Below are positions 1 through 64,000 of a stretch of DNA of 64,000 bases, one piece after another (the stretch's first letter is position 1; the number at the start of each line of letters is the position of its first letter). Under the pieces are notes generated by a model that searched no databases, was not told where the DNA came from, and saw nothing but the letters and a program-made list of their open reading frames with translations. A program made the position numbers and the translations under genes. This stretch comes from Cenarchaeum symbiosum A (GTDB lineage: Archaea; Thermoproteota; Nitrososphaeria; Nitrososphaerales; Nitrosopumilaceae). Location: NCBI GenBank assembly GCA_000200715.1, contig DP000238.1, positions 318,832 through 382,831 of the forward strand. The letters run 5' to 3'.

Positions 1-1
1 G

Positions 2-715
2 GTTGTATACGGCTTGAAAGCCAAAGAGCTGGATTTGGTACTTCACAGTCCCGGTGGCTCGCCGGAGGCTGCTGAAGCAATCGTCTTATACCTGCATGAG
101 ATATTCGAGGATATCCGAGTTATAATACCACATGCAGCCATGTCTGCAGCCACTATGATCTCATGTGCATCCAACTACATAGTAATGGGCAAGCATTCCT
201 TCCTAGGCCCGACTGATCCTCAAATGTTTTTGTATACTGCCCATGGGTGGACAAACATGGCTGCACAATATATCCTCGATGACTTCGACGAGGCTCAAGA
301 AATATCTCGTGACGATCCCGGTAAACTTGTAGCATGGAATCCATTGTTGTCCCAGTATACTCCGGGATTCATTCATGAATGCCGGAGTGCCAAGGAATTA
401 ACCAAGGAACTTGTAAGAGAATGGTCTAAGACGTATATGTTTGCTGGAAAACCCGACAAATTGGCAAGAGCAACAAGAATATCGGAAAACCTGACTTCAG
501 ATGATATATTCAAAAGTCACGCAAGACACATACCAAGAAAGAAATGTGAAGAAATGGGCCTTGAGATAATCCATTTGGAAGATGATGAAATACTTCAAGA
601 TCTGTCACTCTCGGTGTTTCATGCTGCAAATATCTTCTTTCAGCATAGCACGGCTACAAAGATCATCAAAAACCACAACGACAGGACTGTTCTAAGTTTT
701 CCACCCGAAGAATGA
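2..715 (+). CDS. SDH-type (SppA/ClpP-fold) serine protease, 5' truncated by window edge
   Basis: The frame is open from base 2, so the true start lies probably upstream; the TTG at 14 is only an internal candidate. The N-terminal part matches the SDH_sah (serine dehydrogenase proteinase) family of the ClpP/crotonase fold: a DLVLHSPGG strand-turn near the start, then PHAAMSAATMI, where the Ser is the likely nucleophile, and LGPTDPQM. The usual AMSAGT motif has Ala for Gly here. No signal peptide is visible. The gene is markedly more AT-rich than everything downstream and uses A/T-ending codons, which suggests recent acquisition or relaxed selection. Role unknown; members of this family are membrane-associated or cytosolic proteases. 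Confidence 0.7.
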   Translation, partial: VVYGLKAKELDLVLHSPGGSPEAAEAIVLYLHEIFEDIRVIIPHAAMSAATMISCASNYIVMGKHSFLGPTDPQMFLYTAHGWTNMAAQYILDDFDEAQEISRDDPGKLVAWNPLLSQYTPGFIHECRSAKELTKELVREWSKTYMFAGKPDKLARATRISENLTSDDIFKSHARHIPRKKCEEMGLEIIHLEDDEILQDLSLSVFHAANIFFQHSTATKIIKNHNDRTVLSFPPEE

Positions 716-1059
716 TTTTGTTTCATAGAACCCCTGCATCGCACAACGTATTCTAAACAGGGCATATCGGCACCATATCTGCCCTACCGTTGCTGCAATT
801 TGGCAATGCCATCAGCACATCCCTCGGGAACGGGCGGGCCCCCAAGCATTCATCTGATTGCAGACGGCCGCTTGCACGGACCATGTGGACAGATGCCCCC
901 ACACTGCCGGGCTGCTATTGCCCTATCCCGCGCGCATGCTCAGTTGTGGCGGCAAACTGCCTGCCCGGCGCCTTTACACGCGGCATATGCCCAAAGCCGT
1001 GCCTGCCGCATCAAAACCAAATACATAAAGAGAAAAACCCCCAAAATCCACGATATAGC
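716..1059. other. Intergenic region without a supported gene
   Basis: Open frames cross this stretch but have no recognisable protein character and end in the body of the next gene. An A-rich TATA-like segment, aaatacataaag, lies at about 1019-1030, some 30 bases before the ATG at 1060, and is the probable promoter of the downstream gene. Confidence 0.5.
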
Positions 1060-1632
1060 ATGGATTCGACGGACATCGTAGACACGGTAAACGAGCTGCT
1101 CAAGCTCGGGGTGGGCGACCAGTACCGCCTCGAGCACATAAAGCTCTCGTACATGGAGAGCAAGACCCTCTGGGACAGCGACAAGAGGTATCTTGAGCGC
1201 ATGAAGGAAAAGTACCTGACGGTCCACAAGACCGAAGAGATAGCCGACCCGGCGCTTGCCACCCCTGTAGTCGAGGACGACAGGGAGGTGATCCACTGCT
1301 GGAAGTGCGGCAAAAAGAACCTACTATCCGCGAACTATTGCATGAAGTGCGGGATTGCCCTGTTCGATGTGGGCACAAAGGGAGCACCGCGGCCGCACGG
1401 GGAGGCCCCCGCATCCCGGAGCCGCTTCCCGCGCTGGGCCAAGATCCTTGTAATAGTGGTGGCCGCGCTCTTTGTACTGGCGGCAGTAAGCCTTGCGTTC
1501 TCCTATGGGTACTTTGACGGCACGGACGACGCGCCCCGTGCGCCGGCGCCCCGGCAGGACGGCGCGGCCTCAAAGTGCGGCGCGGGCACGGTATTTGACG
1601 CCCCGACCAACTCGTGCGTGCTGGAACGCTAG
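1060..1632 (+). CDS. Zinc-ribbon protein with one transmembrane helix
   Basis: The ATG at 1060 was preferred over the longer frame from 790, because the coding character begins here and a TATA-like box sits about 30 bases upstream. The product is about 190 residues: a charged helical N-terminal part, a zinc ribbon with two CxxC pairs (CWKCG and CMKCG, residues about 75-95), a Pro/Arg-rich linker, one hydrophobic helix (about 125-147) and a short tail with two Cys (SKCGAG and NSCV). The layout suggests a cytoplasmic zinc ribbon anchored in the membrane with an outside tail. Function unknown. It faces the ABC ATPase tail to tail, with 1 base between them. Confidence 0.65.
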   Translation: MDSTDIVDTVNELLKLGVGDQYRLEHIKLSYMESKTLWDSDKRYLERMKEKYLTVHKTEEIADPALATPVVEDDREVIHCWKCGKKNLLSANYCMKCGIALFDVGTKGAPRPHGEAPASRSRFPRWAKILVIVVAALFVLAAVSLAFSYGYFDGTDDAPRAPAPRQDGAASKCGAGTVFDAPTNSCVLER

Positions 1633-1633
1633 C

Positions 1634-2590
1634 TCACTCGAGCCTTGCAAAGCAGGCGACGCGCCTGCCGCCGCCCGCATCCTCGAGTTCAGGCTCCTCG
1701 GCGCACCTGTCTATCGCGTAGGGGCACCGGGATCTGAACGAGCATCCCCCGCGGAGATCGTTTGGCGGGTCGTTTATCCGTATTATCTTCTCCCTGTGCA
1801 GGTTCCCCGGGTCCGGCTCGGATATGGCGTCTATGAGCGCCTGTGTATACGGGTGGGCGGGCCGCAGCAACACCGTGTCGACGGGCCCCTCCTCGACTAT
1901 CTTTCCGCTATACATCACGGCTATCCTGTCCCCAAAGTGCCTGGCGGTGGCAAGATCATGCGTAATGTACAGAAAGGTTATCCCGTGGCTCTTGCGCAGC
2001 CCCGACATCAGCTCGAGCATTTCTGCACGGATGGATACGTCAAGCATCGAGACCGGCTCGTCGGCTATTATAATCCCGGGCTTTAGCGCAAGCGCCCGCG
2101 CCAGGGCGACCCGCTGCCTCTGGCCGCCGGACAGCATGTGGGGATGCTTTGCGGCAATCTCAGCGGGCGGCTCCAGCCGGACCTCGGAGAGCGCCTCGAG
2201 CACCCTTTTCTTTCTGTATGACTTGTCCCCTTCCCCGTGTATCTCCAGGGGTTCTGCCACTATGTCGGCTACCTTCATGCCGGGGTTGACTGAATCATAG
2301 GGATCCTGGTGGACCATCTGGCAGCTCATCCTGACCTTTTTCAAATCGGAAGCGCCATCCACCGCACGTCCGCCAAAGAATACCTTGCCAGAGTCCGCCT
2401 CTGCAGGGTTGAGTATCAGATTTGCCAGGGTGGACTTGCCAGAGCCGGACTCGCCTGCCAGCACGAATACCTCGCCCTTGTACACAGAGAACGAGACGTC
2501 ATCTACCGCCCTGACTATCCTCTTTGGGCCAAGCAGCCCGCCGTCCTCGAATATCCTCGAGATGCCCTCCGCCCTTAGGATCTCATCCAA
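1634..2590 (-). CDS. dppF: ABC transporter ATP-binding protein, OppF/DppF type
   Basis: This is the energy-coupling ATPase of a peptide/nickel-type ABC importer. Visible are Walker A GESGSGKST (about residue 46), the Q-loop around MVHQDPYD, the signature LSGGQRQRVALARA (about 154), Walker B IIIADEP followed by the D-loop, and the switch His in YITHDLA. The C-terminus carries the oligo_HPY-type Cys-rich segment (CSFRSRCPYAIDRC) typical of OppD/OppF. Length (318 residues) is normal for OppF/DppF. No permease, binding protein or DppD partner lies nearby; the upstream co-directional neighbour is SMC, 45 bases away. Either the partners are elsewhere or the gene is an orphan. Confidence 0.85.
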   Translation of the reverse strand: MDEILRAEGISRIFEDGGLLGPKRIVRAVDDVSFSVYKGEVFVLAGESGSGKSTLANLILNPAEADSGKVFFGGRAVDGASDLKKVRMSCQMVHQDPYDSVNPGMKVADIVAEPLEIHGEGDKSYRKKRVLEALSEVRLEPPAEIAAKHPHMLSGGQRQRVALARALALKPGIIIADEPVSMLDVSIRAEMLELMSGLRKSHGITFLYITHDLATARHFGDRIAVMYSGKIVEEGPVDTVLLRPAHPYTQALIDAISEPDPGNLHREKIIRINDPPNDLRGGCSFRSRCPYAIDRCAEEPELEDAGGGRRVACFARLE

Positions 2591-2635
2591 CTGTGCATCT
2601 GGGGACTGTTCCGTATATCAACGGAGTGGGCAGGG

Positions 2636-5600
2636 TCAGGTGCTAGGTGCCATCGAGGGGAGCCTCTTGTCCCTGTAGGATACCACATGGGAGACCCCTC
2701 CCTTTGGGAACACCCCGTAGATGAGGCTCGCCCTGCGCACCACAGAATCCTTGAGGGATACCATGATGAACTGGCTCTCCCTGGCCCTCTCTTCTAGTAT
2801 CTTGGCGAGCTTTTCAGAGTTTGGCGCGTCAAGATGAGCGTCTACCTCGTCGAACAGGTAGAAAGGCGACGGCTTGAGCTTTTGCAGCGCCAGCACAAAG
2901 ACCACTGCTGCAAGCGTTTTTTCGCCCCCGCTGATAGAAGTGGACTCCCTTTTTGGCTTGTTCTGGAACTGGATCATGTACGATATGCCGGAGCTAAATA
3001 TGTCGTCTTCGTTTTGCAGCTCCAGCCACGCGCTCCCGCCGGTCATCTTTGAGAATGCGTTCTTTATCTCCCTGTCGACCTTGTCGAACGCGTCAAGGAA
3101 CGTCTGTTTTTTCTCCCTTTCTATTCCCTCTATAAAGCCGACTATCCTGTTGCGCTCCCCCTCGAGCGAGTTCTTTCTTGAAGACATGGACCTGTAGCCG
3201 TCTGTAACATCGGCGTACACCTCGGGGGCCCTTGCGTTGAGCTGCTGCAGCGAGCGCTGCTCCGCCTCTAGCCCGCGCAGCATGGGCCCCACGTCAAAGT
3301 ATTCAAGATCCCCCCCAAAGCCGAACATATCGAGGACCGTCTGCGTCTCCTTCATGCCTTCTTCTATCGAGGAGAGATCCCTCTCGAGCGCGTCCCTGCG
3401 GCGCTCCGCCTTGGCAGCCCCCGCCGAGACCTCCCTGTCCCGGGCGTTGAGGGCGCTCAGCCTGCCGTCGTATTCCTTCATTCTTCCCACGGATTCTGCC
3501 GAGGCCTCTATGAACTCCTGCTCTCTTCCGCGGAGCTTTACAAGCTGCTCTTCTGATATTGCAAGCTGCTCCTTTGATATGGCCGCCTTGGCTGCAAGCT
3601 CGCCAGCTTCCGCGGTGATGCCTGACTTTTCTGTATCCAGGACGCGCAGCGCCGATTCTGTGCCCGAGGCGGCCGCATCGGCACCCGCCTTGGACTCTGA
3701 TGCCCTGCCAAAGGCAGAGACCGCCTCCGCCTGGAGCCGTTCTAGCTCCGACCTTTTTGCATTGAGGGCGTCTATTCCTGCCGCCATCGCATCCGGATCT
3801 GCGCCCGGTTCTGCGGATGCGGCCTGTTCGAGCTCGGCCACAAGCGACGCCGTCAGGGTTTCATGCACGTTGATCTCCTCTTCGAGGCGCCCCCTCTCGG
3901 AGGAGAGCTCGGCTATCCTCTCTGCCATCTGGTCGCGGACGCGCTCTTTTCTTGCGGCCTGCTCCCCGAGTTCCCGGTGCTCCCCTTCTGTGGCGGCAAG
4001 CCCTGTCTCGGCCGACTGCAGCTCGTCCCGGCAGGCCAGGATCTCGCCTTCCGCCCTCTTTAGAAGGCCCCTTCTCTTCTCTACGTGCCCTTTTAGCATG
4101 GAGACTGCCGAGACGAGGCCCTCCACCGAGCTGCTCATCGATATGACCCTTGCAAGCTTTGATATCCGCGAGCTTATGTCGATTACGGCCGCGGCAGTGC
4201 CTGCCTCATAGTACTCGCCCCCTAGGGTCACCGACCTGTAGCCCGCCCGGGAGATCCTGTGAGCAGATTCCACAGAGTCTGCCACCACTACATTCCCGAA
4301 CAAAAACTCCTTGAGGGCAGAGTACCTCCGGCCGCACTTTATGCGGTCCGAAAGCAGGCCTGCCGCCCCTTCTATCTCCGGCGGCGCCGGCCTGAGCCGC
4401 GGCAGCGCCTCCAGCGGGATTATCCTCAGCTTGGGCAGCCCGCGCTCCCGCATATGTCCCGCAAGCCCAGCAAGGGTGGCAAGATCCTCGACCACTGTAG
4501 CCTTTATCCAGTCAGAACCGGCGGCCATCACCGCGCGCTCGTCTTTTTCATCCCACGAGATCAGCTCGTATACCTGCCCCAGTATTCCAAGCTCGCGCGC
4601 GCTCTCCCTGAGCTTTGCAGCAGAGTATTCCTCATGCATCATCCCCCGGACGAGGCGCAGCTTTGCGTCGTACTGGCCTGCCGCCCTGCCGGATTTTTCA
4701 AGCAGAAATCCAAGCTCCTCGACCTCGGATCCCGTCCTTATTTTTTTTGCCTCCAGACCCTCGAGCTTGCCCCGGAGGCTGTCTGCCGATGCCCTGCGCT
4801 CCTCGACTGCAGCTGCAAGCTCGCCTTGCAGTGCACGCAGCGCCGAGCAGTCGCGCGCGTACTCGCCGCGCTTGCTCGAGTTGGATTCCTCCTTGGATTT
4901 TGCATCATCAAGCCTTGCCCTTGCCTGTGCTGTTTCAAGCCGCGCCTCGCCGAGCCTGTCCTTGACCTCCCGCATTTGCGCGTCCGCGGCGGATCTTTTC
5001 TTTGCCGCCTCTGACTGTCTGGACAGGGCCGCATCGCGCTCGGTATTTACCCCGGAGACGCCTGCCTCTGCGCGCTGCCTCGATTCTCCTGCAGCTGCAA
5101 GCTCGGCGGCTGCTGCCGCCGCGGCAGACCTTGCTGACTCCAGCCTGCCCCGGAGCTCCTGCGCTTCCCCGTCTATCTCGGGGATCCTCGCATTTATGCG
5201 CTCGACGCGCCGCTCTGCGGTTAGTATTCCCGACCTGTGCTCCTCCGAAGAGCGCAAAGCCGAGCCAAGCTCACCCTCGAATGCGGCCTTTTCTCTGCCG
5301 TGGCCCTCGACGGACTCCATATATGCGGCCTTTTCGCCTTCTGCGGACTTTAGCTCTTCCCTGATCCCGTCAAGCTCTGATCTTTGCGCGGCTGCGCTAG
5401 CCGACACCTCCGCAAGCTCGGCTGACTTTTCCACCTTTTGCGAGCCCAGGTGCCGGAGCTTGTCAGCAGCTGATACCGCCCTGAGCCTGCCTAATTCCTC
5501 CTCTATCATGTCGTGCCGGAGCTTGTGGTTTCGCTCCACTTCTAGCTCGTCTATTCTCTTTTTTATCTCGCCCATCTTTGCAAGGGCTATGGCGAGGCGC

Positions 5601-6163
5601 TGGTCGGCGTCGGATAGCTGCTTTACTGATTCTGCCTTTTTTTCATCAAAATAGGACAGGCCTATGAGGTTCTCTATTGCCTCGCGCTTTTCTTCCGGGG
5701 AGAACTCTGATATTCTGGTGACGGTCCCCTGCTGGACCACGTTGAGCTGGCTGAGGCCCGCGCCGGCCATGTCGAGCAGGTCCAGTATGGCCCCGCGGGG
5801 GGACTTTTTCTTGTTCAGGTAGTATACGCTCTCGCCCTGGGGGGCCATCTCGCGGGTCACCTCTACCGTGTCTGAATCGACGGGGATCCTCCTGTCGGAG
5901 TTGTCAAAGTGGACGCTGGCCCTGGTCATCTTTGGGCCCCGCCTTGATCCCTCTATGTCGTGCATCAGGCCCGACAGCCTACCTACCCTCATGGCCTTGG
6001 GCCTGTTCTCGCCGAGCGCGAATATTATGGCATCAAGTATGTTGCTCTTGCCCGATCCGTTGGGCCCCGATATGGACACAAGGCCGGGGCGGAACTCGAC
6101 GGACGTGTTCCGGAACCCGAACGACTTGAATCCAAAGATCTCCACCTTGCGTATGTGTACCAT
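2636..6163 (-). CDS. smc: Chromosome segregation protein SMC
   Basis: Structural maintenance of chromosomes ATPase, which as a dimer with kleisin compacts and segregates DNA. The 1175-residue length is typical. The order is: N-terminal ABC half with Walker A GPNGSGKSNILDAI (about residue 34), a long coiled coil rich in Ala/Glu/Arg, a globular hinge (about 500-660), a second coiled coil, and the C-terminal half with signature SISGGEKTLAA and Walker B YLFDEVDAHLD. The start at 6163 gives the canonical N-terminus MVHIRKVEIFGFKSF. It is probably followed by the DppF-like gene in one transcription unit. No ScpA kleisin is seen in this window. Confidence 0.97.
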   Translation of the reverse strand: MVHIRKVEIFGFKSFGFRNTSVEFRPGLVSISGPNGSGKSNILDAIIFALGENRPKAMRVGRLSGLMHDIEGSRRGPKMTRASVHFDNSDRRIPVDSDTVEVTREMAPQGESVYYLNKKKSPRGAILDLLDMAGAGLSQLNVVQQGTVTRISEFSPEEKREAIENLIGLSYFDEKKAESVKQLSDADQRLAIALAKMGEIKKRIDELEVERNHKLRHDMIEEELGRLRAVSAADKLRHLGSQKVEKSAELAEVSASAAAQRSELDGIREELKSAEGEKAAYMESVEGHGREKAAFEGELGSALRSSEEHRSGILTAERRVERINARIPEIDGEAQELRGRLESARSAAAAAAAELAAAGESRQRAEAGVSGVNTERDAALSRQSEAAKKRSAADAQMREVKDRLGEARLETAQARARLDDAKSKEESNSSKRGEYARDCSALRALQGELAAAVEERRASADSLRGKLEGLEAKKIRTGSEVEELGFLLEKSGRAAGQYDAKLRLVRGMMHEEYSAAKLRESARELGILGQVYELISWDEKDERAVMAAGSDWIKATVVEDLATLAGLAGHMRERGLPKLRIIPLEALPRLRPAPPEIEGAAGLLSDRIKCGRRYSALKEFLFGNVVVADSVESAHRISRAGYRSVTLGGEYYEAGTAAAVIDISSRISKLARVISMSSSVEGLVSAVSMLKGHVEKRRGLLKRAEGEILACRDELQSAETGLAATEGEHRELGEQAARKERVRDQMAERIAELSSERGRLEEEINVHETLTASLVAELEQAASAEPGADPDAMAAGIDALNAKRSELERLQAEAVSAFGRASESKAGADAAASGTESALRVLDTEKSGITAEAGELAAKAAISKEQLAISEEQLVKLRGREQEFIEASAESVGRMKEYDGRLSALNARDREVSAGAAKAERRRDALERDLSSIEEGMKETQTVLDMFGFGGDLEYFDVGPMLRGLEAEQRSLQQLNARAPEVYADVTDGYRSMSSRKNSLEGERNRIVGFIEGIEREKKQTFLDAFDKVDREIKNAFSKMTGGSAWLELQNEDDIFSSGISYMIQFQNKPKRESTSISGGEKTLAAVVFVLALQKLKPSPFYLFDEVDAHLDAPNSEKLAKILEERARESQFIMVSLKDSVVRRASLIYGVFPKGGVSHVVSYRDKRLPSMAPST

Positions 6164-6241
6164 CGGGAATGCTGGGTCGTCCTGTAAGATAACCGCTTGC
6201 TAACAAGTATAATTGACAAAAGGGGAAAGGTTTTTTGCCAC

Positions 6242-7333
6242 TCAGGCGCCCGACACGAACTTTTCACAGGCTGCCTTTGCCTGCGGATCGCTCATCTGCT
6301 CGGGCGGGTGCTTCATAAGGTACGCACTGGCAGGTATTATCGGCCCGCCCACGCCGTCGTCCCGCGCTATCCTGGCCAGCCTGATCGCATCTACCACTAT
6401 CCCTGCCGAGTTGGCCTTGTCGTCTACATCGAGCCTTACTTCCATGTTGTACGGTATGTTGGCCCACTGCCTGCCCTCTATCCGCATGAACATCAGCTTG
6501 GTGTTGCCCAGAAACGGTATAAAGTCCGACGGCCCGACGTATATCCGGTCGTCATCAAGCCTCTCCTTGAGCTGGCTTTGCACGCTTTCGGTCTTGGAGA
6601 TCCGCTTGCTGACGAGCCTCTCCTGCTCTTTCATGTTGAGAAAGTCTGTATTGCCGCCCACGTTGATCTGGTAGGTCCTCTCTATCTTTGTGCCCCTGTC
6701 GCTGCAGAGCCGGGCCAGTGTCCTGTGCACTATGGTGGCCCCCACCTGGCCCTTGATGTCGTCCCCTATTACGGGCACGCCGGCATCGGCAAACTTTTGG
6801 CCCCATTCTGCGTCTGACGCTATAAACGAGGGTATGCAGTTGACAAAGGCCGTCCCCGTATCGAGGCATATCTGCGCCCAGAATCTGGTGGCACGGTCGG
6901 ATCCGACAGGAAGATAGGATACCAGCACTTCAGCTCCCGTATCTTGTATGATCTTTTTTGCCTCGGCAGCAAGCTCGTCGTCGGTCTTTGAGCTCTTTAT
7001 CGGCTTGACGCGGTTCTCCACCCAGAGGCCTACCCCGTCGAGCGCCGGCCCCTCGTGTACCATGGCTGGCGTCTTTGGCATGTCGCCGTGGTCGACCCAG
7101 TTGACCATGTTGGGCTCTGCGTAGATTGCATCGTTCATGCTCTTTCCTACCTTGCTCTCGCCCACGTCAAAGCCGCAGACAAACTCTATGTCGTGTATGC
7201 CGTAGCCGCGCAGCTCCTTGTGGATTATGCCGGTCACCTCCTGCGAGGGGTTTTTTTTATAGTATTCTATGCCCTGTATGAGGCCTGAAAAGCAGTTGCC
7301 TATGCCGACCAGCCCGACCTTTATGCCGCCCAT
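6242..7333 (-). CDS. ino1: Inositol-3-phosphate synthase (archaeal type)
   Basis: Converts glucose 6-phosphate to 1L-myo-inositol 1-phosphate with NAD, supplying inositol for archaeal phospholipids. The ATG at 7333 gives MGGIKVGLVGIGNC, a Rossmann dinucleotide-binding start; the frame is open 54 codons further upstream but that part is not conserved in character. Family segments visible are VSYLPVGSD, NCIPSFIA, the GDDIKGQ(V)GATI loop that precedes the catalytic lysine region, and RTYQINVGGNTDF. Length of 363 residues fits the archaeal enzymes, shorter than the eukaryotic ones. It is divergent from the deoxyhypusine synthase gene. Confidence 0.92.
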   Translation of the reverse strand: MGGIKVGLVGIGNCFSGLIQGIEYYKKNPSQEVTGIIHKELRGYGIHDIEFVCGFDVGESKVGKSMNDAIYAEPNMVNWVDHGDMPKTPAMVHEGPALDGVGLWVENRVKPIKSSKTDDELAAEAKKIIQDTGAEVLVSYLPVGSDRATRFWAQICLDTGTAFVNCIPSFIASDAEWGQKFADAGVPVIGDDIKGQVGATIVHRTLARLCSDRGTKIERTYQINVGGNTDFLNMKEQERLVSKRISKTESVQSQLKERLDDDRIYVGPSDFIPFLGNTKLMFMRIEGRQWANIPYNMEVRLDVDDKANSAGIVVDAIRLARIARDDGVGGPIIPASAYLMKHPPEQMSDPQAKAACEKFVSGA

Positions 7334-7509
7334 GTTTGAGCGCCCGGCCCAAAAGCGTTTAAAGGTTTTCAACCGCGCGGATCCCCTGTTTGTCTGCGCG
7401 TTATACTCTTCTAGGCACGGGCGGCGTTCTGGTTTTTTTGCCGCGGGTACGCGGCGCATGCCAAGGGCCCCAAGACAGGGTTTTATAGCTGGCACCGGGC
7501 CCGTGCCGC

Positions 7510-8448
7510 ATGATAGAGCCCGGCAGACCTGTAGAGGATATCAGCATCGGCAGGGGGACTGGCATAGGCGAGATATTCGACGGCCTGTCGAGGTCCGGCG
7601 GCTTTGAATCAGTCAACATGGCGCTCGGCCTTGACGTTTTGCACTCTATGGCATCCGATGATAAATGCCTGCGCTTTCTCTCGTTTGTGGGGGCGCTTGT
7701 CTCGACGGGCGCGCGCGGTATAATCCGCGACATGCTGGGCGGAAAGATGTTTGATGTGGTGGTGACGACATGCGGCGCGCTCGACCACGACATTGCCAGG
7801 TCATATTCCGAATACAGGGAGGGCTCGTTTACGATGGATGACTCGGAGCTTGTCGGCGCGGGGATGCACCGGCTGGGGAGCGTCCTTGTCCCGCTGGAGA
7901 GCTATGGGCCGCTAATAGAGCGCAAGATGCAGGCGTTTTTGGAAGAAGAGTATGCAAAGGGCACGCGCCGCATGTCTACCGCGGATATAACCAGGATGAT
8001 AGGCTTGCATACGGGGGAGGATTCGTTTCTGCACAAGGCCGCAGGCCACGGCATTCCAGTGGTGGTGCCGGGTATCATGGACGGGGCTGTCGGCAGCCAG
8101 ATCTGGATGTTCACGCAAAAGCATTCCGACTTTGTGCTAGATGTGTCGGCGGATTCTGAGCTACTATCGGGGCTGGTATTCAAGGCGGAGAGATCCGGAG
8201 CCCTCATGCTGGGCGGCGGCATATCAAAGCACCACACCCTGTGGTGGAACCAGTACCGGGGCGGGCTGGATTATGCCCTGTACATGGCGACTGCGGACGA
8301 GCACGACGGGAGCCTCAGCGGGGCGCCCGTGCGCGAGGCCATATCGTGGGGCAAGGTGGCCCCCGGGGCCCGGCAGGTGACCCTGCGCGCGGAGATCACC
8401 TCGGTCCTGCCGTTTATCTATGCGGCACTGCTAGAGCGACTGCAGTGA
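7510..8448 (+). CDS. dys: Deoxyhypusine synthase
   Basis: Transfers the aminobutyl group of spermidine to one lysine of aIF5A, the first step of hypusine formation. The family pattern is clear: TTCGALDHD in the first half (NAD site region), GEDSFLHKAA, VVPGIMDGAVGSQIW, and the catalytic-lysine motif GGGISKHH, followed by GGLDYALYMATA and SWGKV near the C-terminus. Its substrate, aIF5A, is encoded at 36665-37075 in this window and retains the PGKHGAAK acceptor loop. Length of 312 residues is normal. The gene is preceded by a 175-base divergent region shared with the inositol-phosphate synthase gene. Confidence 0.95.
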   Translation: MIEPGRPVEDISIGRGTGIGEIFDGLSRSGGFESVNMALGLDVLHSMASDDKCLRFLSFVGALVSTGARGIIRDMLGGKMFDVVVTTCGALDHDIARSYSEYREGSFTMDDSELVGAGMHRLGSVLVPLESYGPLIERKMQAFLEEEYAKGTRRMSTADITRMIGLHTGEDSFLHKAAGHGIPVVVPGIMDGAVGSQIWMFTQKHSDFVLDVSADSELLSGLVFKAERSGALMLGGGISKHHTLWWNQYRGGLDYALYMATADEHDGSLSGAPVREAISWGKVAPGARQVTLRAEITSVLPFIYAALLERLQ

Positions 8449-8542
8449 CTCAAGGCCGGGGCAGGGCCCTAGGCGAGCCGTCATCTTTTGCACTAGTACG
8501 TGTAGATGAGCGTGCAAAGACTACTTGAGATGGCCACGGATC

Positions 8543-11500
8543 TCATCCGCCGAACAGGGACCGGAACCATTCTACGATCATATTCAGCAGGTCTTCGGGC
8601 TCCTCTGCCTCTTCGGGTGCGGAAGGCTCACTTTCATCTGGCTCTTCGGGTATCATGTCGGGCTCTGCCGCGGCATCTGACTCCGGTTCGGCAACGGGCT
8701 CGGGCTCTACTTCAATGACAGGCTCCGGCGGCTCCGCCATGGTGGCGGGCTCTGTACCGCCTGGCCCCTCCTCTGCAATTCCTGCGGGCTCCGGGTCAAT
8801 CTCCAGGACGGGCTCTGCCTGCCCCGTGCTCAACCCGTATGCCGTGCCCTCATGAGATAGCAACAGTATGCCGCGGTTGTCCTGCAGCATGACGCTCATC
8901 ATTCCCTCAAATTCACCTTCAAGCGGTATCTCGAGGCTCAGCTGGTCCGAGGAATCAAACGAGTACCCTGCATTCTCCTCCGAGATTACCGAGGATACAT
9001 CGCACGCGAATATGCGCTCTGATGAATATGATTCACCGGCGCACTGCTCGGAGTTGAGCAGACTGGGGACTGCTGAGTATTTGACGCGGGCGTCCTCCTG
9101 TCCGCCTGCCCCGTACAGGATCACCTCCATACCGAATACCCTTGCCTCGAAGCCGGCTGATTCTAGCTCCGGGGTGATGGCGAGGGTGCCGCCCGGCGCA
9201 AGTAGTATCCCCGAGGGTGATTCCCTTGCATCCTGACCGCTAGATGCAAACCCAAGCGAGGCGGACCTGCCCGTATCTGACCCGGTGAGGGTGGAGCCGC
9301 CACCGCCTCCTCCACCGCCGCCTCCGCCGCCTCCGCCACCGCCCCTGCGCGGCAGGGGTGCGGGCTGCTCCACGGGGATGGCCTCGGATGGGAACGGGAC
9401 AAACGAGCCCCATGCGGAGAGGCCGCGCGTCCATATTGCAAGGTCTACTCCGACATCGATTGAGCAGGCGCCGCCGTCACCTATCTGTGCGGCCGCCCTG
9501 GCGGAGCTGTCCGCGTCGCAGCGCGTATCTATGGATATGGTATCGTTCATCGAATCTATGCGGTATCCTGTATTTCCCCCCTGTTCATGCAGTGTGATCC
9601 GGGCCAGCATGCCCAGCTGCAGATCTGCGCCCATCTGGCCCACCTCGACCGGATCCTCGTAGGTGCCTTCCACGGCAGGAACCCGGGATGATCTCTCTAT
9701 GATTATCTGGTGCATCCCGTTGAACTCCGACAGGGTCAGGTTTGCCGGCAACAACACGGTGATGTTTCCGTCTGTGATCGTAACCGACGAGGGAATCAAC
9801 GCGTGAGTTTCATTGCCGCCTCCGTGCTCAAGGTTCAGTATGAGCGAGACGTTCCGGGACGTGCCGTCCCTGACAGTGAACTCTGGAGGCATCCCGCCGT
9901 GTATGACCAGCAGGTTGCCATCATCGCCTATGACTACCTCCCTGTCGTCAAGCAGAGCCTTGTCGTTATCGGTGAGGTTGTACTCGTCCGCTACAAGCGG
10001 ATTCCCCGCGGGGTCCGTCACATCTGTAAACCCGACCGTGATGTTCTGTGCATCAAAGAGCGTGCGGTTTGTAGTTATGAGCAGGTTGTTGCCCGCCACC
10101 GCGTCCACCATGGTCGCATTGGCGGGTAACCCGTCTATTTCCAGTTCGATGTTCGTGCGGCTGATGTTGAACGGCTCGTTGCTGGCGGCCTCCAGAGTGT
10201 AATTCCCCGTGGCCAGTATGCGCGCTATCGCGGGCGGTTCGGTGTCTATTGTCACGTTTGAGCTGCCCGACAGCGATGAGCCGGAGCCGGGCCGCGGCAG
10301 TGCGAGGTCTGCGGGTATTCCGTCATCTGCCGCAGTTATGCTGCCGTTGCCGGGTACCAGCGCGTTTGTGCTGATATAGGACAGGTCGTCCGAGTTGTGG
10401 CCCTCGCCTACCGTATAGTTGAAGGTTACACTGGAGGTGCCCGAGCCGGCTGCAAATGTGGCATTTGCGCCCACATCAAGCCTGAGCAGCGGGACTCCCG
10501 AGATGTTTACGGGCTCGCTGAATGTGACCGTTATCTCGACTGTGCCGTTTACCATCTCTATGGAAGAGGGGGCCGAGACCGACCTTACCGTCGGAGTGGT
10601 GTGCGCAGAGTCCGTCACCCCCGGCGCCTCCGAGGCGCTCAAAAGGATCATGCTCATGCCTTCAACCATCTCGGAGAATGCAGGCCCGTCCCCTGTGCCG
10701 AGCGAGGCCGACAGGGAGACTGTCTCGACTATGCCCGGTGCGTCTGCCGCCCCGTCTGCGCCCATGCTCAATATGCTAGCGCCGTCGGATACCGACGAAA
10801 CATCAGAGATGCCAATGGATAAGGACAGTGCGGCTCCGTCAGCGACTGCGGGGATATCTAATGCATCAGCAGATCCTGTTCCCATCCTGGCTATTCTCTC
10901 GGATACTGCCGGCGCATCCGTTATACCCAGCGAGACCGACAGGGATGCCTCATCGGATGTTCCGGGTGCGTCTGTCGCGCGCGTCTCCCCCATTGATGCT
11001 GTTGCTGCATCGGATACAGCAGGCAGGTCTGAGGCCCCGCGGAGAACAGACAGCGCGGCCCCGTCTTGTATGTCAAGGATGCTCTCCGCTGTTAGATCTG
11101 CAGTCCCCATCCCGCCGCCATTCTCCATGACACTCGGGGTATCTGATACGGCCACCTTGATCACCATGGGGGCGGATACCCGCAGCACGTCCGAGGGCAC
11201 AGGCGAGTCCATGACTACCACGTTGACATCCGGCGCCCCTACCACCACACCCGGCCCGCCAGGCGGGGGCGGCAGCTCCAAAAATGCAGGCAGCGTGGAT
11301 CCTCTTGCCGTTATGGAACCGCCGTCGAGCACAAGCGAGTCCTCGCCTGCATGGCCGAGCCCCTGCGACGCGTTGCCCGCCCCGACAGTATACTCAAAGA
11401 CAAGCTCTGCAGTGCCCGACCCCGAGGAGTAGACTGCATCGGCCCCCGGTATGTCCAGCAGCAGGCGCGGAGCCCCGCCTACATCCACCTCCTCTGAAAA

Positions 11501-12013
11501 GGCCACGGTAAAGGGGACTGCGCGGCCTTCTCTGTAAATGCCCGCCTCCGCCGAGACCGAGAGCACGTGCGGCGCAGCCCCTGCCTCTGCACCTGCATAC
11601 TCGTATACTATCAGGCGGGATGCCCGCGGCTCCAAAAGATAGTCCTCCATGGCGAATATGTGGGTCCCGTTGGACGTCACGGCCCTCACCTCCCAGTCCG
11701 GGGAGGACACATCCAGATCCTGCACTATCCTGCGGGATTTGTCAAGGACCAGTACTTCAGTTTCATGGGCCAGCAGCATTGTATCGTTTGAGACGTGCAC
11801 GTCCCAGGGCGTGCCGATGAGTTCATAGTGTGTAGAGCGGTCAAGCACCTTCTGCGCGGTGCCATTGGCATCGAATATCTGCACCCTGAAGTTGTTTCTA
11901 TCGGCTACAAAGATGTGTGTCCCGTTGGTCTCCACCCCCAGAGGGGCTTTTAACACCTCGGGCGGATTGCCGCCGCCCACTGTCCTGTTGCCGCCGGGCA
12001 GGTAAACTGTCAC
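8543..12013 (-). CDS. Large secreted repeat protein, C-terminal part of a frameshifted gene
   Basis: The listed GTG at 12013 is probably not a true start. In this frame, reading upstream gives GIIVSDRGTDKVTVYLPGG, a typical NHL/beta-propeller blade, and the minus-strand gene just upstream ends in the same propeller type, so one frameshift near 12040-12070 splits one gene. The order is: remaining propeller blades (about 1-140), an Ig-like/SwmB-type domain (about 145-270), several degenerate repeats of about 35-40 residues with DAPAVSD-like cores (about 285-470), further Ig-like domains (about 475-800), a run of about 16 glycines (DNA around 9296-9347), a beta-rich domain, and a Glu/Pro-rich acidic tail. 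No PEFG motif or C-terminal membrane anchor is seen. It is a probable cell-surface or secreted protein. Confidence 0.75.
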   Translation of the reverse strand: MTVYLPGGNRTVGGGNPPEVLKAPLGVETNGTHIFVADRNNFRVQIFDANGTAQKVLDRSTHYELIGTPWDVHVSNDTMLLAHETEVLVLDKSRRIVQDLDVSSPDWEVRAVTSNGTHIFAMEDYLLEPRASRLIVYEYAGAEAGAAPHVLSVSAEAGIYREGRAVPFTVAFSEEVDVGGAPRLLLDIPGADAVYSSGSGTAELVFEYTVGAGNASQGLGHAGEDSLVLDGGSITARGSTLPAFLELPPPPGGPGVVVGAPDVNVVVMDSPVPSDVLRVSAPMVIKVAVSDTPSVMENGGGMGTADLTAESILDIQDGAALSVLRGASDLPAVSDAATASMGETRATDAPGTSDEASLSVSLGITDAPAVSERIARMGTGSADALDIPAVADGAALSLSIGISDVSSVSDGASILSMGADGAADAPGIVETVSLSASLGTGDGPAFSEMVEGMSMILLSASEAPGVTDSAHTTPTVRSVSAPSSIEMVNGTVEITVTFSEPVNISGVPLLRLDVGANATFAAGSGTSSVTFNYTVGEGHNSDDLSYISTNALVPGNGSITAADDGIPADLALPRPGSGSSLSGSSNVTIDTEPPAIARILATGNYTLEAASNEPFNISRTNIELEIDGLPANATMVDAVAGNNLLITTNRTLFDAQNITVGFTDVTDPAGNPLVADEYNLTDNDKALLDDREVVIGDDGNLLVIHGGMPPEFTVRDGTSRNVSLILNLEHGGGNETHALIPSSVTITDGNITVLLPANLTLSEFNGMHQIIIERSSRVPAVEGTYEDPVEVGQMGADLQLGMLARITLHEQGGNTGYRIDSMNDTISIDTRCDADSSARAAAQIGDGGACSIDVGVDLAIWTRGLSAWGSFVPFPSEAIPVEQPAPLPRRGGGGGGGGGGGGGGGGSTLTGSDTGRSASLGFASSGQDARESPSGILLAPGGTLAITPELESAGFEARVFGMEVILYGAGGQEDARVKYSAVPSLLNSEQCAGESYSSERIFACDVSSVISEENAGYSFDSSDQLSLEIPLEGEFEGMMSVMLQDNRGILLLSHEGTAYGLSTGQAEPVLEIDPEPAGIAEEGPGGTEPATMAEPPEPVIEVEPEPVAEPESDAAAEPDMIPEEPDESEPSAPEEAEEPEDLLNMIVEWFRSLFGG

Positions 12014-12026
12014 TTTGTCGGTCCCT

Positions 12027-14648
12027 CTATCGCTGACTATAATCCCGGGATCCAGGGGCCAGGTCCCACTGATAGATGGAACCGTTAGTGGTGAATCCGC
12101 CCACCCTGTTCCCGCTCAAATCCAGCACGTGGACGCCGCTGTTATTCCCGATCTGTGTGGCCAGTACGATGTTGGTCGCATTAACGTCCACCCCTGTGAT
12201 AAAGAAACTATCAATGCCTGTCGTATTCTGGTCTACCTTGTCCGCTAGGCCGAATGATCCGTCAAGTATGTACAGGCCCCCTGCCAGGGCATAGTCGGCG
12301 ATAAAAAGGTGGGTTGAGTTGTGCGCTATGTTTTCCACATTGAGAAAGGATTCCCCGCCAGCTCCATCGACTGTGGCCACATTTGATGCGGACACGTCAT
12401 CCTCGCTGCCGCTCGCAAAGACCGACCCGTGCAGGGCCACCCTTGGGGTGCTGCCGGCCGGTATGGGGGCATCCAGGAACAGGTTTACCTCGCTTCCGGA
12501 TGCTGTGCTCCCTGCAATCCTGCTGCCTGGCACGGCAAATGCCCCCGCCGTCGCCGATATCGGGTCCACCTCCCGCGAAAAGCCCAGCCTTATCCGCTCC
12601 CCTCCGGGGGACAGCGCCGCATGCTCCATCACAAACTCGTCCTCTTCTGTGAACAGCGTATACGAATAGAACACCTTTTGCGGCAGTATCTCGCTTTCGA
12701 CAAAGCTGAGCTGCAGGTCGTACTCCCCGGGAACGGGGTCCTCGAGCACCAGCCTCTGCAGGACGGAGCCGGAGTGTGTGGATGATAAGAGGGCAGACCC
12801 GTTGGATACAATGTGCAGGTGCACCTCGTTGTGGTCGTTGCGGTCGTTGCTGGGATTGTCCAGCGCCACTTCTGGCCACCACAGCGCTGCCGTTATCTTT
12901 ACTGTTCCGCCGGGTATCTCCAGGGGGACGGTCGTATTCCCCGTGGAATTGAACGTGTACGAGCCCGAATGCGTCTCCATTGTGTCATAGTTCATGCCCA
13001 TGACCCCCGCGCCGCTCCTCTCATCCATGTGTATGTCCTCAAAGCTTCCAGTTTCGGTCCCGCCCGCCTGGCTGAGCATCATCGCGTATACGTGGCCCGG
13101 CTCGAGCACTATGTCCTGTTCCTTGTACATCCCGATCATGGTGGCCATGGCCCCTGCCACGGCGGGCGCCGCAAAGCTGGTGCCGGTGGATGCCTGGTAT
13201 GTGTTGCCTGTACTGGGTACTGTCATGGGGGCTACCGGGATGGTGATCTCGGGCTTTATCCTGCCGTCAAGCGTGGTCCCGTAGTTGCTTGTCGGGCGGC
13301 CATTGAGTACGCCGTGTTCGCCGTTTGCCAGCAACTGGCCCGCCGTAAACACCTTGTGGCCGTCGCCCGTATTGTCGTAAAAATTCGGATTAACCAGATT
13401 GTTGCCCGCGCTGCGGGTTATCGCTATCCCGCTGTCATAGACCATGTCGGTCAGCTGCACGCTCGTTACCCTGCCATAGCCGTTGCCTTTGGATACATAG
13501 GAGATGGTGAGCACGTCTGCACCCTCGCCGGGCGCAGCCGCTTTTGTATCAATTATATCGTTTATGGCCCTCATGGCGCCCCCGATATCTATTACGGCCT
13601 GGTCGACTGTTTTACAGGATGCATACACGATAAGCTCCGCTTGGGGCGCAAAGCCGCGGAACCTCGGATCCTGCGAGCCCGTGCCGGAGGCTGCTCCGAC
13701 AACCCGGGTGCCGTGGTTGGCGCAGTCGTCGGGGTCGTAGCCCCTGTTGGATATCATGTCCCTTATGTATACCACCTTGGGGTCGTCCGTATCGGGGTCG
13801 TCGTCCAGGTCGTCTAGATCATCATGGGCAATCTCGGCCGTAAATGCAGTGTGGTTGTAGCTGCCGTCTACAATGTCCACGCCGGTATCTATGCTGGCTA
13901 TCCTCGTGCCATCTCCCCCAAAGCCGTCATAGAACGGGATGTTTATCCCCGTGGCCCTCCTTGTAGAGTCCGCCGATGTAAAGAAGAGATATTCGGTGGT
14001 GTCTATACCCTTGACCCATTCCAGCCCTGCTATTCCGGATATTGCCGAGCCCGGGACGCTTGCCGCCACGCCCCCTATGCCATAGTATACCTCGATCCCC
14101 GTCGCGTTGATTCCCTCCAGATATTCCGCCACGGATTCTGCCGGCGCCTCGAGCGCGGCCGATGCGCGGGCGCCCTCCTCCTGGATCATCCTGTATACTG
14201 TCTCCCTGTCGTAGTTGTACCTGGAATAGTCCACGGGCCTTCGTTCCTGCTCCAGCAGGATTATCACGGAGATGTACCTGTTATCAAAGTCGTCGGGCTT
14301 TGAGCAGTCCATTCCAAAGATATTCTCTGCCGTCTCGTTCATGCCGCGGCCGCACATCGGATGCATGCCGGTCTCTGCATAATTTTGCAGCTCAGGCGAT
14401 ATCTTTGAGGCGGGGTCTGCCTCTATCTGGAACTGCCGCGGCGGCTCGAATGTCTCGACGGATGTTACCTGCACGGGCACCGTAGATACGGCCAGCTCCC
14501 CGTCTATAACGCGGTGGACAAGCTGCATGTGGCCCTCTTCGGCCTGGGAGTGCGGCGCCCCCGCGGAGAGCACCGCAAGCATGGCCAGCAATGCGAGGGA
14601 TGCCGGTATTGCGGCCATGCGGCCGAGCCTGCCGGGGCCTTGCATCAT
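12027..14648 (-). CDS. Subtilisin-family (S8) secreted serine protease, N-terminal part of a frameshifted gene
   Basis: ATG at 14648 (or the adjacent 14645) starts a protein with a clear signal peptide: a basic start, a hydrophobic run ASLALLAMLAVLSA, and a likely cut before the HSQAEE region. The catalytic triad is visible: Asp in ASIDTGVD (about residue 254), His in CANHGTRV (about 312), oxyanion Asn in RSAGNN (about 416) and Ser in GTSFAAPA (about 491). An Asp-rich segment (about 276-290) may bind calcium. After the protease come a beta-sandwich domain and NHL-like blades. The frame ends at a TAG inside a blade, and the next frame continues it, so the full product would be roughly 2,040 residues. 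The frame open before 14648 is not coding in character. Confidence 0.85.
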   Translation of the reverse strand: MMQGPGRLGRMAAIPASLALLAMLAVLSAGAPHSQAEEGHMQLVHRVIDGELAVSTVPVQVTSVETFEPPRQFQIEADPASKISPELQNYAETGMHPMCGRGMNETAENIFGMDCSKPDDFDNRYISVIILLEQERRPVDYSRYNYDRETVYRMIQEEGARASAALEAPAESVAEYLEGINATGIEVYYGIGGVAASVPGSAISGIAGLEWVKGIDTTEYLFFTSADSTRRATGINIPFYDGFGGDGTRIASIDTGVDIVDGSYNHTAFTAEIAHDDLDDLDDDPDTDDPKVVYIRDMISNRGYDPDDCANHGTRVVGAASGTGSQDPRFRGFAPQAELIVYASCKTVDQAVIDIGGAMRAINDIIDTKAAAPGEGADVLTISYVSKGNGYGRVTSVQLTDMVYDSGIAITRSAGNNLVNPNFYDNTGDGHKVFTAGQLLANGEHGVLNGRPTSNYGTTLDGRIKPEITIPVAPMTVPSTGNTYQASTGTSFAAPAVAGAMATMIGMYKEQDIVLEPGHVYAMMLSQAGGTETGSFEDIHMDERSGAGVMGMNYDTMETHSGSYTFNSTGNTTVPLEIPGGTVKITAALWWPEVALDNPSNDRNDHNEVHLHIVSNGSALLSSTHSGSVLQRLVLEDPVPGEYDLQLSFVESEILPQKVFYSYTLFTEEDEFVMEHAALSPGGERIRLGFSREVDPISATAGAFAVPGSRIAGSTASGSEVNLFLDAPIPAGSTPRVALHGSVFASGSEDDVSASNVATVDGAGGESFLNVENIAHNSTHLFIADYALAGGLYILDGSFGLADKVDQNTTGIDSFFITGVDVNATNIVLATQIGNNSGVHVLDLSGNRVGGFTTNGSIYQWDLAPGSRDYSQR

Positions 14649-14955
14649 GCACCCTGCGGGGCCCTGCCCGCACCTGCGAAGATGGGGCGCCCGCTGACCC
14701 CGGCCAAACGGGGAATGGTGATAGATGATCCATCCTGCATGCACCGCCTGTCCATGGACGTCGGCCCGGCGGGATGCAATTAATCGTTTATTCTCCTGGC
14801 GGGCCCCTGCAGGAGCTCCGGGATGGTTGCGGGCGTGTCCTTTGCCCTCCGGCGGCAGGGCCATCCGGCATGCTAGGCATAAACCATGCCCGGATTGTAC
14901 GGAAATCAAAACGTGGCGCAAAACTATTAAATTTTCCGGGGGCCGGTGCCCGCGC
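14649..14955. promoter_or_regulatory. Divergent intergenic region with PAC2-gene TATA box
   Basis: No gene is supported here. A TATA-like element, ctattaaatttt at about 14924-14935, sits about 25 bases before the ATG at 14956 and should drive the PAC2-family gene. The opposite strand leads to the subtilase gene; no equally clear box was identified for it. Confidence 0.55.
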
Positions 14956-15663
14956 ATGGGGGAGAAATTCAAGATCACCGAGACCAGGCCGATAGACGTC
15001 AAGGGCGGCTACCTCATAGAGGGCTTTCCGTCGATAGGGCTTACGAGCGCGATTGCGACAGAATCACTCATACGGACGACCAACTTTGAGCTGGCAGGGT
15101 TCATAGACTCGGACCGGTTTCCCCCTGTGAGCCTTGTAAGAAACGGCGAGCCGACCTTCCCCACTACCATCCACGTCAACAACGCCCTCAACGTTGCAGT
15201 CTTTTCATCTTACCTGATGCTCAACGAAAAACTTCACAAGGAGATGGCAAGGACGCTGCTCGGCTGGGCGAAAAAGCACGGGATATCCAACGTGATAAGC
15301 AGCGTGGCCACAAAGTCGCCCGAGGCAAAGACCGCTGCTGCAGCCAGCACCGTGGAGGCCCGGAAGATGCTCAAGGAGAAAGGAATACCTGTAATCGAGC
15401 ACGGGGCCATCCCCGGCATACCGGGGGCGCTTCTCAACCACGGAGTCCTCAGCGGCCAGAATGTCATAGTGCTCACCTTCAGCCCGTCCACGCAGGGCCC
15501 AGACTTTAACTCCAGCATCGAGCTGTGCAATGCGTTTGCAAGCATAGTCCCCGGTGTCTCGTGCGACATACCCGCCTTGAAAAAGGAATCAGAGCGGGCC
15601 GAGCTGGAGATAAACGCGGCCAAACTAGAGACAAAGAACCTCTCAGACGGCATGTACGGTTAG
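14956..15663 (+). CDS. PAC2-family protein (proteasome assembly chaperone homologue)
   Basis: The 235-residue product matches the PAC2/PbaB superfamily: GGYLIEGFPSIGLT at the N-terminus, a FPTTIHVN strand, and the GIPVIEHGAIPGIPGALL region, where PAC2 proteins have a conserved Gly-rich loop. Archaeal members (PbaA/PbaB) assist 20S proteasome assembly or bind proteasomes, so a chaperone role is likely but inferred. ATG at 14956 was chosen over the longer frame from 14725 because of the TATA box about 25 bases upstream. The 3' end overlaps the Alba gene by 21 bases, convergently. Confidence 0.85.
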   Translation: MGEKFKITETRPIDVKGGYLIEGFPSIGLTSAIATESLIRTTNFELAGFIDSDRFPPVSLVRNGEPTFPTTIHVNNALNVAVFSSYLMLNEKLHKEMARTLLGWAKKHGISNVISSVATKSPEAKTAAAASTVEARKMLKEKGIPVIEHGAIPGIPGALLNHGVLSGQNVIVLTFSPSTQGPDFNSSIELCNAFASIVPGVSCDIPALKKESERAELEINAAKLETKNLSDGMYG

Positions 15664-16137
15664 GTCTACTTTTTTTGTGATGTCGATCTCGATGGTGGAT
15701 ATGGTCCGCGTCTTGTTGTCGGGGCCCGTCAGCTGGTCCGACGATATCCTGACTTCGCTGACGCTGTAGCCCACGCTTGACATCCTCTTGACTATTGTCT
15801 GCGAGACGTCTACCGCCTGGGTTATCCGCCTGCCCCTTGCCTTTATCGTGACACGCGGAAGGTTGGACAGCTGGGTCAGGGTGGCCATCACATAGGTCAT
15901 TATCGACTTTGCGCCGACGTATATGGTGTCCCTCTCCGGGACTGCCTGCTCGTCCTCGGCCGGCTGCGGGCCGGGCGGGTTCTCCGGGGGTGCTCCGGGC
16001 CCCGCATCCGCGCTAGGGTGCTCCGGCTGCCCGCCGGCGGCAGCCTGCACTTCGGGCTTTGCATCGGCGGGCTCCTGGCCCTGCCGAAACTCTGATAGTA
16101 TCTCTTCTGCGTCGCTCATGTTCTTTTCGCCGTCCAA
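15643..16137 (-). CDS. albA: DNA/RNA-binding protein Alba with long N-terminal extension
   Basis: Residues about 70-164 form an Alba domain: IYVGAKSIMTYVMATL, an Arg-rich loop KARGRRITQAVD, and a beta hairpin near the C-terminus with SSDQLTG. Alba coats DNA and RNA as a dimer. The N-terminal 65 residues are an unusual Pro/Ala/Glu-rich, probably disordered tail not found in the standard 90-residue Alba. The start is TTG at 16137 or ATG at 16119; an AT-rich TATA-like stretch lies at about 16168-16180. Confidence 0.88.
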   Translation of the reverse strand: MDGEKNMSDAEEILSEFRQGQEPADAKPEVQAAAGGQPEHPSADAGPGAPPENPPGPQPAEDEQAVPERDTIYVGAKSIMTYVMATLTQLSNLPRVTIKARGRRITQAVDVSQTIVKRMSSVGYSVSEVRISSDQLTGPDNKTRTISTIEIDITKKVDLTVHAV

Positions 16138-16174
16138 ACCGCTGTCCTACCAACCGGGGAATGGGGCCTTTTAT

Positions 16175-16420
16175 TTAATCATTAAGGCGCCGCTCCCTGA
16201 TGTAATCCTCGAGAATCCCCTCTATCCCCTCCGGGGTCTCATTTTTGACGCGCATTACAATCTCCTTCTCCTCTATCTCGTAACAGTGCAGCACCTCCTG
16301 CCCGTCCTTGAACGCCAGCATGACCTTGTCTCCGAATATACAGTGGTATAGCTTCTCCGTCTCCATGAGCTCGGGCTTTATCTTGATGCCGTCCTCGCCT
16401 GGCACAAGAGGTCCTGACAT
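16175..16420 (-). CDS. Small conserved-looking protein of unknown function
   Basis: The 81-residue acidic product has a folded-domain look (TEKLYHCIFGDKVML, then CYEIEEKEIVMRV), with two Cys, and no membrane segment. No family was recognised. It starts at an ATG divergent from dinB with 71 bases between, and lies 37 bases upstream of the Alba gene on the same strand, so the two may be co-transcribed. Confidence 0.6.
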   Translation of the reverse strand: MSGPLVPGEDGIKIKPELMETEKLYHCIFGDKVMLAFKDGQEVLHCYEIEEKEIVMRVKNETPEGIEGILEDYIRERRLND

Positions 16421-16491
16421 GCGCGCACTGCCCCCGCATATAGGATAAACCTTGCCGATCCTATATTAGACGAACCGCCGGGGCAGGGCAC

Positions 16492-17583
16492 ATGGACAGG
16501 ATCGTCCTGCACGTGGACTTTGACCACTTCTTTGCCCAGTGCGAGGAGGCCCGGCGGCCGGAACTGCGGTCGGGGCCTGTGGTGGTGTGCGTCTTCTCCG
16601 ACAGGGGGGGCGACAGCGGGGCGGTGGCCACCGCAAACTATGCGGCAAGAAAGTTCGGGGTAAAGTCGGGCATCCCAATAAGTCACGCAAAGAGCAGGCT
16701 ACATGAGGTGCCAGATGCCGTCTTTTTGCCAGCAGACTTTGCCTACTATTCTGGCATCTCGCAGGAGGCGATGGACGAGATGAAGGGGTTTGCAGATGTC
16801 TTTGAGTACGTGGGCAAGGACGAGGCGTACATGGACGTCACCCGGAGGACCGGCGGGGACTACAAAAAGGCCTCGTACCTTGCCCAGCAGGTAAAAAACG
16901 CAGTCAGGCGCAAGACCCGGCTCACCTGTTCTGTCGGCGTTACCCCCAACAGGCTCCTCTCAAAGATCGCATCCGACTACAAAAAGCCCGACGGCCTGAC
17001 TGTCGTGCCCCCCGGGAAGGTTGCCGAGTTTCTAGAGCCCCTGGACATACGGGACATACCGGGGATCGGCGGCAAGACCGAAAAGGCGCTGGCAGAAATG
17101 GGAATCCGTACAGTCGGGCAGATGCGTTCTGTGGATATCTTTGAGCTGCAGCAGAGGTTCGGCAGAAGATCGGGCACCCACATGCACAATGCGGCCCGGG
17201 GGATAGACGACGAGCCGGTCTCCGAGAGGGAGCCCAATGTGCAGCACAGCCGGATAGTCACGCTCAAGAGGGATTCAAACGAGTTTGGATTCCTGGCCGA
17301 GACCCTCGGCGAGCTGTGCAGGGATCTGCATTCTGCTGTGGTAAAGAGGCGGCAGCGCTTCAAATCGGTGGGCATCCAGCTGGTGCAGTCGGATCTTTCC
17401 CAAAAGACGCGCTCGAGGATGCTGCGAAGCCCCGTCTCGGATCTTGAAGTGCTTGAGAAGAGCTCAGTTCAGCTGCTCCGCGAGGCGCTGCGGGACCAGG
17501 AAAAGCCCGTCCGGAGGCTGGGGGTTAGAATCTCGGAGCTCTCCGAGGCGGGAAGCCAGGGCGTGATGGACAGCTATTTCTGA
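16492..17583 (+). CDS. dinB: Y-family DNA polymerase IV (Dpo4/DinB) with C-terminal PIP box
   Basis: Translesion polymerase. The N-terminal HVDFDHFFAQCEE carries the first metal-binding Asp and the palm motif KDEAYMDVT carries the second acidic pair; SVGVTPNRLLSKIASDYKKPDG and the HhH region IPGIGGKTEKAL follow, then the little-finger domain. The last eight residues, QGVMDSYF, fit the PCNA-binding consensus (Q, hydrophobic, two aromatics), as in other archaeal Y-polymerases. A TATA-like box, cctatattag, at about 16461-16470 precedes the ATG by about 25 bases. The 3' end overlaps the archaeosortase gene by 10 bases. Confidence 0.95.
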   Translation: MDRIVLHVDFDHFFAQCEEARRPELRSGPVVVCVFSDRGGDSGAVATANYAARKFGVKSGIPISHAKSRLHEVPDAVFLPADFAYYSGISQEAMDEMKGFADVFEYVGKDEAYMDVTRRTGGDYKKASYLAQQVKNAVRRKTRLTCSVGVTPNRLLSKIASDYKKPDGLTVVPPGKVAEFLEPLDIRDIPGIGGKTEKALAEMGIRTVGQMRSVDIFELQQRFGRRSGTHMHNAARGIDDEPVSEREPNVQHSRIVTLKRDSNEFGFLAETLGELCRDLHSAVVKRRQRFKSVGIQLVQSDLSQKTRSRMLRSPVSDLEVLEKSSVQLLREALRDQEKPVRRLGVRISELSEAGSQGVMDSYF

Positions 17584-18500
17584 GACTGCGCCTTGAGGCG
17601 GGTGAGCCTCCTGCTCTCCACCACCATTACTATGACAAGAAACGCAAAGAGCCACGGCAGGAACATTATCTCGCCTGCAACCGAGTGGAACTCCTCCCAT
17701 TTCGCCGCATCGGTGGTCACCTTGAGGGCGTACCATGACAGCGCGAATATGCGCGCCACATTGACCGCTATGGTGCCGATTATCCCTATTGCAAACCATG
17801 CCGCCTTGCGGCCCCTCGGCACGTTCATCTTTAGGAGAAACGCCATCATTACCAGCGAGTAAATTATGATGCTGTGCACGCCGGCCGACGGCCAGAAGAC
17901 CTGCAGCGCAAACGCGCCGTGATCCCCCCTTAGAAACATCAGGTTGTCGTTTGCGGTGGCCATCCCGAGATCGAACAGGCCTATCAGCCAGACGTTGAGC
18001 TCGACAAGATACGGGACAAAGAACTGCAGGGGCCCAAGGGAATCGTACGGAAAAAACGCATCCAGCGAGAGTATGGCCGCGCTGCCGCCAAGGAATATGG
18101 GCCCCGCCGGGGCTATCCTCACCCACTTTTTGCCAAAGTATATCGCGAGCGCCACGGATACAAAGGCAGTCATCACCGCAAAGTCCCACAGCCAGATCCA
18201 CGAGTAGACAAGCTCCACGCCGAAATCGGGGGCAGCCGCCTCTATCTGCTCGCGCAGGCCGTTCTCGACTGCTATGATGTACGCTATGACTGCTGCAGCC
18301 AGCGGGATTGTCGCAAGCAGCCTCCTTGTAGATACGCCCATTCTCAGCCCTACAAGCTCGGCTGCGACAAAGGCCAGCCCGAAGAGAAACCCGCCCCTGC
18401 CCTGGTTCCAGCTCAGCCCGAAGGTCTCCGAGTATGCGGCCAGCGTGAAGAGGATCGGCGCCGAGACTATCGCTATGGCAAGGATGAGGTTTCTTTGCAA
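17574..18500 (-). CDS. Archaeosortase-family membrane transpeptidase (thaumarchaeal type)
   Basis: The 308-residue product has about eight hydrophobic helices. The late part shows the exosortase/archaeosortase signature: WPSAGVHS (Ser205), NVARI (Arg250) and FHSVAGEIMF (His272). In the classical enzymes the first position is a Cys nucleophile; here it is Ser, a difference I recall for thaumarchaeal members but could not check. Such enzymes process proteins with a C-terminal PEF/PEFG motif, helix and basic tail. A PEFG-CTERM protein is encoded at 51043-51897. Convergent with dinB (10-base overlap). Confidence 0.8.
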   Translation of the reverse strand: MQRNLILAIAIVSAPILFTLAAYSETFGLSWNQGRGGFLFGLAFVAAELVGLRMGVSTRRLLATIPLAAAVIAYIIAVENGLREQIEAAAPDFGVELVYSWIWLWDFAVMTAFVSVALAIYFGKKWVRIAPAGPIFLGGSAAILSLDAFFPYDSLGPLQFFVPYLVELNVWLIGLFDLGMATANDNLMFLRGDHGAFALQVFWPSAGVHSIIIYSLVMMAFLLKMNVPRGRKAAWFAIGIIGTIAVNVARIFALSWYALKVTTDAAKWEEFHSVAGEIMFLPWLFAFLVIVMVVESRRLTRLKAQSQK

Positions 18501-18669
18501 CTATTCACCGGGCGAGGGGCGGGCCATAAATAACATGGCGCGCGGGCTCTTGCATTGCAGAGCCCCATTCATGCGGCCTGCCGCGGGCCCGGGAAATTTT
18601 CCGGCGCGTCGCCGGGCAAAACCCCGGACCGGATCCAACACATATAACCCGCCGGGGCCGACTCGCCCC

Positions 18670-19263
18670 GTGAAGAAGGCGGCCAAGATTGGCATTGCGG
18701 CAGTTGTAGCCGCGGTTGCCGTCGGACTGGCCAGCCCGCTGTTCTATGAGACCGAGGTCAACGAGGCCCTTCCAGCTGCGCTCGACGAGATGCAAACGGG
18801 GCTCACACTAGAAGAGTTTGAGACGATGGACGAGGGTTCGCGGTCGGTCCTCGTCGATTCCATGCCGGAGGATCTCAAGGGGATGATCATGGATGCGTCG
18901 GCCAGAAAGGTAAGGCCGGTCTCCGAGAACATGGATGAAGATGGGCCCGATGTGCTCAAGCGGGGCAGCTTTGCGGGGCTGGCGGGCCATGCGGCAGACG
19001 GGGATGCAAAGATACTCGACGTCTCGGGAACCAGATTCCTGCGCTTTGAGAACTTTGAGGTGACCAACGGCCCCGACCTCCGTGTCTACCTTGCACCGGA
19101 CGGCAGCGTCTCCCAGGGGATAGAGCTCGGCAAGCTAAAGGGCAGCAGAGGCTCGCAAAATTACAACATAGACGGCATAGACACCGACGTGTACAACACG
19201 GTGGTCATCTACTGCCAGCCGTTCCGCGTCTACTTTGGAGAGGCGCAACTGTTCCCGTCCTAG
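18670..19263 (+). CDS. Membrane-anchored DM13-domain protein
   Basis: GTG at 18670 was chosen because acacatataac, a TATA box, sits about 25 bases upstream, and because the protein then begins with a basic KKAAK followed by a hydrophobic signal or anchor helix. The C-terminal half (about residues 110-197) is a DM13 domain: FLRFENFEV, GPDLRVYLA, IELGKLKGSRGSQNY and VVIYCQPFRVYFGEA, with the conserved late Cys. DM13 domains have been proposed to act in electron transfer or redox at the cell surface. The frame open upstream of 18670 is not convincing coding sequence. Confidence 0.82.
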   Translation: MKKAAKIGIAAVVAAVAVGLASPLFYETEVNEALPAALDEMQTGLTLEEFETMDEGSRSVLVDSMPEDLKGMIMDASARKVRPVSENMDEDGPDVLKRGSFAGLAGHAADGDAKILDVSGTRFLRFENFEVTNGPDLRVYLAPDGSVSQGIELGKLKGSRGSQNYNIDGIDTDVYNTVVIYCQPFRVYFGEAQLFPS

Positions 19264-19328
19264 TAAAATCACGCGCGCAGCCGGGGTGCCTGTATGATGC
19301 CTGAAAAATGAAAAAAAAGCTTGGAACC

Positions 19329-19679
19329 CTAGTCCTTGAAGGTTCTTATCTTTTTGACTATCTTGTTGTGGTCGTAGCGGGGAGTGCAGGTGATGAAGAA
19401 CAGATGGGACTTGCCTGCGGGCATGACCAGCCTCTTGATCTTGTCGTACTCTGCCAGGGTGTACCTGCACTGGCCTAGCTTCTTTGAGAGTTTCTTGCGC
19501 CCCTTCATGTTTCTTGCCGATATCCTGAGGGATTCCTTGCTCTCCTTCGGGCTCAACACGTTGGTTACGGTCTTTCTCCTGCCGGTGAATACCAGCTTGC
19601 CGCTCATGTCACAGATGGTCACCACGCGTATGGCCTTGTTCATTGCCAGCAGCTTCTTTACGGCGATCTCTACTTCCAT
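19329..19679 (-). CDS. Conserved small basic protein, unknown function
   Basis: The 116-residue product starts at an ATG and has the look of a compact alpha/beta domain: AIRVVTICDMSGKLVFTG resembles the sensor-like strands of roadblock or related folds, followed by a Lys/Arg-rich helix and a C-terminal strand HLFFITCTPRYD. No catalytic motif is visible. The codon use is typical of the region. I do not assign a function. Confidence 0.65.
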   Translation of the reverse strand: MEVEIAVKKLLAMNKAIRVVTICDMSGKLVFTGRRKTVTNVLSPKESKESLRISARNMKGRKKLSKKLGQCRYTLAEYDKIKRLVMPAGKSHLFFITCTPRYDHNKIVKKIRTFKD

Positions 19680-19963
19680 GAAAGTGCCACAGACTAATGT
19701 GTGATAAAGGTTTCCGCGTACGTCAGGTGCCTAGAGTCCGCCCCCTGCCGTGCAAAACCCGGCCTCTGGCGCGGGCTGTTGATCGTTTTCCATACTGCGA
19801 TCCGGGCCCCGGCGCGGGATTTTGCCATACAAGGGATCCGCACGGCCTGCCGCCGAACCAGCCTGCCGCATAGGGGCCGGATCGATGCCCGTCTGGATGC
19901 TCGCTATAAAAGGGGGCATTCCGCTTAGAAATACATATAACTCGCGGGACGGCTGCTTCTATC
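19680..19963. promoter_or_regulatory. Intergenic region with a TATA box for the small membrane protein
   Basis: No gene is supported. Two AT-rich boxes are present: ctataaaag at about 19904-19912 and aaatacatata at about 19929-19939; the latter is the better-placed promoter for the ATG at 19964. Confidence 0.5.
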
Positions 19964-20233
19964 ATGGTCCCTATACTGGGTACATTCATGAGTATCCTGT
20001 CCACACTGGCAGGACAGCTGGGTCCCAACTACGATCCGCTGTTCTACGATGTAATGATCTACATCTTTGGCACCATAATGTTCACGGTGTTCCTGCTGGC
20101 AATTATCTCGTTCTGGCTCCGTGTACACGGCTGGGGCTACAAAGACAACCGTGAGAGGTGGGTCGACGAGCTGGACAGGCACTTTGAGAGGGAAGGCATC
20201 GGCCTCATTCCCGACAACGGAAAATACTGGTAA
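19964..20233 (+). CDS. Small membrane protein near amoB, possible accessory Amo subunit
   Basis: The 89-residue product has one strong transmembrane helix (about 28-51, MIYIFGTIMFTVFLLAIISF), a preceding short hydrophobic amphipathic stretch, and a charged, aromatic C-terminal tail (WGYKDNRERW and PDNGKYW). Codon use and promoter are strong, so it is likely highly expressed. Small helical proteins called AmoY and AmoZ were reported as extra subunits of the archaeal ammonia monooxygenase; the size, single helix and position about 1.4 kb from amoB make this a candidate, but I cannot confirm identity from sequence alone. Confidence 0.75.
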   Translation: MVPILGTFMSILSTLAGQLGPNYDPLFYDVMIYIFGTIMFTVFLLAIISFWLRVHGWGYKDNRERWVDELDRHFEREGIGLIPDNGKYW

Positions 20234-20330
20234 GCATTCTTTACCTACATTATTTTGACTGCTGGAACAGGCTGCCATGCCGCGGCCCGGCAGGCAAAGT
20301 CTGAGGGATCACCCCGGAGGGCATTTGTGC

Positions 20331-20451
20331 CAAAGATCCGGCTTTGCATGGCCGGCTGTATACATCCCCAGTGGATTGAATCAGAGGCCCGCAGGCTTGG
20401 CCGCTAAAGATCCTGCTTTGCATGGCTTGGTGTGCACCCTGCAGTGGCAGT
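20331..20451. repeat. Two imperfect direct repeats in an intergenic spacer
   Basis: A motif of about 45 bases appears twice about 73 bases apart: aaagatccggctttgcatgg at about 20333 and aaagatcctgctttgcatgg at about 20406, with further similarity downstream (a cagtgg segment). A weaker relative, taaagaccagtcctgcatgc, lies at about 25663. The rest of 20234-20330 shows no gene. Confidence 0.6.
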
Positions 20452-20958
20452 CTACAAGTCGGGAGGCAGAAAGTCTGTATCCTTTGAGTCGTCATAACTC
20501 TTGGACGTAAACTCTGCCCGGTAGTGGCTGCCGTCCTTCAGCGGGGCGTGGATGTAATCGTCTGTCGGCCTGCCGTCGACGAGGAACCTCGACTTTGACT
20601 CTTCCATGTCCCTGTGCGGAAAGTCCCAGATCCACAAAAAGTGCCCTATCTCGAACGGATACTCCTCCTCCCATTCCGCGTATATCGTCCCGTCGTCGCT
20701 TAACGTGTACAGGCTCCTTTTACACCCGTTGATGTTCCCGACGTTGGCGGGTATCTCGGCCTTTATCCCGTCTACGAACAACTCCAGCGTTGCGGTGATT
20801 CTGTAGGGCGTGTCCCTGTCATCTATGCACACCTTGAGCGGGTTGTCCGCGTCGACTATCTGCTGCGCAAAGGTGCTGGCCAGCCCCACCGATATGCCAA
20901 TTGCAGCGGTAATGATGAGAAACCTTAGGGTCTTTTTCCTCTTCCTGGGATCACCCAT
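20452..20958 (-). CDS. Membrane-anchored extracytoplasmic protein, unknown function
   Basis: ATG at 20958 gives 168 residues: a basic start (DPRKRKK), one hydrophobic helix (about 11-31), then an outside domain with VCIDDRDTPYRI, two Cys (about 44 and 79) that may form a disulfide, and a Trp-rich segment FLWIWDFPHRDM. The frame is open far upstream but that part lacks coding character. No family was recognised; proteins of this layout flank amo genes in related organisms by my recollection, which I cannot test here. Confidence 0.65.
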   Translation of the reverse strand: MGDPRKRKKTLRFLIITAAIGISVGLASTFAQQIVDADNPLKVCIDDRDTPYRITATLELFVDGIKAEIPANVGNINGCKRSLYTLSDDGTIYAEWEEEYPFEIGHFLWIWDFPHRDMEESKSRFLVDGRPTDDYIHAPLKDGSHYRAEFTSKSYDDSKDTDFLPPDL

Positions 20959-21242
20959 TCCGGGCCAGAACATGACACAAGAGGGCCTCAGATTCCATAA
21001 AGTTGTTTCTATAAGGCCCGCAAAACCCAGTTTCAGGCACAGATTCTGCCTTGGAAAATCTTTCGCGCGCCCGGACCGGGGTATGGGTGCACCCCTGACC
21101 CGGGGGCCGTCCCCCGCCGGCACCCCCGCGGGGAAACAGGGCCTGGAATGCATGCATCCGTGGCGCCATGTGCCGGCGGGCTGCTTTCGAAAACCCCCGG
21201 CGAGCATCACTGCGGCCCGGCAGTGCGTCTGTGCCATCGCGG
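20959..21242. other. GC-rich intergenic region
   Basis: About 280 bases without a supported gene. Upstream of the 20958 start it contains the AT-richer stretch ccataaagttgtttctataagg at about 20996, a possible promoter for the minus-strand gene. Confidence 0.4.
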
Positions 21243-21533
21243 CTACTCGTCCATTACCTCTATGGTGTCCAGCTGGTCCTGGTGGTCTGCAAGAAAGTAG
21301 GCTATCTCGTCGGAGTCTATCTCGAGCCATTCTGATTCCCCCTTGTACGGGAGATAGTCCTCTACATAGATGCCCCCGGGCCCTGTAAGCCTGACGACGA
21401 GGCGCTCTTTTGACGGCCTCATGCCAGGCGGCATCCTGAGCACCTTGCCCCTGCGCTCGCTTTGTATGTTCAGCTTGTACTCTTCGCCGCCTGTCTCGAC
21501 CCTGCCAAAAAAGTAACTCTGCTGTATGTCCAT
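21243..21533 (-). CDS. Small acidic conserved-looking protein, unknown function
   Basis: From ATG 21533 the product is 96 residues: MDIQQSYFFGRVETGG, a beta-rich segment with KLNIQSERRGKVLRMPPGM, and an acidic end (DEIAYFLADHQDQLDTIEVMDE). An ATG at 21608 would add 25 residues of weaker character. No family or motif was recognised. It lies just downstream of amoB on the same strand (105 bases) and could belong to its transcript. Confidence 0.6.
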   Translation of the reverse strand: MDIQQSYFFGRVETGGEEYKLNIQSERRGKVLRMPPGMRPSKERLVVRLTGPGGIYVEDYLPYKGESEWLEIDSDEIAYFLADHQDQLDTIEVMDE

Positions 21534-21638
21534 CTTTGTTATCCTGAATCCCGGCACGCTGCATGCTGCGGCTATAGAGGTAATAAAACGGCGCGCATGC
21601 AGGCGCATATGCCTTCAAAATTAAAATGAAAAAGGGGG

Positions 21639-22214
21639 TTAAATTACCTGCCAGGGTCTCGTAGCGAATGTTATCACATAGCCCACGCCAATGATGATTG
21701 ACTGGTATGCGATGTTGGTGTACGGTATCTCTTTGAGTATGAACTCGCCGTCCACTACAACTGTCTGTCCCGGACCGAGACCTGGGCCTACTGTCGCAAC
21801 ATTGAGCTGGGTGTGTACGTGGTATACACCGGGCTCTAGTGCTAGGGCGCAGATCTCGTATGGGATCTCAGAGTTCCCTGGGATGTCAAAGACGTTTCCA
21901 GGTGGATCCCTGGAGAGGATCTCCCACCTGTTTCCGGCATTGGTGGACTCTGAAAAGATGGAGTTCCATCCCCTCAGATCCCTCTCTACCAGGCTTACAA
22001 AGCTGCCAGCGAGGCAGAGCGTCTCTCCTGTCTGGAGGGACTGCCTGTTGAAGGTCTCGTCCTCAATGCGTATGAAACGGCTTTGAAGCTGTGCTTGGAC
22101 ACCGTGTGCCTCTGCACTAGGTAATATCGCTTCCATCCAGTTGAAGCCTAGCGTTCCTAGCGCAAGGACCATACCGAGTCCAACTACCATCAGTTTCTTA
22201 TCGATTATAGCCAT
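21639..22214 (-). CDS. amoB: Ammonia monooxygenase subunit B (archaeal type)
   Basis: Subunit B of the copper membrane monooxygenase that oxidises ammonia to hydroxylamine. At 191 residues it has the short archaeal form: an N-terminal signal or anchor helix (about 7-33), then EAHGVQAQLQSRFIRIED with the His that begins the mature copper-binding domain in this family, a single cupredoxin-like domain ending with EPGVYHVHTQLNV, and a C-terminal hydrophobic helix. The second cupredoxin domain of bacterial AmoB/PmoB is absent. It starts at ATG 22214, with a TATA-like aaacatataac (minus strand, about 22240-22252). Unlike in Nitrosopumilus, it is on the strand opposite to amoA, amoX and amoC. Confidence 0.96.
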   Translation of the reverse strand: MAIIDKKLMVVGLGMVLALGTLGFNWMEAILPSAEAHGVQAQLQSRFIRIEDETFNRQSLQTGETLCLAGSFVSLVERDLRGWNSIFSESTNAGNRWEILSRDPPGNVFDIPGNSEIPYEICALALEPGVYHVHTQLNVATVGPGLGPGQTVVVDGEFILKEIPYTNIAYQSIIIGVGYVITFATRPWQVI

Positions 22215-22729
22215 CCCGTTATTGCATGGGTGTACCAGAACGTTATATGTTTTACTTTAAGCGTGCTTATGACGTGCCTGTTCACGTGGAAACAGCAGGA
22301 CATATCGATCCGGGCGGAGATATTAGCACAGATCCGAGCCTAAACTCTCAGAGCCTCTCTGTATCCTCCACGTGATAACCATCTCTGGACTGTAAACATG
22401 TGCGGAATCCGAGCTAATCTCCCAAATCTCCTGTAAACTAGTGTCCCTAGCCCGTAAAATCCTCCAATACGGCCCTCCCGCACGCCTCTGCCTGTCAAAT
22501 ACCGTGTACTCGTGCCAGCGCTCCCATTTCCACCCGCCCAGCCTGCATTTCCGGCACCGTGGATCTCCAATGAGCATGAGGGTGATGAGGGACCGGCGCT
22601 CGGCCGGGCTTCTGGGAAACCTGCCCCTAGACCACCTTTGCCGTATGTGGGGGTACGGACACCTGGCCCCCGCCCGAGTCTGTGTTTGCCGAGTTTGGCT
22701 TTGAGGGCCTCCAGCCCCGGAGACTATGC
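22215..22729. other. Intergenic region upstream of amoB, no supported gene
   Basis: The first 45 bases hold the amoB promoter. The rest contains only short open frames on both strands without clear protein character. One minus-strand frame (22323-22577) has a CRKC motif and aromatic residues and might be a decayed fragment of a mobile-element gene, but this is not supportable alone. Confidence 0.45.
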
Positions 22730-23140
22730 TTATCCTCTACAGGCATCTCCTGCCGGTATCTCCCACAGTGCAAATCCGCCTTCTGTCTGGATCAGGCCGT
22801 TTATCTCCCCGGCAACCTTGTCTGTCATGTCGGGGTCCGCCGTCACGCTGACTGCATCTACCCGCACCTCGAATCGTATATGCCGGCAGAGCTTGTGATT
22901 GAGGTTCACGAGGAACGCCTTGTCATGGCGCCTCGACCTGTCAATCAGCCCGGAGAATCTGTCAAAGGACCCGTTGTACTTGCCGGCAGCCGCCGGAGTC
23001 CTGTCCCCGATGGACGAATGCTTGTGGAAGAAATTGAAATGAATAATTCTCAGATTCATGACCATCATGACGTCCTCGATGCTCATGCTGTACGTCTCCA
23101 TTCCCTCCTTGAGCACACCCTGTATGCTCTCTATGGTGTT
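22730..23140 (-). pseudogene. Remnant of a DDE transposase (C-terminal part)
   Basis: The minus strand encodes NTIESIQGVLKEGMETY, then NLRIIHFNFFHKHSSIGDRTPAAAG. This is the typical end of IS6/IS240- or IS1595-like DDE transposases, where the last catalytic Glu lies in an N-x-I-E-x-I-x-G segment and is followed by the FNF..PHSxLGxxTPAE motif; the E in TIES would be that residue. The DDE core upstream is missing: an in-frame TAG precedes this piece and the sequence passes directly into the virus-like genes. The rest of the frame down to 22730 is of lower similarity. A relic of an insertion between amoB and amoC. Confidence 0.65.
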
Positions 23141-23213
23141 GGGGGGCGATAACTACAACTATGGTGTGGCAGGTGCAAAGCGGTTCAAAAAGGCAGTGGT
23201 GGCAGGCATGTAA
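23133..23213 (+). pseudogene. C-terminal fragment of a probable viral gene
   Basis: A plus-strand frame of 26 codons, DNYNYGVAGAKRFKKAVVAGM before TAA, reads like the end of a larger protein, and is followed 9 bases later by the next gene. Its upstream part is replaced by the transposase remnant on the other strand, so it looks truncated by that insertion. Function unknown. Confidence 0.35.
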
Positions 23214-23222
23214 GAGGGCAAG

Positions 23223-23459
23223 ATGACGCCTGGTTGGGGCGAATTTATGCAAGATGCCAAGATCACCGAGGCGGACATAGCCTCTGGCAAGGCCCTTGAG
23301 CTGGCCGACAAGTACGTGCAGAATTGGAAAAACCACTATTTCAACGAGCAGCATTCCGAGTTCTTTTCAGTCAAGTACGGGGGCCATGCAGACATACGCC
23401 CGATAGATGACGCAGGTTTTAAATGGGTTGAGGGGGCCATGAAAGAAGTTGGTCTTTGA
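23223..23459 (+). CDS. Small hypothetical protein of a virus-like gene pair
   Basis: The 78-residue product starts at ATG 23223 (MTPGWGEFMQDAKITEAD) and is rich in aromatic and charged residues, with no membrane segment. Its stop overlaps the TTG start of the next gene by 11 bases, a translational coupling typical of viral operons. No homologue was recognised. It may belong to an integrated virus or plasmid relic together with its neighbour. Confidence 0.55.
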   Translation: MTPGWGEFMQDAKITEADIASGKALELADKYVQNWKNHYFNEQHSEFFSVKYGGHADIRPIDDAGFKWVEGAMKEVGL

Positions 23460-24249
23460 GCTGCCCAAACTGTCTGATTATCCACCAGACGCCGTATTCC
23501 GCACAGAGGATCTGCACCTGACTGACGATCCCAGAGATGCCTTTGTCGTGGAATTCAGCCGTTTAGAGGATGGCGAGATAGTCAAGGTCATGGTGCCTGT
23601 CGGCATGAACAAAATGATCTTGGATATGTTTGACAGGGTTGAGAAAAGGGTCGATGCAGAGATCGAGGCCGAGGATCAGCAGGCCCTCAACGCCGCCCTA
23701 GCCCAAGGCCACCAAATGCGAGCCGTCGAGATAATCGATAAAGGCGAGGGGAATACATACGTCAAGACCTTTCTGATCAACGATGAGAGAAACCGCAACG
23801 GCTGGCGGGCCTCGTGGGAAAGCATCAGAAATAATACAAAGTCGTTCGTGGGCAAGCCGGGCATAGAATTTATCAAGTGCGGCGATAGAGGCTGCCTGCG
23901 GGATCACTCGCCTGGCCACAAGGATTATTCCAAGGCCCCCAAAAGCGACCAAAAGCACAAGGTCTCTACTATAATCGACGTACAGCTCGATGAGGCTACA
24001 CATACGGCGTACGCCATACACAGGATAGACAGCCCCGGCCTAGCCGAGATAATCAAGCAAGACGAGATCAAATACCTGTCGCCATCGATCTGGCCTAACA
24101 GGGAAAAGACCACAGTGATAGGCGCTGATGATGAATGGTACATAGACAACACCGATTGGAAAGGCGTGCATGACGCGTGGGTGGATATGCCTGCATTCGG
24201 GCATCCGGCACGGGTTATCGCCGCCTGCGATGGCACCAGCCTCCGGTAA
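23449..24249 (+). CDS. Virus-like protein, possible phage head-maturation or scaffold type
   Basis: The 266-residue product starts at TTG 23449, inside the end of the preceding gene. The middle has VKTFLINDERNRNGWRASW, then SFVGKPGIEFIKCGDRGC and DHSPGHKDY; a rewording of the pattern seen in phage prohead-protease-like proteins (a new-name/nonself start, a GKP turn and a DH-P segment). The later part has AIHRIDSPGLAEIIK and YLSPSIWPN, also reminiscent of those proteins. This is only pattern-level evidence. No other capsid or terminase gene is present, so it would be a fragment of a provirus. Confidence 0.5.
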   Translation: MVFELPKLSDYPPDAVFRTEDLHLTDDPRDAFVVEFSRLEDGEIVKVMVPVGMNKMILDMFDRVEKRVDAEIEAEDQQALNAALAQGHQMRAVEIIDKGEGNTYVKTFLINDERNRNGWRASWESIRNNTKSFVGKPGIEFIKCGDRGCLRDHSPGHKDYSKAPKSDQKHKVSTIIDVQLDEATHTAYAIHRIDSPGLAEIIKQDEIKYLSPSIWPNREKTTVIGADDEWYIDNTDWKGVHDAWVDMPAFGHPARVIAACDGTSLR

Positions 24250-24464
24250 CTCCCTGTCTATGAAACCTGCACGTACGACACTATCCCATGATTAACTGCT
24301 ATGATTAACATTGAATAGGGGAAGAAATCTTTCAAATTATATCAAGTTTGTTTAGGAATTATTGTGGAAATAATAATATAAAGTTCATATCAATCTAGAA
24401 ATACTAACAAAACAGACCCGATTTGAACTCTTATTTTATAAGGTAAATCACACATAGCATGCTC
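24250..24464 (+). promoter_or_regulatory. AT-rich amoC promoter region
   Basis: This stretch is strongly AT-rich compared with its surroundings. A TATA box, cttattttataagg at about 24429-24441, lies about 25 bases before ATG 24465, suggesting a leaderless or near-leaderless amoC mRNA. A further AT-rich run (24310-24400) could help open DNA or hold a regulator site. Confidence 0.65.
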
Positions 24465-25028
24465 ATGGCACAGATGCCCGCTTTAATCCCAAAGGAAGTC
24501 GAGATCCAGCGTCTAAAGAAGATCTGGATGATTATGATTGCCATGGGTTCAGTTGCGGCATCGGTCGAGGTCGACAACTTCGTTGACGGCTCTCTACACC
24601 AGACGTCCATACGTGATAGTGCGTTTACTCCTGCACACTGGTGGCTATACTCCCACTTTGTGGCTCTGCCACTCGGATGGGGTTCAGTAGCCATCTATGA
24701 TCGCAGGGTTCCAACACTTCGCGGTCCCAACAACTCCATGAACACGGGGCTCAAGATGACCATCCTTGGTTACCTTGCAACCATGTTCACAATCGGGGTC
24801 AATGAGATGTGGCATTTCTGGTTCGTAGAAGAGATCTTTGCAGTTCCCAACCACTGGATGTTCAATATGGGCGTTGTAGTGGCGTTTATGGGTGCGCTGG
24901 CTTATGTGGTCAGGGTATATGCAAGGCTCATAGAGCTGGGTGCGGAGACGCCGGGTGAAAACCCGTATGTCGCCGAGATGTACAAGATGGCCCTAGAAGG
25001 CAAATTGTACAGCAGATCGATACCGTAG
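24465..25028 (+). CDS. amoC: Ammonia monooxygenase subunit C (archaeal type)
   Basis: Integral-membrane subunit C of ammonia monooxygenase. The start ATG 24465 gives MAQMPALIPKEVEIQRLKKIW, as in archaeal AmoC; an ATG at 24459 is two codons earlier. The product is 187 residues with several helices. Likely copper-ligand regions of the family are visible: DNFVDGSLHQ in the first third and EMWHFWFVEE in the middle. It is separated from amoX by 1.4 kb of repeats. Confidence 0.96.
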   Translation: MAQMPALIPKEVEIQRLKKIWMIMIAMGSVAASVEVDNFVDGSLHQTSIRDSAFTPAHWWLYSHFVALPLGWGSVAIYDRRVPTLRGPNNSMNTGLKMTILGYLATMFTIGVNEMWHFWFVEEIFAVPNHWMFNMGVVVAFMGALAYVVRVYARLIELGAETPGENPYVAEMYKMALEGKLYSRSIP

Positions 25029-25174
25029 ACAACTAGTGCGAAAGCACAGTTTTTCTTTTTTTTAATTTTCTACAACTCCGTTGCGCCATGCCGCCTGGCA
25101 TGTCCGGCGCGCCGCGGGTGCATCAGCTGCAGGTTGTCTGCCCGTGCACCGCCCCCGGGGCCCGCAGACCCGGC

Positions 25175-25293
25175 AGCACATGCGCCGCTCCGGGTTGTCT
25201 GCACATGCGCCGCTCCAGGTTGTCTGCACATGCGCCGCTCCAGGTTGTCTGCACATGCGCCGCTCCAGGTTGTCTGCACATGCGCCGCTCCAG
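25175..25293. repeat. 25-base tandem repeat, about 4.7 copies
   Basis: The unit gcacatgcgccgctccaggt plus tgtct repeats with a period of exactly 25. Units starting with gttgtct lie at 25194, 25219, 25244 and 25269, preceded by a partial copy. The last three full copies are identical, pointing to recent expansion by slippage or recombination. Confidence 0.95.
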
Positions 25294-25714
25294 GGGCCCG
25301 TATACCCGGCAGCACGTGCAGCCGCCATACCTGTATCGGACTGACTGCATGTGCATGCTGCGGAGGGAATTTGGAGAGGCGCCGCAGGGCAGAGCAGTCG
25401 ATGTTACGGGGCTGTATTTCAGCACAGCCGCGGCAGTCTGCACTGCGGGCCCTGCAAGCCGCGGCATACGCCGTGTTCTGCATGAATGAATGGTGTGCGG
25501 GCCGTGCTGCGGCCGAGCTGAAACCGGGGCTGATTGGTCATGCAGACACATGCTGGGACGAGCCCACCGAGGACTGGGACCCGCGCTGCTGTGCACGAAT
25601 TGTACCTTGTGACGCCTTGGCACGATGGTACCTGGGGCAAGCAAAGGCCGGTAGGATTCCGGCTAAAGACCAGTCCTGCATGCCGGACCGGACGGCGAGG
25701 GATCCGCACCGTGC

Positions 25715-26116
25715 CCGCGGCCCCTCCGGCGCGGTCCGGGCGATATGCAGTGGCCTCCCGGTCTGCGGATCGGGATCCGTTCTCCGATCCGGCGCGGCAG
25801 GGATATGGAATGACCGCGGCCCCTCCGGCGCGGTCCGGGCGATATGCAGTGGCCTCCCGGTCTGCGGATCGGGATCCGTTCTCCGATCCGGCGCGGCAGG
25901 GATATGGAATGACCGCGGCCCCTCCGGCGCGGTCCGGGCGATATGCAGTGGCCTCCCGGTCTGCGGATCGGGATCCGTTCTCCGATCCGGCGCGGCAGGG
26001 ATATGGAATGACCGCGGCTCCTCCGGCGCGGTCCGGGCGATATGCAGTGGCCTCCCGGCGTGCAGCCAGGGACGGGGCCCCGTTCTCCGATCCAGCGCGG
26101 CGGGTGTATGGAATGG
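25715..26116. repeat. 99-base tandem repeat (minisatellite), about four copies
   Basis: Units begin with ccgcggcccctccggcgcgg at 25715, 25814 and 25913, and a diverged fourth (ccgcggctcc...) at 26012, giving a period of 99. The first three copies are practically identical; the fourth diverges from about 26060. Internal half-sites ggatccg/cggatcg and GC-rich palindromes could form hairpins. The period of 33 codons keeps frames open, but no protein function is suggested. Confidence 0.95.
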
Positions 26117-26420
26117 CCGCAGGCGCGCCAGGCAGTCTCCGGTGGATGGGGTGCCAGCGGACGGGCGCGGAAACCGCCACCAGAACAGTGTCCCATGAAT
26201 CCGGGATCTGCGGCAGGTTCTCCGGACCGGCGGGGATCCGTTCTGGGGTATATGGCGCGTCCGAGGGCCGGCAGATGCACTATCTTCACATCCGGGCCGG
26301 AATCCTCCTGAGGGCCGGCAGTGCCTGCCCTCGCCGGCGCACGTCCTGTTTTCAGGCCCGGTTCTATCACATGAGGCATTTCACGCCTGAATTTGTACCC
26401 CTGCAGGGGCCGATCAAGAA

Positions 26421-26431
26421 AGATTTTAATA
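26421..26431 (+). promoter_or_regulatory. amoX TATA box
   Basis: gattttaatac sits about 25-30 bases before the ATG of amoX in an otherwise GC-rich context, consistent with a leaderless archaeal promoter. amoX therefore does not depend on read-through from amoC. Confidence 0.6.
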
Positions 26432-26454
26432 CATTCCGTACACCCTTGATTTCG

Positions 26455-26817
26455 ATGACTCTTCCAAAAGGCTTTGGATCGGGAGGTGCTGGTGGAGCAG
26501 ATGCTGCAGACGTAGAAAAGATGATCGGCCGCCGCATCGAGAACATGACAGGTATCATAACCCTGTCATTTATCGCTGCATGGCTGGCTACATTTGCCGG
26601 CACCGCTGTCGGATACTTTTACTATCCGTGGGCATATCCGACCAACAGCGGGCATTACGCCTTTATCGTACTCACAATAATTGAGGCGATTGGATACCTG
26701 TTTGCCGTAAAGATAGCAGAGGAAGGCTCTAGAAAGAAGAGCAATTTGATGATCGGATCAACGCTAGGTGGCGTGACCGTACTCACCATGTACCTATCTA
26801 TCTTTGTAGGCTGGTAG
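26455..26817 (+). CDS. amoX: AmoX, small membrane subunit associated with archaeal Amo
   Basis: The 120-residue product from ATG 26455 (MTLPKGFGSGGAGG) has a glycine-rich start and three probable helices (about 38-58, 68-87, 95-118). In ammonia-oxidising archaea a protein of this size lies next to amoA and is regarded as an extra Amo subunit. The position just before amoA supports the call. The longer frame from 25534 runs through the 99-base repeats and is an artefact. Confidence 0.85.
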   Translation: MTLPKGFGSGGAGGADAADVEKMIGRRIENMTGIITLSFIAAWLATFAGTAVGYFYYPWAYPTNSGHYAFIVLTIIEAIGYLFAVKIAEEGSRKKSNLMIGSTLGGVTVLTMYLSIFVGW

Positions 26818-27171
26818 CCACACATTCTATTTTTATTCACAACTGGCCGGCAGGCCGCCCTCTTGCGTCGGCTGGGCTTTGCACCTGCCGAGGCATGCCT
26901 GGCAGGTGTTCCCCGGGGCGTCATCCTGCGGATCCCATGATCCCTCCCTGATCCATATCCCGGAGCCCGCCTGACCTGGAACATTGTCCATGCCGTATAC
27001 CTGCAGGCGGTGGCGTGATCCGCACCCGGGCAGCTATTCCTGCACGGAATCAGGCACGGGATAATTAGTATGACCTAACACGTGACGGGGGGCGTGCCTG
27101 CCGCTTTATCAGAATCACGATCATCAGACGACTCTAAATTTTTATATACTAATCCGATGCCTAGATTAACA
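26818..27171 (+). promoter_or_regulatory. amoX-amoA spacer with amoA promoter
   Basis: No gene is supported. A poly-T-containing segment (tctatttttattc, about 26825) just after amoX may terminate transcription. A strong TATA box, aaatttttatatact at about 27136-27150, precedes the amoA ATG at 27172 by about 25 bases, implying a separate leaderless amoA transcript. Confidence 0.65.
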
Positions 27172-27822
27172 ATGGTCTGGCTAAGACGCTGTACCCACTA
27201 CTTGTTCATAGCAGTGGTTGCAGTGAATTCGACCCTGTTGACGATCAATGCAGGAGATTACATCTTTTACACCGACTGGGCTTGGACGTCATTCACGGTA
27301 TTCTCTATATCGCAGACGCTCATGCTGGTTGTCGGTGCAACGTACTACCTGACGTTTACAGGCGTACCCGGAACCGCGACATACTATGCCCTCATCATGA
27401 CGGTGTATGTATGGATAGCAAAGGGCGCATGGTTCGCCCTTGGCTACCCGTATGACTTCATCGCGACCCCGATATGGCTTCCATCAGCAATGCTGTTGGA
27501 TCTGGCATACTGGGCCACGAAGCGCAACAAGCACTCGCTGATATTGTTCGGCGGTGTCTTGGTGGGCATGTCATTACCGCTGTTCAACATGGTAAACCTG
27601 ATCACAGTAGCAGATCCGCTGGAGACGGCCTTCAAGTATCCGAGGCCCACGCTGCCACCCTACATGACTCCAATAGAACCTCAAGTTGGAAAGTTCTATA
27701 ACAGTCCGGTGGCGCTAGGGGCTGGGGCTGGGGCCGTCTTATCGGTGACGTTCGCGGCCTTGGGTGTCAAGCTCAATACGTGGACGTATCGGTGGATGGC
27801 CGCTTGGTCAAAGTGGGACTAG
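27172..27822 (+). CDS. amoA: Ammonia monooxygenase subunit A (archaeal type)
   Basis: Integral-membrane subunit A of the archaeal ammonia monooxygenase. The 216-residue product begins MVWLRRCTHYLFIAVVAVN, the conserved archaeal AmoA start, at ATG 27172; an in-frame ATG at 27157 would add 5 residues, and the frame to 27082 is not needed. NAGDYIFYTDWAWTS and WLPSAMLLDLAYWATKRNK are highly conserved family segments, with about five or six helices overall. The strong TATA box upstream and optimised codons suggest high expression. Confidence 0.98.
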   Translation: MVWLRRCTHYLFIAVVAVNSTLLTINAGDYIFYTDWAWTSFTVFSISQTLMLVVGATYYLTFTGVPGTATYYALIMTVYVWIAKGAWFALGYPYDFIATPIWLPSAMLLDLAYWATKRNKHSLILFGGVLVGMSLPLFNMVNLITVADPLETAFKYPRPTLPPYMTPIEPQVGKFYNSPVALGAGAGAVLSVTFAALGVKLNTWTYRWMAAWSKWD

Positions 27823-27885
27823 TATCCCATAATCTCCCTTTTTCATATTTCCATAAAGGGCACTTGCCGCGCCACTTGGGATGAT

Positions 27886-27932
27886 AATTTGTAATGACTA
27901 ATAGTTTGTAATGACTAATAGTTTGTAATGAC
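27886..27932. repeat. 17-base tandem repeat, about 2.8 copies
   Basis: The unit agtttgtaatgactaat repeats at 27886 (first base changed), 27903 and 27920. It spans the 3' end of the methylase gene on the minus strand, so the repeat supplies the final codons and the stop. Since 17 is not a multiple of three, copy-number change would alter the C-terminus. Confidence 0.9.
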
Positions 27933-28775
27933 CAGCTCGGTGTGGCCCGACCTTCCGCCCGAGTCCGAGTTGATGGCGCGGTTGGCCCGTACCTTTCTTG
28001 TCTTCCAGCTGTTGCCAAAGTGCGACCTCACCTCGGGGGTGTTGGAGTTTGACAGCATTACATGGCAGCCCCTTGCGTCGAGCCGCCGGCACAGGCCGGC
28101 AAGCCTTGCAAGATCCTCCGCGCCAAAGTCCGCCCGTGTATAGCTCGTAAAGCTTGCAGTCCTGCTGACGGGCTGGTACGGCGGATCAAAGTACACAAAG
28201 TCGCCCCGCTTGGCATCCTCGGCTGAGTCCACAAAGTCGTGGCAGCCGATGGAGACCCTGCCGGACCGCAGCGTGGCGCTCACGGCGCGCAGGTTCTCGG
28301 CGTTGACTATTCCGGGGTTTGAATACCTGCCGAGCGGCACGTTGAAGCGGCCCCTCTTGTTTACCCTGTACAGGCCGTTAAAGCACGTCCTGTTGAGAAA
28401 TATCATCCTCGACACCCTTGCCAGATCCCCGCGCGGCTCTGCTGCCCGCACTTCATAATAGTGGCCGCTCTTGTCCGCATTGTACGCCCTTGCATGCTCT
28501 TCCAGGGCGGATATCAGATCCTCGACGCTGTCGCGCACCACTTCATACGCGAGGACCAGCTCGCCGTTTAGATCCGACGCGTGGCACTTGTGCCGCCTGC
28601 CGCCGGACAGCATGTGGAAGAGCACCGCGCCTCCTCCTAGAAACGGCTCGTGGTACTCGCCAAACGCCCTGGGAAAGAACCCCTGCAGGACCGGAATGAT
28701 CTGCCTCTTGCCGCCCGCCCACTTGACAAAGGGCCTGATGGGGGACTGTTCCAGTCCGTACTGCTGGCTCAACAT
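27915..28775 (-). CDS. dam: Dam-type (D12 class) DNA adenine-N6 methyltransferase
   Basis: Methylates adenine in DNA, alpha-group D12 (Dam/DpnM) type. FVKWAGGKRQIIP at residues about 16-28 forms the SAM-binding start of the family; HEPFLGGGAVLFH is motif I, NRTCFNGLYRVNKRGRFNVP follows, and YFDPPYQP is the catalytic DPPY motif. No restriction endonuclease gene is adjacent, so it may be a solitary methylase, for example with GATC specificity (inferred from family only). The last residues (LVITNY) come from the 17-base repeat. Confidence 0.9.
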   Translation of the reverse strand: MLSQQYGLEQSPIRPFVKWAGGKRQIIPVLQGFFPRAFGEYHEPFLGGGAVLFHMLSGGRRHKCHASDLNGELVLAYEVVRDSVEDLISALEEHARAYNADKSGHYYEVRAAEPRGDLARVSRMIFLNRTCFNGLYRVNKRGRFNVPLGRYSNPGIVNAENLRAVSATLRSGRVSIGCHDFVDSAEDAKRGDFVYFDPPYQPVSRTASFTSYTRADFGAEDLARLAGLCRRLDARGCHVMLSNSNTPEVRSHFGNSWKTRKVRANRAINSDSGGRSGHTELVITNY

Positions 28776-28955
28776 GGTATGCTCCCCGGCGCGGATATTC
28801 GGGCGGTTATCAAAAAAACTTGATCTGGCACTGCATTTCGGATCATGGGCACCGGGCCCTGGATCATGTCAAAAGCGGGCACCTGTGGGTCAAGAACGGG
28901 CACACCCACATGTTTATAGCAGGGCATACTGCATTGTACGGTAAGTGATGGTATA

Positions 28956-29342
28956 GTGCCGAAACCAGGATTCAAGTCAATAACGATCTCGGATGCAGTC
29001 TACGATCGGTTCTTTGACGTCTACAGCAAGAACCGGGAGAAGATGATGATGCGTGGCGTCAGCAGCTTCGCCGGTTATGTCACCTACATGATGGAGGAGA
29101 CGATGCAAAAGGACAAGACGTTTGCAAGGTACGCACCCAGGATGGAGAGCATCTCCGTCGAGGACGACCGGGTCATACTCAAGGACAACATCGAGGACCG
29201 TATTGCCGAGATAACTATCCGCGGGGGAAAGTTCTTCTGCCAGCTATGCGAGCAGGAGCACTGTGTCCACGTGGGGTTTGCCTTTTCACTGCCCGAGGTA
29301 TACGAGGCCCTTGCGGCCCGTGGAATGAACAAACGGGGCTAG
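28956..29342 (+). CDS. Conserved thaumarchaeal-type protein with possible zinc site
   Basis: GTG at 28956 starts a 128-residue product. The first part, SITISDAVYDRFFDVYSKNRE, resembles the antitoxin-like or ribbon-helix-helix N-termini of small regulators. The C-terminal part has FCQLCEQEHCVHVGFAF, a Cys/His cluster that could bind zinc (SWIM-like C-x-C...C-x-H spacing). A TATA-like tgtttatagc lies at about 28910. Possible nucleic-acid-binding protein; function unassigned. Confidence 0.65.
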   Translation: MPKPGFKSITISDAVYDRFFDVYSKNREKMMMRGVSSFAGYVTYMMEETMQKDKTFARYAPRMESISVEDDRVILKDNIEDRIAEITIRGGKFFCQLCEQEHCVHVGFAFSLPEVYEALAARGMNKRG

Positions 29343-29462
29343 TGGAGGAGGTGGGATTTGAACCCACGAACCCCTAGGAGACAGGATCCCCTATTTTTTT
29401 GATCTTAAGTCCTGCATCTCCAAAAGCTTGCGCTTGCTTTGGCCAGGCTTGATTACTCCTCC
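29343..29462 (-). tRNA. tRNA-Leu(TAA) with two introns
   Basis: Acceptor stem GGAGGAG pairs with CTCCTCC before discriminator A; the T arm is GTGGG-TTCAAAT-CCCAC; a long variable arm identifies class II. The anticodon stem CAGGA/TCCTG encloses CTTAAG, giving anticodon TAA, followed by a 16-base intron (ATCAAAAAAATAGGGG) at the canonical 37/38 site. The total of 120 bases is still about 16 too long after removing it; the extra lies in the D arm, where AAGC-GCAA-GCTT forms a small hairpin, indicating a second, non-canonical intron. D stem: ATC/GAT. The mature length would be about 88. Confidence 0.85.
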
Positions 29463-29548
29463 CCGACACGGGGATCTACGGGTGCGATTTAACGGTTTGC
29501 GGGGGCCTAATCAAGAATTATAAGGATTTTAGATGGTGGATCCTGCAT

Positions 29549-29622
29549 GCTTCGATAGCTCAGCCTGGTAGAGCGTTACCTTGGTAAGGTAAAGGTCGTG
29601 GGTTCGGATCCCACTCGAAGCT
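29549..29622 (+). tRNA. tRNA-Thr(GGT), intronless
   Basis: Acceptor GCTTCGA pairs with TCGAAGC, D arm AGCTCAGCCTGGTAGAGC, anticodon stem TTACC/GGTAA around TTGGTAA, giving anticodon GGT. The T arm is GTGGG-TTCGGAT-CCCAC. The length of 74 is normal, with no intron. CCA is not encoded. It lies about 100 bases before the aEF-1A gene. Confidence 0.95.
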
Positions 29623-29723
29623 CCTTTTCTTATCCGGCGGATGGGGGCCCGCCGCGGCCCCTGCGCGAAAAACCCGCCCCGGTGATCGTAAGGGTAATAA
29701 ACCCCCTCGGTATGACTGCCCAC

Positions 29724-31022
29724 ATGGCGGATAAACCCCACCTGAACATGATCGTGACGGGCCACATCGACAACGGCAAGTCCACTACAATGGGCCATTT
29801 CCTGATGGATCTGGGCGTGGTGGACGAGCGGACGATCGCGCAGCATGCCGAAGAGTCCGAAAAGACAGGAAAGGGTGACACCTTCAAGTACGCCTGGGTC
29901 ATGGACAACATAAAGGACGAGAGAGAAAGGGGCATCACCATCGACCTTGCCTTCCAAAAGTTCGAGACGCCCAAGTACTTTTTCACCCTGATAGACGCAC
30001 CGGGGCACCGAGACTTTATCAAGAACATGATCACGGGCGCCTCCGAGGCCGACTGCGCCATACTGGTGCTATCCGCAAAGGAAGGCGAGACGGATACCGC
30101 CATTGCAGCAGGCGGACAGGCAAGGGAGCATGCATTCCTGCTAAAGACGCTCGGCGTCAACCAGCTTATAGTGGCCGTAAACAAGATGGACGACAGCAAG
30201 TACTCTGAGGAGGCCTACAAAAAGACGGTGGAAAAAGGCGAGGGCCTGGTAAAGTCAGTAGGGTACAAGCTGGAGAATGTGCCCTTCATACCCGTATCCG
30301 GATGGAAGGGGGACAACCTGGTAAAGAGATCCGAGAACATGCCGTGGTACAAGGGCAAGACGCTGTTAGAATCCTTTGACGACTTTAAGATGGCTGAGAA
30401 GCCTGTGGGCAAGCCGCTGCGCGTCCCCATACAGGATGTATACACGATAACGGGAGTGGGAACTGTCCCGGTGGGGCGTGTCGAGACCGGCACGATGAAG
30501 CCTGGCGACAAGATAGTAGTGATGCCTTCGGGCGCACAGGGCGAGATAAAGTCAATAGAGACCCACCATACTGAGATGCCGTCTGCCGAAGCTGGCGACA
30601 ACATAGGCTTTAACCTCCGCGGTATAGAAAAGAAGGACATCAAGAGGGGGGACGTCCTCGGTGATCCTGCAAACCCGCCCAAGGTGGCAAAAGAGTTTCT
30701 GGCACAGATTATAGTAATTCACCATCCGACGGCCCTGGCACCCGGGTATACGCCTGTAATGCACTGCCATACGGCGCAGGTGGCCGCGATAATGTCCGAG
30801 TTTGTCTCCAAGATAAACCCCGCCACGGGCGCAGTCGAGGAAGAGAACCCCAAGTTCCTCAAGGTGGGCGACTCTGCAATAATCAAGATACGGCCTGTCA
30901 GGCCCACGCCAATAGAGACCTTCAAAGAGTTCCCCGAGATGGGCAGGTTCGCACTCCGGGACATGGGCGCCACGATAGCAGCAGGTATAGTAAAAGAGAT
31001 CACCGAAGAGCACAAAGTGTAG
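29724..31022 (+). CDS. tuf: Translation elongation factor 1-alpha (aEF-1A)
   Basis: GTPase that delivers aminoacyl-tRNA to the ribosome. From ATG 29724 (an ATG at 29712 is 4 codons earlier) the protein starts MADKPHLNMIVTGHIDNGKST; the P-loop has Asn where most have His (GHVDHGKST). DAPGHRDF (G3), NKMD (G4) and domain II/III motifs follow. Length is 432 residues, normal. It is followed by S10 after 6 bases, as in many archaea. The upstream tRNA-Thr is on the same strand. Confidence 0.97.
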   Translation: MADKPHLNMIVTGHIDNGKSTTMGHFLMDLGVVDERTIAQHAEESEKTGKGDTFKYAWVMDNIKDERERGITIDLAFQKFETPKYFFTLIDAPGHRDFIKNMITGASEADCAILVLSAKEGETDTAIAAGGQAREHAFLLKTLGVNQLIVAVNKMDDSKYSEEAYKKTVEKGEGLVKSVGYKLENVPFIPVSGWKGDNLVKRSENMPWYKGKTLLESFDDFKMAEKPVGKPLRVPIQDVYTITGVGTVPVGRVETGTMKPGDKIVVMPSGAQGEIKSIETHHTEMPSAEAGDNIGFNLRGIEKKDIKRGDVLGDPANPPKVAKEFLAQIIVIHHPTALAPGYTPVMHCHTAQVAAIMSEFVSKINPATGAVEEENPKFLKVGDSAIIKIRPVRPTPIETFKEFPEMGRFALRDMGATIAAGIVKEITEEHKV

Positions 31023-31028
31023 GGCCGG

Positions 31029-31337
31029 ATGACCCAGTCCGCCCGCGTAAAGCTCACCAGCATAAACCTCCTCAAGCTTGACGGTGTCTGCGGGATCATA
31101 ATGGACATCGGCAAGAGGACGGGCGTCCGCATAAAGGGACCCACCCCGCTGCCGGTCAAAAAGCTCCACATTGCCACCCGCAAGTCCCCCTGCGGAAGCG
31201 GCACTGAAACGTATGAAAAGTGGGAGATGAGGATGCACCGGAGGATAATCGACATCAGCGCCGACGACAAGACTATACGGCGGCTGATAGACCTCAAGAT
31301 CCCGGATGATGTGCACCTTGAGCTGTTCCTTACATAG
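31029..31337 (+). CDS. rps10: Ribosomal protein S10 (uS10)
   Basis: Small-subunit protein of 102 residues: RVKLTSINLLKLDGVCG at the start, IKGPTPLPVKKLHIATRKSPCG (the loop typical of S10) and the terminal DDVHLELFL. It follows aEF-1A by 6 bases and precedes the Rpo12 gene, the classic archaeal order. Confidence 0.95.
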   Translation: MTQSARVKLTSINLLKLDGVCGIIMDIGKRTGVRIKGPTPLPVKKLHIATRKSPCGSGTETYEKWEMRMHRRIIDISADDKTIRRLIDLKIPDDVHLELFLT

Positions 31338-31367
31338 GTTTTTTACGCCCCGTGCGGGCCGGCAAAC

Positions 31368-31589
31368 ATGGTAGACGAAGAGGCGGCACCAGAGGCCGCG
31401 CCAGAAGAGGATGAAGAGCCTGTCGAGGAGCCGGAGCCAAAGTTCGAGGTATTCTACTCGTGCCTGCGCTGCGGCACGTCCGTCTCCAACGTGGAGCTGC
31501 ACAGGCTGCCCGAGATAAAGTGCATCTGCGGCTTCCGGGTGTTTACAAAGGTCAGGCCGCCGATAATAAAGTCGGTCAAGGCCGTCTGA
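31368..31589 (+). CDS. rpo12: DNA-directed RNA polymerase subunit Rpo12 (P)
   Basis: The C-terminal half carries the zinc-ribbon of RpoP/Rpo12: YSCLRCGTSV and IKCICGFRVFTKVRPP. The first 24 residues are an unusual acidic Glu/Pro/Ala-rich extension before this core; the standard archaeal subunit is about 45-50 residues. It ends with 14 bases of convergent overlap with the zinc-finger gene. Confidence 0.9.
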   Translation: MVDEEAAPEAAPEEDEEPVEEPEPKFEVFYSCLRCGTSVSNVELHRLPEIKCICGFRVFTKVRPPIIKSVKAV

Positions 31590-31776
31590 TATCCCAGTAC
31601 CCGTGCTTTGCCTTTACGTGCGAGCGCATCTCCTCCATTCCGTGGAACGACATGCCGCATTTTTCGCAGCGGTATTTCAGATCCCCGTGGACCCTGTCCT
31701 TGTGGTGCATCAGCTGCTCTTCTCCGCGGAACGACGCCCCGCACCGGGGGCACCTGGCCCTCTTGAAGAGGCCCAT
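31576..31776 (-). CDS. Small C2H2/zinc-ribbon protein
   Basis: From ATG 31776 a 66-residue product starts MGLFKRARCPRCGASF and contains two C-x2-C...H-type fingers: CPRCGASFRGEEQLMHHKDRVH and a second CEKCGMSFHGMEEMRSH. The fit is two classical C2H2 zinc fingers, rare in archaea. It lies 2 bases after the upstream zinc-ribbon gene in the same operon. Possible DNA/RNA-binding protein. Confidence 0.75.
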   Translation of the reverse strand: MGLFKRARCPRCGASFRGEEQLMHHKDRVHGDLKYRCEKCGMSFHGMEEMRSHVKAKHGYWDIRRP

Positions 31777-31778
31777 GG

Positions 31779-32189
31779 TCAGCCGAACTTTGCCTTCTGG
31801 GAGTCCCAGCACTCCCTGCAGAGCTCCCCGTCCATCTTCCATCCCGGCTTGGGCCTGTACCTGAGGAACTTCATCCGGGCCCCGCACATGCTGCAATACT
31901 TTTTCCTGTTCTCAAAGTCGCCCTCCTTTACATCAAAGCACTCTTTGCACAGCAGGCCCTCCATGTCCCACTGCCAGCGGGGCTCCCAGAGGTCGGTTAT
32001 CTTTTTTGTCGTGCCGCAGACTGTGCAGGACTGCCTTATCTTCCCCTCATAGTACTCCTTGGACTTGTCCACGTGGCAGTCCCCGCAGAGGCGGCCCTTC
32101 ATGTTCCACTCCCTTTTTGGCTTGTGCCTGTGCTGCATCTCCTTGCCGCACACCGCGCAATGCTCCGCCTTGCGGCCAAATAGCCCCAT
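31779..32189 (-). CDS. Multi-zinc-ribbon protein of the MGLFG family
   Basis: ATG 32189 gives MGLFGRKAEHCAVCGKEM; an in-frame ATG at 32210 adds 7 residues. The 136-residue product has three similar units, each with CxxC pairs (CAVCG...CGDC, CTVCG...CKEC, CSMCG...CREC) and a central W-x-M-x-G-x-LC segment, so three zinc-binding repeats. It shares its N-terminal MGLFG(K/R) with two other small zinc proteins in this window. Function unknown. Confidence 0.75.
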   Translation of the reverse strand: MGLFGRKAEHCAVCGKEMQHRHKPKREWNMKGRLCGDCHVDKSKEYYEGKIRQSCTVCGTTKKITDLWEPRWQWDMEGLLCKECFDVKEGDFENRKKYCSMCGARMKFLRYRPKPGWKMDGELCRECWDSQKAKFG

Positions 32190-32238
32190 GCGCAGGGCTC
32201 GCTTATCCATCTCAAAAATATGTTTGCCGTGTGTGGGC

Positions 32239-32358
32239 CTACTTTAGCAGGTTCTCTAGGGCCTGGCCGGCGTTGAGCATGCCGTTTTTGCGTGCGTGCT
32301 CTGTGATCAGCCTGTACTGCTCTGTGGTAAAGCATACGGGCATTGTGCGTTTTGCCAT
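32239..32358 (-). CDS. Very small basic protein, possible ribbon-helix-helix type
   Basis: A minus-strand frame from ATG 32358 encodes 39 residues (AKRTMPVCFTTEQYRLITEH at its core, then GMLNAGQALENLLK). The short strand MPVCFT followed by two helices fits a ribbon-helix-helix fold, typical of archaeal DNA-binding repressors. A TATA-like taattaat sits at about 32376-32384, about 20 bases upstream. It lies upstream of the zinc-ribbon genes on the same strand. Confidence 0.55.
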   Translation of the reverse strand: MAKRTMPVCFTTEQYRLITEHARKNGMLNAGQALENLLK

Positions 32359-32463
32359 GGATATACGGCATCGCAATAATTAATATCCCTTCCGGATCGC
32401 CCCCGCGGGCCGGCACCTGCGTTCTTGGAAAGGTATTTGATTGGCTGATCCCGGGGCAGGTCC

Positions 32464-32970
32464 ATGGCAAGAAAGACGCAGATCCTGGTGATAGGGCACA
32501 ACGATAATGGCTGCACCCCGGAGCATGAAAAGACCGCGTACGATACAGGTGCCGCGATAGCCCGGTCCGGGGCGGTGCTCATATCGGGCGGCCTGGGCGG
32601 GGTGATGAGGGCCTCGTGCAGGGGAGCCCGGGAGGCTGGCGGCCTTACAGTGGGGATCATACCCCAGGATGCCCACTCGGAGGCAAACGAGTTTTGCGAC
32701 GTGGTGCTCCCAAGCGGGATGGGCCTGACCCGGGACTTTCTCAACGCGCTTGCAGCAGATGGGATAATAATAATCGGGGGAGGGTCCGGGACGCTCTCCG
32801 AGGTGTGCGCCGCATACATGTACAGGCGGCCGATGGTGGCCGTGCGCGGGACTGGCGGCGTGGCGGACCGCTACGGGGGCACCTTTGTCGATTACAGGGA
32901 GAACATCATGATAGGGCAGGCCGACTCGCCGGACGAGGCGGTCAGGTCGATACTGGAAGCCATCACATAG
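32464..32970 (+). CDS. LOG/TIGR00725-family Rossmann protein
   Basis: The 168-residue product fits the lysine-decarboxylase-like LOG superfamily: ILVIGHNDNG, LISGGLGGVMRASCRGA, and GGGSGTLSEV (canonical PGGxGTxxE with Gly for Pro). Relatives cleave nucleoside 5'-monophosphates or bind nucleotides; the exact substrate is unknown. It overlaps the dehydrogenase gene by 8 bases at the 3' end, convergent. Confidence 0.8.
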   Translation: MARKTQILVIGHNDNGCTPEHEKTAYDTGAAIARSGAVLISGGLGGVMRASCRGAREAGGLTVGIIPQDAHSEANEFCDVVLPSGMGLTRDFLNALAADGIIIIGGGSGTLSEVCAAYMYRRPMVAVRGTGGVADRYGGTFVDYRENIMIGQADSPDEAVRSILEAIT

Positions 32971-34099
32971 TGGCAAACAGCGGGTCGGGTCTGTAGAACG
33001 GGCCGTATTTCGCGGCCATCTTTTCAAGCGCGCCGACTATCCTGCCCATTCCCATCTCTTTTGCGGTCTCAAAGAGGGGATTTTTGAGCCCAAGGCCGAG
33101 CCTTGCCGCCTTTTCTATCTCCTCTATGTCGCTTGCCCCGTTGCTGACCAGCCATGCCGCGTTGTTCAGCACGCTTGCTGCAAGCTCCAGCGGGTCGTAT
33201 CCGGCGGCCAGCTCTTCTGAGAGCGCCACCCTCTCGTACTTTTCATCAGAGTACTTGTAGTACCCTTCGCCGGACTTTTTGCCGAGTTTTTTTTCGTTAA
33301 ACATCTTCTCTACCAGCGGGTGCGGGTTGACCACGCCCTTGTCCCTCTGGTGCATCTCTACAGTCGCCTTGTGTATCACGTCCATGCCGGTAAAGTCGGC
33401 CAGCTCGAATATCCCCATGGGAAAGCCCAGCCCGAACTTTACGGCAGAGTCTATCTGCTCCATGGATGCGCCGGTCCTGTCCATTGCATGGCACGCCTCG
33501 TGCACCATCGGTATGAAGAGCCTGTTTACGATAAAGCCTGGCACGTCTTTTCTGCACAGGACGGCCTGCTTGCCGAGGGACTCTACATATTCCAGGGTCA
33601 TCCTGGTGGTCTCATCGGATGTGCCCTCGCCGGGTATCACCTCGACGAGCTTCATTAGCTGCGGCGGGTTGAAAAAGTGTATCCCGATGAACCTCTCCGG
33701 GCGGGACGTGGCCTGGGCTATCTCGGTTATCGGCAGCGTGCTCGTGTTTGACGCAAAGGCCGCCCCCTCGGGGGCTGCCGCGTCAAGTTCTGCGTACACC
33801 TTTCTCTTTAGATCCATCACCTCGGGGACCGCCTCTATGACCAGGTCCGCGCCCTCGAGCGCCTCGCCTAGCGCCACCACGGGTCTTATCCTGTTTAGTA
33901 TGCCGTCTTTCTCCTCGGCGGTGATCCTGCCCTTGGAGGCCATCTTGTCAAGGCTCCACCGTATCTTTTCCATGGCAGAATCAAGGAACCTCTGCTCTAT
34001 ATCGCGCAATACCACCTCGTATCCGGAGGCGGCAGATACCTGGGCTATGCCGTGGCCCATGATCCCGGAGCCGAGCACCGTTATCTTTTTGACGGTCAA
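32963..34099 (-). CDS. 3-hydroxyacyl-CoA dehydrogenase (3-hydroxybutyryl-CoA type)
   Basis: NAD-dependent oxidation of 3-hydroxyacyl-CoA. GSGIMGHGIAQVSA at the N-terminus binds NAD, with E in VIEAVPE; the catalytic His is in IGIHFFNPP, and the C-terminal domain has DVPGFIVNRL and FELADFTGMDV. The 378-residue length has two C-terminal helical domains rather than one. In thaumarchaeota this enzyme serves the 3-hydroxypropionate/4-hydroxybutyrate carbon-fixation cycle (converting 3-hydroxybutyryl-CoA to acetoacetyl-CoA), a role inferred here. It is divergent from the following hypothetical gene. Confidence 0.9.
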   Translation of the reverse strand: MTVKKITVLGSGIMGHGIAQVSAASGYEVVLRDIEQRFLDSAMEKIRWSLDKMASKGRITAEEKDGILNRIRPVVALGEALEGADLVIEAVPEVMDLKRKVYAELDAAAPEGAAFASNTSTLPITEIAQATSRPERFIGIHFFNPPQLMKLVEVIPGEGTSDETTRMTLEYVESLGKQAVLCRKDVPGFIVNRLFIPMVHEACHAMDRTGASMEQIDSAVKFGLGFPMGIFELADFTGMDVIHKATVEMHQRDKGVVNPHPLVEKMFNEKKLGKKSGEGYYKYSDEKYERVALSEELAAGYDPLELAASVLNNAAWLVSNGASDIEEIEKAARLGLGLKNPLFETAKEMGMGRIVGALEKMAAKYGPFYRPDPLFATM

Positions 34100-34207
34100 C
34101 GGTTCCGCTGGGCGGGGGCGTCCATATTATCCTATCCTGTGCCGGAGGCTGCAAGGTATATGATATGGCCGCCGCTCCATGCCGGAATGGACGCAGGGGC
34201 TGACCGC

Positions 34208-34906
34208 ATGCGGGGGACGTACAACGACTGGGCCCGGTACGCCAAGATGTATGACAGCTTTTTGAGCAGCGGCAAGATGGTCGGCACGTACAAGGCGGTC
34301 CTGCTGCGCTCCCTGGCGGACCTCGGGCTGTATTCCGAGCCCTGCCTGGTCGGAAGAAGATGGATAGGGCACAGGGACGGCAGGATAATGTTGAATCTTG
34401 ACTTTGTGGCGGCGCGGTTTGCAAAATATTATTGGGACATGCACGCGGGCTTTGGACTGCGCCACACGCCGCACAGGTCCCGCGGGGGCCGCGAGGATGC
34501 AGACACGATAATCAGTCTGATAGATAACGAGCAGGCAGGCAGGGCGGATCAGAACCCGCCGGAGCTTGCGGAGCTTGCGTCGGATAAAATGGAGGGATTC
34601 CGGTGCAAGGTTGCAAGGCTGTGCGTAGCGCGCCATGCGATAGATGCCGTGCTCACCGACATGCCCGGCCTGTACGAAAAGGTGGGAAAAGAGTACATCG
34701 AGCTAGAGCCTGGCCTGGTTGCGTTTTTGCGCGAGCACCGCACGCTGATCCGAAAGTCCCTGAACTGCATACTGGCCCAGCACCTTGAAAGGATAAACCC
34801 CGAGGCGCGGCATATAGCCACCAAGATAGACGGCGAGACGCCCCTTGTGGAGCGGCAGGCGATCATAGCAGAGATGGAGAGCAGGGCAGGTGCCCCGCCG
34901 GGTTGA
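34208..34906 (+). CDS. Hypothetical protein, possibly endonuclease-scaffold-like
   Basis: The frame is open from 34052 but the best start is ATG 34208 (MRGTYNDWARYAKMYDSFL), with ATG 34160 and 34187 as alternatives. The 232-residue product is mostly helical and rich in Arg/His. The segment KMVGTYKAVLLRSLADLG resembles the helical scaffold found at the N-terminus of some HNH restriction-like proteins, but no HNH motif is visible. No function is assigned. Confidence 0.6.
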   Translation: MRGTYNDWARYAKMYDSFLSSGKMVGTYKAVLLRSLADLGLYSEPCLVGRRWIGHRDGRIMLNLDFVAARFAKYYWDMHAGFGLRHTPHRSRGGREDADTIISLIDNEQAGRADQNPPELAELASDKMEGFRCKVARLCVARHAIDAVLTDMPGLYEKVGKEYIELEPGLVAFLREHRTLIRKSLNCILAQHLERINPEARHIATKIDGETPLVERQAIIAEMESRAGAPPG

Positions 34907-34965
34907 GGCATGCGGGGCAATGCGCCCCGGAATGCTTTATAACATGCAGGCGGAGCAGACGGGCC

Positions 34966-35136
34966 ATGGGCCTATTCGGAAAGGGCAAAAAGAAGGACGA
35001 GAACAAGACAAAGTGCGACGTATGCGGCAACGAACTGTACTATCCGGAGAGGCTGGAGCGGCACATGAAAAAGGCGCACGGCAACGTGCCAGAAAAGAAG
35101 ATGGACCCAAAAGAGTCGTCCGACGGGATGTGGTAG
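34966..35136 (+). CDS. Small C2H2 zinc-finger protein of the MGLFG family
   Basis: ATG 34966 gives 56 residues beginning MGLFGKGKKKDENK, then one finger, CDVCGNELYYPERLERHMKKAH, and a short charged tail. The TATA-like ctttataac at about 34934-34942 lies about 25 bases upstream. It is followed by a small membrane protein after 3 bases, forming an operon with it and the HIT gene. Confidence 0.75.
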   Translation: MGLFGKGKKKDENKTKCDVCGNELYYPERLERHMKKAHGNVPEKKMDPKESSDGMW

Positions 35137-35139
35137 ACG

Positions 35140-35427
35140 GTGGAGCTTAGCGACGGACAAAAATACGGCGCAATATTTGGCGGCGCAATAGTTGCTGCTG
35201 GGCTCATACTGGCCACCGTGGTCTTTCCCTTTTGGAACCTCATACGCGAGGACGTCTTTGAGGAGGTGGTCATACTTACCAACACTGACGGGACATGCTA
35301 TGTAGAGACAGAAGACATGGTCCCAAAGACCATCGAGGACTGCGCGGCGCAGCCGGGTGACACGGTCATGATAAAGTTCGGCAGGGACCTTGCGTGGGCC
35401 GCCATAGTCGAGCCCGGGGACGGGTGA
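35140..35427 (+). CDS. Small single-helix membrane protein
   Basis: GTG 35140 starts a 95-residue product with one N-terminal helix (about 9-31) and an outside domain containing two Cys (GTCYVE and EDCAAQ) and a beta-rich PGDTVMIKFG segment. The spacing of 3 bases from the zinc-finger gene and 15 to the HIT gene indicates one transcript. Unknown function. Confidence 0.7.
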   Translation: MELSDGQKYGAIFGGAIVAAGLILATVVFPFWNLIREDVFEEVVILTNTDGTCYVETEDMVPKTIEDCAAQPGDTVMIKFGRDLAWAAIVEPGDG

Positions 35428-35442
35428 GATATACTGGGCGCC

Positions 35443-35859
35443 GTGCGTGACGCCGACTGTGTATTCTGCAAGATAGCATCAGGCGAGCTGCCGGCCAGGA
35501 TCATATCCGAGACCGGCAATACGATTGCGTTCATGGATGCCTTTCCCGTGGCGCGCGGCCACTCGCTTGTCATACCCAAGGGCCATTACGAGAGAATGCA
35601 GGAGATCCCAGAATCCGAGAACGCCGACTTATTCGAGGTCGTAAGAAGGGTGGTTGCCCGGGTGGACGAAATGGGCGGGTCCACCCTTGTAGCCCTGCAC
35701 AACGGCCGGGGCAGCGGCCAGGAGGTCCCGCACGCGCACGTCCATCTCATACCGCGCAGCGAAGGCGACGGCGCGGGGCCCGTCCACAGCATGTTCGGCG
35801 GGGCCATACAGCTGGGAACAGACGAGACGTTTGAGATCTACGACCGCCTAAAGGGATAG
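35443..35859 (+). CDS. HIT-family nucleotide hydrolase/transferase
   Basis: The 138-residue product (GTG 35443) starts with CVFCKIASGELPA, a zinc-type start of HINT/HIT proteins, then a VIPKGHYERM strand and the HIT triad HAHVHLIP near residue 108-115. These proteins hydrolyse nucleoside phosphoramidates or dinucleotide polyphosphates. The stop abuts the stop of the DnaJ-ferredoxin gene tail to tail. Confidence 0.92.
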   Translation: MRDADCVFCKIASGELPARIISETGNTIAFMDAFPVARGHSLVIPKGHYERMQEIPESENADLFEVVRRVVARVDEMGGSTLVALHNGRGSGQEVPHAHVHLIPRSEGDGAGPVHSMFGGAIQLGTDETFEIYDRLKG

Positions 35860-36552
35860 CTACAGCGGGTACAGCCTCTCGTCTGTATCCTTGTTCTCCA
35901 CTATTATGGCCTTGGTGGGGCAGGTCTCGGCTGCGTTCATTATCTTGTTGAGCCCCGCCCCTTTTCTGTTTATCACCCTTGACTTTGGGTTCATGTTTGT
36001 ATCCCTGTCCACGCGGAAGACGTCCGGTGCTATGGTCTCGCAGCTCTGGCATCCTATGCACAGGGAGGGCTCTACCTCGACGTGCAAGTCGGGCTGCTTT
36101 TTGGGCTCTTTTGCCTTTTCAAACTCGCCGTTTCTGCCGTCTGCGTTTATGGTATTTTCATAATCCTTCCAAAAGTTTCTCTCGTATTCCTTCCAAAAGT
36201 CCGGGTTCTCCTCCTCTATGTCCCGCGTATGCTTGGACCAGTCCTGTTCCGGCGGGCCGTCCTGGCCCGGCGGCGGCCCCCAGTTGCGGGCGGAACCCGC
36301 CGCGGGGCCCTGGCGGGCTGCAGGCCTGGATGCAGGCCGCGGATTTCTCTGCTCCTCCCTGAGTATGCTGTATGCCTCGTTTATCTCCTGGAACAGCGAT
36401 CCGTCGCCGCTCCTGTCAGGGTGCTTTTCGAGCGCCTGCCTCCTGTAGGCTGCCTTGATCTCATCAAAGCCTGCGTCGTCTCCTACTCCCAGAATCCGGC
36501 GGGCCTTGTGCGGGTCCAACACTACCCCTGATATTCCGCAGCTTAAAAACAT
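35860..36552 (-). CDS. DnaJ-ferredoxin fusion protein (DnaJ-Fer)
   Basis: The N-terminal J-domain (about residues 13-75) has the HPD motif in LEKHPDRSGDG, the site that stimulates DnaK. A Pro/Gly/Arg-rich linker follows, then a C-terminal ferredoxin domain with CIGCQSCE and a later CPTKA, binding one iron-sulfur cluster. This fusion has been described in Thaumarchaeota and in green plants or algae, where it was linked to gene transfer from a chloroplast source. ATG 36552 is used; GTG 36522 is also plausible because AT-rich sequence lies before it. No dnaK or grpE is in this window. Confidence 0.9.
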   Translation of the reverse strand: MFLSCGISGVVLDPHKARRILGVGDDAGFDEIKAAYRRQALEKHPDRSGDGSLFQEINEAYSILREEQRNPRPASRPAARQGPAAGSARNWGPPPGQDGPPEQDWSKHTRDIEEENPDFWKEYERNFWKDYENTINADGRNGEFEKAKEPKKQPDLHVEVEPSLCIGCQSCETIAPDVFRVDRDTNMNPKSRVINRKGAGLNKIMNAAETCPTKAIIVENKDTDERLYPL

Positions 36553-36664
36553 GCAGCCCGCGGGGCCGTCCCGCGGATCCTGCAGCAGGATACAATGCTT
36601 CATGGCAGGCGATCCCGGCGATGGCAAGCGCAAGGTTAATTATTCCACAAAGGGCCGGATCGGC

Positions 36665-37075
36665 ATGAGCAAGCCCTCGGAGCTAGGCTCGCTGAAGATT
36701 GGCTCCTATATACTGCTGCCGGTAGGCGACCAGGCGACGGGGGAGCCGTGCCGGATATCCGAGTATGATACAAGCAAGCCGGGCAAGCACGGCGCGGCAA
36801 AGGCGAGAATAGTGGGCGTGGGCGTCTTTGACGGCCAGAAGCGGCCCCATGTGGGCCCCGTCAGCATGCAGGTGCACGTACCACTCATCGACAAGAGGAC
36901 CGGCCAGGTGATCTCCATAATCGGGGAGACGATCCAGATAATGGACTCGGAGACCTTTGAGACAGTCGACATAGTCATGATAGACGAGGAGGTCCAGGGC
37001 AGGATAGAGAACGGCCAGAATGTAGAGTACTGGCTGGTCATGGACAAGACCAAAATAATGCGCATAAAGAACTAG
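36665..37075 (+). CDS. Translation factor aIF5A
   Basis: Archaeal IF5A, which relieves ribosome stalling; its lysine is modified to (deoxy)hypusine. From ATG 36665 the 136-residue product has the acceptor loop TSKPGKHGAAKARI in an SH3-like domain and a C-terminal OB-fold (VQGRIENGQNVEYWLV). The modifying enzyme, deoxyhypusine synthase, is encoded at 7510-8448. The frame upstream of 36665 overlaps the divergent DnaJ-Fer start and is not needed. Confidence 0.95.
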   Translation: MSKPSELGSLKIGSYILLPVGDQATGEPCRISEYDTSKPGKHGAAKARIVGVGVFDGQKRPHVGPVSMQVHVPLIDKRTGQVISIIGETIQIMDSETFETVDIVMIDEEVQGRIENGQNVEYWLVMDKTKIMRIKN

Positions 37076-37166
37076 GCCGGGCGCCTGTGATGTCTGGAAA
37101 AGCCGTCTGATGCGTGATGAGGGTTATGAGTGATGAGTCGCCTTTTGATATACGCGGGGCCCTGCC

Positions 37167-37973
37167 TTGAGGCTTGCCGCCCTGTTCTCTGGAGGCAAGG
37201 ACAGCGCCTATTCCGCATACAGGGCCATACAGGAGGGGCATACAGTGGCCTGCCTGGTCTCTGCGGCGCCTGTTTCGCCTGACAGCATGCTGTTTCACGC
37301 GCCAAACACGCACATCACAGGCCTGCAGGCCATCTCCATGGGGATCCCCCGGATATGCGCCCGGTCGGGCCCATCTGACGCGGATTCCGAGGAGAAACTG
37401 CTAGCAGAATCACTCTTGTTTGCAAGGGACGAGTACCGCATACAGGGGGTGGTGCACGGCGGGCTGTCCAGCGCATTCCAAAAGAGGCACTTTGAGGGCG
37501 CGTGCGGCTCGGCCGGCCTGGAGGCTGTAGCCCCGCTCTGGGGCCTTGAGCCCGGGCAGTACATGCGGAGCCTGGTTGACGACGGCTTTCGGTTTATAAT
37601 AACGGCGGTCTCGGCGGGCGGCCTTGGTGCACGGTGGCTTGGCAGGGAGATAGGCAGGCGGGAGATAGACGAGCTTGGGCGGATATCAGCCCGGCACGGC
37701 CTAGGCCTTGCATTCGAGGGCGGCGAGGCAGAGACTTTGGTGGTGGACTGCCCGCTGTTTTCGCGCGAAATACGCATACTCCGGTCCCGGGGCTCCTGGG
37801 ACGGCTGCAGGGGAATATTTGAAATAGAGGCAGCCGGACTCTCACGGCATGCTCGACGGCCTCAAGACCAACCTCCGGTCGGCAATAAAAAAGATAGTCA
37901 GCTCGCAGGGGGTCGACGAAAAGCTGATACACGAGCTGGCGCTCGACGTCCAGAGGGCGCTGATACGCTCTGA
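37167..37973 (+). CDS. dph6: Diphthine-ammonia ligase (Dph6) family ATP pyrophosphatase
   Basis: The last step of diphthamide synthesis on EF-2 histidine. TTG 37167 gives MRLAALFSGGKDSAYSAY, whose SGGKDS loop binds ATP; then VHGGLSSAFQKRHFE, PLWGLEPGQYMRSLVDDGF and a GEAETLVVDCPLF segment, all Dph6 signatures. The family core ends at about residue 228 (near 37850); the last 40 residues run for 125 bases into the SRP54 gene in another frame and lack family character, so the true C-terminus may be altered by a frameshift. Confidence 0.85.
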   Translation: MRLAALFSGGKDSAYSAYRAIQEGHTVACLVSAAPVSPDSMLFHAPNTHITGLQAISMGIPRICARSGPSDADSEEKLLAESLLFARDEYRIQGVVHGGLSSAFQKRHFEGACGSAGLEAVAPLWGLEPGQYMRSLVDDGFRFIITAVSAGGLGARWLGREIGRREIDELGRISARHGLGLAFEGGEAETLVVDCPLFSREIRILRSRGSWDGCRGIFEIEAAGLSRHARRPQDQPPVGNKKDSQLAGGRRKADTRAGARRPEGADTL

Positions 37974-39168
37974 CGTGGACGTCCGGCTGGTCAAGGAGAT
38001 TGCGGGCAGGCTCGAGGAGAGGTGCGTGGGGGAGGTGCCCCCGCCGGGCCTCTCCAGGAAGGACCACATAGTAAAGATACTCTACGACGAGCTTGCAAAG
38101 CTGCTCGGGGGCGAATCCGAGTTCTCGTTCAAGCCGGGTCGCACAAACAAGGTTCTCATGCTGGGGATACAGGGCAGCGGCAAGAGCACCATCACGGCGA
38201 AGCTTGCAAAGCTGCTGACCCGGCAGGGATACAAGACCGGCGTTGTTGGCGCCGACACGTACAGGCCGGGCGCGCTTGTGCAGCTCCGGACCATGTGCGA
38301 GAGGTCCAATGTTGAGGTCTACGGAGAAGAGGGCGAATCCGACGCGCCAGCGGTAGTGCGGCGGGGGCTGCGGCACTTTGGGGATTCATGCGATGTCATA
38401 CTGGTCGATACAGCCGGCAGGCACAAGGAAGAGGGCGAGCTGCTCGACGAGATGAAGAGGATAGGCAAGGCCGCCGAGCCCGACCTGGCGCTCCTTGTAA
38501 TCGACGGGACTATCGGCAACCGCTGCTATGCCCAGGCCGAGGCGTTCCACAAGACTGTCCCCGTCGGGGGCATAGTGGTGACAAAGCTTGACAGCTCCGC
38601 CAAGGGCGGGGGCGCCATAGCCGCCTCTGCGGCAACTGGCTCGAGCGTCATGTACATAGGGACCGGCGAGCGCATCGACGACATAGAGCAGTTTTCTTCT
38701 ACCAGGTTTGTCGGCAGATTGCTCGGCATGGGGGACGTCCGGGCGGTGCTCGAGCTCGCAAAAAGGCTCGAGGACGGGGACCAGGACCGCCTCAAGAGGA
38801 TCAGCAGCGGCAAGATGACCATGGATGATTTTTACCAGCAGCTCGGCGAGGTGGCCGGCGCAGGATCCCTCCAGGGATTGCTCGAGAACATGCCGGGCTT
38901 TTCCGGCTCTGTCCAGACGGGCAAGATAGAGCAGCTCGAGGGCCGGATAGAAAGGTGGAGGTACATCATACAGAGCATGACCCAGGCGGAGAAGGCCGAC
39001 CCCGACCTGCTCAACGCATCCCGGATAAAGAGGATAGCGCGGGGCTCGGGGTGGCCCGAGCACGATGTAAAGGAGCTGCGCAAGGGGTACAACAACTCAA
39101 AGGGCATGATAAAGGCCTCCAAGGGGAGGCAGATGCAGGGCATGCTCAGGCGCATGGGGCTGGGCTGA
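37849..39168 (+). CDS. srp54: Signal recognition particle protein SRP54
   Basis: GTPase of the SRP that binds signal sequences and 7S RNA. N domain (about 1-85), G domain with GIQGSGKSTITAKLA (P-loop), DTAGRHKEEGELLDE and TKLDSSAKGGG, then the Met-rich M domain (MPGFSG..., MLRRMGLG) to residue 439. The start ATG 37849 gives MLDGLKTNLRSAIKKI, the standard N domain. It is the only SRP component in the window. Confidence 0.97.
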   Translation: MLDGLKTNLRSAIKKIVSSQGVDEKLIHELALDVQRALIRSDVDVRLVKEIAGRLEERCVGEVPPPGLSRKDHIVKILYDELAKLLGGESEFSFKPGRTNKVLMLGIQGSGKSTITAKLAKLLTRQGYKTGVVGADTYRPGALVQLRTMCERSNVEVYGEEGESDAPAVVRRGLRHFGDSCDVILVDTAGRHKEEGELLDEMKRIGKAAEPDLALLVIDGTIGNRCYAQAEAFHKTVPVGGIVVTKLDSSAKGGGAIAASAATGSSVMYIGTGERIDDIEQFSSTRFVGRLLGMGDVRAVLELAKRLEDGDQDRLKRISSGKMTMDDFYQQLGEVAGAGSLQGLLENMPGFSGSVQTGKIEQLEGRIERWRYIIQSMTQAEKADPDLLNASRIKRIARGSGWPEHDVKELRKGYNNSKGMIKASKGRQMQGMLRRMGLG

Positions 39169-39207
39169 GCCCTGCGGGCTCGAAACGGGACCCGGGATGC
39201 CGGGGAG

Positions 39208-40416
39208 ATGCGGCCTGAGCGCGGGTATGTCCTGTGTGATCCGTGCCTTGGAAGGCTGTTCGGGTCGGGCAACATACTGCACTGTGAAAAGCGGGGGCGC
39301 ATCATCCGCGGCAAGGGGCGGGACCGGCCGTCGGAATGCCACATCTGCAAAGGACTGTGCCCGTCACTTGAGGAATCGTGCGGGCCGTCGCTCTGGGGTG
39401 CGGCAGCATATGAATTTGAGACGTTTGTAGTCGGCGTGCGCCTAAAATCGTCGATGGCAGAAAGGGATGACGAGGTCCGCTCGCGGTGCAGGCTGGCAGG
39501 AGCTGCGGCACTCCGGGCGTACGTGGCCGCCATGCTCTCATCGTATCTTGGGGCGATGACCGGGGCTTCGGTGGACCATGGGGCGCCAGAGCTCTCCATA
39601 ACTGCAGACCTGCGGGATAATACCGCCGAGTTCCATCCGCGGCCGGTGGTACTCTCCGGCAGGTACACAAAGTCCGTGCGGGGGCTATCCCAGAAGGGCG
39701 CGCCATGCGGCGGGTGCGCGGGCGAGGGCTGCACATCGTGCGGGATGCTGGGCGTGGATACCGGGGGGAGCGTCGAGGGCGTGATATCCGGGCATGCATG
39801 CGGCACCTATTCTGCGCGCCGCGCGTCGTTTACGTGGGTTGGCGGCGAGGACCAGGAGAGCCTCGTGGGCGGCAGGGGCAGGCCGTTTGTGGCGCAGCTT
39901 GTGCAGCCGCACAGGAGGGGCCTTGTGCACCCTGCCACTGTGCGCCTCGGAGGGGTGGTATTGCACGGCCTGCGGGAGGTGCGCTCCATGCCGCAGCTCC
40001 CCGTGCGGTTCCGCTCAAAGGTGAGGCTTGCAGTATCTGCAAAAGGGGAAATATCCGACGATACACTGGGCAGGCTTGCAGATCTCGGGGGCAGCACGCT
40101 GGCAGTCTACGAGGGCAGGCGGCGCGTAGAGAGGGCCATACACTCGGCCAGCCACTCGAGGACCGGCCCCGGGTCGTTTGAGCTGCACATGGAGGTAGAC
40201 GGGGGCGTCCCGTTCAAGAGGTTCGTCAGCGGCGAGACCGTCTTTCCCAACCTGTCCGACCTGCTTGGCACCGTCTGCTCCTGCGGGGGGTTTGACTTTG
40301 AGGAGATAACAGTCGAGCGGGGGGGCCATCCGGGCGCCCGGGGAGGGACCCGCAGGCGCCCCCGAAAGGGGCCTGCGCGCCCGGCAGGCGGCCGGGACCG
40401 GCCCCGTAAAACTTGA
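39208..40416 (+). CDS. pus10: tRNA pseudouridine synthase Pus10
   Basis: Forms pseudouridine 54 and/or 55 in archaeal tRNA. The N-terminus has zinc-ligand pairs (LCDPCLGRLF and CHICKGLC), then a THUMP-like region; the catalytic domain carries GRYTKSVRGLSQ, ASFTWVGGEDQESLVGGRGRPF (catalytic Asp in GEDQ) and a C-terminal VCSCGGFDFEEI. The last 40 residues are a basic Arg/Pro/Gly-rich tail. Length is 402. It follows the SRP54 gene by 39 bases. Confidence 0.93.
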   Translation: MRPERGYVLCDPCLGRLFGSGNILHCEKRGRIIRGKGRDRPSECHICKGLCPSLEESCGPSLWGAAAYEFETFVVGVRLKSSMAERDDEVRSRCRLAGAAALRAYVAAMLSSYLGAMTGASVDHGAPELSITADLRDNTAEFHPRPVVLSGRYTKSVRGLSQKGAPCGGCAGEGCTSCGMLGVDTGGSVEGVISGHACGTYSARRASFTWVGGEDQESLVGGRGRPFVAQLVQPHRRGLVHPATVRLGGVVLHGLREVRSMPQLPVRFRSKVRLAVSAKGEISDDTLGRLADLGGSTLAVYEGRRRVERAIHSASHSRTGPGSFELHMEVDGGVPFKRFVSGETVFPNLSDLLGTVCSCGGFDFEEITVERGGHPGARGGTRRRPRKGPARPAGGRDRPRKT

Positions 40417-40441
40417 AATAAGTCGGGCCCGGGGGCGGTGC

Positions 40442-40540
40442 ATGCCTCAGAGAAAGAAGGGAAAGCACGTCAGGCGTGCCGACAGCCACGCCACGCGCCG
40501 CAAGGAAAAGTCGTCCAAGAGGGGCAAGCCCCGCGGATAG
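40442..40540 (+). CDS. Very small basic protein
   Basis: ATG 40442 opens 32 codons rich in Lys/Arg (MPQRKKGKHVRRADSHATRR at the start). An ataagtcgg AT-richer stretch lies at about 40417-40425. Its composition resembles ribosomal or nucleic-acid-binding tail proteins. No homology was recognised, so this is a moderate call. Confidence 0.45.
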   Translation: MPQRKKGKHVRRADSHATRRKEKSSKRGKPRG

Positions 40541-40594
40541 GCGCCGCGGCCGGGCGCCCCGGATCGCGCAGCCTGTGTCTCCGCGGAGGATCTC

Positions 40595-41380
40595 TTGCCG
40601 GCCACCGCGCTTGGGGGCCCTGCGCCAACGTATTTTACTTCAGGGATCAGAGCCGCCGCATTGGATCCGCTCTCCAAGATTGAAGAGGCATCCGGCCGGG
40701 GGCTCATACCGGATAGTATGGCGGAGCTGGTCCGGAAGCGCTTTTCACTTGCCGTCTCCGGGATAGGCCGCATCGAGCGCGCCTCGGGGATAGACTATCC
40801 TGCTGCGTATGTGGATCCCTCCATACTGGTATCCGTGCAGGACCCCGGCTCGTTTGAATACGGGATACTCTTTGCAAGGACGCTGCCGCTTGTGCGCGAG
40901 GGCAGGCTGCAGGTGGTGATACAGGTGTGCGCCCCGCTGATAGCCTATGGACTCAAGGGGACGGTCCACGCGATACTGGCGCACGAGTTTTTGCACTATC
41001 TGGAACTGATACACAGGGCATCGGGCGCCATTACATCCGACGAGACCTCGGGGAACATACGGGATAGCGTATACGCCGACGGCACGCGCGTGCTAGAACC
41101 GGGCGCCGTATTCTCCGACAGGACTCTCGTATCCCACATAACAAAGAGGTTCCCCGCGGGATTCCGGGATGCTAGGCTCGAGGCCAAGACCATAACCAAC
41201 TGGATAGATGCGGGGCTGCCACGCACGGGCGTGGACCTCGGGGGCAACACTGCCGTGCTCCCGGCGGGGGGCTTGGCGGGCCTGCGCCTCGAGACGGGGC
41301 TGGCGGAGCGGCTAAAGATAATGGCAGAAAAGAGCTCTCGCATGCGCGGCAGGATGGCCAGGGCCGCCTCTGGCATCTGA
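40595..41380 (+). CDS. Putative zinc-metalloprotease-like protein
   Basis: The frame opens with TTG 40595; a TATA-like gtatttta at about 40629 instead supports TTG 40658. The central segment HAILAHEFLHYLELIH contains HEFLH, fitting the HExxH zinc-binding motif of gluzincin/minigluzincin metallopeptidases. Upstream is a beta-rich YPAAYVDPSILVSVQDPGSF segment. No signal peptide or membrane helix. Zinc third ligand not identified. Confidence 0.65.
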   Translation: MPATALGGPAPTYFTSGIRAAALDPLSKIEEASGRGLIPDSMAELVRKRFSLAVSGIGRIERASGIDYPAAYVDPSILVSVQDPGSFEYGILFARTLPLVREGRLQVVIQVCAPLIAYGLKGTVHAILAHEFLHYLELIHRASGAITSDETSGNIRDSVYADGTRVLEPGAVFSDRTLVSHITKRFPAGFRDARLEAKTITNWIDAGLPRTGVDLGGNTAVLPAGGLAGLRLETGLAERLKIMAEKSSRMRGRMARAASGI

Positions 41381-41384
41381 CTAT

Positions 41385-41552
41385 TTACTGGTTGAACTCT
41401 GTAAGCCCGCACTTGCCGCAGGAGCGCCTGTCCTTGTGCTGTGCCATGAAGAAGCCCTTGCCGCATCTCGAGCAAATGTGCCGGAGCTTTACGGTCTTGC
41501 CGTCCTCTATCTTGTAGAACCTGTGGACGCCACCTTCCTTTTTGTCTGCCAT
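41385..41552 (-). CDS. rps27ae: Ribosomal protein S27Ae (eS31)
   Basis: A minus-strand frame of 55 residues from ATG 41552: [16 protein letters not shown], then a zinc ribbon [19 protein letters not shown]-x2-C, ending FNQ. This is the archaeal S27ae without the ubiquitin extension of eukaryotes. Its ATG shares one base with the TGA of S24e, so the two are translationally coupled. Confidence 0.93.
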
Positions 41553-42007
41553 CAGGAGCCCTCCTTGGCCTCTGCGGGATTCTCTGCCGGCTTTTCATCC
41601 TTGGCCTCTGCAGCTTCTGCGGGCTTGTCGGCGCCCTCGTCTGCCTTGGCCTCTGCAGCCTCGGCAGGTTTCTCCGCGGCTTCCTCTGCGGGCTTTTCCG
41701 CGGCCTTTGCCTCCTCGATCTTCTTTTTGGCCTTGTCAAGCCTGGCAAAGACGGCCGAGCTGACGTGGGATCTTGCCAGCGCCTCGTCGTCGTATACATA
41801 GAAAGTGCCGGTCACCATGGTCTTGCCTACATGGTTCTTGAGATTCATGGGTATGACCAGTTTTCCGCCCAGGCCAAGCTCGCTGGTTACAGCGTCCACT
41901 GCCCCGAGCTTGTCCAGCTTGCCTGCCAGCCCCAGGAAGTTGCACGTGATCTCCCTTCTAGAGAGAAACTTTGACTCTGTATCGCTTACGGTCTCTACCA
42001 TTCCCAT
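41552..42007 (-). CDS. rps24e: Ribosomal protein S24e with long acidic tail
   Basis: The core (residues about 1-95, from ATG 42007 or 42001) matches eS24: [36 protein letters not shown] and DDEALAR. A C-terminal tail of about 55 residues is almost only Ala/Glu/Lys/Pro, with repeated KPAEAAEAK units; this extension is not in standard S24e. It precedes S27ae in an operon, as in other archaea. Confidence 0.88.
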
Positions 42008-42482
42008 GGTCGGGGATCCCCGGCGCTGTTCATATAAACCTTGAAAGGAGAATCCGGGGCACAGAAAGGCAGGGGCCGCATCCGCGGGTTCCTGCACCGG
42101 CGGCAGATGCCATTTGCAGCCTGCCATGATGATCCGGCCGGATGCGTGCGCGTCCTCCCTGGCCAAGGCGCAGATCCCTGATGCTATGACCGCCCATTAT
42201 CACGGGGGCACAAACAGATGATCACGCGTTTCATGCTGTACAGGACAGGCCGCCTCTGCAGCGCATGCATTTTTTGGACACCCGCCACTATAGAATCAGA
42301 GGCCGCCGGCTCCCGCCTGTCCGGGGAAATGCCACCGCATAATCTTGGGGCACCGTGCGGTTGTTTGCAGGCTTTGGCTGTTCCAAAGAACAGGTGACAG
42401 GGCAGACCAGTCCGCGGCTTTGCAGAACGCATGAACGGGGCCATTGTGCAGGTTTATCTATCATCATTGCGTGTTATTCCAG
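42008..42482. other. Intergenic region without a supported gene
   Basis: About 475 bases with short open frames only; no protein or RNA feature was recognised. The S24e promoter should lie at its left end: ttcatataaacc at 42029-42040 reads on the minus strand as ggtttatatgaa, a TATA box about 22 bases before the ATG at 42007. Confidence 0.5.
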
Positions 42483-42845
42483 GTGAGCCGGAAAAGGATC
42501 ATAGTTCTATGCCTGCTTGCGGTGCTCGCGGGGGCCGTTACAACAGGCGGGGCGGCCTTTGCGTACATTTCCGTGTCGGGGGAGGAGCTCAAGGCCGATG
42601 TCAGGGAATGGCTTATCGATAACGACCCGAACAAGATGACCCAAAATGAAAAGATGGTCGAGCTCAAGGATAAACATTACAGCTATCTGGCGGGCTTCAT
42701 CGAGATGGTGCGGGTCATTATCGGCGGGGAGTTTAGTGAGGACGATGTCCGGGGGATGATGTACTATGTTATTCACGAGACCATAAAGGATGAAAAGATG
42801 AAACTTCTCAAGGCGACGGCGCAGGAGAACGGATGGGGTGGATAG
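42483..42845 (+). CDS. Secreted small protein, possibly the start of a decayed longer gene
   Basis: GTG 42483 gives 120 residues with a signal-type start: RKRII then VLCLLAVLAGAVTTGGAAFA, followed by a soluble helical domain (DPNKMTQNEKMVELKDKHYS). It ends at TAG 42843-42845, but the same frame continues open for 44 codons after it with coding-like character, and again after a second TAG. The original gene may have been longer. Confidence 0.6.
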   Translation: MSRKRIIVLCLLAVLAGAVTTGGAAFAYISVSGEELKADVREWLIDNDPNKMTQNEKMVELKDKHYSYLAGFIEMVRVIIGGEFSEDDVRGMMYYVIHETIKDEKMKLLKATAQENGWGG

Positions 42846-43270
42846 TTACAGCTGTTTAGAGGGGAGAATCAGCCGCTGTCCCCCTTGGATATCTGGTGGA
42901 TGATACAGGACAGGATCCTCAATGCGGCAGCAAAAGAGGCGCCGGCAGATTACGGCCCCCTGTATGTGTACACGGTGTAGAGTGGAGGTCAGGGAGGCCC
43001 CATGGGTGTCGAAAAGGAGGCCATCAGCGTTACAATACTGAATGGCGAGACCGGGCCGAACCTGCTCACTTTGAGCGCCACGAGGTGCTGCCCGGCGAGC
43101 ACTTCATAATGTTTCTTGGCGCGGGCGGCGCCTGTGAGATCAGGGATCTCCCTGACTTTGGCGTGATCGCGCCAGGTGCCGGGCTCTGCCATGTCGGGGA
43201 CAGCATTGCAAGCATCTTGGAAGGCGAGTCGCTTCCAGCGGACGACCTGAGGGATGGCCGAGCTTGCAGG
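42846..43270 (+). pseudogene. Decayed coding sequence with in-frame amber stops and a frameshift
   Basis: After TAG 42843 the same frame encodes QLFRGENQPLSPLDIWWMIQ to TAG 42978, then MGVEKEAISVTILNGETGPN. Near 43065 the reading moves to the -1 frame and continues ERHEVLPGEHFIMFLGAGG... to about 43270. The pieces look like parts of one protein broken by two amber codons and one base loss. No family recognised. It may be a pseudogene of the upstream secreted protein or a separate gene. Confidence 0.45.
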
Positions 43271-43419
43271 CAAGCCCCGGACCGAGATACCTGCCTAGTG
43301 CCTGCACTCCCCTTTGAGCTGGCCTCATTAGACGCCTGTATAGTGTGCCGTGCACCGCACCCAAATCCGGAAGCCGCCCCCATGAATAGAAATTTAAGAA
43401 ATAGCATCCGGGGGGTTGC

Positions 43420-43983
43420 ATGGAGCGGTACATGGTCCACCTGGTGAATACGCAGTACTCGCCAAAGGAATCGCGGCATATAGTGCACAAGGCAAGGGAT
43501 CTGTGCGACGGCCTTGGCGCCTCGATAAGGGTGGTCCGGGTGGCCACAGGATTCATAGAGCTTGACGTCTCCGTCGCGCCAAGCCTGCTTGACGAGCTAA
43601 TAGGAAGGCTGCGGCCCATAGGCGGCCTCGACAACATACGCCACGTCACCGAGGAAGAAGAGATCACAAAAGACGAGGGCATAGTGGAGGGCATATCCTA
43701 CTTTAACGGCGAGAGGTTCTGGGAGGCCCACGAGGCCTGGGAGGGCGCCTGGAAAAAATGCAGCGGCGACGAAAAGTCGCTCGTCCAGGGGATAATACTG
43801 GTGGCCGTCGCATTTGCCCACTCGCAAAAGAACGACGATGACATAGGGATAAACATGTTCGGCAGGGCGCTCGAAAAGATGGGCGAGTTTGCGGGCATCT
43901 ACCACAACATAGACGTGGGCCGCATAAGATCCAAGATAACCGCCATGATGGACGAGCGCCGCATGGAACTCTTCAGGATCTGA
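43420..43983 (+). CDS. DUF309-domain protein
   Basis: ATG 43420 gives 187 residues. The C-terminal part (about 95-165) is a DUF309 domain, YFNGERFWEAHEAWEGAWKK, then SLVQGIILVAVAFAH, a helical bundle with conserved His/Glu. The N-terminal half is a separate alpha/beta domain (VRVATGFIELDVSV). Upstream aaatttaagaaa at about 43391 is a TATA-like box. Biochemical role unknown. It ends 11 bases into the ApgM gene on the opposite strand. Confidence 0.8.
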   Translation: MERYMVHLVNTQYSPKESRHIVHKARDLCDGLGASIRVVRVATGFIELDVSVAPSLLDELIGRLRPIGGLDNIRHVTEEEEITKDEGIVEGISYFNGERFWEAHEAWEGAWKKCSGDEKSLVQGIILVAVAFAHSQKNDDDIGINMFGRALEKMGEFAGIYHNIDVGRIRSKITAMMDERRMELFRI

Positions 43984-45232
43984 TTCTATTCAGTGCCGCA
44001 TCCAGCACGTCTGCGCCCGCGAGCCTGCCCATCATGCCGCTGCGCGCCTGCGCCTCTGTAAACCTGACAGTCCCGTCGGGCGGCGCGAGCGCCCCCGAGA
44101 CCAGCAGGGGTACGGGGTCGTCGCTGTGCCCCTTGCTTATGCACGGCGTGGAGTGGTCTGCAGATATGACGACTGCCGTCTCATCCCGGCTGATGGCCCC
44201 GAGCAGCGGCCCAAAAAACCTGCCGTCTATATCCTCTATGCTGCTGGTCTTGCCTGCCGCATCCCCGTCGTGCCCAAACTCGTCGGGCCCCTTTAGGTGC
44301 ACGTACACGGAGCCGTCTGCGCCGGCAGCAGCTGCCGCCTTTTGCTCATAGTCGCATGTCCCGCCCGCCTCGAGCACCTCCATGCCCAGCACCTCTGATA
44401 TGCCGAGCTCGACGGGCATATCGGCTATGCAGGAGAATCCGAGCGAGTACTTTTTCTCTATCGGCTCGACGACCGGCCGCCTGCTGCCAGCGTCGCGGAG
44501 CAGTATGCAGCTGATCTTCTTTGCGCCGGCTGCCGCGCGGCGCTCGTTGGTGCCGCTATCCCCCAGTATCTTTACCGCCTGCTCGCTGAACTCGTTGACA
44601 AGCTCGGCTGCTGTTTGCGCGCGCGGGTCGTCGTCGAGCGCGCGGCACCTGTCTATCCTCATGGGGCCCGACGCATCTTTGGCCACGCCCATCCCCCTGA
44701 GCCTCTCGTACGCGGGGTCCGTATTCGTTATGCTCCCCGACAGGCCGCCTTCGGACCTTATGCGGACCGTAACCCTGTGCCCCACGCTCGGTATGACCGA
44801 GACTGACGCGCCGCTCTTTGAGAACCGCACGCCCTCCTCGAGCTCGCGGGAGACTGCCTCGGCGTCAGGCCTGCCTACGTTTCTGCCCGCCCTCCTGTCG
44901 GTTATCTCCCCGGAGCCGCCAAGCGTTGCAAAGTTGCCCCGCAGCGCAAGATCCCCGTCTTTAAAGTCGGCACCCGTCCCTATCGCCTCTATGACGCCCC
45001 TGCCGGGATACTCGTCGCCGAACCTGTACCCGAGCATGTTGAATACGGCTATGTCAGATTCCGGGGCTATCCCCTCGCCCACCGAGATGACCTCGCCCAT
45101 GGCGCCCCGGACGGCAAGCCTGTCCATGTTTGGCGTCGATGCGGCCTCGAGGGGCGTCTTGCCGCCAAGGTCCGGATGCGGCAGGTCCCCCACGCCGTCA
45201 AGCAGCACATACACCATGCGGGCTTCGGTCAT
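43973..45232 (-). CDS. apgM: 2,3-bisphosphoglycerate-independent phosphoglycerate mutase, archaeal type
   Basis: Interconverts 3- and 2-phosphoglycerate in gluconeogenesis/glycolysis. ATG 45232 gives MTEARMVYVLLDGVGDLPHP, with the first metal Asp; the nucleophilic Ser lies in PESDIAVFNMLGY, and ISADHSTPC and KGHSDDPVPLL carry the other metal ligands of the alkaline-phosphatase superfamily. Length is 419, as in ApgM. It is divergent from the GalT-like gene. Confidence 0.93.
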   Translation of the reverse strand: MTEARMVYVLLDGVGDLPHPDLGGKTPLEAASTPNMDRLAVRGAMGEVISVGEGIAPESDIAVFNMLGYRFGDEYPGRGVIEAIGTGADFKDGDLALRGNFATLGGSGEITDRRAGRNVGRPDAEAVSRELEEGVRFSKSGASVSVIPSVGHRVTVRIRSEGGLSGSITNTDPAYERLRGMGVAKDASGPMRIDRCRALDDDPRAQTAAELVNEFSEQAVKILGDSGTNERRAAAGAKKISCILLRDAGSRRPVVEPIEKKYSLGFSCIADMPVELGISEVLGMEVLEAGGTCDYEQKAAAAAGADGSVYVHLKGPDEFGHDGDAAGKTSSIEDIDGRFFGPLLGAISRDETAVVISADHSTPCISKGHSDDPVPLLVSGALAPPDGTVRFTEAQARSGMMGRLAGADVLDAALNRIRS

Positions 45233-45295
45233 CCGGATCCCGCGGGCCGCCTGTACTGCTTTAAACCTTGGCGCCGCTGATCGATCCCGCAGCAC

Positions 45296-46351
45296 ATGAA
45301 AAACGTTTTAACGCGCTTTGTACGTGGCACCCACATGGGCGTCATGAGAAAGGACTATGTCTCGGAGCGTTACATGATCGTCACCGGAAAGGAGGCCAAA
45401 GAATCGGATGCCAAAAAATCCCTCTATTCGCCCGGCAACGAATCCAAGACAAAGCCGTCGGTCCTATCGCTGGTGGCAAAGGACGGCATGCTGCAGAGGC
45501 TCCAGGATTCCGAGGACCAGTACGTAAAGGACTGGTCGATACGGGTATTCGAGAGCAGCAACCCCGCCGTCACCACCGAGCAGAACAACACGTACAGCGA
45601 CCGGCCGCACTATTCAGAGCCCGCGTACGGCTACCACTATATCGTGGTTGCATCCCCCAACCAAAAGGACACATTCTCTACAATAGACGTAGACCAGTGG
45701 TCCAACATACTGATGGTGGTCCAGGACCGCCTCAAGTGGCTGTACACAAAAAAGGGCGTCACATATGTCTCAATATATGCAAACTGGGGCGAGGCAGCAG
45801 GCGCGGCCACCTCGCACCCGCACATGAACATAGTCACATTCTCGACAATACCGCCGGTGGTCGACGCAGAAGTGGATGCATCCCACCGGATCCTCAACGA
45901 AAAGGGCGTCTGCCCCATGTGCCAGACCGTGGCAGCCGAGCTCGACGGGCCGAGGCAGGTCCTGCAGACAAAGGGCTTTGTGGCGTTCTGCCCGTGGGCC
46001 CCTGCGTACCCGTACGAGTTCTGGATCTGCCCGAGAAAGCACAATACGTTTTTCTCAAAGATAAGCCAGAAAGAGCTTACCGACCTTGCCCTGATGCTGC
46101 GCACCACCCTGGGCGGGCTGGCAAAGACCGCCAAGGACCCCGCCTTCAACCTGGTGTTCCACCTGTCCCCGGAGCGCAAGAACAGCAGGCAGATTCACTG
46201 GCACATCGAGGTGTACCCCGTGACCGCCCCCCGGTCGGGCCTCGAGCGCGGCTACGGGATATACCTGAGCAGCATATCGCCCGAGGATGCGGCAGGCAGG
46301 CTGGGGCCTGCGTGCAGAAAGGAGCTAGCAGGCCTCGTGGGCATACTGTAA
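45296..46351 (+). CDS. galT: Galactose-1-phosphate uridylyltransferase-like protein
   Basis: HIT-superfamily nucleotidyltransferase. Zinc site candidates CPMCQ and SHPHMNI, then NLVFHLSPE and the catalytic-type HWHIEVYP (His-x-His). The 351-residue length matches GalT. ATG 45296 or ATG 45335 may be the start; an aaacgttttaacgc AT-rich box lies between them. The substrate could be another sugar-1-phosphate. It faces the membrane-protein gene. Confidence 0.82.
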   Translation: MKNVLTRFVRGTHMGVMRKDYVSERYMIVTGKEAKESDAKKSLYSPGNESKTKPSVLSLVAKDGMLQRLQDSEDQYVKDWSIRVFESSNPAVTTEQNNTYSDRPHYSEPAYGYHYIVVASPNQKDTFSTIDVDQWSNILMVVQDRLKWLYTKKGVTYVSIYANWGEAAGAATSHPHMNIVTFSTIPPVVDAEVDASHRILNEKGVCPMCQTVAAELDGPRQVLQTKGFVAFCPWAPAYPYEFWICPRKHNTFFSKISQKELTDLALMLRTTLGGLAKTAKDPAFNLVFHLSPERKNSRQIHWHIEVYPVTAPRSGLERGYGIYLSSISPEDAAGRLGPACRKELAGLVGIL

Positions 46352-46404
46352 CCCGGCGCGGGGGGCATGAATGGTATTTATTTTGGGGCCGCGGCGTCTG
46401 CTGC

Positions 46405-46842
46405 ATGGCCATAGAAAAGTACATCGCGGCTGCATCGCTTGGCCTGTTTATCATGTTTGTAGGCGAGATCATCACAATATTCTATTACATGCAGACCGCC
46501 CCGGGCGAGTTTATCATCTTTGTGCTCGAGCCCGACCCCAAGATACTCCAGTTCATATCGATAGGGGCGGCGCCGGCGATCATAATGGCTGGCGTCTCGT
46601 TCCTGCTGACGCGCCGCTACGGCTCAAGGCTGATAGGATCGCTCATCATAGCAGGCGGCGCGGTGATGTTCGGCGGGATGGTAGTCGCCCACTCGATGGC
46701 GGGCGGCATACACCCGGAATACGAGGGCAACTTTGTGCCGATAATCACGCCGCTCTTCATGGCCGTGTCCGTGCCCATAATGGTGATTGGCGCGATGCTG
46801 CTCCGGCGCAAGCAGCGCAGGAGAAAAAAAGAGTACGTCTAG
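46405..46842 (+). CDS. Four-helix membrane protein of unknown function
   Basis: ATG 46405 (MAIEKYIAAASLGLFIMFVG) gives 145 residues with four hydrophobic helices and a Lys/Arg-rich C-terminus. An atggtatttatttt TATA box lies at about 46371-46384, close to 25 bases upstream. The long frame starting 45268 is an artefact of overlapping. It overlaps the acetyltransferase gene by 4 bases, convergent. Confidence 0.75.
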   Translation: MAIEKYIAAASLGLFIMFVGEIITIFYYMQTAPGEFIIFVLEPDPKILQFISIGAAPAIIMAGVSFLLTRRYGSRLIGSLIIAGGAVMFGGMVVAHSMAGGIHPEYEGNFVPIITPLFMAVSVPIMVIGAMLLRRKQRRRKKEYV

Positions 46843-47258
46843 TGGTCGAACCTCATGGCGTTGGCGCCGCGCCTAAAGCCCAGCCCCTCGTAGAACGGCA
46901 GCAGAGAATCCTCGCAGTCAAGTATTGTCTTGTAGCAGCCCGCCTTTTTTGCACATTCGAGCGCCTCCCGGACCAGCAATTTTCCTATGCCCTTTCCCTG
47001 CATGCCGCGCGCGACTGCCACATCCTCTATGTGGCCGGCGATGCCTCCTCCGTGTATGAACTTGGGCTCGATGAGCAGAGTGGTGGCGCCAACTATGCGG
47101 CCCCCGTATTCCGCCACGAGCACTATGTGATCGGGGTTTGCAGATATCCTTGATAGGATATCTTTTGCCTTTTCCGGGCCCATGCCGCTAGCCTCCCTGA
47201 GGCTGTCAAGTGATTCCAAAAAGCCCGCCGCAAGATCTTCGGTGCTGAGCCGCCGCAC
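46839..47258 (-). CDS. GNAT-family N-acetyltransferase, GNA1-like
   Basis: The 139-residue product fits the GNAT fold: HIEDVAVARGMQGKGIGKLL contains the acetyl-CoA loop (Q-x-x-G-x-G/A), and CYKTILDCEDSLLPFYEGLGF gives the C-terminal half. The pattern is close to glucosamine-6-phosphate N-acetyltransferases. GTG 47258 is 14 bases from the end of the nucleotidyltransferase gene, an operon, so both may act in amino-sugar nucleotide (UDP-GlcNAc-like) synthesis. Confidence 0.8.
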   Translation of the reverse strand: MRRLSTEDLAAGFLESLDSLREASGMGPEKAKDILSRISANPDHIVLVAEYGGRIVGATTLLIEPKFIHGGGIAGHIEDVAVARGMQGKGIGKLLVREALECAKKAGCYKTILDCEDSLLPFYEGLGFRRGANAMRFDH

Positions 47259-47272
47259 CGTCGCCCCGCCGC

Positions 47273-47974
47273 TCAGATCTTGCCCAGCCTCTCTACAAAG
47301 CTCTGGTACGCCCTTGAATAGGATTCCTTGTCGCCTATGTCCATGAATCCCTTCTTTGTGGGGTAGCTGCCCACCGGCAGGCCCTTTGACATTGCCCTGC
47401 GGACCACGTCATCCATGCCGTATGATTTGCCGCGCGGTATGAGGTCCATCACGCCGGGCTCCATGATGTAGCACCCCATGTTTATCATTGCCTTGATCTC
47501 CGGCTTTTCATCCCAGCTTGCCACCTTGCCGCCCCTTCCGGTCTTTATCACCCCGTAGGGCAGAGTGGTAGAGTACTCGTAGAGGCCCATGGTTATAAAC
47601 GACCTTTTGCGCCGGTGCTGCGCCGCCATCGCCCTCAGGCTGAACCCGAACACAGAATCGCCGTACAAACAGGCAAAGGTGCCGTCGACAAGGTCGGCCG
47701 CGGTCCTGAGCTGGCCTGCAGTCGCCAGCGGCCTCTCGGATACTGCATACTCTATGCTAACGCCGAACCTGCTGCCGTCCTCGAAATAGTCCTGTATGGC
47801 CTTTCTCATGTAGCTTACGCAGAGCACGACAGACTTTGTGCCGTTTTTTCGGGCCCACTCTATGAGCAGCTCCAGCAGCGGCCTGTCGCCTAGCGGGAGC
47901 ATCGGCTTTGGAAGGAACATCGTATACGGGTGCAGCCTCGTCCCGAGGCCGCCCGCCAGAATGACCGCCTTCAC
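47273..47974 (-). CDS. Sugar-1-phosphate nucleotidyltransferase
   Basis: Forms NDP-sugars. MKAVILAGGLGTRLHPYTMFLPKPMLPLGDRPLLE has the signature G-G-x-G-T-R-L and the PKPMLP lysine; GDSVFGFS and WDEKPEIKAMINMGCY follow the RmlA/GlmU-like pattern. The 233-residue length is the core domain without a hexapeptide-repeat extension. It is upstream of the GNA1-like gene; together with the GalT-like gene it suggests sugar-nucleotide metabolism for surface glycans. Confidence 0.9.
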   Translation of the reverse strand: MKAVILAGGLGTRLHPYTMFLPKPMLPLGDRPLLELLIEWARKNGTKSVVLCVSYMRKAIQDYFEDGSRFGVSIEYAVSERPLATAGQLRTAADLVDGTFACLYGDSVFGFSLRAMAAQHRRKRSFITMGLYEYSTTLPYGVIKTGRGGKVASWDEKPEIKAMINMGCYIMEPGVMDLIPRGKSYGMDDVVRRAMSKGLPVGSYPTKKGFMDIGDKESYSRAYQSFVERLGKI

Positions 47975-48019
47975 GGCGATCCCGGGCGCCGCGGGGTATT
48001 TAATTTGAGCATGCGGCCC

Positions 48020-48145
48020 CTATTCCAGCTTGAAAAAATCCCACAAAAAGGGGTGTATTGCACGACCCCCTAGGTATATCCGCAGGCCCCCATACAGCAC
48101 GGTGTTGACCGTGATATACGTGCCCGTCAGGCCCTGCAGGAGCAC
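48020..48145 (-). CDS. Possible small hydrophobic protein
   Basis: A minus-strand frame from GTG 48145 encodes 41 residues, LLQGLTGTYITVNTVLYGGL near its start and HPFLWDFFKLE at its end, with an amphipathic or membrane-associated character. It follows the BtuF-like gene by 27 bases on the same strand. No homologue was recognised; it may be a gene remnant. Confidence 0.35.
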   Translation of the reverse strand: MLLQGLTGTYITVNTVLYGGLRIYLGGRAIHPFLWDFFKLE

Positions 48146-48172
48146 CGCAGACCCCGACCGGGACGAAGACGA

Positions 48173-49072
48173 CTAGGGCGGGCCCATCTTTTTGCACGCG
48201 CCCCGCGGCGCATCCGCGGATCCCGGGCGCAGTATGTTTGCGATTATCTCCACGCCGGCGGCCACGCCTATGCCTGGCCTTGTAAAGTATGCCGCAGAGT
48301 CCACCGCGTACACCTCGCCTTCTGCAACTGCCCGCATCTGCCGCCACCGCACATTGGTTGCAAGAGACCCCCTGTACTCTGATTCTGCCCTTGCCGCGTC
48401 AAAGCCGCACGGCATCAGTACCACCTTGTCGGGATCAGAGGCTGCCGCTTCTTCCATGTCCATCCTGCGCGAATGCGCGCCCGCCGCGCCCACGGCGTCC
48501 GTACCGCCGGCTGCAGCTATCATGTCGGGCACCCAGTGCCCCGACGTGTACAGCGGGTCCACCCACTCGAGCGCCAGCACGCGCGGCCCGGGCCCTGCGG
48601 CGCCCGCCGCGGCTATCCTCTCTTCAAGCGCGCCGCGTATCTCCCGGCCCTCGCCCTCCCTGCCTATTACTCCGGCGAGATCAGTTATGCTATCCAGTAT
48701 GCCCGCCATGTCGTGCGGGTCCATAGAGTGCGCGCGCGCGCCGTCTACTATCTCGAGCGCCCTTGCGGCCTGCGCAGAGTGCGGCGCGCACACCTTGCAT
48801 GTGTCCTGGGCTATTATCAGGTCCGGCCGCGCCTCCATCAGGGCTTTCTCGTCGAGCACAAAGACTCCCTCGCCCGCCCGGGCAGTCGCATCGTCTATCT
48901 CCTTGCTGGACATTGCCGCGGGGTCAAACGAGGATCTTATCACCTTGGGCTTTGATGCAGCCTCCGGCGGCCGGTCGCACTCGTGGGTCACGCCGTGCAG
49001 CATGTCCTGGGCGCCCAGCGCGTATATCATCTCGGTGGCGCTCGGAAGAAACGAGACGATCCTTCTTGCCAT
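48173..49072 (-). CDS. BtuF/TroA-like cobalamin-binding-type protein, no signal peptide
   Basis: RIVSFLPSATEMIYALGA at the N-terminus is the BtuF/helical-backbone metal-receptor start; EARPDLIIAQDTCKVC, LALEWVDPLYTSGHWVPDMI and AYFTRPGIGVAAGVEI follow the ABC-transporter binding-protein pattern for corrinoids. There is no signal peptide or lipid anchor, so it would be cytoplasmic, as seen in related thaumarchaeal proteins, and may scavenge or sense B12. No BtuCD is nearby. Confidence 0.82.
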   Translation of the reverse strand: MARRIVSFLPSATEMIYALGAQDMLHGVTHECDRPPEAASKPKVIRSSFDPAAMSSKEIDDATARAGEGVFVLDEKALMEARPDLIIAQDTCKVCAPHSAQAARALEIVDGARAHSMDPHDMAGILDSITDLAGVIGREGEGREIRGALEERIAAAGAAGPGPRVLALEWVDPLYTSGHWVPDMIAAAGGTDAVGAAGAHSRRMDMEEAAASDPDKVVLMPCGFDAARAESEYRGSLATNVRWRQMRAVAEGEVYAVDSAAYFTRPGIGVAAGVEIIANILRPGSADAPRGACKKMGPP

Positions 49073-49232
49073 GGATGGGCGGGGGCCGCCGGGGAATAAA
49101 CGTCATGCGCCCGGGGTTGGAGGAGCAGACTTTACGCCCCATTACAAAATCTGGGCGGCAAGTCGGCCCGTTTTTCATGCGCAAATGATGTACCGATCTA
49201 GAATATAAGAAATAAAAAATCTCTGCAAAAAC

Positions 49233-49340
49233 CTAATCGTTTTCTGCTTCCTGGTTTTCGCGATTTTCTTCTGACGCATCGTATGAATCATTGTTCGGAT
49301 TCATTGAATCTGATCTATCGTCATTTGGATCTCTATCCAT
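49233..49340 (-). CDS. Small acidic Asn/Asp/Glu-rich protein
   Basis: ATG 49340 encodes 35 residues (MDRDPNDDRSDSMNPNNDSY then a Glu/Asn-rich end), low complexity and probably disordered. A TATA box, cttaaatatt on the minus strand at about 49356-49367, lies about 20-25 bases upstream. The gene is AT-rich compared with its surroundings. The call rests on promoter and composition only. Confidence 0.4.
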   Translation of the reverse strand: MDRDPNDDRSDSMNPNNDSYDASEENRENQEAEND

Positions 49341-49390
49341 GCATTACAGGGGCTGTAGTAATATTTAAGATTTGATTATGCCTGTAGGGT

Positions 49391-49480
49391 GGCCTGTATC
49401 TGGGCGTGATTCTGCGATCTTGATACGGGCCAATTTAATAATCTGAATGGGCTCACCGTGCTTCGTACAGCATGTCTCAG
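49391..49480 (+). repeat. Degenerate first copy of the nreA promoter/start duplication
   Basis: This segment repeats, 396 bases upstream, the region 49787-49876: ggcctgtatctgggcgtgat, then cgatcttgatacgggccaat (identical), then a TATA-like tttaataatct and a gtgcttcg resembling the gtgccctg/gtgcag region at the nreA start. The GTG in this copy opens only 14 codons. It is thus a relic promoter duplication or a decayed gene start. Confidence 0.7.
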
Positions 49481-49632
49481 GCACCCCGCGTATATCATCT
49501 AGGGCATGCAGTGGTATTGGTCCGCAGGCATCATGCTCTCCCAGCACGGCCCGGCGTGCTAGGCATGGCACTCTGACAGGTAAGCGCCTGCATATCTGCA
49601 CATTCAAATATTGCAGTCTGCCTGCATGTGCC

Positions 49633-49767
49633 ATGATAGAAGGAACGGCCATGTTCGCAGGGGCGCTAGGTATGAGCATTGCCCTGGCAATAGCCTCGTT
49701 TGCGCTCCGGCACCGGAATTACTTTTTCAAGTCCCCGGCTGTGGAAGCCGGGCCCGAAGAACGCTAG
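49633..49767 (+). CDS. Small single-helix membrane protein
   Basis: ATG 49633 gives 44 residues: one hydrophobic helix (AMFAGALGMSIALAIASFAL) and a short charged tail ending GPEER. An AT-rich attcaaatattgc at about 49601-49613, about 25 bases upstream, could be its TATA box. It lies between the two promoter copies; no homologue was recognised. Confidence 0.45.
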   Translation: MIEGTAMFAGALGMSIALAIASFALRHRNYFFKSPAVEAGPEER

Positions 49768-49786
49768 ATACCGGTTAGGGGCCGGC

Positions 49787-49876
49787 GGCCTGCATCCGGG
49801 CAAGATTTTACGATCTTGATACGGGCCAATTTAATAATCTCAACGGGCCCACCGTGCCCTGTGCAGCAGAGCTCGG
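49787..49876 (+). repeat. Second copy of the promoter duplication, active nreA promoter
   Basis: This copy contains gatacgggccaatttaataa with a TATA-like aatttaataatct at about 49828-49841, about 25 bases before GTG 49861, the probable leaderless start of nreA. The first copy lies 396 bases upstream at 49391-49480. Confidence 0.7.
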
Positions 49877-51018
49877 CGGACATTCGCAAGGCCATGGAGG
49901 TGCGGTGGAACGAGTATCTCTCCCGGAACGGCAGCCTCTTCTCGTCAGACGAGCTGAGCGGGGCGAGCCCGCCGTCGGTCTTTGTGGGGTCGTACGGCTA
50001 TCCCCGGGTGGGCGTGGGCCCGATGGTGCCCCCCGTACACGGGGATACCTCGCTTATGGACGCGCCAGAGAGGTGGGCCGGCCGGCCGCTCGATGAGATA
50101 GTAAACTACCGCCTCAGCCTGGTCCGGGGGATAAGAAAGACGCGCGTTACGGGCACGTCGGGCCGGTACATAGAGGGCCTGCAGGAGGCTGCCATGTCGC
50201 GCAGGCCCGTAGACTCTGATATACGCTTTGAGAAGCCAGTCTCGCCTGCAGCCCTTGCCGACGGGTGCTGCGCGCCCTTTGGGCCCGTGGGGGAGATCCG
50301 GCGTGCAAGCTTTGGGGGCTCGTCAGCAGACGGGGCCATAGAGCGGGCCTACTATGACAGGGACCTTGGCGCGGCAGATGCCGCCGTCGCTCTATACGAC
50401 GGCGGGACCGAGATATCCCGCATACAGGGGTGCCTCTCGGTGGGGATGCTGGGCCGCCGGAGAAAGCTTGTCCCCACGCGCTGGAGCATAACTGCCGTCG
50501 ATGACATGGTCTCAAAGAGACTCGTCGGCCGGATAAAAGACGCGCCCGTATCCGACGCACACCAGGTCTTCCACTATGTGCACATGGGGAACCTCTTCTC
50601 GGTGGTGCTATTCCCGCACAGGTGGCTCTTTGAGATGATGGAGGCCTATTATTCTGGCGGCGTGCTGGGCTTTGGCGCGGACCACGAGGATGCCAGGGGT
50701 CTTGACCACGCGCCGGCCACAGCAGGGGCGCACTTTGCATCTAGGCTGGCCGTGGCCGAGCACCTTTGCGGAAGAGGAGTGCAGGCGGGCGCTCTTGTCC
50801 TCCGCGAGATACGGGCGGAATATTCCGTCCCGGTGGGAGTCTGGCAGGTCCGCGAGGGCCTCCGGGCCGCCATGGCGCAAAAGCCGTTTGTCGCCGGCAG
50901 CCTGGACGAGGCCATTGACGAGGCGTGCAGGCCCATGAGCATATCGAGAAACGAATGGCTCTCGCACGGCTCGATAATGCGGCTTGTCCGGCAGAGGACG
51001 CTCTCTGAGTTCTTTTAG
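49861..51018 (+). CDS. nreA: DNA repair protein NreA with C-terminal PIP box
   Basis: Archaeal Nre family (DUF650/DUF651), linked to DNA-damage repair through PCNA. From GTG 49861 (or ATG 49894) the product of about 385 residues has PPSVFVGSYGYPRVGVGPM, then SFGGSSADGAIERAYYDRD, TRWSITAVDDMVSK, and a C-terminal domain VGVWQVREGLRAAM. The protein ends with QRTLSEFF, a textbook PCNA-interacting peptide (Q-x-x-L-x-x-F-F). No N-terminal zinc finger is seen in this version. The frame before 49861 is not needed. Confidence 0.92.
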   Translation: MQQSSADIRKAMEVRWNEYLSRNGSLFSSDELSGASPPSVFVGSYGYPRVGVGPMVPPVHGDTSLMDAPERWAGRPLDEIVNYRLSLVRGIRKTRVTGTSGRYIEGLQEAAMSRRPVDSDIRFEKPVSPAALADGCCAPFGPVGEIRRASFGGSSADGAIERAYYDRDLGAADAAVALYDGGTEISRIQGCLSVGMLGRRRKLVPTRWSITAVDDMVSKRLVGRIKDAPVSDAHQVFHYVHMGNLFSVVLFPHRWLFEMMEAYYSGGVLGFGADHEDARGLDHAPATAGAHFASRLAVAEHLCGRGVQAGALVLREIRAEYSVPVGVWQVREGLRAAMAQKPFVAGSLDEAIDEACRPMSISRNEWLSHGSIMRLVRQRTLSEFF

Positions 51019-51042
51019 CACTTGAAATCCCGGTGTTCTGTT

Positions 51043-51897
51043 CTAGTACCTGGGTATTATGCTCAGTCCAGACCTTGCCGTGACGGCTATTATCGAGACT
51101 ATTGCAACTGCCAGCACCAGCACTGCGACCGTGCCGAACTCTGGTATCACTACACAGTCCCTTATCTCAACCTGGTGTACATCCTTGTACAGAATGTTCT
51201 CTTCTTGCTGTATCGTTATGGTGTACATGCCGTCTTGCGCCCAGTTCGGGCAGCCTACGTTTATCGTGGCCTCAAAGTCGCCGCTTGCATCGGGAGATAG
51301 CTGGTCTGTGTGTATTAGGTTGCCGTTGGGGGCGGTCACTACCATGGTGACGTCAGTATGCAGGTGGTCTGTATTGCCGTTTATGCCCATCTCGAGTGCT
51401 CCCTCGGGCGCGTCAACAGTAAAGCTCAGACCGCTTATCCTGTTATCTGGCCGGACGGTTGTGGCACTGGAAAGATCAAGTGATGATGTAGTCTCGTCTA
51501 TGTTGCCCAGAACCCCGCCGGTGATCATCACCCTGACATTAAGGTCGTACAGATTGGCATCGCTCTGGTACGCCCTTATCGTGTACACTCCGTCCTGTAT
51601 TCCCAGTATGCCGTCGCCAAGCTGGACCTCTGTCCGGTAGTTGCCATCACGGTCCGGGGCTTTCTGATCTATGCCCACTATGTTGCCGTTTGGGGCCTGC
51701 ACCGTTATTGATACATCGCCGAGCGCCCTGTTGGTGGTCATCCCGCTTACTGTAAGAGCAGTTGAGCCGGCTTCGGCGAATACGTTTAGTGACATTCCTA
51801 TCCCCTGGGCGGAGACGGATCCCACCAAGGGGCCGGCCGCCATGAATACCGCCAGCATCAGCACGGGGATCAGCCTTGCGCTTTTGCGGGGGTTCAT
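51043..51897 (-). CDS. Secreted PEFG-CTERM surface protein
   Basis: The N-terminus is a signal peptide (MNPRKSARLIPVLMLAVFMAAG, cut near VSAQG). The mature part is beta-rich with two repeated units of macroglobulin/Ig type, seen by ITVQAPNGNIVGIDQ and VVTAPNGNLIHTDQLSPD. The C-terminus has IPEFG, a hydrophobic helix (TVAVLVLAVAIVSIIAV) and a basic end (ARSGLSIIPRY): the PEFG-CTERM sorting signal. It is the probable substrate of the archaeosortase encoded at 17574-18500. A TATA box (cataaatag, minus strand) lies at about 51926-51934. Confidence 0.9.
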   Translation of the reverse strand: MNPRKSARLIPVLMLAVFMAAGPLVGSVSAQGIGMSLNVFAEAGSTALTVSGMTTNRALGDVSITVQAPNGNIVGIDQKAPDRDGNYRTEVQLGDGILGIQDGVYTIRAYQSDANLYDLNVRVMITGGVLGNIDETTSSLDLSSATTVRPDNRISGLSFTVDAPEGALEMGINGNTDHLHTDVTMVVTAPNGNLIHTDQLSPDASGDFEATINVGCPNWAQDGMYTITIQQEENILYKDVHQVEIRDCVVIPEFGTVAVLVLAVAIVSIIAVTARSGLSIIPRY

Positions 51898-52272
51898 CTT
51901 ATCTCACGCCCCGATTAGACTATTTATGTTGTGTGTACAAATGCGCAAAGAAAGGCCCTGTTCCGGCCCCCGGGGGCATATGCAGGCCGCCCCGGGCTTT
52001 GCCGCCACCGGCCGTACCGGGATCGGAATCCTGCATCCATCAGGACGGTTTTGATGCGCACAGCCCCGCCAAAGAGGCAGGGCATTTAAGGCAGCCGCGG
52101 AGCGCCGGCGGCCGCGCCCGGGAAACCCCCGCGAAAGTGTATAGTCCGCACCAACATGGATGAATCGTCCATGCGGATATGCGGCTGCCCGGAAGGGGCC
52201 CGCGGGATAGATCCCGACCGGCGCAGTTTTTCCCGATTAATTTTTATTGTCCCTTGTTCGATCCGAATACCC
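51898..52272. other. Divergent intergenic region
   Basis: No gene is supported. It holds the PEFG-CTERM gene promoter near 51930 and, at the right end, the TATA-like attaatttttattg at about 52236-52249, about 25 bases before ATG 52273. Confidence 0.5.
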
Positions 52273-52617
52273 ATGAAGCTGGGAATACTCCGCGGGGGAT
52301 CCAACGAACCAAAGATCGGCACCGGGGTCCGGATATGCATCGACTGCGGCAGTGCGCGGATTGTGCTGGCAGACGACCTTGTCAGGTGCAGGGACTGCGG
52401 GGCATCCCACAAAAAGAGCATCCCCGGACTGCGTTTCCAGCCCGGGGACATGGTGAGGATAGTCGACGGGGATCACGGGGACGGGATCATCTACCGCATA
52501 GAGCGGATAAGCCAGGACGACGGCGGGGCCGTGCGGTACACCCTAAAGTCGGAGTCAAGCCCGATCTCGCTGCTCTTTGTCGAGGGCAAAGACTCGCATT
52601 TAGAGAGATCCGACTGA
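52273..52617 (+). CDS. Zinc-ribbon protein of unknown function
   Basis: ATG 52273 gives 114 residues with a zinc ribbon near residues 22-45 (ICIDCGSARI and CRDCGASHK), then a SH3-like beta segment QPGDMVRIVDGDHGDGIIY. The TATA box about 25 bases upstream supports the start; the frame from 52156 is not needed. The next gene is convergent, 13 bases away. Confidence 0.65.
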   Translation: MKLGILRGGSNEPKIGTGVRICIDCGSARIVLADDLVRCRDCGASHKKSIPGLRFQPGDMVRIVDGDHGDGIIYRIERISQDDGGAVRYTLKSESSPISLLFVEGKDSHLERSD

Positions 52618-52630
52618 CGGCGCGCGCCCG

Positions 52631-53350
52631 TCAGTGCATGCTCGATGCAGAATAGCCCTCCCTTGTGGTCCGGGAGGACTTCATGGCGTAATCGTATATC
52701 ATCTCTGAATAATTCTCGTGCTCTGTCCTCATCTCGCCCGCATCTGCAGACATGTAAAATCCTGGACAGTCGCCCGTAAACTGGTACGCCGCGTGCACCC
52801 TGGCCCTGCCCCCGTCGTTCTCGAGCCACGCGGAAAACGGGTACATCTGGCAGACCCCGGGCCTGTCGGGGTGCAGCGTGCAGCCGCCGTCCTTGTCGAG
52901 GAACCTGCACGATACATGCGTGCCGTCGTCTTTCTCGGTCTCGCCGTCCTTTCTCTTGAGGTTTATCGTAGTCAGCGTGACGGTCCCGCCGCCGGGCGAG
53001 GGCTCCTGCCACGTGGCAGTTATGGTCTCGCGCTCGATAAACTCCGAGACATCCTTGTACTCCAGCTTGCCCCCCACCTTTATCAGGTCGTCCGAGGTCA
53101 GCGGCAGCCTGCCCTGCCGGTCGCAGCAGTTGTGGCAGTCGGGCCAGAGGCACGTCCACAGTATGTATTTTTTCTCATCCTCCAGATACGGCATATGATA
53201 GGTAACGCTTCCCACCGTGACTGTATGGTCCGATACCTTCTCTATCTTGCGCAGCATGAAATCCTTGAGCAGCGGGTCCACCTCCCAGTCCTTTTCCAGC
53301 AGATCCAGTGCGACGGCGATGTCCTCGCTCGACAATTCAGTTAATAACAT
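52631..53350 (-). CDS. YkgJ-family cysteine-cluster protein
   Basis: ATG 53350 gives 239 residues with the YkgJ-like Cys cluster: CLWPDCHNCCDRQGRLPLT, then SCRFLDKDGGCTLHPDRPGVCQMYPF and GDCPGFY. The family has a C-x-x-C-C start and further Cys and is thought to bind Fe-S or zinc. Function unknown. Upstream is the divergent DNA-binding-like gene, sharing the promoter region at 53340-53366. Confidence 0.75.
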   Translation of the reverse strand: MLLTELSSEDIAVALDLLEKDWEVDPLLKDFMLRKIEKVSDHTVTVGSVTYHMPYLEDEKKYILWTCLWPDCHNCCDRQGRLPLTSDDLIKVGGKLEYKDVSEFIERETITATWQEPSPGGGTVTLTTINLKRKDGETEKDDGTHVSCRFLDKDGGCTLHPDRPGVCQMYPFSAWLENDGGRARVHAAYQFTGDCPGFYMSADAGEMRTEHENYSEMIYDYAMKSSRTTREGYSASSMH

Positions 53351-53366
53351 GCGCCAGCGGGTATTA

Positions 53367-53687
53367 ATGTTGGGCGAGAAGGGCAAGTACGCGTCTGCCA
53401 CAGAGAAGAGGCGGTTTGTCTGGAAGGAGATAGTCTGGCCCCTCATACTGGAGCTTGACGCGACCGTATTTACCGTCGAACAGTACAGGACAAAGCGGGA
53501 CGAGATATGCAAAAAAGGTGGCCTGGACGTGGCCTCGCTGTCTAGGGGGCTGGTCTCGCTGGCCCAGAAGGGGATCATATACAAGGACGGCGGCTCTTAC
53601 GGCATACACTACCGGCTCATCCCGTACATGCGCCTGCGCGCAGAATGCGGGTATGCCACCGCTATACATGAGGCACAGACAAGGTAG
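53367..53687 (+). CDS. Possible winged-helix DNA-binding protein
   Basis: ATG 53367 gives 106 residues; a TATA-like agttaataac at about 53339-53348 supports this start over ATG 53349. VWKEIVWPLILELDATVFTVEQYRTKRDEIC and LSRGLVSLAQKGIIYKDGGSYGIHY look like helix-turn-helix and wing. No ligand domain. Hypothetical regulator. Confidence 0.6.
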   Translation: MLGEKGKYASATEKRRFVWKEIVWPLILELDATVFTVEQYRTKRDEICKKGGLDVASLSRGLVSLAQKGIIYKDGGSYGIHYRLIPYMRLRAECGYATAIHEAQTR

Positions 53688-53730
53688 GCTCCTAAATGGT
53701 TATATTTCCGCAGGCCGGCAAGGCGCCTGT

Positions 53731-53835
53731 AGCCCGATAGTCTAGTCTGGCCAAACCTTACGGGGCCAAGGATTCCGCGCTCTGGATCTAGCGAGTAGAC
53801 ACGCGGAGACGGCAGTTCGAATCTGCCTCGGGCTA
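53731..53835 (+). tRNA. tRNA-Gln(CTG) with two introns
   Basis: Acceptor AGCCCGA pairs with TCGGGCT before discriminator A; the T arm is GGCAG-TTCGAAT-CTGCC. The anticodon stem CCGCG/CGCGG encloses CTCTGG, anticodon CTG, then a 15-base intron ATCTAGCGAGTAGAC at the canonical 37/38 position. The total of 105 bases needs one more insert: removing CTGGCCAAACCTTACGG (17 bases) from the D arm restores GTCTAGTGGCCAAGGAT, the usual archaeal tRNA-Gln D arm. The spliced length is 73. Confidence 0.9.
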
Positions 53836-53840
53836 CTGTA

Positions 53841-54440
53841 CTATCTTGACGCCTGGGCTATCCTTTCAAGCTCGTTCTTTTTCTTGACGGATGGCGCGTC
53901 TGTCGTGTTGTTTGCAGCCAGGATTAGATGCTCTGCCAGGAACTCTTCGAGCGACTTTGGCTTTCTAAAGGCGGCTTCCTTTACGCCGTCAGCTATAAAG
54001 CGCAGCGCCAGGTCTACCCTGCGCAAAGGCGAGACATCCACTGATACATGGTAGACTGTCCCCCCGTAGACTATCCTTGTCGTGTCCTCGTTGGGGGCCG
54101 AGTTCTCTACGGCGCGGACCAGGACCTCCACTGGGTTTCTGCCCGTTTTCAGGTTGATTATCTCAAAGGCCGTCTTTACCGTGTTTATCGATCCCATCTT
54201 TTTGCCCGCCATGCGGCCGGTGTTCTTTGCGTACTTTTTGCCAAAGTGCATCATCTTGTTTGCGAGCCTCTCCACTATGTTGGCGTCGGCCTTGTTAAAG
54301 CGCTTGAGCGCAGAGCGGCCGTACGTATACGGGAGGGTCATCTTACGGAGCGATATCGCGGTCTTGAGGCCCGGGTCTACGACCTCTATATCCGAGAGGT
54401 CCCATTTTCTGAACAGCAAAAGGTTCTGCGTCTCGGCCAT
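53841..54440 (-). CDS. rps7: Ribosomal protein S7 (uS7)
   Basis: Small-subunit head protein: LFRKWDLSDIEVVD, KMMHFGKKYAKNTGRMAGKKM, FEIINLKTGRNPVEVLVRA and VDVSPLRRVDLALRFI, all uS7 patterns. 199 residues. It is the last gene of the operon L30e-NusA-S12-S7 and ends 5 bases after the tRNA-Gln on the other strand. Confidence 0.96.
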   Translation of the reverse strand: MAETQNLLLFRKWDLSDIEVVDPGLKTAISLRKMTLPYTYGRSALKRFNKADANIVERLANKMMHFGKKYAKNTGRMAGKKMGSINTVKTAFEIINLKTGRNPVEVLVRAVENSAPNEDTTRIVYGGTVYHVSVDVSPLRRVDLALRFIADGVKEAAFRKPKSLEEFLAEHLILAANNTTDAPSVKKKNELERIAQASR

Positions 54441-54442
54441 GA

Positions 54443-54889
54443 TTATCTCCTGGGCTTCTCCTTTTTGCCTATGACCAGCTCGTGCAGCGAGGTCCCGTTG
54501 ACCTTGAATACCTTGAAGCGCACGCCGGGTATGTCCCCCATTGCGCCGCCCTGGGTTGCGCCCATGCCCTCTACATGCACCTCGTCATGCTCGTCGATAA
54601 AGTTCATCGCCCCGTCCCGGGGCAGAAACGCGGTGATTGATTTTCCGTTTTTTATCAGCTGGACCCTGACGCACTTTCTGACGGCCGAGTTTGGCTGCTT
54701 GGCCTCGACGCCCACCTTTTCTAGCACTATCCCCCTGGCCTGCGGCGAGCCGCCCATCGGGTTTGCCTTGCGGTCAAGCCCGAGCTCCCTCCGCTTGTAC
54801 CTGGATATGGACCAGCGTTGCCTTTTCTTTTTTGCCTTGAGAACCCTTCCTGCAAAGAGTCCGAGTGGTGATTTCGCCACATCTACCAC
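54443..54889 (-). CDS. rps12: Ribosomal protein S12 (uS12)
   Basis: Decoding-centre protein, 148 residues: [27 protein letters not shown] (the uS12 signature loop, PNSA), [21 protein letters not shown] and a basic C-terminus. The start overlaps the NusA gene by 7 bases; the stop is 2 bases from S7. Confidence 0.97.
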
Positions 54890-55347
54890 TCTATCTTTTC
54901 TCTCTCGGGGCTGTTTATCATGACGCTGCTTATCTCAAAGTATCTTTTTGCCAGCATCCTTGCCTTCTCCACGTTGCGCCCGTCCCTGCCTATCACTATG
55001 CCCTTTTTCTGGGGGTCCACTATTACAATCGCCTGGGTCGTCCCGTCGGAGCGCTTGTTGAGCTTTACCTCCGAGACCAGCTTGGAGTCGAGCATGTGCT
55101 TTAGGAACTCTGCGGGGTCCTCGTGGTACTCGACGAGCTCGACGTTCTTTTTTATTATATTCTGGAGCGACTTTATGTTCGAGCCGCCCCTGCCTATTGC
55201 CAGCCCCATCTTGTTGCCGCCCACGACAAATATGACCCTGTTCTGCTTTTCATCCTCGATGCAGTCCCTTGCAGTCGCCTTTGTTATGCTCTGGAACAGC
55301 GACATAAGTCGCATCTGATCGTTGGTTAGTTTTATTGCCTGCGTCAT
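54883..55347 (-). CDS. nusA: Archaeal NusA-like transcription factor (KH domains)
   Basis: The 154-residue archaeal short NusA has two KH domains: [20 protein letters not shown] and [20 protein letters not shown], each with GxxG loops for RNA binding; it lacks the S1 and N-terminal domains of bacterial NusA. The position between L30e and S12 is the conserved archaeal order after RNA polymerase genes. Confidence 0.95.
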
Positions 55348-55420
55348 GTAGATCCTGTTTACCTCAAGGCCCGGCCCTTGTCATTTAAACTTTCATGGAT
55401 ACTGCAGTCGCGCACGGGTG

Positions 55421-55726
55421 TCATTGCGCCTCCTCCAGTATCGGCTTTATGCCAGCCTCGGGCATTGCATCAATGGATATGGCCGATACGCGGTACTGCA
55501 GGCCGCACAGCCTGCCTAGCGCCACAGAGGATCCTTCAAAGCTGACGGTGGGCACCCCGGCCTCTTCGGCACCGCGCGTTATCTCCCCCGTATCGTTGCC
55601 CTGGCGCAGCCTGGACAGGACTATCATCTTTGAGCCCTTTATCGCCCCGGCTACCTGTTTTGCGCCGATCGTGCACCTGTCCTCCTTGACGGCGTCCCTT
55701 AGGGCCTTTTCTAGAAGCTTTCCCAT
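55421..55726 (-). CDS. rpl30e: Ribosomal protein L30e (eL30)
   Basis: L7Ae/L30e family, 101 residues: LRDAVKEDRCTIGAKQVAGAIKG with a typical start and SRLRQGND..., then VSFEGSSVALGRLCGLQYRVS. It begins the operon upstream of NusA, with 73 bases between. RNA polymerase subunit genes, usually upstream of it, are not present; an O-methyltransferase gene is there instead. Confidence 0.93.
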   Translation of the reverse strand: MGKLLEKALRDAVKEDRCTIGAKQVAGAIKGSKMIVLSRLRQGNDTGEITRGAEEAGVPTVSFEGSSVALGRLCGLQYRVSAISIDAMPEAGIKPILEEAQ

Positions 55727-55777
55727 TCGGATCCCGATCTTGAGGAGGCCTTTATAGGTTCTTACTATGCCCTACGC

Positions 55778-56353
55778 CTACAGCCTTGCGGTAAGCTCCT
55801 GCCCCCACCCCACATGAAGGGTGACGGTCCGGACGCCTTCGCGCCGCCTGACATGCTCGATATACGGCCGCATCTCCCTCATGTCCAGGGTGTTGTCTGC
55901 GGCTATGATCCCGTTTCTTCTCACCAGCGGAAGGCACGCCTCAAAGTACCCTATGGCGTTCTCCTTGTCTGCATCTATGAATACAAAGTCAAATGGACCC
56001 TCCAAGCCATCCAGGGTATCTGCTGCATCGCCCTGCCGTATATTGACCATCCCGTCCACGCCTGCCTCCCTGAGGTTCGCACCTGCTATTGAACACTTGG
56101 AGCTGTCCCTCTCCAGGGTGGTTATCCGGGAGCCGGGTACATCCTGTATTCCATCGGCAAACCATATCGTAGAGTACCCGTGAGAGAGCCCTATCTCTAG
56201 TACACTTGATGCCCCCATCGCCCTGAGCAGGATATTGTAGAATCTGCCCGTCTCCGGGGTTATTGCCATCATTCTCTCTGCAGGGGATGTGCACCTCTCA
56301 TTTCTGCTCTGCTTTTCTAAGCGTCCCATCACCTGTATCATGCGCTCCTCCAC
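55778..56353 (-). CDS. SAM-dependent O-methyltransferase (CCoAOMT-like)
   Basis: The 191-residue product fits the Methyltransf_3 family: ASSVLEIGLSHGYSTIWFA is motif I, TTLERDSSKC motif II, and FDFVFIDADKENAIGYFE the metal/substrate region, as in caffeoyl-CoA O-methyltransferase relatives and bacterial catechol O-methyltransferases. Substrate unknown. It starts next to an AT-rich divergent promoter region shared with parB. Confidence 0.88.
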   Translation of the reverse strand: MEERMIQVMGRLEKQSRNERCTSPAERMMAITPETGRFYNILLRAMGASSVLEIGLSHGYSTIWFADGIQDVPGSRITTLERDSSKCSIAGANLREAGVDGMVNIRQGDAADTLDGLEGPFDFVFIDADKENAIGYFEACLPLVRRNGIIAADNTLDMREMRPYIEHVRRREGVRTVTLHVGWGQELTARL

Positions 56354-56490
56354 GGATATGATTTATACTCTAAATTCTTAAAACTTTGCCCTTGTTTTGC
56401 TATATTATCGCAATATTTACACTCTATTATTGTTGTATTTTGAATGTTTTTGGAATAATTGATAAATACTTCAAGCCCGCTGAATAAATT
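56354..56490. promoter_or_regulatory. AT-rich divergent promoter region (parB / methyltransferase)
   Basis: Very AT-rich compared with the flanks. attgataaatacttc at about 56457-56471 is a TATA box about 25 bases before the GTG start of parB. For the opposite direction atttatactctaaattc near 56369-56385 could serve the methyltransferase gene. Runs of A/T (56385-56450) may be a nucleoprotein or replication-related site but no iterated elements were found. Confidence 0.5.
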
Positions 56491-57330
56491 GTGCAAATTA
56501 TCGACAGCTCTCTTGTAGAACAGATAGAGATCCGCATGATCCGGCCCTCCCGGTATACTCTGAGATATGCCCGGCCCTCAGGTTCCGGAATAGAGGATCT
56601 CCGGGCTAGCATCAGGGAGCAGGGCCTGTTACAGCCAATACTGATCAGGCCGCAGGACCACGGCTTTGAGATAGTGGCCGGCCACCGCAGGTTTGCCGCA
56701 TGCAGATCGCTCCGCTGGAGGGTCATACCGTGCAGGATACGGGAGCTTACCGACAGGCAGGCCTATGAGGTGCAGCTGGCAGAGAACATACAGAGAAAGT
56801 CGATGGACCCGATAGAGGAGGCTGAGGCCTACCGCCGGTACGTGACAGAGTACGGCTGGGGCGGCGTCGGCGAGCTCGGAAAAAGGATAGGCAAGAGCGA
56901 GGAGTATGTATCGCACAGGATGCAGCTGCTCCGGCTGCCCGAGGACCTGCGGGAGAGGGTGGCCGGCGGCGGCATGGGTGTAAGCCAGGCGCTCGAGCTT
57001 GCGGGCGCGGACGAGCCCCTCAGGACAGAGCTTGCTGCCGAGATGGCCTCGGGGGGCCTGACCGTCCGGCAGATAAGGGATGCCAAGAGGCGTGTTGCGC
57101 GCGAGCCTAAACCCGACGGCGGGACAAGGTCTGCTGCGATATTGAACAGGGGCAATCTGGCGCTAAAGATAACGCTGTCGAGAATAGATGATCTCATCGA
57201 GGACGCGCGGGCGGTGGGCCCAAAGGAGAGGGCCGAGCTTGTGCGCTTTTTGATGGAGCTGCGGCTGCAGACCCATTCGATGATAGACGAGACGTTAAAG
57301 TACAAAAAAAGGCGCCCCGGCAGGGCCTAG
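56491..57330 (+). CDS. parB: ParB/Spo0J-family nuclease/partition protein
   Basis: GTG 56491 gives 279 residues. The ParB N-terminal domain has IREQGLLQPILIRP and VAGHRRFAACRSL (box II), LAENIQRKSMDPIEEAEAYRR follows, then a helix-turn-helix (LGKRIGKSEEYVSHRMQLL), as in Noc/ParB. It would bind centromere-like parS sites with CTP. No ParA gene is adjacent and no inverted parS repeat was spotted. Its end overlaps ureD by 4 bases, convergent. Confidence 0.92.
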   Translation: MQIIDSSLVEQIEIRMIRPSRYTLRYARPSGSGIEDLRASIREQGLLQPILIRPQDHGFEIVAGHRRFAACRSLRWRVIPCRIRELTDRQAYEVQLAENIQRKSMDPIEEAEAYRRYVTEYGWGGVGELGKRIGKSEEYVSHRMQLLRLPEDLRERVAGGGMGVSQALELAGADEPLRTELAAEMASGGLTVRQIRDAKRRVAREPKPDGGTRSAAILNRGNLALKITLSRIDDLIEDARAVGPKERAELVRFLMELRLQTHSMIDETLKYKKRRPGRA

Positions 57331-58223
57331 CACTTTCTTATCCCCGGGTATGCGGCGCCTGTCATCTCCATCCTGCATGCGCCAGCTATCCCCTCTATAC
57401 ACTTGAAGATGCTGTCTGTTCTGTGCGAGAGCAGCCTTGCAGTGATGCCTGCGCCGCCCGGGAGAAGTGATGTGCCCCCCAGAATGCCGTCTGTGTGAGA
57501 TATTATGCGGCCCGCCGTATACTCTATTGTCCTTGCACTCTCCGGGGGGGCCATCACGTAGACGGTCCCGTGAACAGAGTATCCGCCGAGTACTGCCTCG
57601 CCGCGCAGGTTCATCCTGCGGGGCTCGGCCCTTGCGTTTTCGGCAAACCGGAGTGATCCGTCCTGGTTTTCGCACCGGACGGACGTGCATAGTATGTCGT
57701 AGAGAAACGACTCCCCCATGGCCACCCTGCCGGGGGTGACCACCTCGGAATAGACTGCTGCAGCATCATCGTCTATTGCAAGGCGCACCTCCTGAAAGTA
57801 TCTGGATTTCGCGTATGGTATCACCTGGTCTGGGATGTATTCCAGATAGCATCCCTTGCCTGCCGAGATATCCATTTTGTGGATGGCGCAGTTGCTATTC
57901 ATGCCGTATATGCGCGAGGCGCCCTGGGTTGTCACATGGGCAGCGGCTTTATCCTTTAACGATATGCTGGTTTTGTACCTGTCGCCCTGGAGCAGCCCGC
58001 CCGACGGGGAGAGCACGTACACGTGCGCCATCCCCGGCAGGCCCGCATCGGGGTAGAGCGCGCGCTGCACCTGCAGGGGCACCTCAGAGTACTGTCTGGA
58101 GATTATGGTCCTGCTCCCGGAGCGCCGCAGTTCTATATCGAGCACGGCAGTCTTGCCAGTCCTGCCCACGCCGAGCTGCCCCACCGCTCCGTCATACGCG
58201 GATTCGGGGGCCGCGCTATCCAA
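57327..58223 (-). CDS. ureD: Urease accessory protein UreD (UreH)
   Basis: Chaperone for nickel loading of urease. YPDAGLPGMAHVYVLSPSGGLLQGDRY is the UreD signature, then ASRIYGMNSN and YLEYIPDQVIPYAKSRY. The length of 298 is normal. The start overlaps the end of ureG by 8 bases, so it is the last gene of the accessory operon. Confidence 0.95.
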   Translation of the reverse strand: MDSAAPESAYDGAVGQLGVGRTGKTAVLDIELRRSGSRTIISRQYSEVPLQVQRALYPDAGLPGMAHVYVLSPSGGLLQGDRYKTSISLKDKAAAHVTTQGASRIYGMNSNCAIHKMDISAGKGCYLEYIPDQVIPYAKSRYFQEVRLAIDDDAAAVYSEVVTPGRVAMGESFLYDILCTSVRCENQDGSLRFAENARAEPRRMNLRGEAVLGGYSVHGTVYVMAPPESARTIEYTAGRIISHTDGILGGTSLLPGGAGITARLLSHRTDSIFKCIEGIAGACRMEMTGAAYPGIRKC

Positions 58224-58863
58224 CGGGGTGCCCCGGGGGGGCGCCCAGGAGGGCGTCGTGTATGATTCTTTCTGCCACCTCTGTTATCCCCTCGTCGGTC
58301 ATGCAGTTGACAAAGCCAAACGGCCTCTCCCCCCTGATCCTCTCCGCGTCGGCCCTCATCACGCCAAGATCGGCGCCAACCATTCCGGCAAGGTCGGTCT
58401 TGTTTATCAGCAAAAGATCGCAGCTCTCTATGCCGAGGCCGCCTTTTCTTGGATACTTGTCCCCCCCTGCTACGTCTATCATGTATATGAAATAGTCCGC
58501 CAGCGCGGGGCTAAACGTGGTGGTGATGTTGTCGCCGCCGCTCTCTATTATGACCAGGTCGAGCTCGGGGTGGCCCGCTTCTATCTCTTCTATTATCGAT
58601 ATGTTCATCGAGGGATCCTCCCTTACTGCTGTATGCGGGCAGCCCCCCGTCGCCACCCCGACCACCAGGTCTTCTGGCAGCAGGCCCCTCTCGGTGGCCA
58701 GGCTTGCCCTCATGCGGTCGGCGTCTTCTTTGGATATTACATCATTGGATACTATGCTTACATGGTAGCCGCGCGCGGCAAGCACCGGCACGACCCTCTC
58801 GATTAGCATGCTCTTGCCCGCCCCCACGGGCCCGCCTATGCCAACCCTTGGAACGCGCCCCAT
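58216..58863 (-). CDS. ureG: Urease accessory GTPase UreG
   Basis: Delivers nickel to urease. GIGGPVGAGKSMLIE is the P-loop, GVATGGCPHTAVREDPSMN carries the conserved CPH metal motif, ESGGDNITTTFSP and INKTDLAGMVGADL (NKTD guanine site). Start ATG 58863. Length is 215. Confidence 0.97.
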   Translation of the reverse strand: MGRVPRVGIGGPVGAGKSMLIERVVPVLAARGYHVSIVSNDVISKEDADRMRASLATERGLLPEDLVVGVATGGCPHTAVREDPSMNISIIEEIEAGHPELDLVIIESGGDNITTTFSPALADYFIYMIDVAGGDKYPRKGGLGIESCDLLLINKTDLAGMVGADLGVMRADAERIRGERPFGFVNCMTDEGITEVAERIIHDALLGAPPGHPVG

Positions 58864-58880
58864 GGAACACAGACTCTAAT

Positions 58881-59552
58881 TCAAGTAATAAACATCTTGG
58901 AGTCCGTCTTTTCGTGGAGCATCTGCATTATATCCATTCTGGGGGAGAACTGCCACATTGTGCTGTTCAATTCCTTGGTCGCGCTGCATATTGCGGGCTT
59001 TAGCCGGTGGATCATCCCCTGACCCTCCACGTGGTCGATAAGCCCCATCCTCAGGGCCGCGCTGACAGAGCCCGATGCGTATCCGTATAGCAGCATGACA
59101 GCGGCCCTCTCCTTTTGTACGCCCAGGGCGTTGCAGCAGAGCGCAAACGCCACAGGATAGGCGCCGTGCACGCCGCCGCCTATATCCGAGACGTACCTGT
59201 CAAGCGTATCATCTTTTGCAAATTCTGCCACGCACCTTGCCGCCTGCGCGCCCGACCTTGCAGACGCGTCCCGCTGCCCGGCGACTAATTTCGAGCAGTG
59301 CACAAGGCGGTCAGTCTCTGCTATGCCGGGATAGTCGCCGTCTTTTATGAAACTGTATGTAGAGCCAAGCGCCGCACAATCCAGCGGGCCCACCTGCTGC
59401 AAGATAACGCCCTCTATTACATCGTACAATCCGCCTGCATCCGATATTGCCTTGCTGTTTATCATGTACTCGAGGCCGTTTGAGTGGGCAAACATTCCCG
59501 ACGGGAAGAGCGAATCCGAGAGCTGCAGCTCCCCCACTTCGTCAGTGGCCAT
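58881..59552 (-). CDS. ureF: Urease accessory protein UreF
   Basis: ATG 59552 gives 223 residues: LQLSDSLFPSGMFAHSNGLEYMI (UreF N-terminal pattern), a mainly helical body, and GVHGAYPVAFALCCNALGV. UreF acts with UreD/UreG in the activation complex. It overlaps ureE by 11 bases and ends 17 bases before ureG. The ATG at 59579 is unlikely because it enters ureE further. Confidence 0.93.
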   Translation of the reverse strand: MATDEVGELQLSDSLFPSGMFAHSNGLEYMINSKAISDAGGLYDVIEGVILQQVGPLDCAALGSTYSFIKDGDYPGIAETDRLVHCSKLVAGQRDASARSGAQAARCVAEFAKDDTLDRYVSDIGGGVHGAYPVAFALCCNALGVQKERAAVMLLYGYASGSVSAALRMGLIDHVEGQGMIHRLKPAICSATKELNSTMWQFSPRMDIMQMLHEKTDSKMFIT

Positions 59553-60021
59553 GCACGTCCGCCGACCCGTCGGGCACAAAGATACGCTCTTCTATCTTCA
59601 CGTCAATGCTGCCCACCCCTCCGAGCAGGCGCCCAAAGACCTCCGCCTCAGAGTCCGCCTGTATTGGAAAGCATACATCTCCGCCCTTCACCGAGACGGG
59701 CCTGTGCCTGTTCCCTATTACATGTCCGAGCAGTACTGCCGCCCCAAAGTCCGTATCCCCGGGCGTCACCACCATGACCTTCTCCGGTTTCTGCTCTATT
59801 ATTATCACGGGCCCGTCCCCGTGCAGGACGTCCCCGTGCCGGAGCCTGGCGCCCCCTGCTAGGCTTATGCCCACGTCTGTGCCCCCGTCGGTGCTCCTCC
59901 GGATTATCCGCTTTTCAAGCTCCTGCCTTGAGAGGCGCAGCACCTCGTGGGCCTCGTCCATTGCTTTGGCGTACCTGCCGCCGTCAAAGACGTTTCCCAG
60001 TGGCTCCCGGACCTCCAGCAT
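59542..60021 (-). CDS. ureE: Urease accessory protein UreE (nickel metallochaperone)
   Basis: The 159-residue product has an N-terminal UreE domain (LRLSRQELEKRIIRRSTDGG) and a C-terminal domain with YLLGHVIGNRHRPVS-like segment (VLLGHVIGNRH; His ligand), ending with DVHGH, a short His-containing tail. It is the first gene of the accessory operon on this strand; its TATA box is in the divergent region. Confidence 0.93.
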   Translation of the reverse strand: MLEVREPLGNVFDGGRYAKAMDEAHEVLRLSRQELEKRIIRRSTDGGTDVGISLAGGARLRHGDVLHGDGPVIIIEQKPEKVMVVTPGDTDFGAAVLLGHVIGNRHRPVSVKGGDVCFPIQADSEAEVFGRLLGGVGSIDVKIEERIFVPDGSADVHGH

Positions 60022-60107
60022 GCATGAGAACGGGCTGTTGCAAAAATTATACCTTCCTGCGTGCGCCGGTTTAATTGTTAAATACGCTTGTGCGCCATCA
60101 AGACCCG
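60022..60107. promoter_or_regulatory. Bidirectional urease promoter region
   Basis: 86 bases between ureE and ureA. For ureE, gtataattttt (minus strand, about 60045-60055) is about 25 bases before its ATG; for ureA, gttaaatacg at about 60077-60086 is about 25 bases before ATG 60108. A shared regulator could bind the palindromic-looking center, but no clear operator was found. Confidence 0.7.
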
Positions 60108-60410
60108 ATGATGCTCACGCCAAGGGAGCTTGAAAAGCTCAACGTGTTCGTGGCGGCCGAGCTTGCCCGCAGAAGGATGGGCAGGGGCCTCCGCCTCAAC
60201 CACCCCGAGGCAGTCTCGATACTGGCCGACCACATACTAGAGGGGGCGCGCGACGGCAGGAGCGTGCCCGAGCTTATGAGCTCCGGGCGGGGCGTCCTGA
60301 CAAGGGAGCAGGTCCTGCCCGGCGTGCCGGAGCTCATAGATTCAGTGCAGGTGGAGGCTACATTCGAGGACGGCACCAAGCTGGTGACCGTGCACGACCC
60401 GATAGTGTGA
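60108..60410 (+). CDS. ureA: Urease subunit gamma (UreA)
   Basis: ATG 60108 gives 100 residues: [43 protein letters not shown] and a conserved end [20 protein letters not shown]. Separate small gamma subunit, as in most bacteria. Its stop lies 2 bases before the ATG of ureB. Confidence 0.97.
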
Positions 60411-60412
60411 CC

Positions 60413-60775
60413 ATGATCCCCGGGGAATACTTTGTAGAAGATGAGCCCGTCATCGCCAACGGTAATAGGAAGACGGTCCGCGTTAGAGTCTCCAACACGG
60501 GCGACCGGCCGGTCCAGACTGGCTCGCACACGCACTTTTTCGAGGTGAACAGGGCGCTTGACTTTCCCAGATCAGAGGCGTACGGTTTTCGCCTCAACAT
60601 ACCGTCGGGCACGTCTGTCCGCTTCGAGCCGGGGGATACAAGAGAGGTGGAGCTTGTGGAACTGGCAGGCTCCCGCATAGTGCATGGAATGGGGGGCCTG
60701 GTGGAGGGCCCGCTTGATGAGAACAGGGAAGAAGCGCTACGCAGGGCCCGCGAGCGGGGGTACAGGGGCGCATGA
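60413..60775 (+). CDS. ureB: Urease subunit beta (UreB)
   Basis: ATG 60413 gives 120 residues: [38 protein letters not shown] (signature) and [16 protein letters not shown]. The end overlaps ureC by 4 bases, a coupled operon. Confidence 0.97.
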
Positions 60776-62481
60776 CGCTAGAGATACCCCGCAGCACGTA
60801 CGTGGACCTCTTTGGCCCTACTACCGGGGACCGCATACGCCTTGGCGATACCGATCTGATAATCGAGGTCGAGCGCGACCTGATAAGGCACGGCGACGAG
60901 GCGGTATTCGGGGGAGGCAAGAGCATACGCGACGGGCTCTGCCAGGCCGCAGGTACTGGCAGGGACGGCTCGCTTGATCTTGTGATTACAAACGCGATAA
61001 TAGCCGACCCCATACTGGGGATAGTCAAGGCGGACATTGGCGTAAAAGGCGGCCTGATAGCGGGAGTGGGCAATGCAGGCAACCCCGGGATAATGGACGG
61101 CGTAGACATGGTGATATCGTCGAGCACCGAGGTCGTCGCAGGCGAGCATTACATCTGCACGCCGGGAACAGTGGATTCGCACGTACACTATATCTCTCCG
61201 CAGCAGGCCGTCCACGCGATATGCAACGGGACTACCACCATGATAGGCGGCGGCACTGGTCCCGCAGACGGGACCAACGCGACCACATGCACGCCGGGGC
61301 GCTGGAACATTGCGCGCATGATGGAGTCCATCCGGGACATGCCGCTCAACTTTGGATTTCTGGCAAAGGGAAACGATTCGATTGAAGGAGCGCTCATGGA
61401 CCAGCTCAAGGCCGGCGCCTGCGGCTTGAAGCTGCACGAGGACTGGGGGACGACTCCCGCCACCATAGATTCTGCGCTAAAAGTAGCAGAGAGGACGGAC
61501 ACGCAGGTCGCCATACACACGGATACGCTCAACGAGTGCGGCTTTGTAGATGATACAATACGGGCCATTGCGGGCAGGACAATACACACGTACCATACCG
61601 AGGGCGCCGGCGGGGGCCACGCCCCGGACATAATGAAGATAGCCGGCGAGCCCAACGTGCTGCCGTCATCGACAAACCCCACGCGCCCCTTTACGGTAAA
61701 CACGCTTGCCGAGCATCTAGACATGATGATGGTCTGCCACCACCTAAACCCCCACGTGCCAGAAGACGTCTCGTTTGCAGAATCACGCATACGGGGCGAG
61801 ACCATAGCTGCAGAAGACGTGCTGCATGACATGGGGGTACTGAGCATGATGTCATCGGACAGCCAGGCCATGGGCCGCGTCGGCGAGGTGACTACGCGCA
61901 ACTGGCAGACTGCCGACAAGATGAAAAAGATGGCGGGCCCCCTCCCCGGCGATACTGCGCACAATGACAACCTGCGGGTCAAAAGATACCTTGCCAAGAT
62001 AACGATAAACCCCGCCATAACCCATGGAATATCGGAATACGTGGGCTCCATCCGGCCCGGCAGGCTCGCCGATATGGTGCTCTGGTCGCCCAAGTTCTTT
62101 GGCGCAAAGCCCAGGTTGATAATCAAGGGCGGGATGATAGCCTATTCGTTGATGGGGGATCCCGGCGCGTCCATACCGACTACCGAGCCAGTCCTGTACA
62201 GGCCCATGTTTGGCGCGCACGGGGCGGCGGCCGCCTCCACATCGCTTACGTTCACCTCGCAGATCGCGCTTGATTCCGGCCTGGGGCCGGAGGTTGCGGG
62301 GAGGCGCCTTGCCCCCGTCCGGGGATGCCGGCACATTGGCAAAAAGGACATGGTACACAATGATCTCACCCCCGATATACAGATCAACCCAGAGACGTAC
62401 GAGGTCCGTGTAGACGGGGCGCTTGCCACCACCGAGCCCGCCAGGAGCGTCTCGCTTGCGCGCCTCTACAACCTGTTCTAG
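60772..62481 (+). CDS. ureC: Urease subunit alpha (UreC), catalytic
   Basis: Hydrolyses urea to ammonia and carbamate with two nickel ions. All key motifs are present: DSHVHYISP (first His pair), GLKLHEDWG (carbamylated Lys), HTDTLNE and GGHAPDI (His ligands and flap region), [13 protein letters not shown] with the flap Cys, and SSDSQAMGR (Asp ligand). Length of 569 is typical. It follows ureB and precedes the transporter gene by 79 bases. Confidence 0.98.
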
Positions 62482-62560
62482 GCGTGTATATCGGAATTTC
62501 TGCCGACATCGGCTAAATTTCTGATATATAGTCGGATGCGGCGGGAATTTTCAAGTAGGC
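62482..62560 (+). promoter_or_regulatory. Transporter gene promoter
   Basis: ctgatatatagtcgg at about 62521-62535 is a TATA box about 30 bases before TTG 62561, so the transporter can be expressed from its own promoter. The segment just after ureC (cggaatttctg and ctaaatttctgat) has a repeated aatttctg element of uncertain meaning. Confidence 0.55.
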
Positions 62561-64000
62561 TTGAACGCCAATCCTTTCGTGGACAAAAAGGGCACCTTTA
62601 TGGTTGCAGCCTCTGTGCTCGCGCTTGCGGCTCTCGTATCTGCGGGGCCTCCCCAGATGGCAGAGGCCGCAGGCGAGATAGCCCAGGGCTTTGCCATAGG
62701 TGACGTCCTCGACGAGGGCTGGGGCTGGTTCATAGTGGTGGGCCTCGGGGCGGTCTTTGCAGTAGTCATAACCGCCGAGATAAAGCTCGAAGAAAAGTAC
62801 CTCGGGGTCAAGACCAGCTCCGAGTGGTTCAACACGGCAGGCCGGGTCATAAAGACCGGCCTGACTGCCGCGGCTATAGTATCCGCATGGACCTGGGCCG
62901 CCACCCTTCTCCAGTCGTCGACTGTGGCCTACCAGTACGGGGTCAGCGGGCCGTTCTGGTATGCCGCAGGCGCGTCCATACAGGTGCTCCTCTTTGGGAT
63001 ACTGGCCATCGAGCTCAAGCGCAAGGCGCCAAACGCGCACACATTTCTCGAGATAATAAGGGCCAGGTACGGCAACGGCTCCCACAAGGTCTTCCTGGTG
63101 TTTGCCCTGATGACCAACATGATAGTGACGGCTATGCTGCTCCTGGGCGGATCTGCCGTCGTCAACGGCCTGACCGGCATGGACATATCGCTTGCGGCCT
63201 TTCTGATACCTGCGGGGATAATGATATACACGCTCGTCGGCGGCCTCAAGGCCACCTTTGTCGCCGACTATATGCACACGATAATCATATTCATAGTGAT
63301 ACTGACGTTTGTTGCAGCAGTATACATCAACTCGGATCTGACCGGGGGCGTGGAAGGCATGTACGACAAGCTCGTCGAGGCCGCAAGGCTCAACCCGGTA
63401 GAGGGCAACGCGGCGGGCGCGTTTCTGACGATGGCATCGATAGGGGGCCTCATGTTTGGAATAATCAACATAGTGGGCAACTTTGGGACCGTATTCGTTG
63501 ACCAGGCGTACTGGCAGCGGGCCATAGCGGCCAAGCCCTCGTCTACAGTCAAGGGCTTCCTGCTGGGCGGGGCCTGCTGGTTTGCCATACCGTTTACGCT
63601 GGCCACCACCATGGGGCTGACCGCGGTCGCGCTCGGCGTCGACCTTACACCCGAGGAGGTGCAGCTCGGCCTGGTTGTCCCGGCGGCCGCATCCGTCCTG
63701 ATGGGAGAAGTTGGCGCCATACTGGTGCTAACGATGCTATTCATGGCGGTAACATCTGCCGGCTCGGCGGAGCTAATCGCTGTCTCGTCGCTGATCACCT
63801 ACGACATATACAGGACGTACAAGAATCCGCGCGCGACTGGGCGGCAGCTGCTGCGCGTCTCGCGCGGCGCAATCATAGGGTTCGGGGTCGGCATGGGCGG
63901 CCTTGCAGTGATACTGCTGGGCGCTGGGCTGAGCCTGGGATTTGTCTACCTTGCAATGGGAATACTGATAGGCTCGGCCGTCATACCGATAGCCGTGTCA
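62561..64000 (+). CDS. SSS-family transporter, probably urea (DUR3-like), truncated by window end
   Basis: The frame runs from TTG 62561 (or ATG 62600) to the end without a stop, so at least 480 residues; the true C-terminus lies outside. About ten or more hydrophobic helices are visible. [61 protein letters not shown] and [22 protein letters not shown] match solute:sodium symporters of the DUR3/urea-active-transport branch. Position next to ureABC supports urea uptake, which is inference. Confidence 0.82.

Follow-up and report, generated by a model that had tools for sequence, protein, structure and literature searches.

A probable serine archaeosortase in Cenarchaeum symbiosum, and the repeated replacement of the catalytic cysteine by serine among related archaeal enzymes

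The archaeosortase encoded in a 64,000-nucleotide stretch of the Cenarchaeum symbiosum A genome (the whole of which is called the window below) is probably an active serine enzyme, in which Ser has replaced the catalytic Cys. Judging from alignments, this Ser is a fixed property of the catalogued family TIGR04297 and not a quirk of the window gene.

A preliminary description of this DNA, made from the sequence alone, had placed an archaeosortase at positions 17574-18500. These coordinates are correct, and the strand, which had not been given, is the minus strand. The open reading frame runs from 18500 to 17574, encodes 308 amino acids and starts with a TTG lying directly 3' of an in-frame TAG. 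The features of the enzyme gene are the following:

17574..18500, minus strand: thaumarchaeosortase (archaeosortase family, TIGR04297), 308 aa, TTG start, with Ser205/Arg250/His272 and the helper candidate Glu269
17886..17888, minus strand: codon TCG of Ser205 (motif WPSAG, in the place of the archaeosortase Cys), position computed from the start of the reading frame
17751..17753, minus strand: codon of Arg250, invariant in the alignment
17694..17696, minus strand: codon of Glu269, which precedes the catalytic His by three residues in the alignment
17685..17687, minus strand: codon of His272, invariant in the alignment

A profile search with the NCBIfam model TIGR04297 (thaumarchaeosortase) gave 488 bits (cut-off 250). 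With E = 1.3e-146 the match is far above chance, and it covers residues 7-306 of the enzyme and positions 2-301 of the 307 in the profile, as expected of a full-length member. The core model of the exosortase/archaeosortase superfamily, TIGR04178, was also matched above its cut-off (44.8 bits, cut-off 23), and Exosortase_EpsH (PF09721) scored 16.1 bits, below its gathering cut-off of 25.7. Archaeosortase C (TIGR03762), a family with a Cys nucleophile, shares a similar PEF motif in its PEF-CTERM substrates and gave a weak match to the window enzyme (32 bits, below the cut-off of 100). The C. symbiosum genome contains one TIGR04297 gene, which is its single archaeosortase. The nearest named relative, from an uncultured Cenarchaeum, is 80% identical, and no related solved structure was found in the PDB, by sequence or by fold. 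A DNA polymerase IV (DinB-like) gene at 16492-17583 on the plus strand is convergent with the archaeosortase gene and overlaps it by 10 bases. It is the sole neighbour kept in all relatives examined (38/38), and the gene neighbourhood was therefore uninformative as a clue to archaeosortase function.

Residues 205, 250 and 272 of the enzyme are Ser, Arg and His, exactly as had been read beforehand for the counterpart of the classical Cys/Arg/His triad. The preliminary description had asked whether this Ser is invariant in thaumarchaeota. Among the relatives taken by profile search, 57 from about 25 genera cover the site, and all 57 carry Ser205/Arg250/His272 with the motif WPSAG; Ser is thus family-wide in this sample, and the window enzyme shows no difference from its family. 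The codons for Ser at position 205 of these WPSAG relatives are all of the TCN type. The Cys-type comparison set comprised 77 archaeosortases obtained from TIGR04178 searches over the class and the phylum and from fetched stretches. Over 108 aligned enzymes, column 205 holds Ser in 31, Cys in 77 and no other residue, and the Arg250 and His272 columns are kept in 108/108, in line with the superfamily pattern of an Arg followed by His, Arg or Asn. The catalytic Cys that belongs to the TIGR04178 pattern is replaced by Ser in the window enzyme, in a column where all 77 Cys-type relatives have Cys, so that the concern that an alignment might place the nucleophile elsewhere did not materialize. By descent, as far as sequence can tell, the window enzyme is a Ser variant within this superfamily.

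A substitute Cys elsewhere in the protein was ruled out. The window enzyme has no cysteines, 35 of 56 full-length relatives lack Cys altogether and in no column of the alignment do more than 2 of the 59 sequences have Cys, which excludes a hidden Cys nucleophile. S100 and S205 are the only invariant serines among the Ser-type relatives; E48, D147, N32 and N247 are likewise invariant there, and E48, D147 and N247 are conserved in the Cys enzymes too. His209 was considered as a Ser-specific base and rejected, as many Cys enzymes, too, have a polar residue there.

An AlphaFold2 model of the enzyme, computed with 29 relatives (mean pLDDT 87, pTM 0.83), places S205 just ahead of helix 208-224, R250 in helix 229-261 and H272 in helix 265-307. 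The loop charges assign both termini and the loops 53-60, 122-130 and 223-233 to the cytoplasm, and region 150-207 to the outside. Model secondary structure and loop charges together agree with the superfamily architecture, in which about eight helices span the membrane and the active site faces outwards. Ser205, Arg250 and His272 are predicted to sit where adjacent helices reach the outer face, at the same height in the membrane as the PEFG motif of the substrate, whose helix and basic tail are oriented inwards in this topology.

The predicted substrate encoded in the window has the following features:

51043..51897, minus strand: PEFG-CTERM protein, predicted substrate, 284 aa, with a signal-peptide-like start, a PPC-like body and PEFG followed by a helix and a basic tail
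51064..51150 (genome C1:369895-369981), minus strand: PEFG-CTERM sorting signal (VIPEFGTVAVLVLAVAIVSIIAVTARSGL), TIGR04296 match

Its C-terminus reads VIPEFGTVAVLVLAVAIVSIIAVTARSGLSIIPRY, with IPEFG, a hydrophobic helix and then arginines, and matches TIGR04296 with 44.3 bits (cut-off 25), confirming the protein with signal peptide and PEFG ending that had been proposed at this place. The remark that enzyme and substrate occur in one window holds for the presence of the gene, but not for its proximity, which is unremarkable: with 8 such genes in a 2.05-Mb genome, the chance of finding one in the same 64-kb window is about 22%, so that physical closeness carries no weight. These 8 genes above the cut-off came from the genome-wide search that had been suggested; all have the tripartite tail and most have a readable N-terminal signal segment. 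Three PEFG-CTERM genes (L002, L003 and L008) stand in tandem on the same strand at about 1578.7-1580.7 kb of genome C1.

Co-occurrence was analysed in 220 genomes of the class with a completeness of 90% or more and contamination of no more than 5%. TIGR04297 matches were present in 158 of them and PEFG-CTERM proteins in 150, namely in 150/158 TIGR04297-positive versus 0/62 negative genomes. The association is strong, with shared ancestry contributing to it. A family devoid of PEFG partners would have spoken against the preliminary description; partners were found throughout the clade, and the pairing of enzyme and PEFG-CTERM signal is genuine and has previously been recorded in NCBIfam. The eight positive genomes without PEFG-CTERM belong mostly to deep or low-scoring lineages, and for one of them (G006) the matching protein is a Cys protein (WPCAG). 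The deep Ser-type lineages have no PEFG-CTERM above the cut-off and carry IPEFP-like tails instead. Three amoA-positive genomes of one genus (G070, G099 and G126; genus g24) have neither an archaeosortase match nor PEFG-CTERM above threshold.

PEF-type tails were also found in Cys-type genomes. A tie between Ser and a change of sorting motif is therefore not supported, and Ser did not arrive with a wholly new motif. One genome (G004) encodes a Cys-type archaeosortase (L080) adjoining a small protein that ends in a PEF-type tail (L251; G004:C2, about 252.5-253.5 kb), possibly a dedicated enzyme-substrate pair; the same genome also encodes a Ser-type enzyme (L066).

In the trees, the Ser clade of the thaumarchaeosortases is nested among Cys enzymes. 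Seven Cys enzymes whose motifs are of the WPCAGVLS type form its sister group (99/98 for the joint clade), and more Cys enzymes branch outside. The long-form Cys archaeosortases enclose another Ser group (L069, L071-L074 and L096), with the motifs EPSSG and VASSG. Its members (L069:925-2937, L071, L072, the partial L073, L074 and L096) are about 600-755 aa long, and 5/6 come from genomes also carrying a short Ser enzyme. On a tree computed with every catalytic residue masked, parsimony gave two Cys/Ser changes, and an AU test, again with the catalytic residues masked, rejected a single Ser clade (p = 1.8e-7). According to these trees Ser arose at least twice, the second Ser clade being independent and belonging to the long-form archaeosortases. 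The codons of the long group are mixed (AGT in L069 and L096, TCA in L071-L074), so that there may have been more than one event within it.

The window also contains an archaeal amoA gene (PF12942, about 27217-27765, plus strand), which marks C. symbiosum as an ammonia oxidiser, and amoA was present in 20/50 genomes tested. Because Ser-type enzymes also occur in lineages without amoA (G165, G188, G213, G275, G282, G314, G342 and G004), Ser most likely predates ammonia oxidation, and an adaptation to ammonia oxidation was rejected as its origin.

Glu269 is a candidate for a compensating residue. It is one of the positions that hardly vary in the Ser clade and stands three residues, or one helical turn, before His272 in the same predicted helix, and Glu is found at this position in 29/31 Ser enzymes (23/25 short and 6/6 long) versus 8/77 Cys enzymes, which have Lys or Arg in the sister clade and mixed residues elsewhere. 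Pro282, ten residues after His272, is present in 25/25 short and 4/6 long Ser enzymes versus 0/77 Cys enzymes. The raw Fisher p value for Glu269 is about 1e-16, a figure that ignores relatedness. The tree offers two independent contrasts only, both in the expected direction, a number with which a sign test cannot reach significance; at the background of 8/77, two Glu hits would be expected about once per hundred. We therefore treat the association of Glu269 with Ser in these sequences as a lead. It is conceivable, with the balance somewhat against it, that Nitrososphaeria archaeosortases crossed from Cys to Ser chemistry at least twice, each time together with a Glu that precedes the catalytic His by one turn, giving a convergent Ser-His-Glu relay in a membrane transpeptidase.

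A mechanism can be proposed by homology to ArtA of Haloferax volcanii, in which Cys173, Arg214 and Arg253 are critical (PMC9263693) and for which a published, speculative model lets archaetidylethanolamine resolve a thioester formed on the catalytic Cys (PMC7157517). The counterpart in the Ser enzyme would be an oxyester. An active enzyme that passes through such an oxyester acyl-enzyme on the outer side of the membrane, perhaps helped by a Ser-His-Glu relay, is the best reading and in our judgement a likely one. The eight membrane helices would set Ser205, Arg250 and His272 at the outer face, beside the PEFG motif ahead of the C-terminal helix of the substrate. Ser205 would attack the peptide bond near PEFG, releasing the helix and basic tail, and would briefly hold the surface protein as an oxyester, as opposed to the thioester on Cys. 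The acyl group would then pass to water or to an acceptor, for which a lipid head group is the probable choice. Glu269, one turn earlier, would polarise His272, which could act as the base needed to activate a serine, a weaker acid than cysteine, and Arg250 may stabilise the oxyanion or bind the substrate. The chemistry would thus differ from that of the Cys-type enzymes. Against this reading stand, among others, the deep Ser-type lineages without PEFG-CTERM above the cut-off, the limitation of the Glu association to two independent origins and the lack of PssD described below.

The window enzyme resembles ArtA as a multi-helix membrane enzyme with an Arg, a basic third residue and substrates bearing a tripartite C-terminal signal. 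It differs in having Ser for Cys, His for the second Arg and PEFG for PGF, and in a genome without PssD, an enzyme that is part of the proposed route to archaetidylethanolamine as the ArtA acceptor (PMC7157517). A search for PssD (archaetidylserine decarboxylase, PF02666) was negative in C. symbiosum and in 49/50 genomes tested, i.e. in all Ser-type and nearly all Cys-type genomes tested in the phylum. The acceptor must therefore differ from archaetidylethanolamine or be made otherwise, and a link between Ser and the loss of this route is not supported, since PssD is also gone from nearly all Cys-type genomes. The Cys-type archaeosortases of Thermoproteota (WPCAG/WPCSG; L128-L162) have the same motifs as the window enzyme, to which they are sister or outgroup, and their genomes have PEF-type tails; they differ in having Cys at 205 and, at the place of Glu269, Lys/Arg in the sister clade and a mixture of residues in the others. 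Rhombosortase, which acts on GlyGly-CTERM proteins, is likewise a serine membrane enzyme recognising a tripartite C-terminal signal (PMC11980579); it belongs to the unrelated rhomboid family and is an analogy only.

Pseudoenzymes often arise when the nucleophile is lost, and here Ser might have followed a loss of catalysis, leaving a protein that only binds or escorts PEFG proteins. The distant relative ArtA of Haloferax reportedly fails to process its substrates when it carries C173S. In ArtA, then, Ser would not simply stand in for Cys, which counts against an active enzyme here; a bare Cys-to-Ser swap would be insufficient and some compensation would be expected. Against a dead protein, Arg and His are invariant together with Ser although identities to the window protein reach down to 29%, and the site shows none of the drift to Ala, Gly or Thr that would be expected. 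The PEFG signals have been kept in 150/158 genomes, enzyme and PEFG are jointly absent elsewhere, and Ser has at least two separate origins, accompanied by the same Glu. We regard the pseudoenzyme as improbable: fixed across an archaeal group and of repeated origin, the Ser enzyme looks, from its sequences, like a working variant rather than a broken copy.

Ser205 could also be structural in an active enzyme, with S100, D147/E48 or a His-activated water as the reacting group and simple hydrolysis without an acyl-enzyme. The other invariant residues (S100, E48, D147, N32 and N247), three of which (E48, D147 and N247) are kept in the Cys enzymes, would allow this, but 205 is the sole catalytic position of the three at which Cys and Ser enzymes differ, and it holds nucleophilic residues only; we give this alternative little chance. 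Still less credible, in our view, is an active enzyme for which PEFG-CTERM proteins are not the main substrate set, the pairing being a lineage effect. The co-occurrence is indeed confounded by phylogeny, and the Ser enzymes of the deep lineages go with IPEFP-like tails in place of PEFG above the cut-off. The PEFG signal is nevertheless tripartite and fits the archaeosortase substrate pattern, the genome has one archaeosortase, and the ammonia-oxidiser genus without the enzyme (G070, G099 and G126) is also without PEFG above threshold.

The family TIGR04297 and the substrate signal TIGR04296 are known, the family alignment necessarily contains the Ser, and it is quite possible that the curators of TIGR04297 remarked on it. 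In the searchable literature we found no discussion of this Ser nor the word thaumarchaeosortase, and PEFG-CTERM is mentioned there in other contexts, proteomics and transcription (PMC9122916). The new elements are the repeated origin of Ser, its association with Glu and its presence in lineages without amoA.

Archaeosortases have been described as Cys enzymes working via a thioester. A Ser form that is constant throughout a large clade and still tracks its substrates suggests that the nucleophile is exchangeable in nature, with Glu269 as a testable compensator. Going by sequence, the window enzyme is the likely maturase of surface proteins of ammonia-oxidising archaea, which it would trim and then anchor to the cell. 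These proteins would include a PEFG-CTERM multicopper oxidase, whose transcription is correlated with that of amoABC in an ammonia oxidiser from a lake (PMC9122916). Inhibitors directed at thiols should leave the Ser enzyme untouched, and a convergent Ser-His-Glu relay, if true, would be a natural experiment on the conversion of a thiol enzyme into a serine enzyme.
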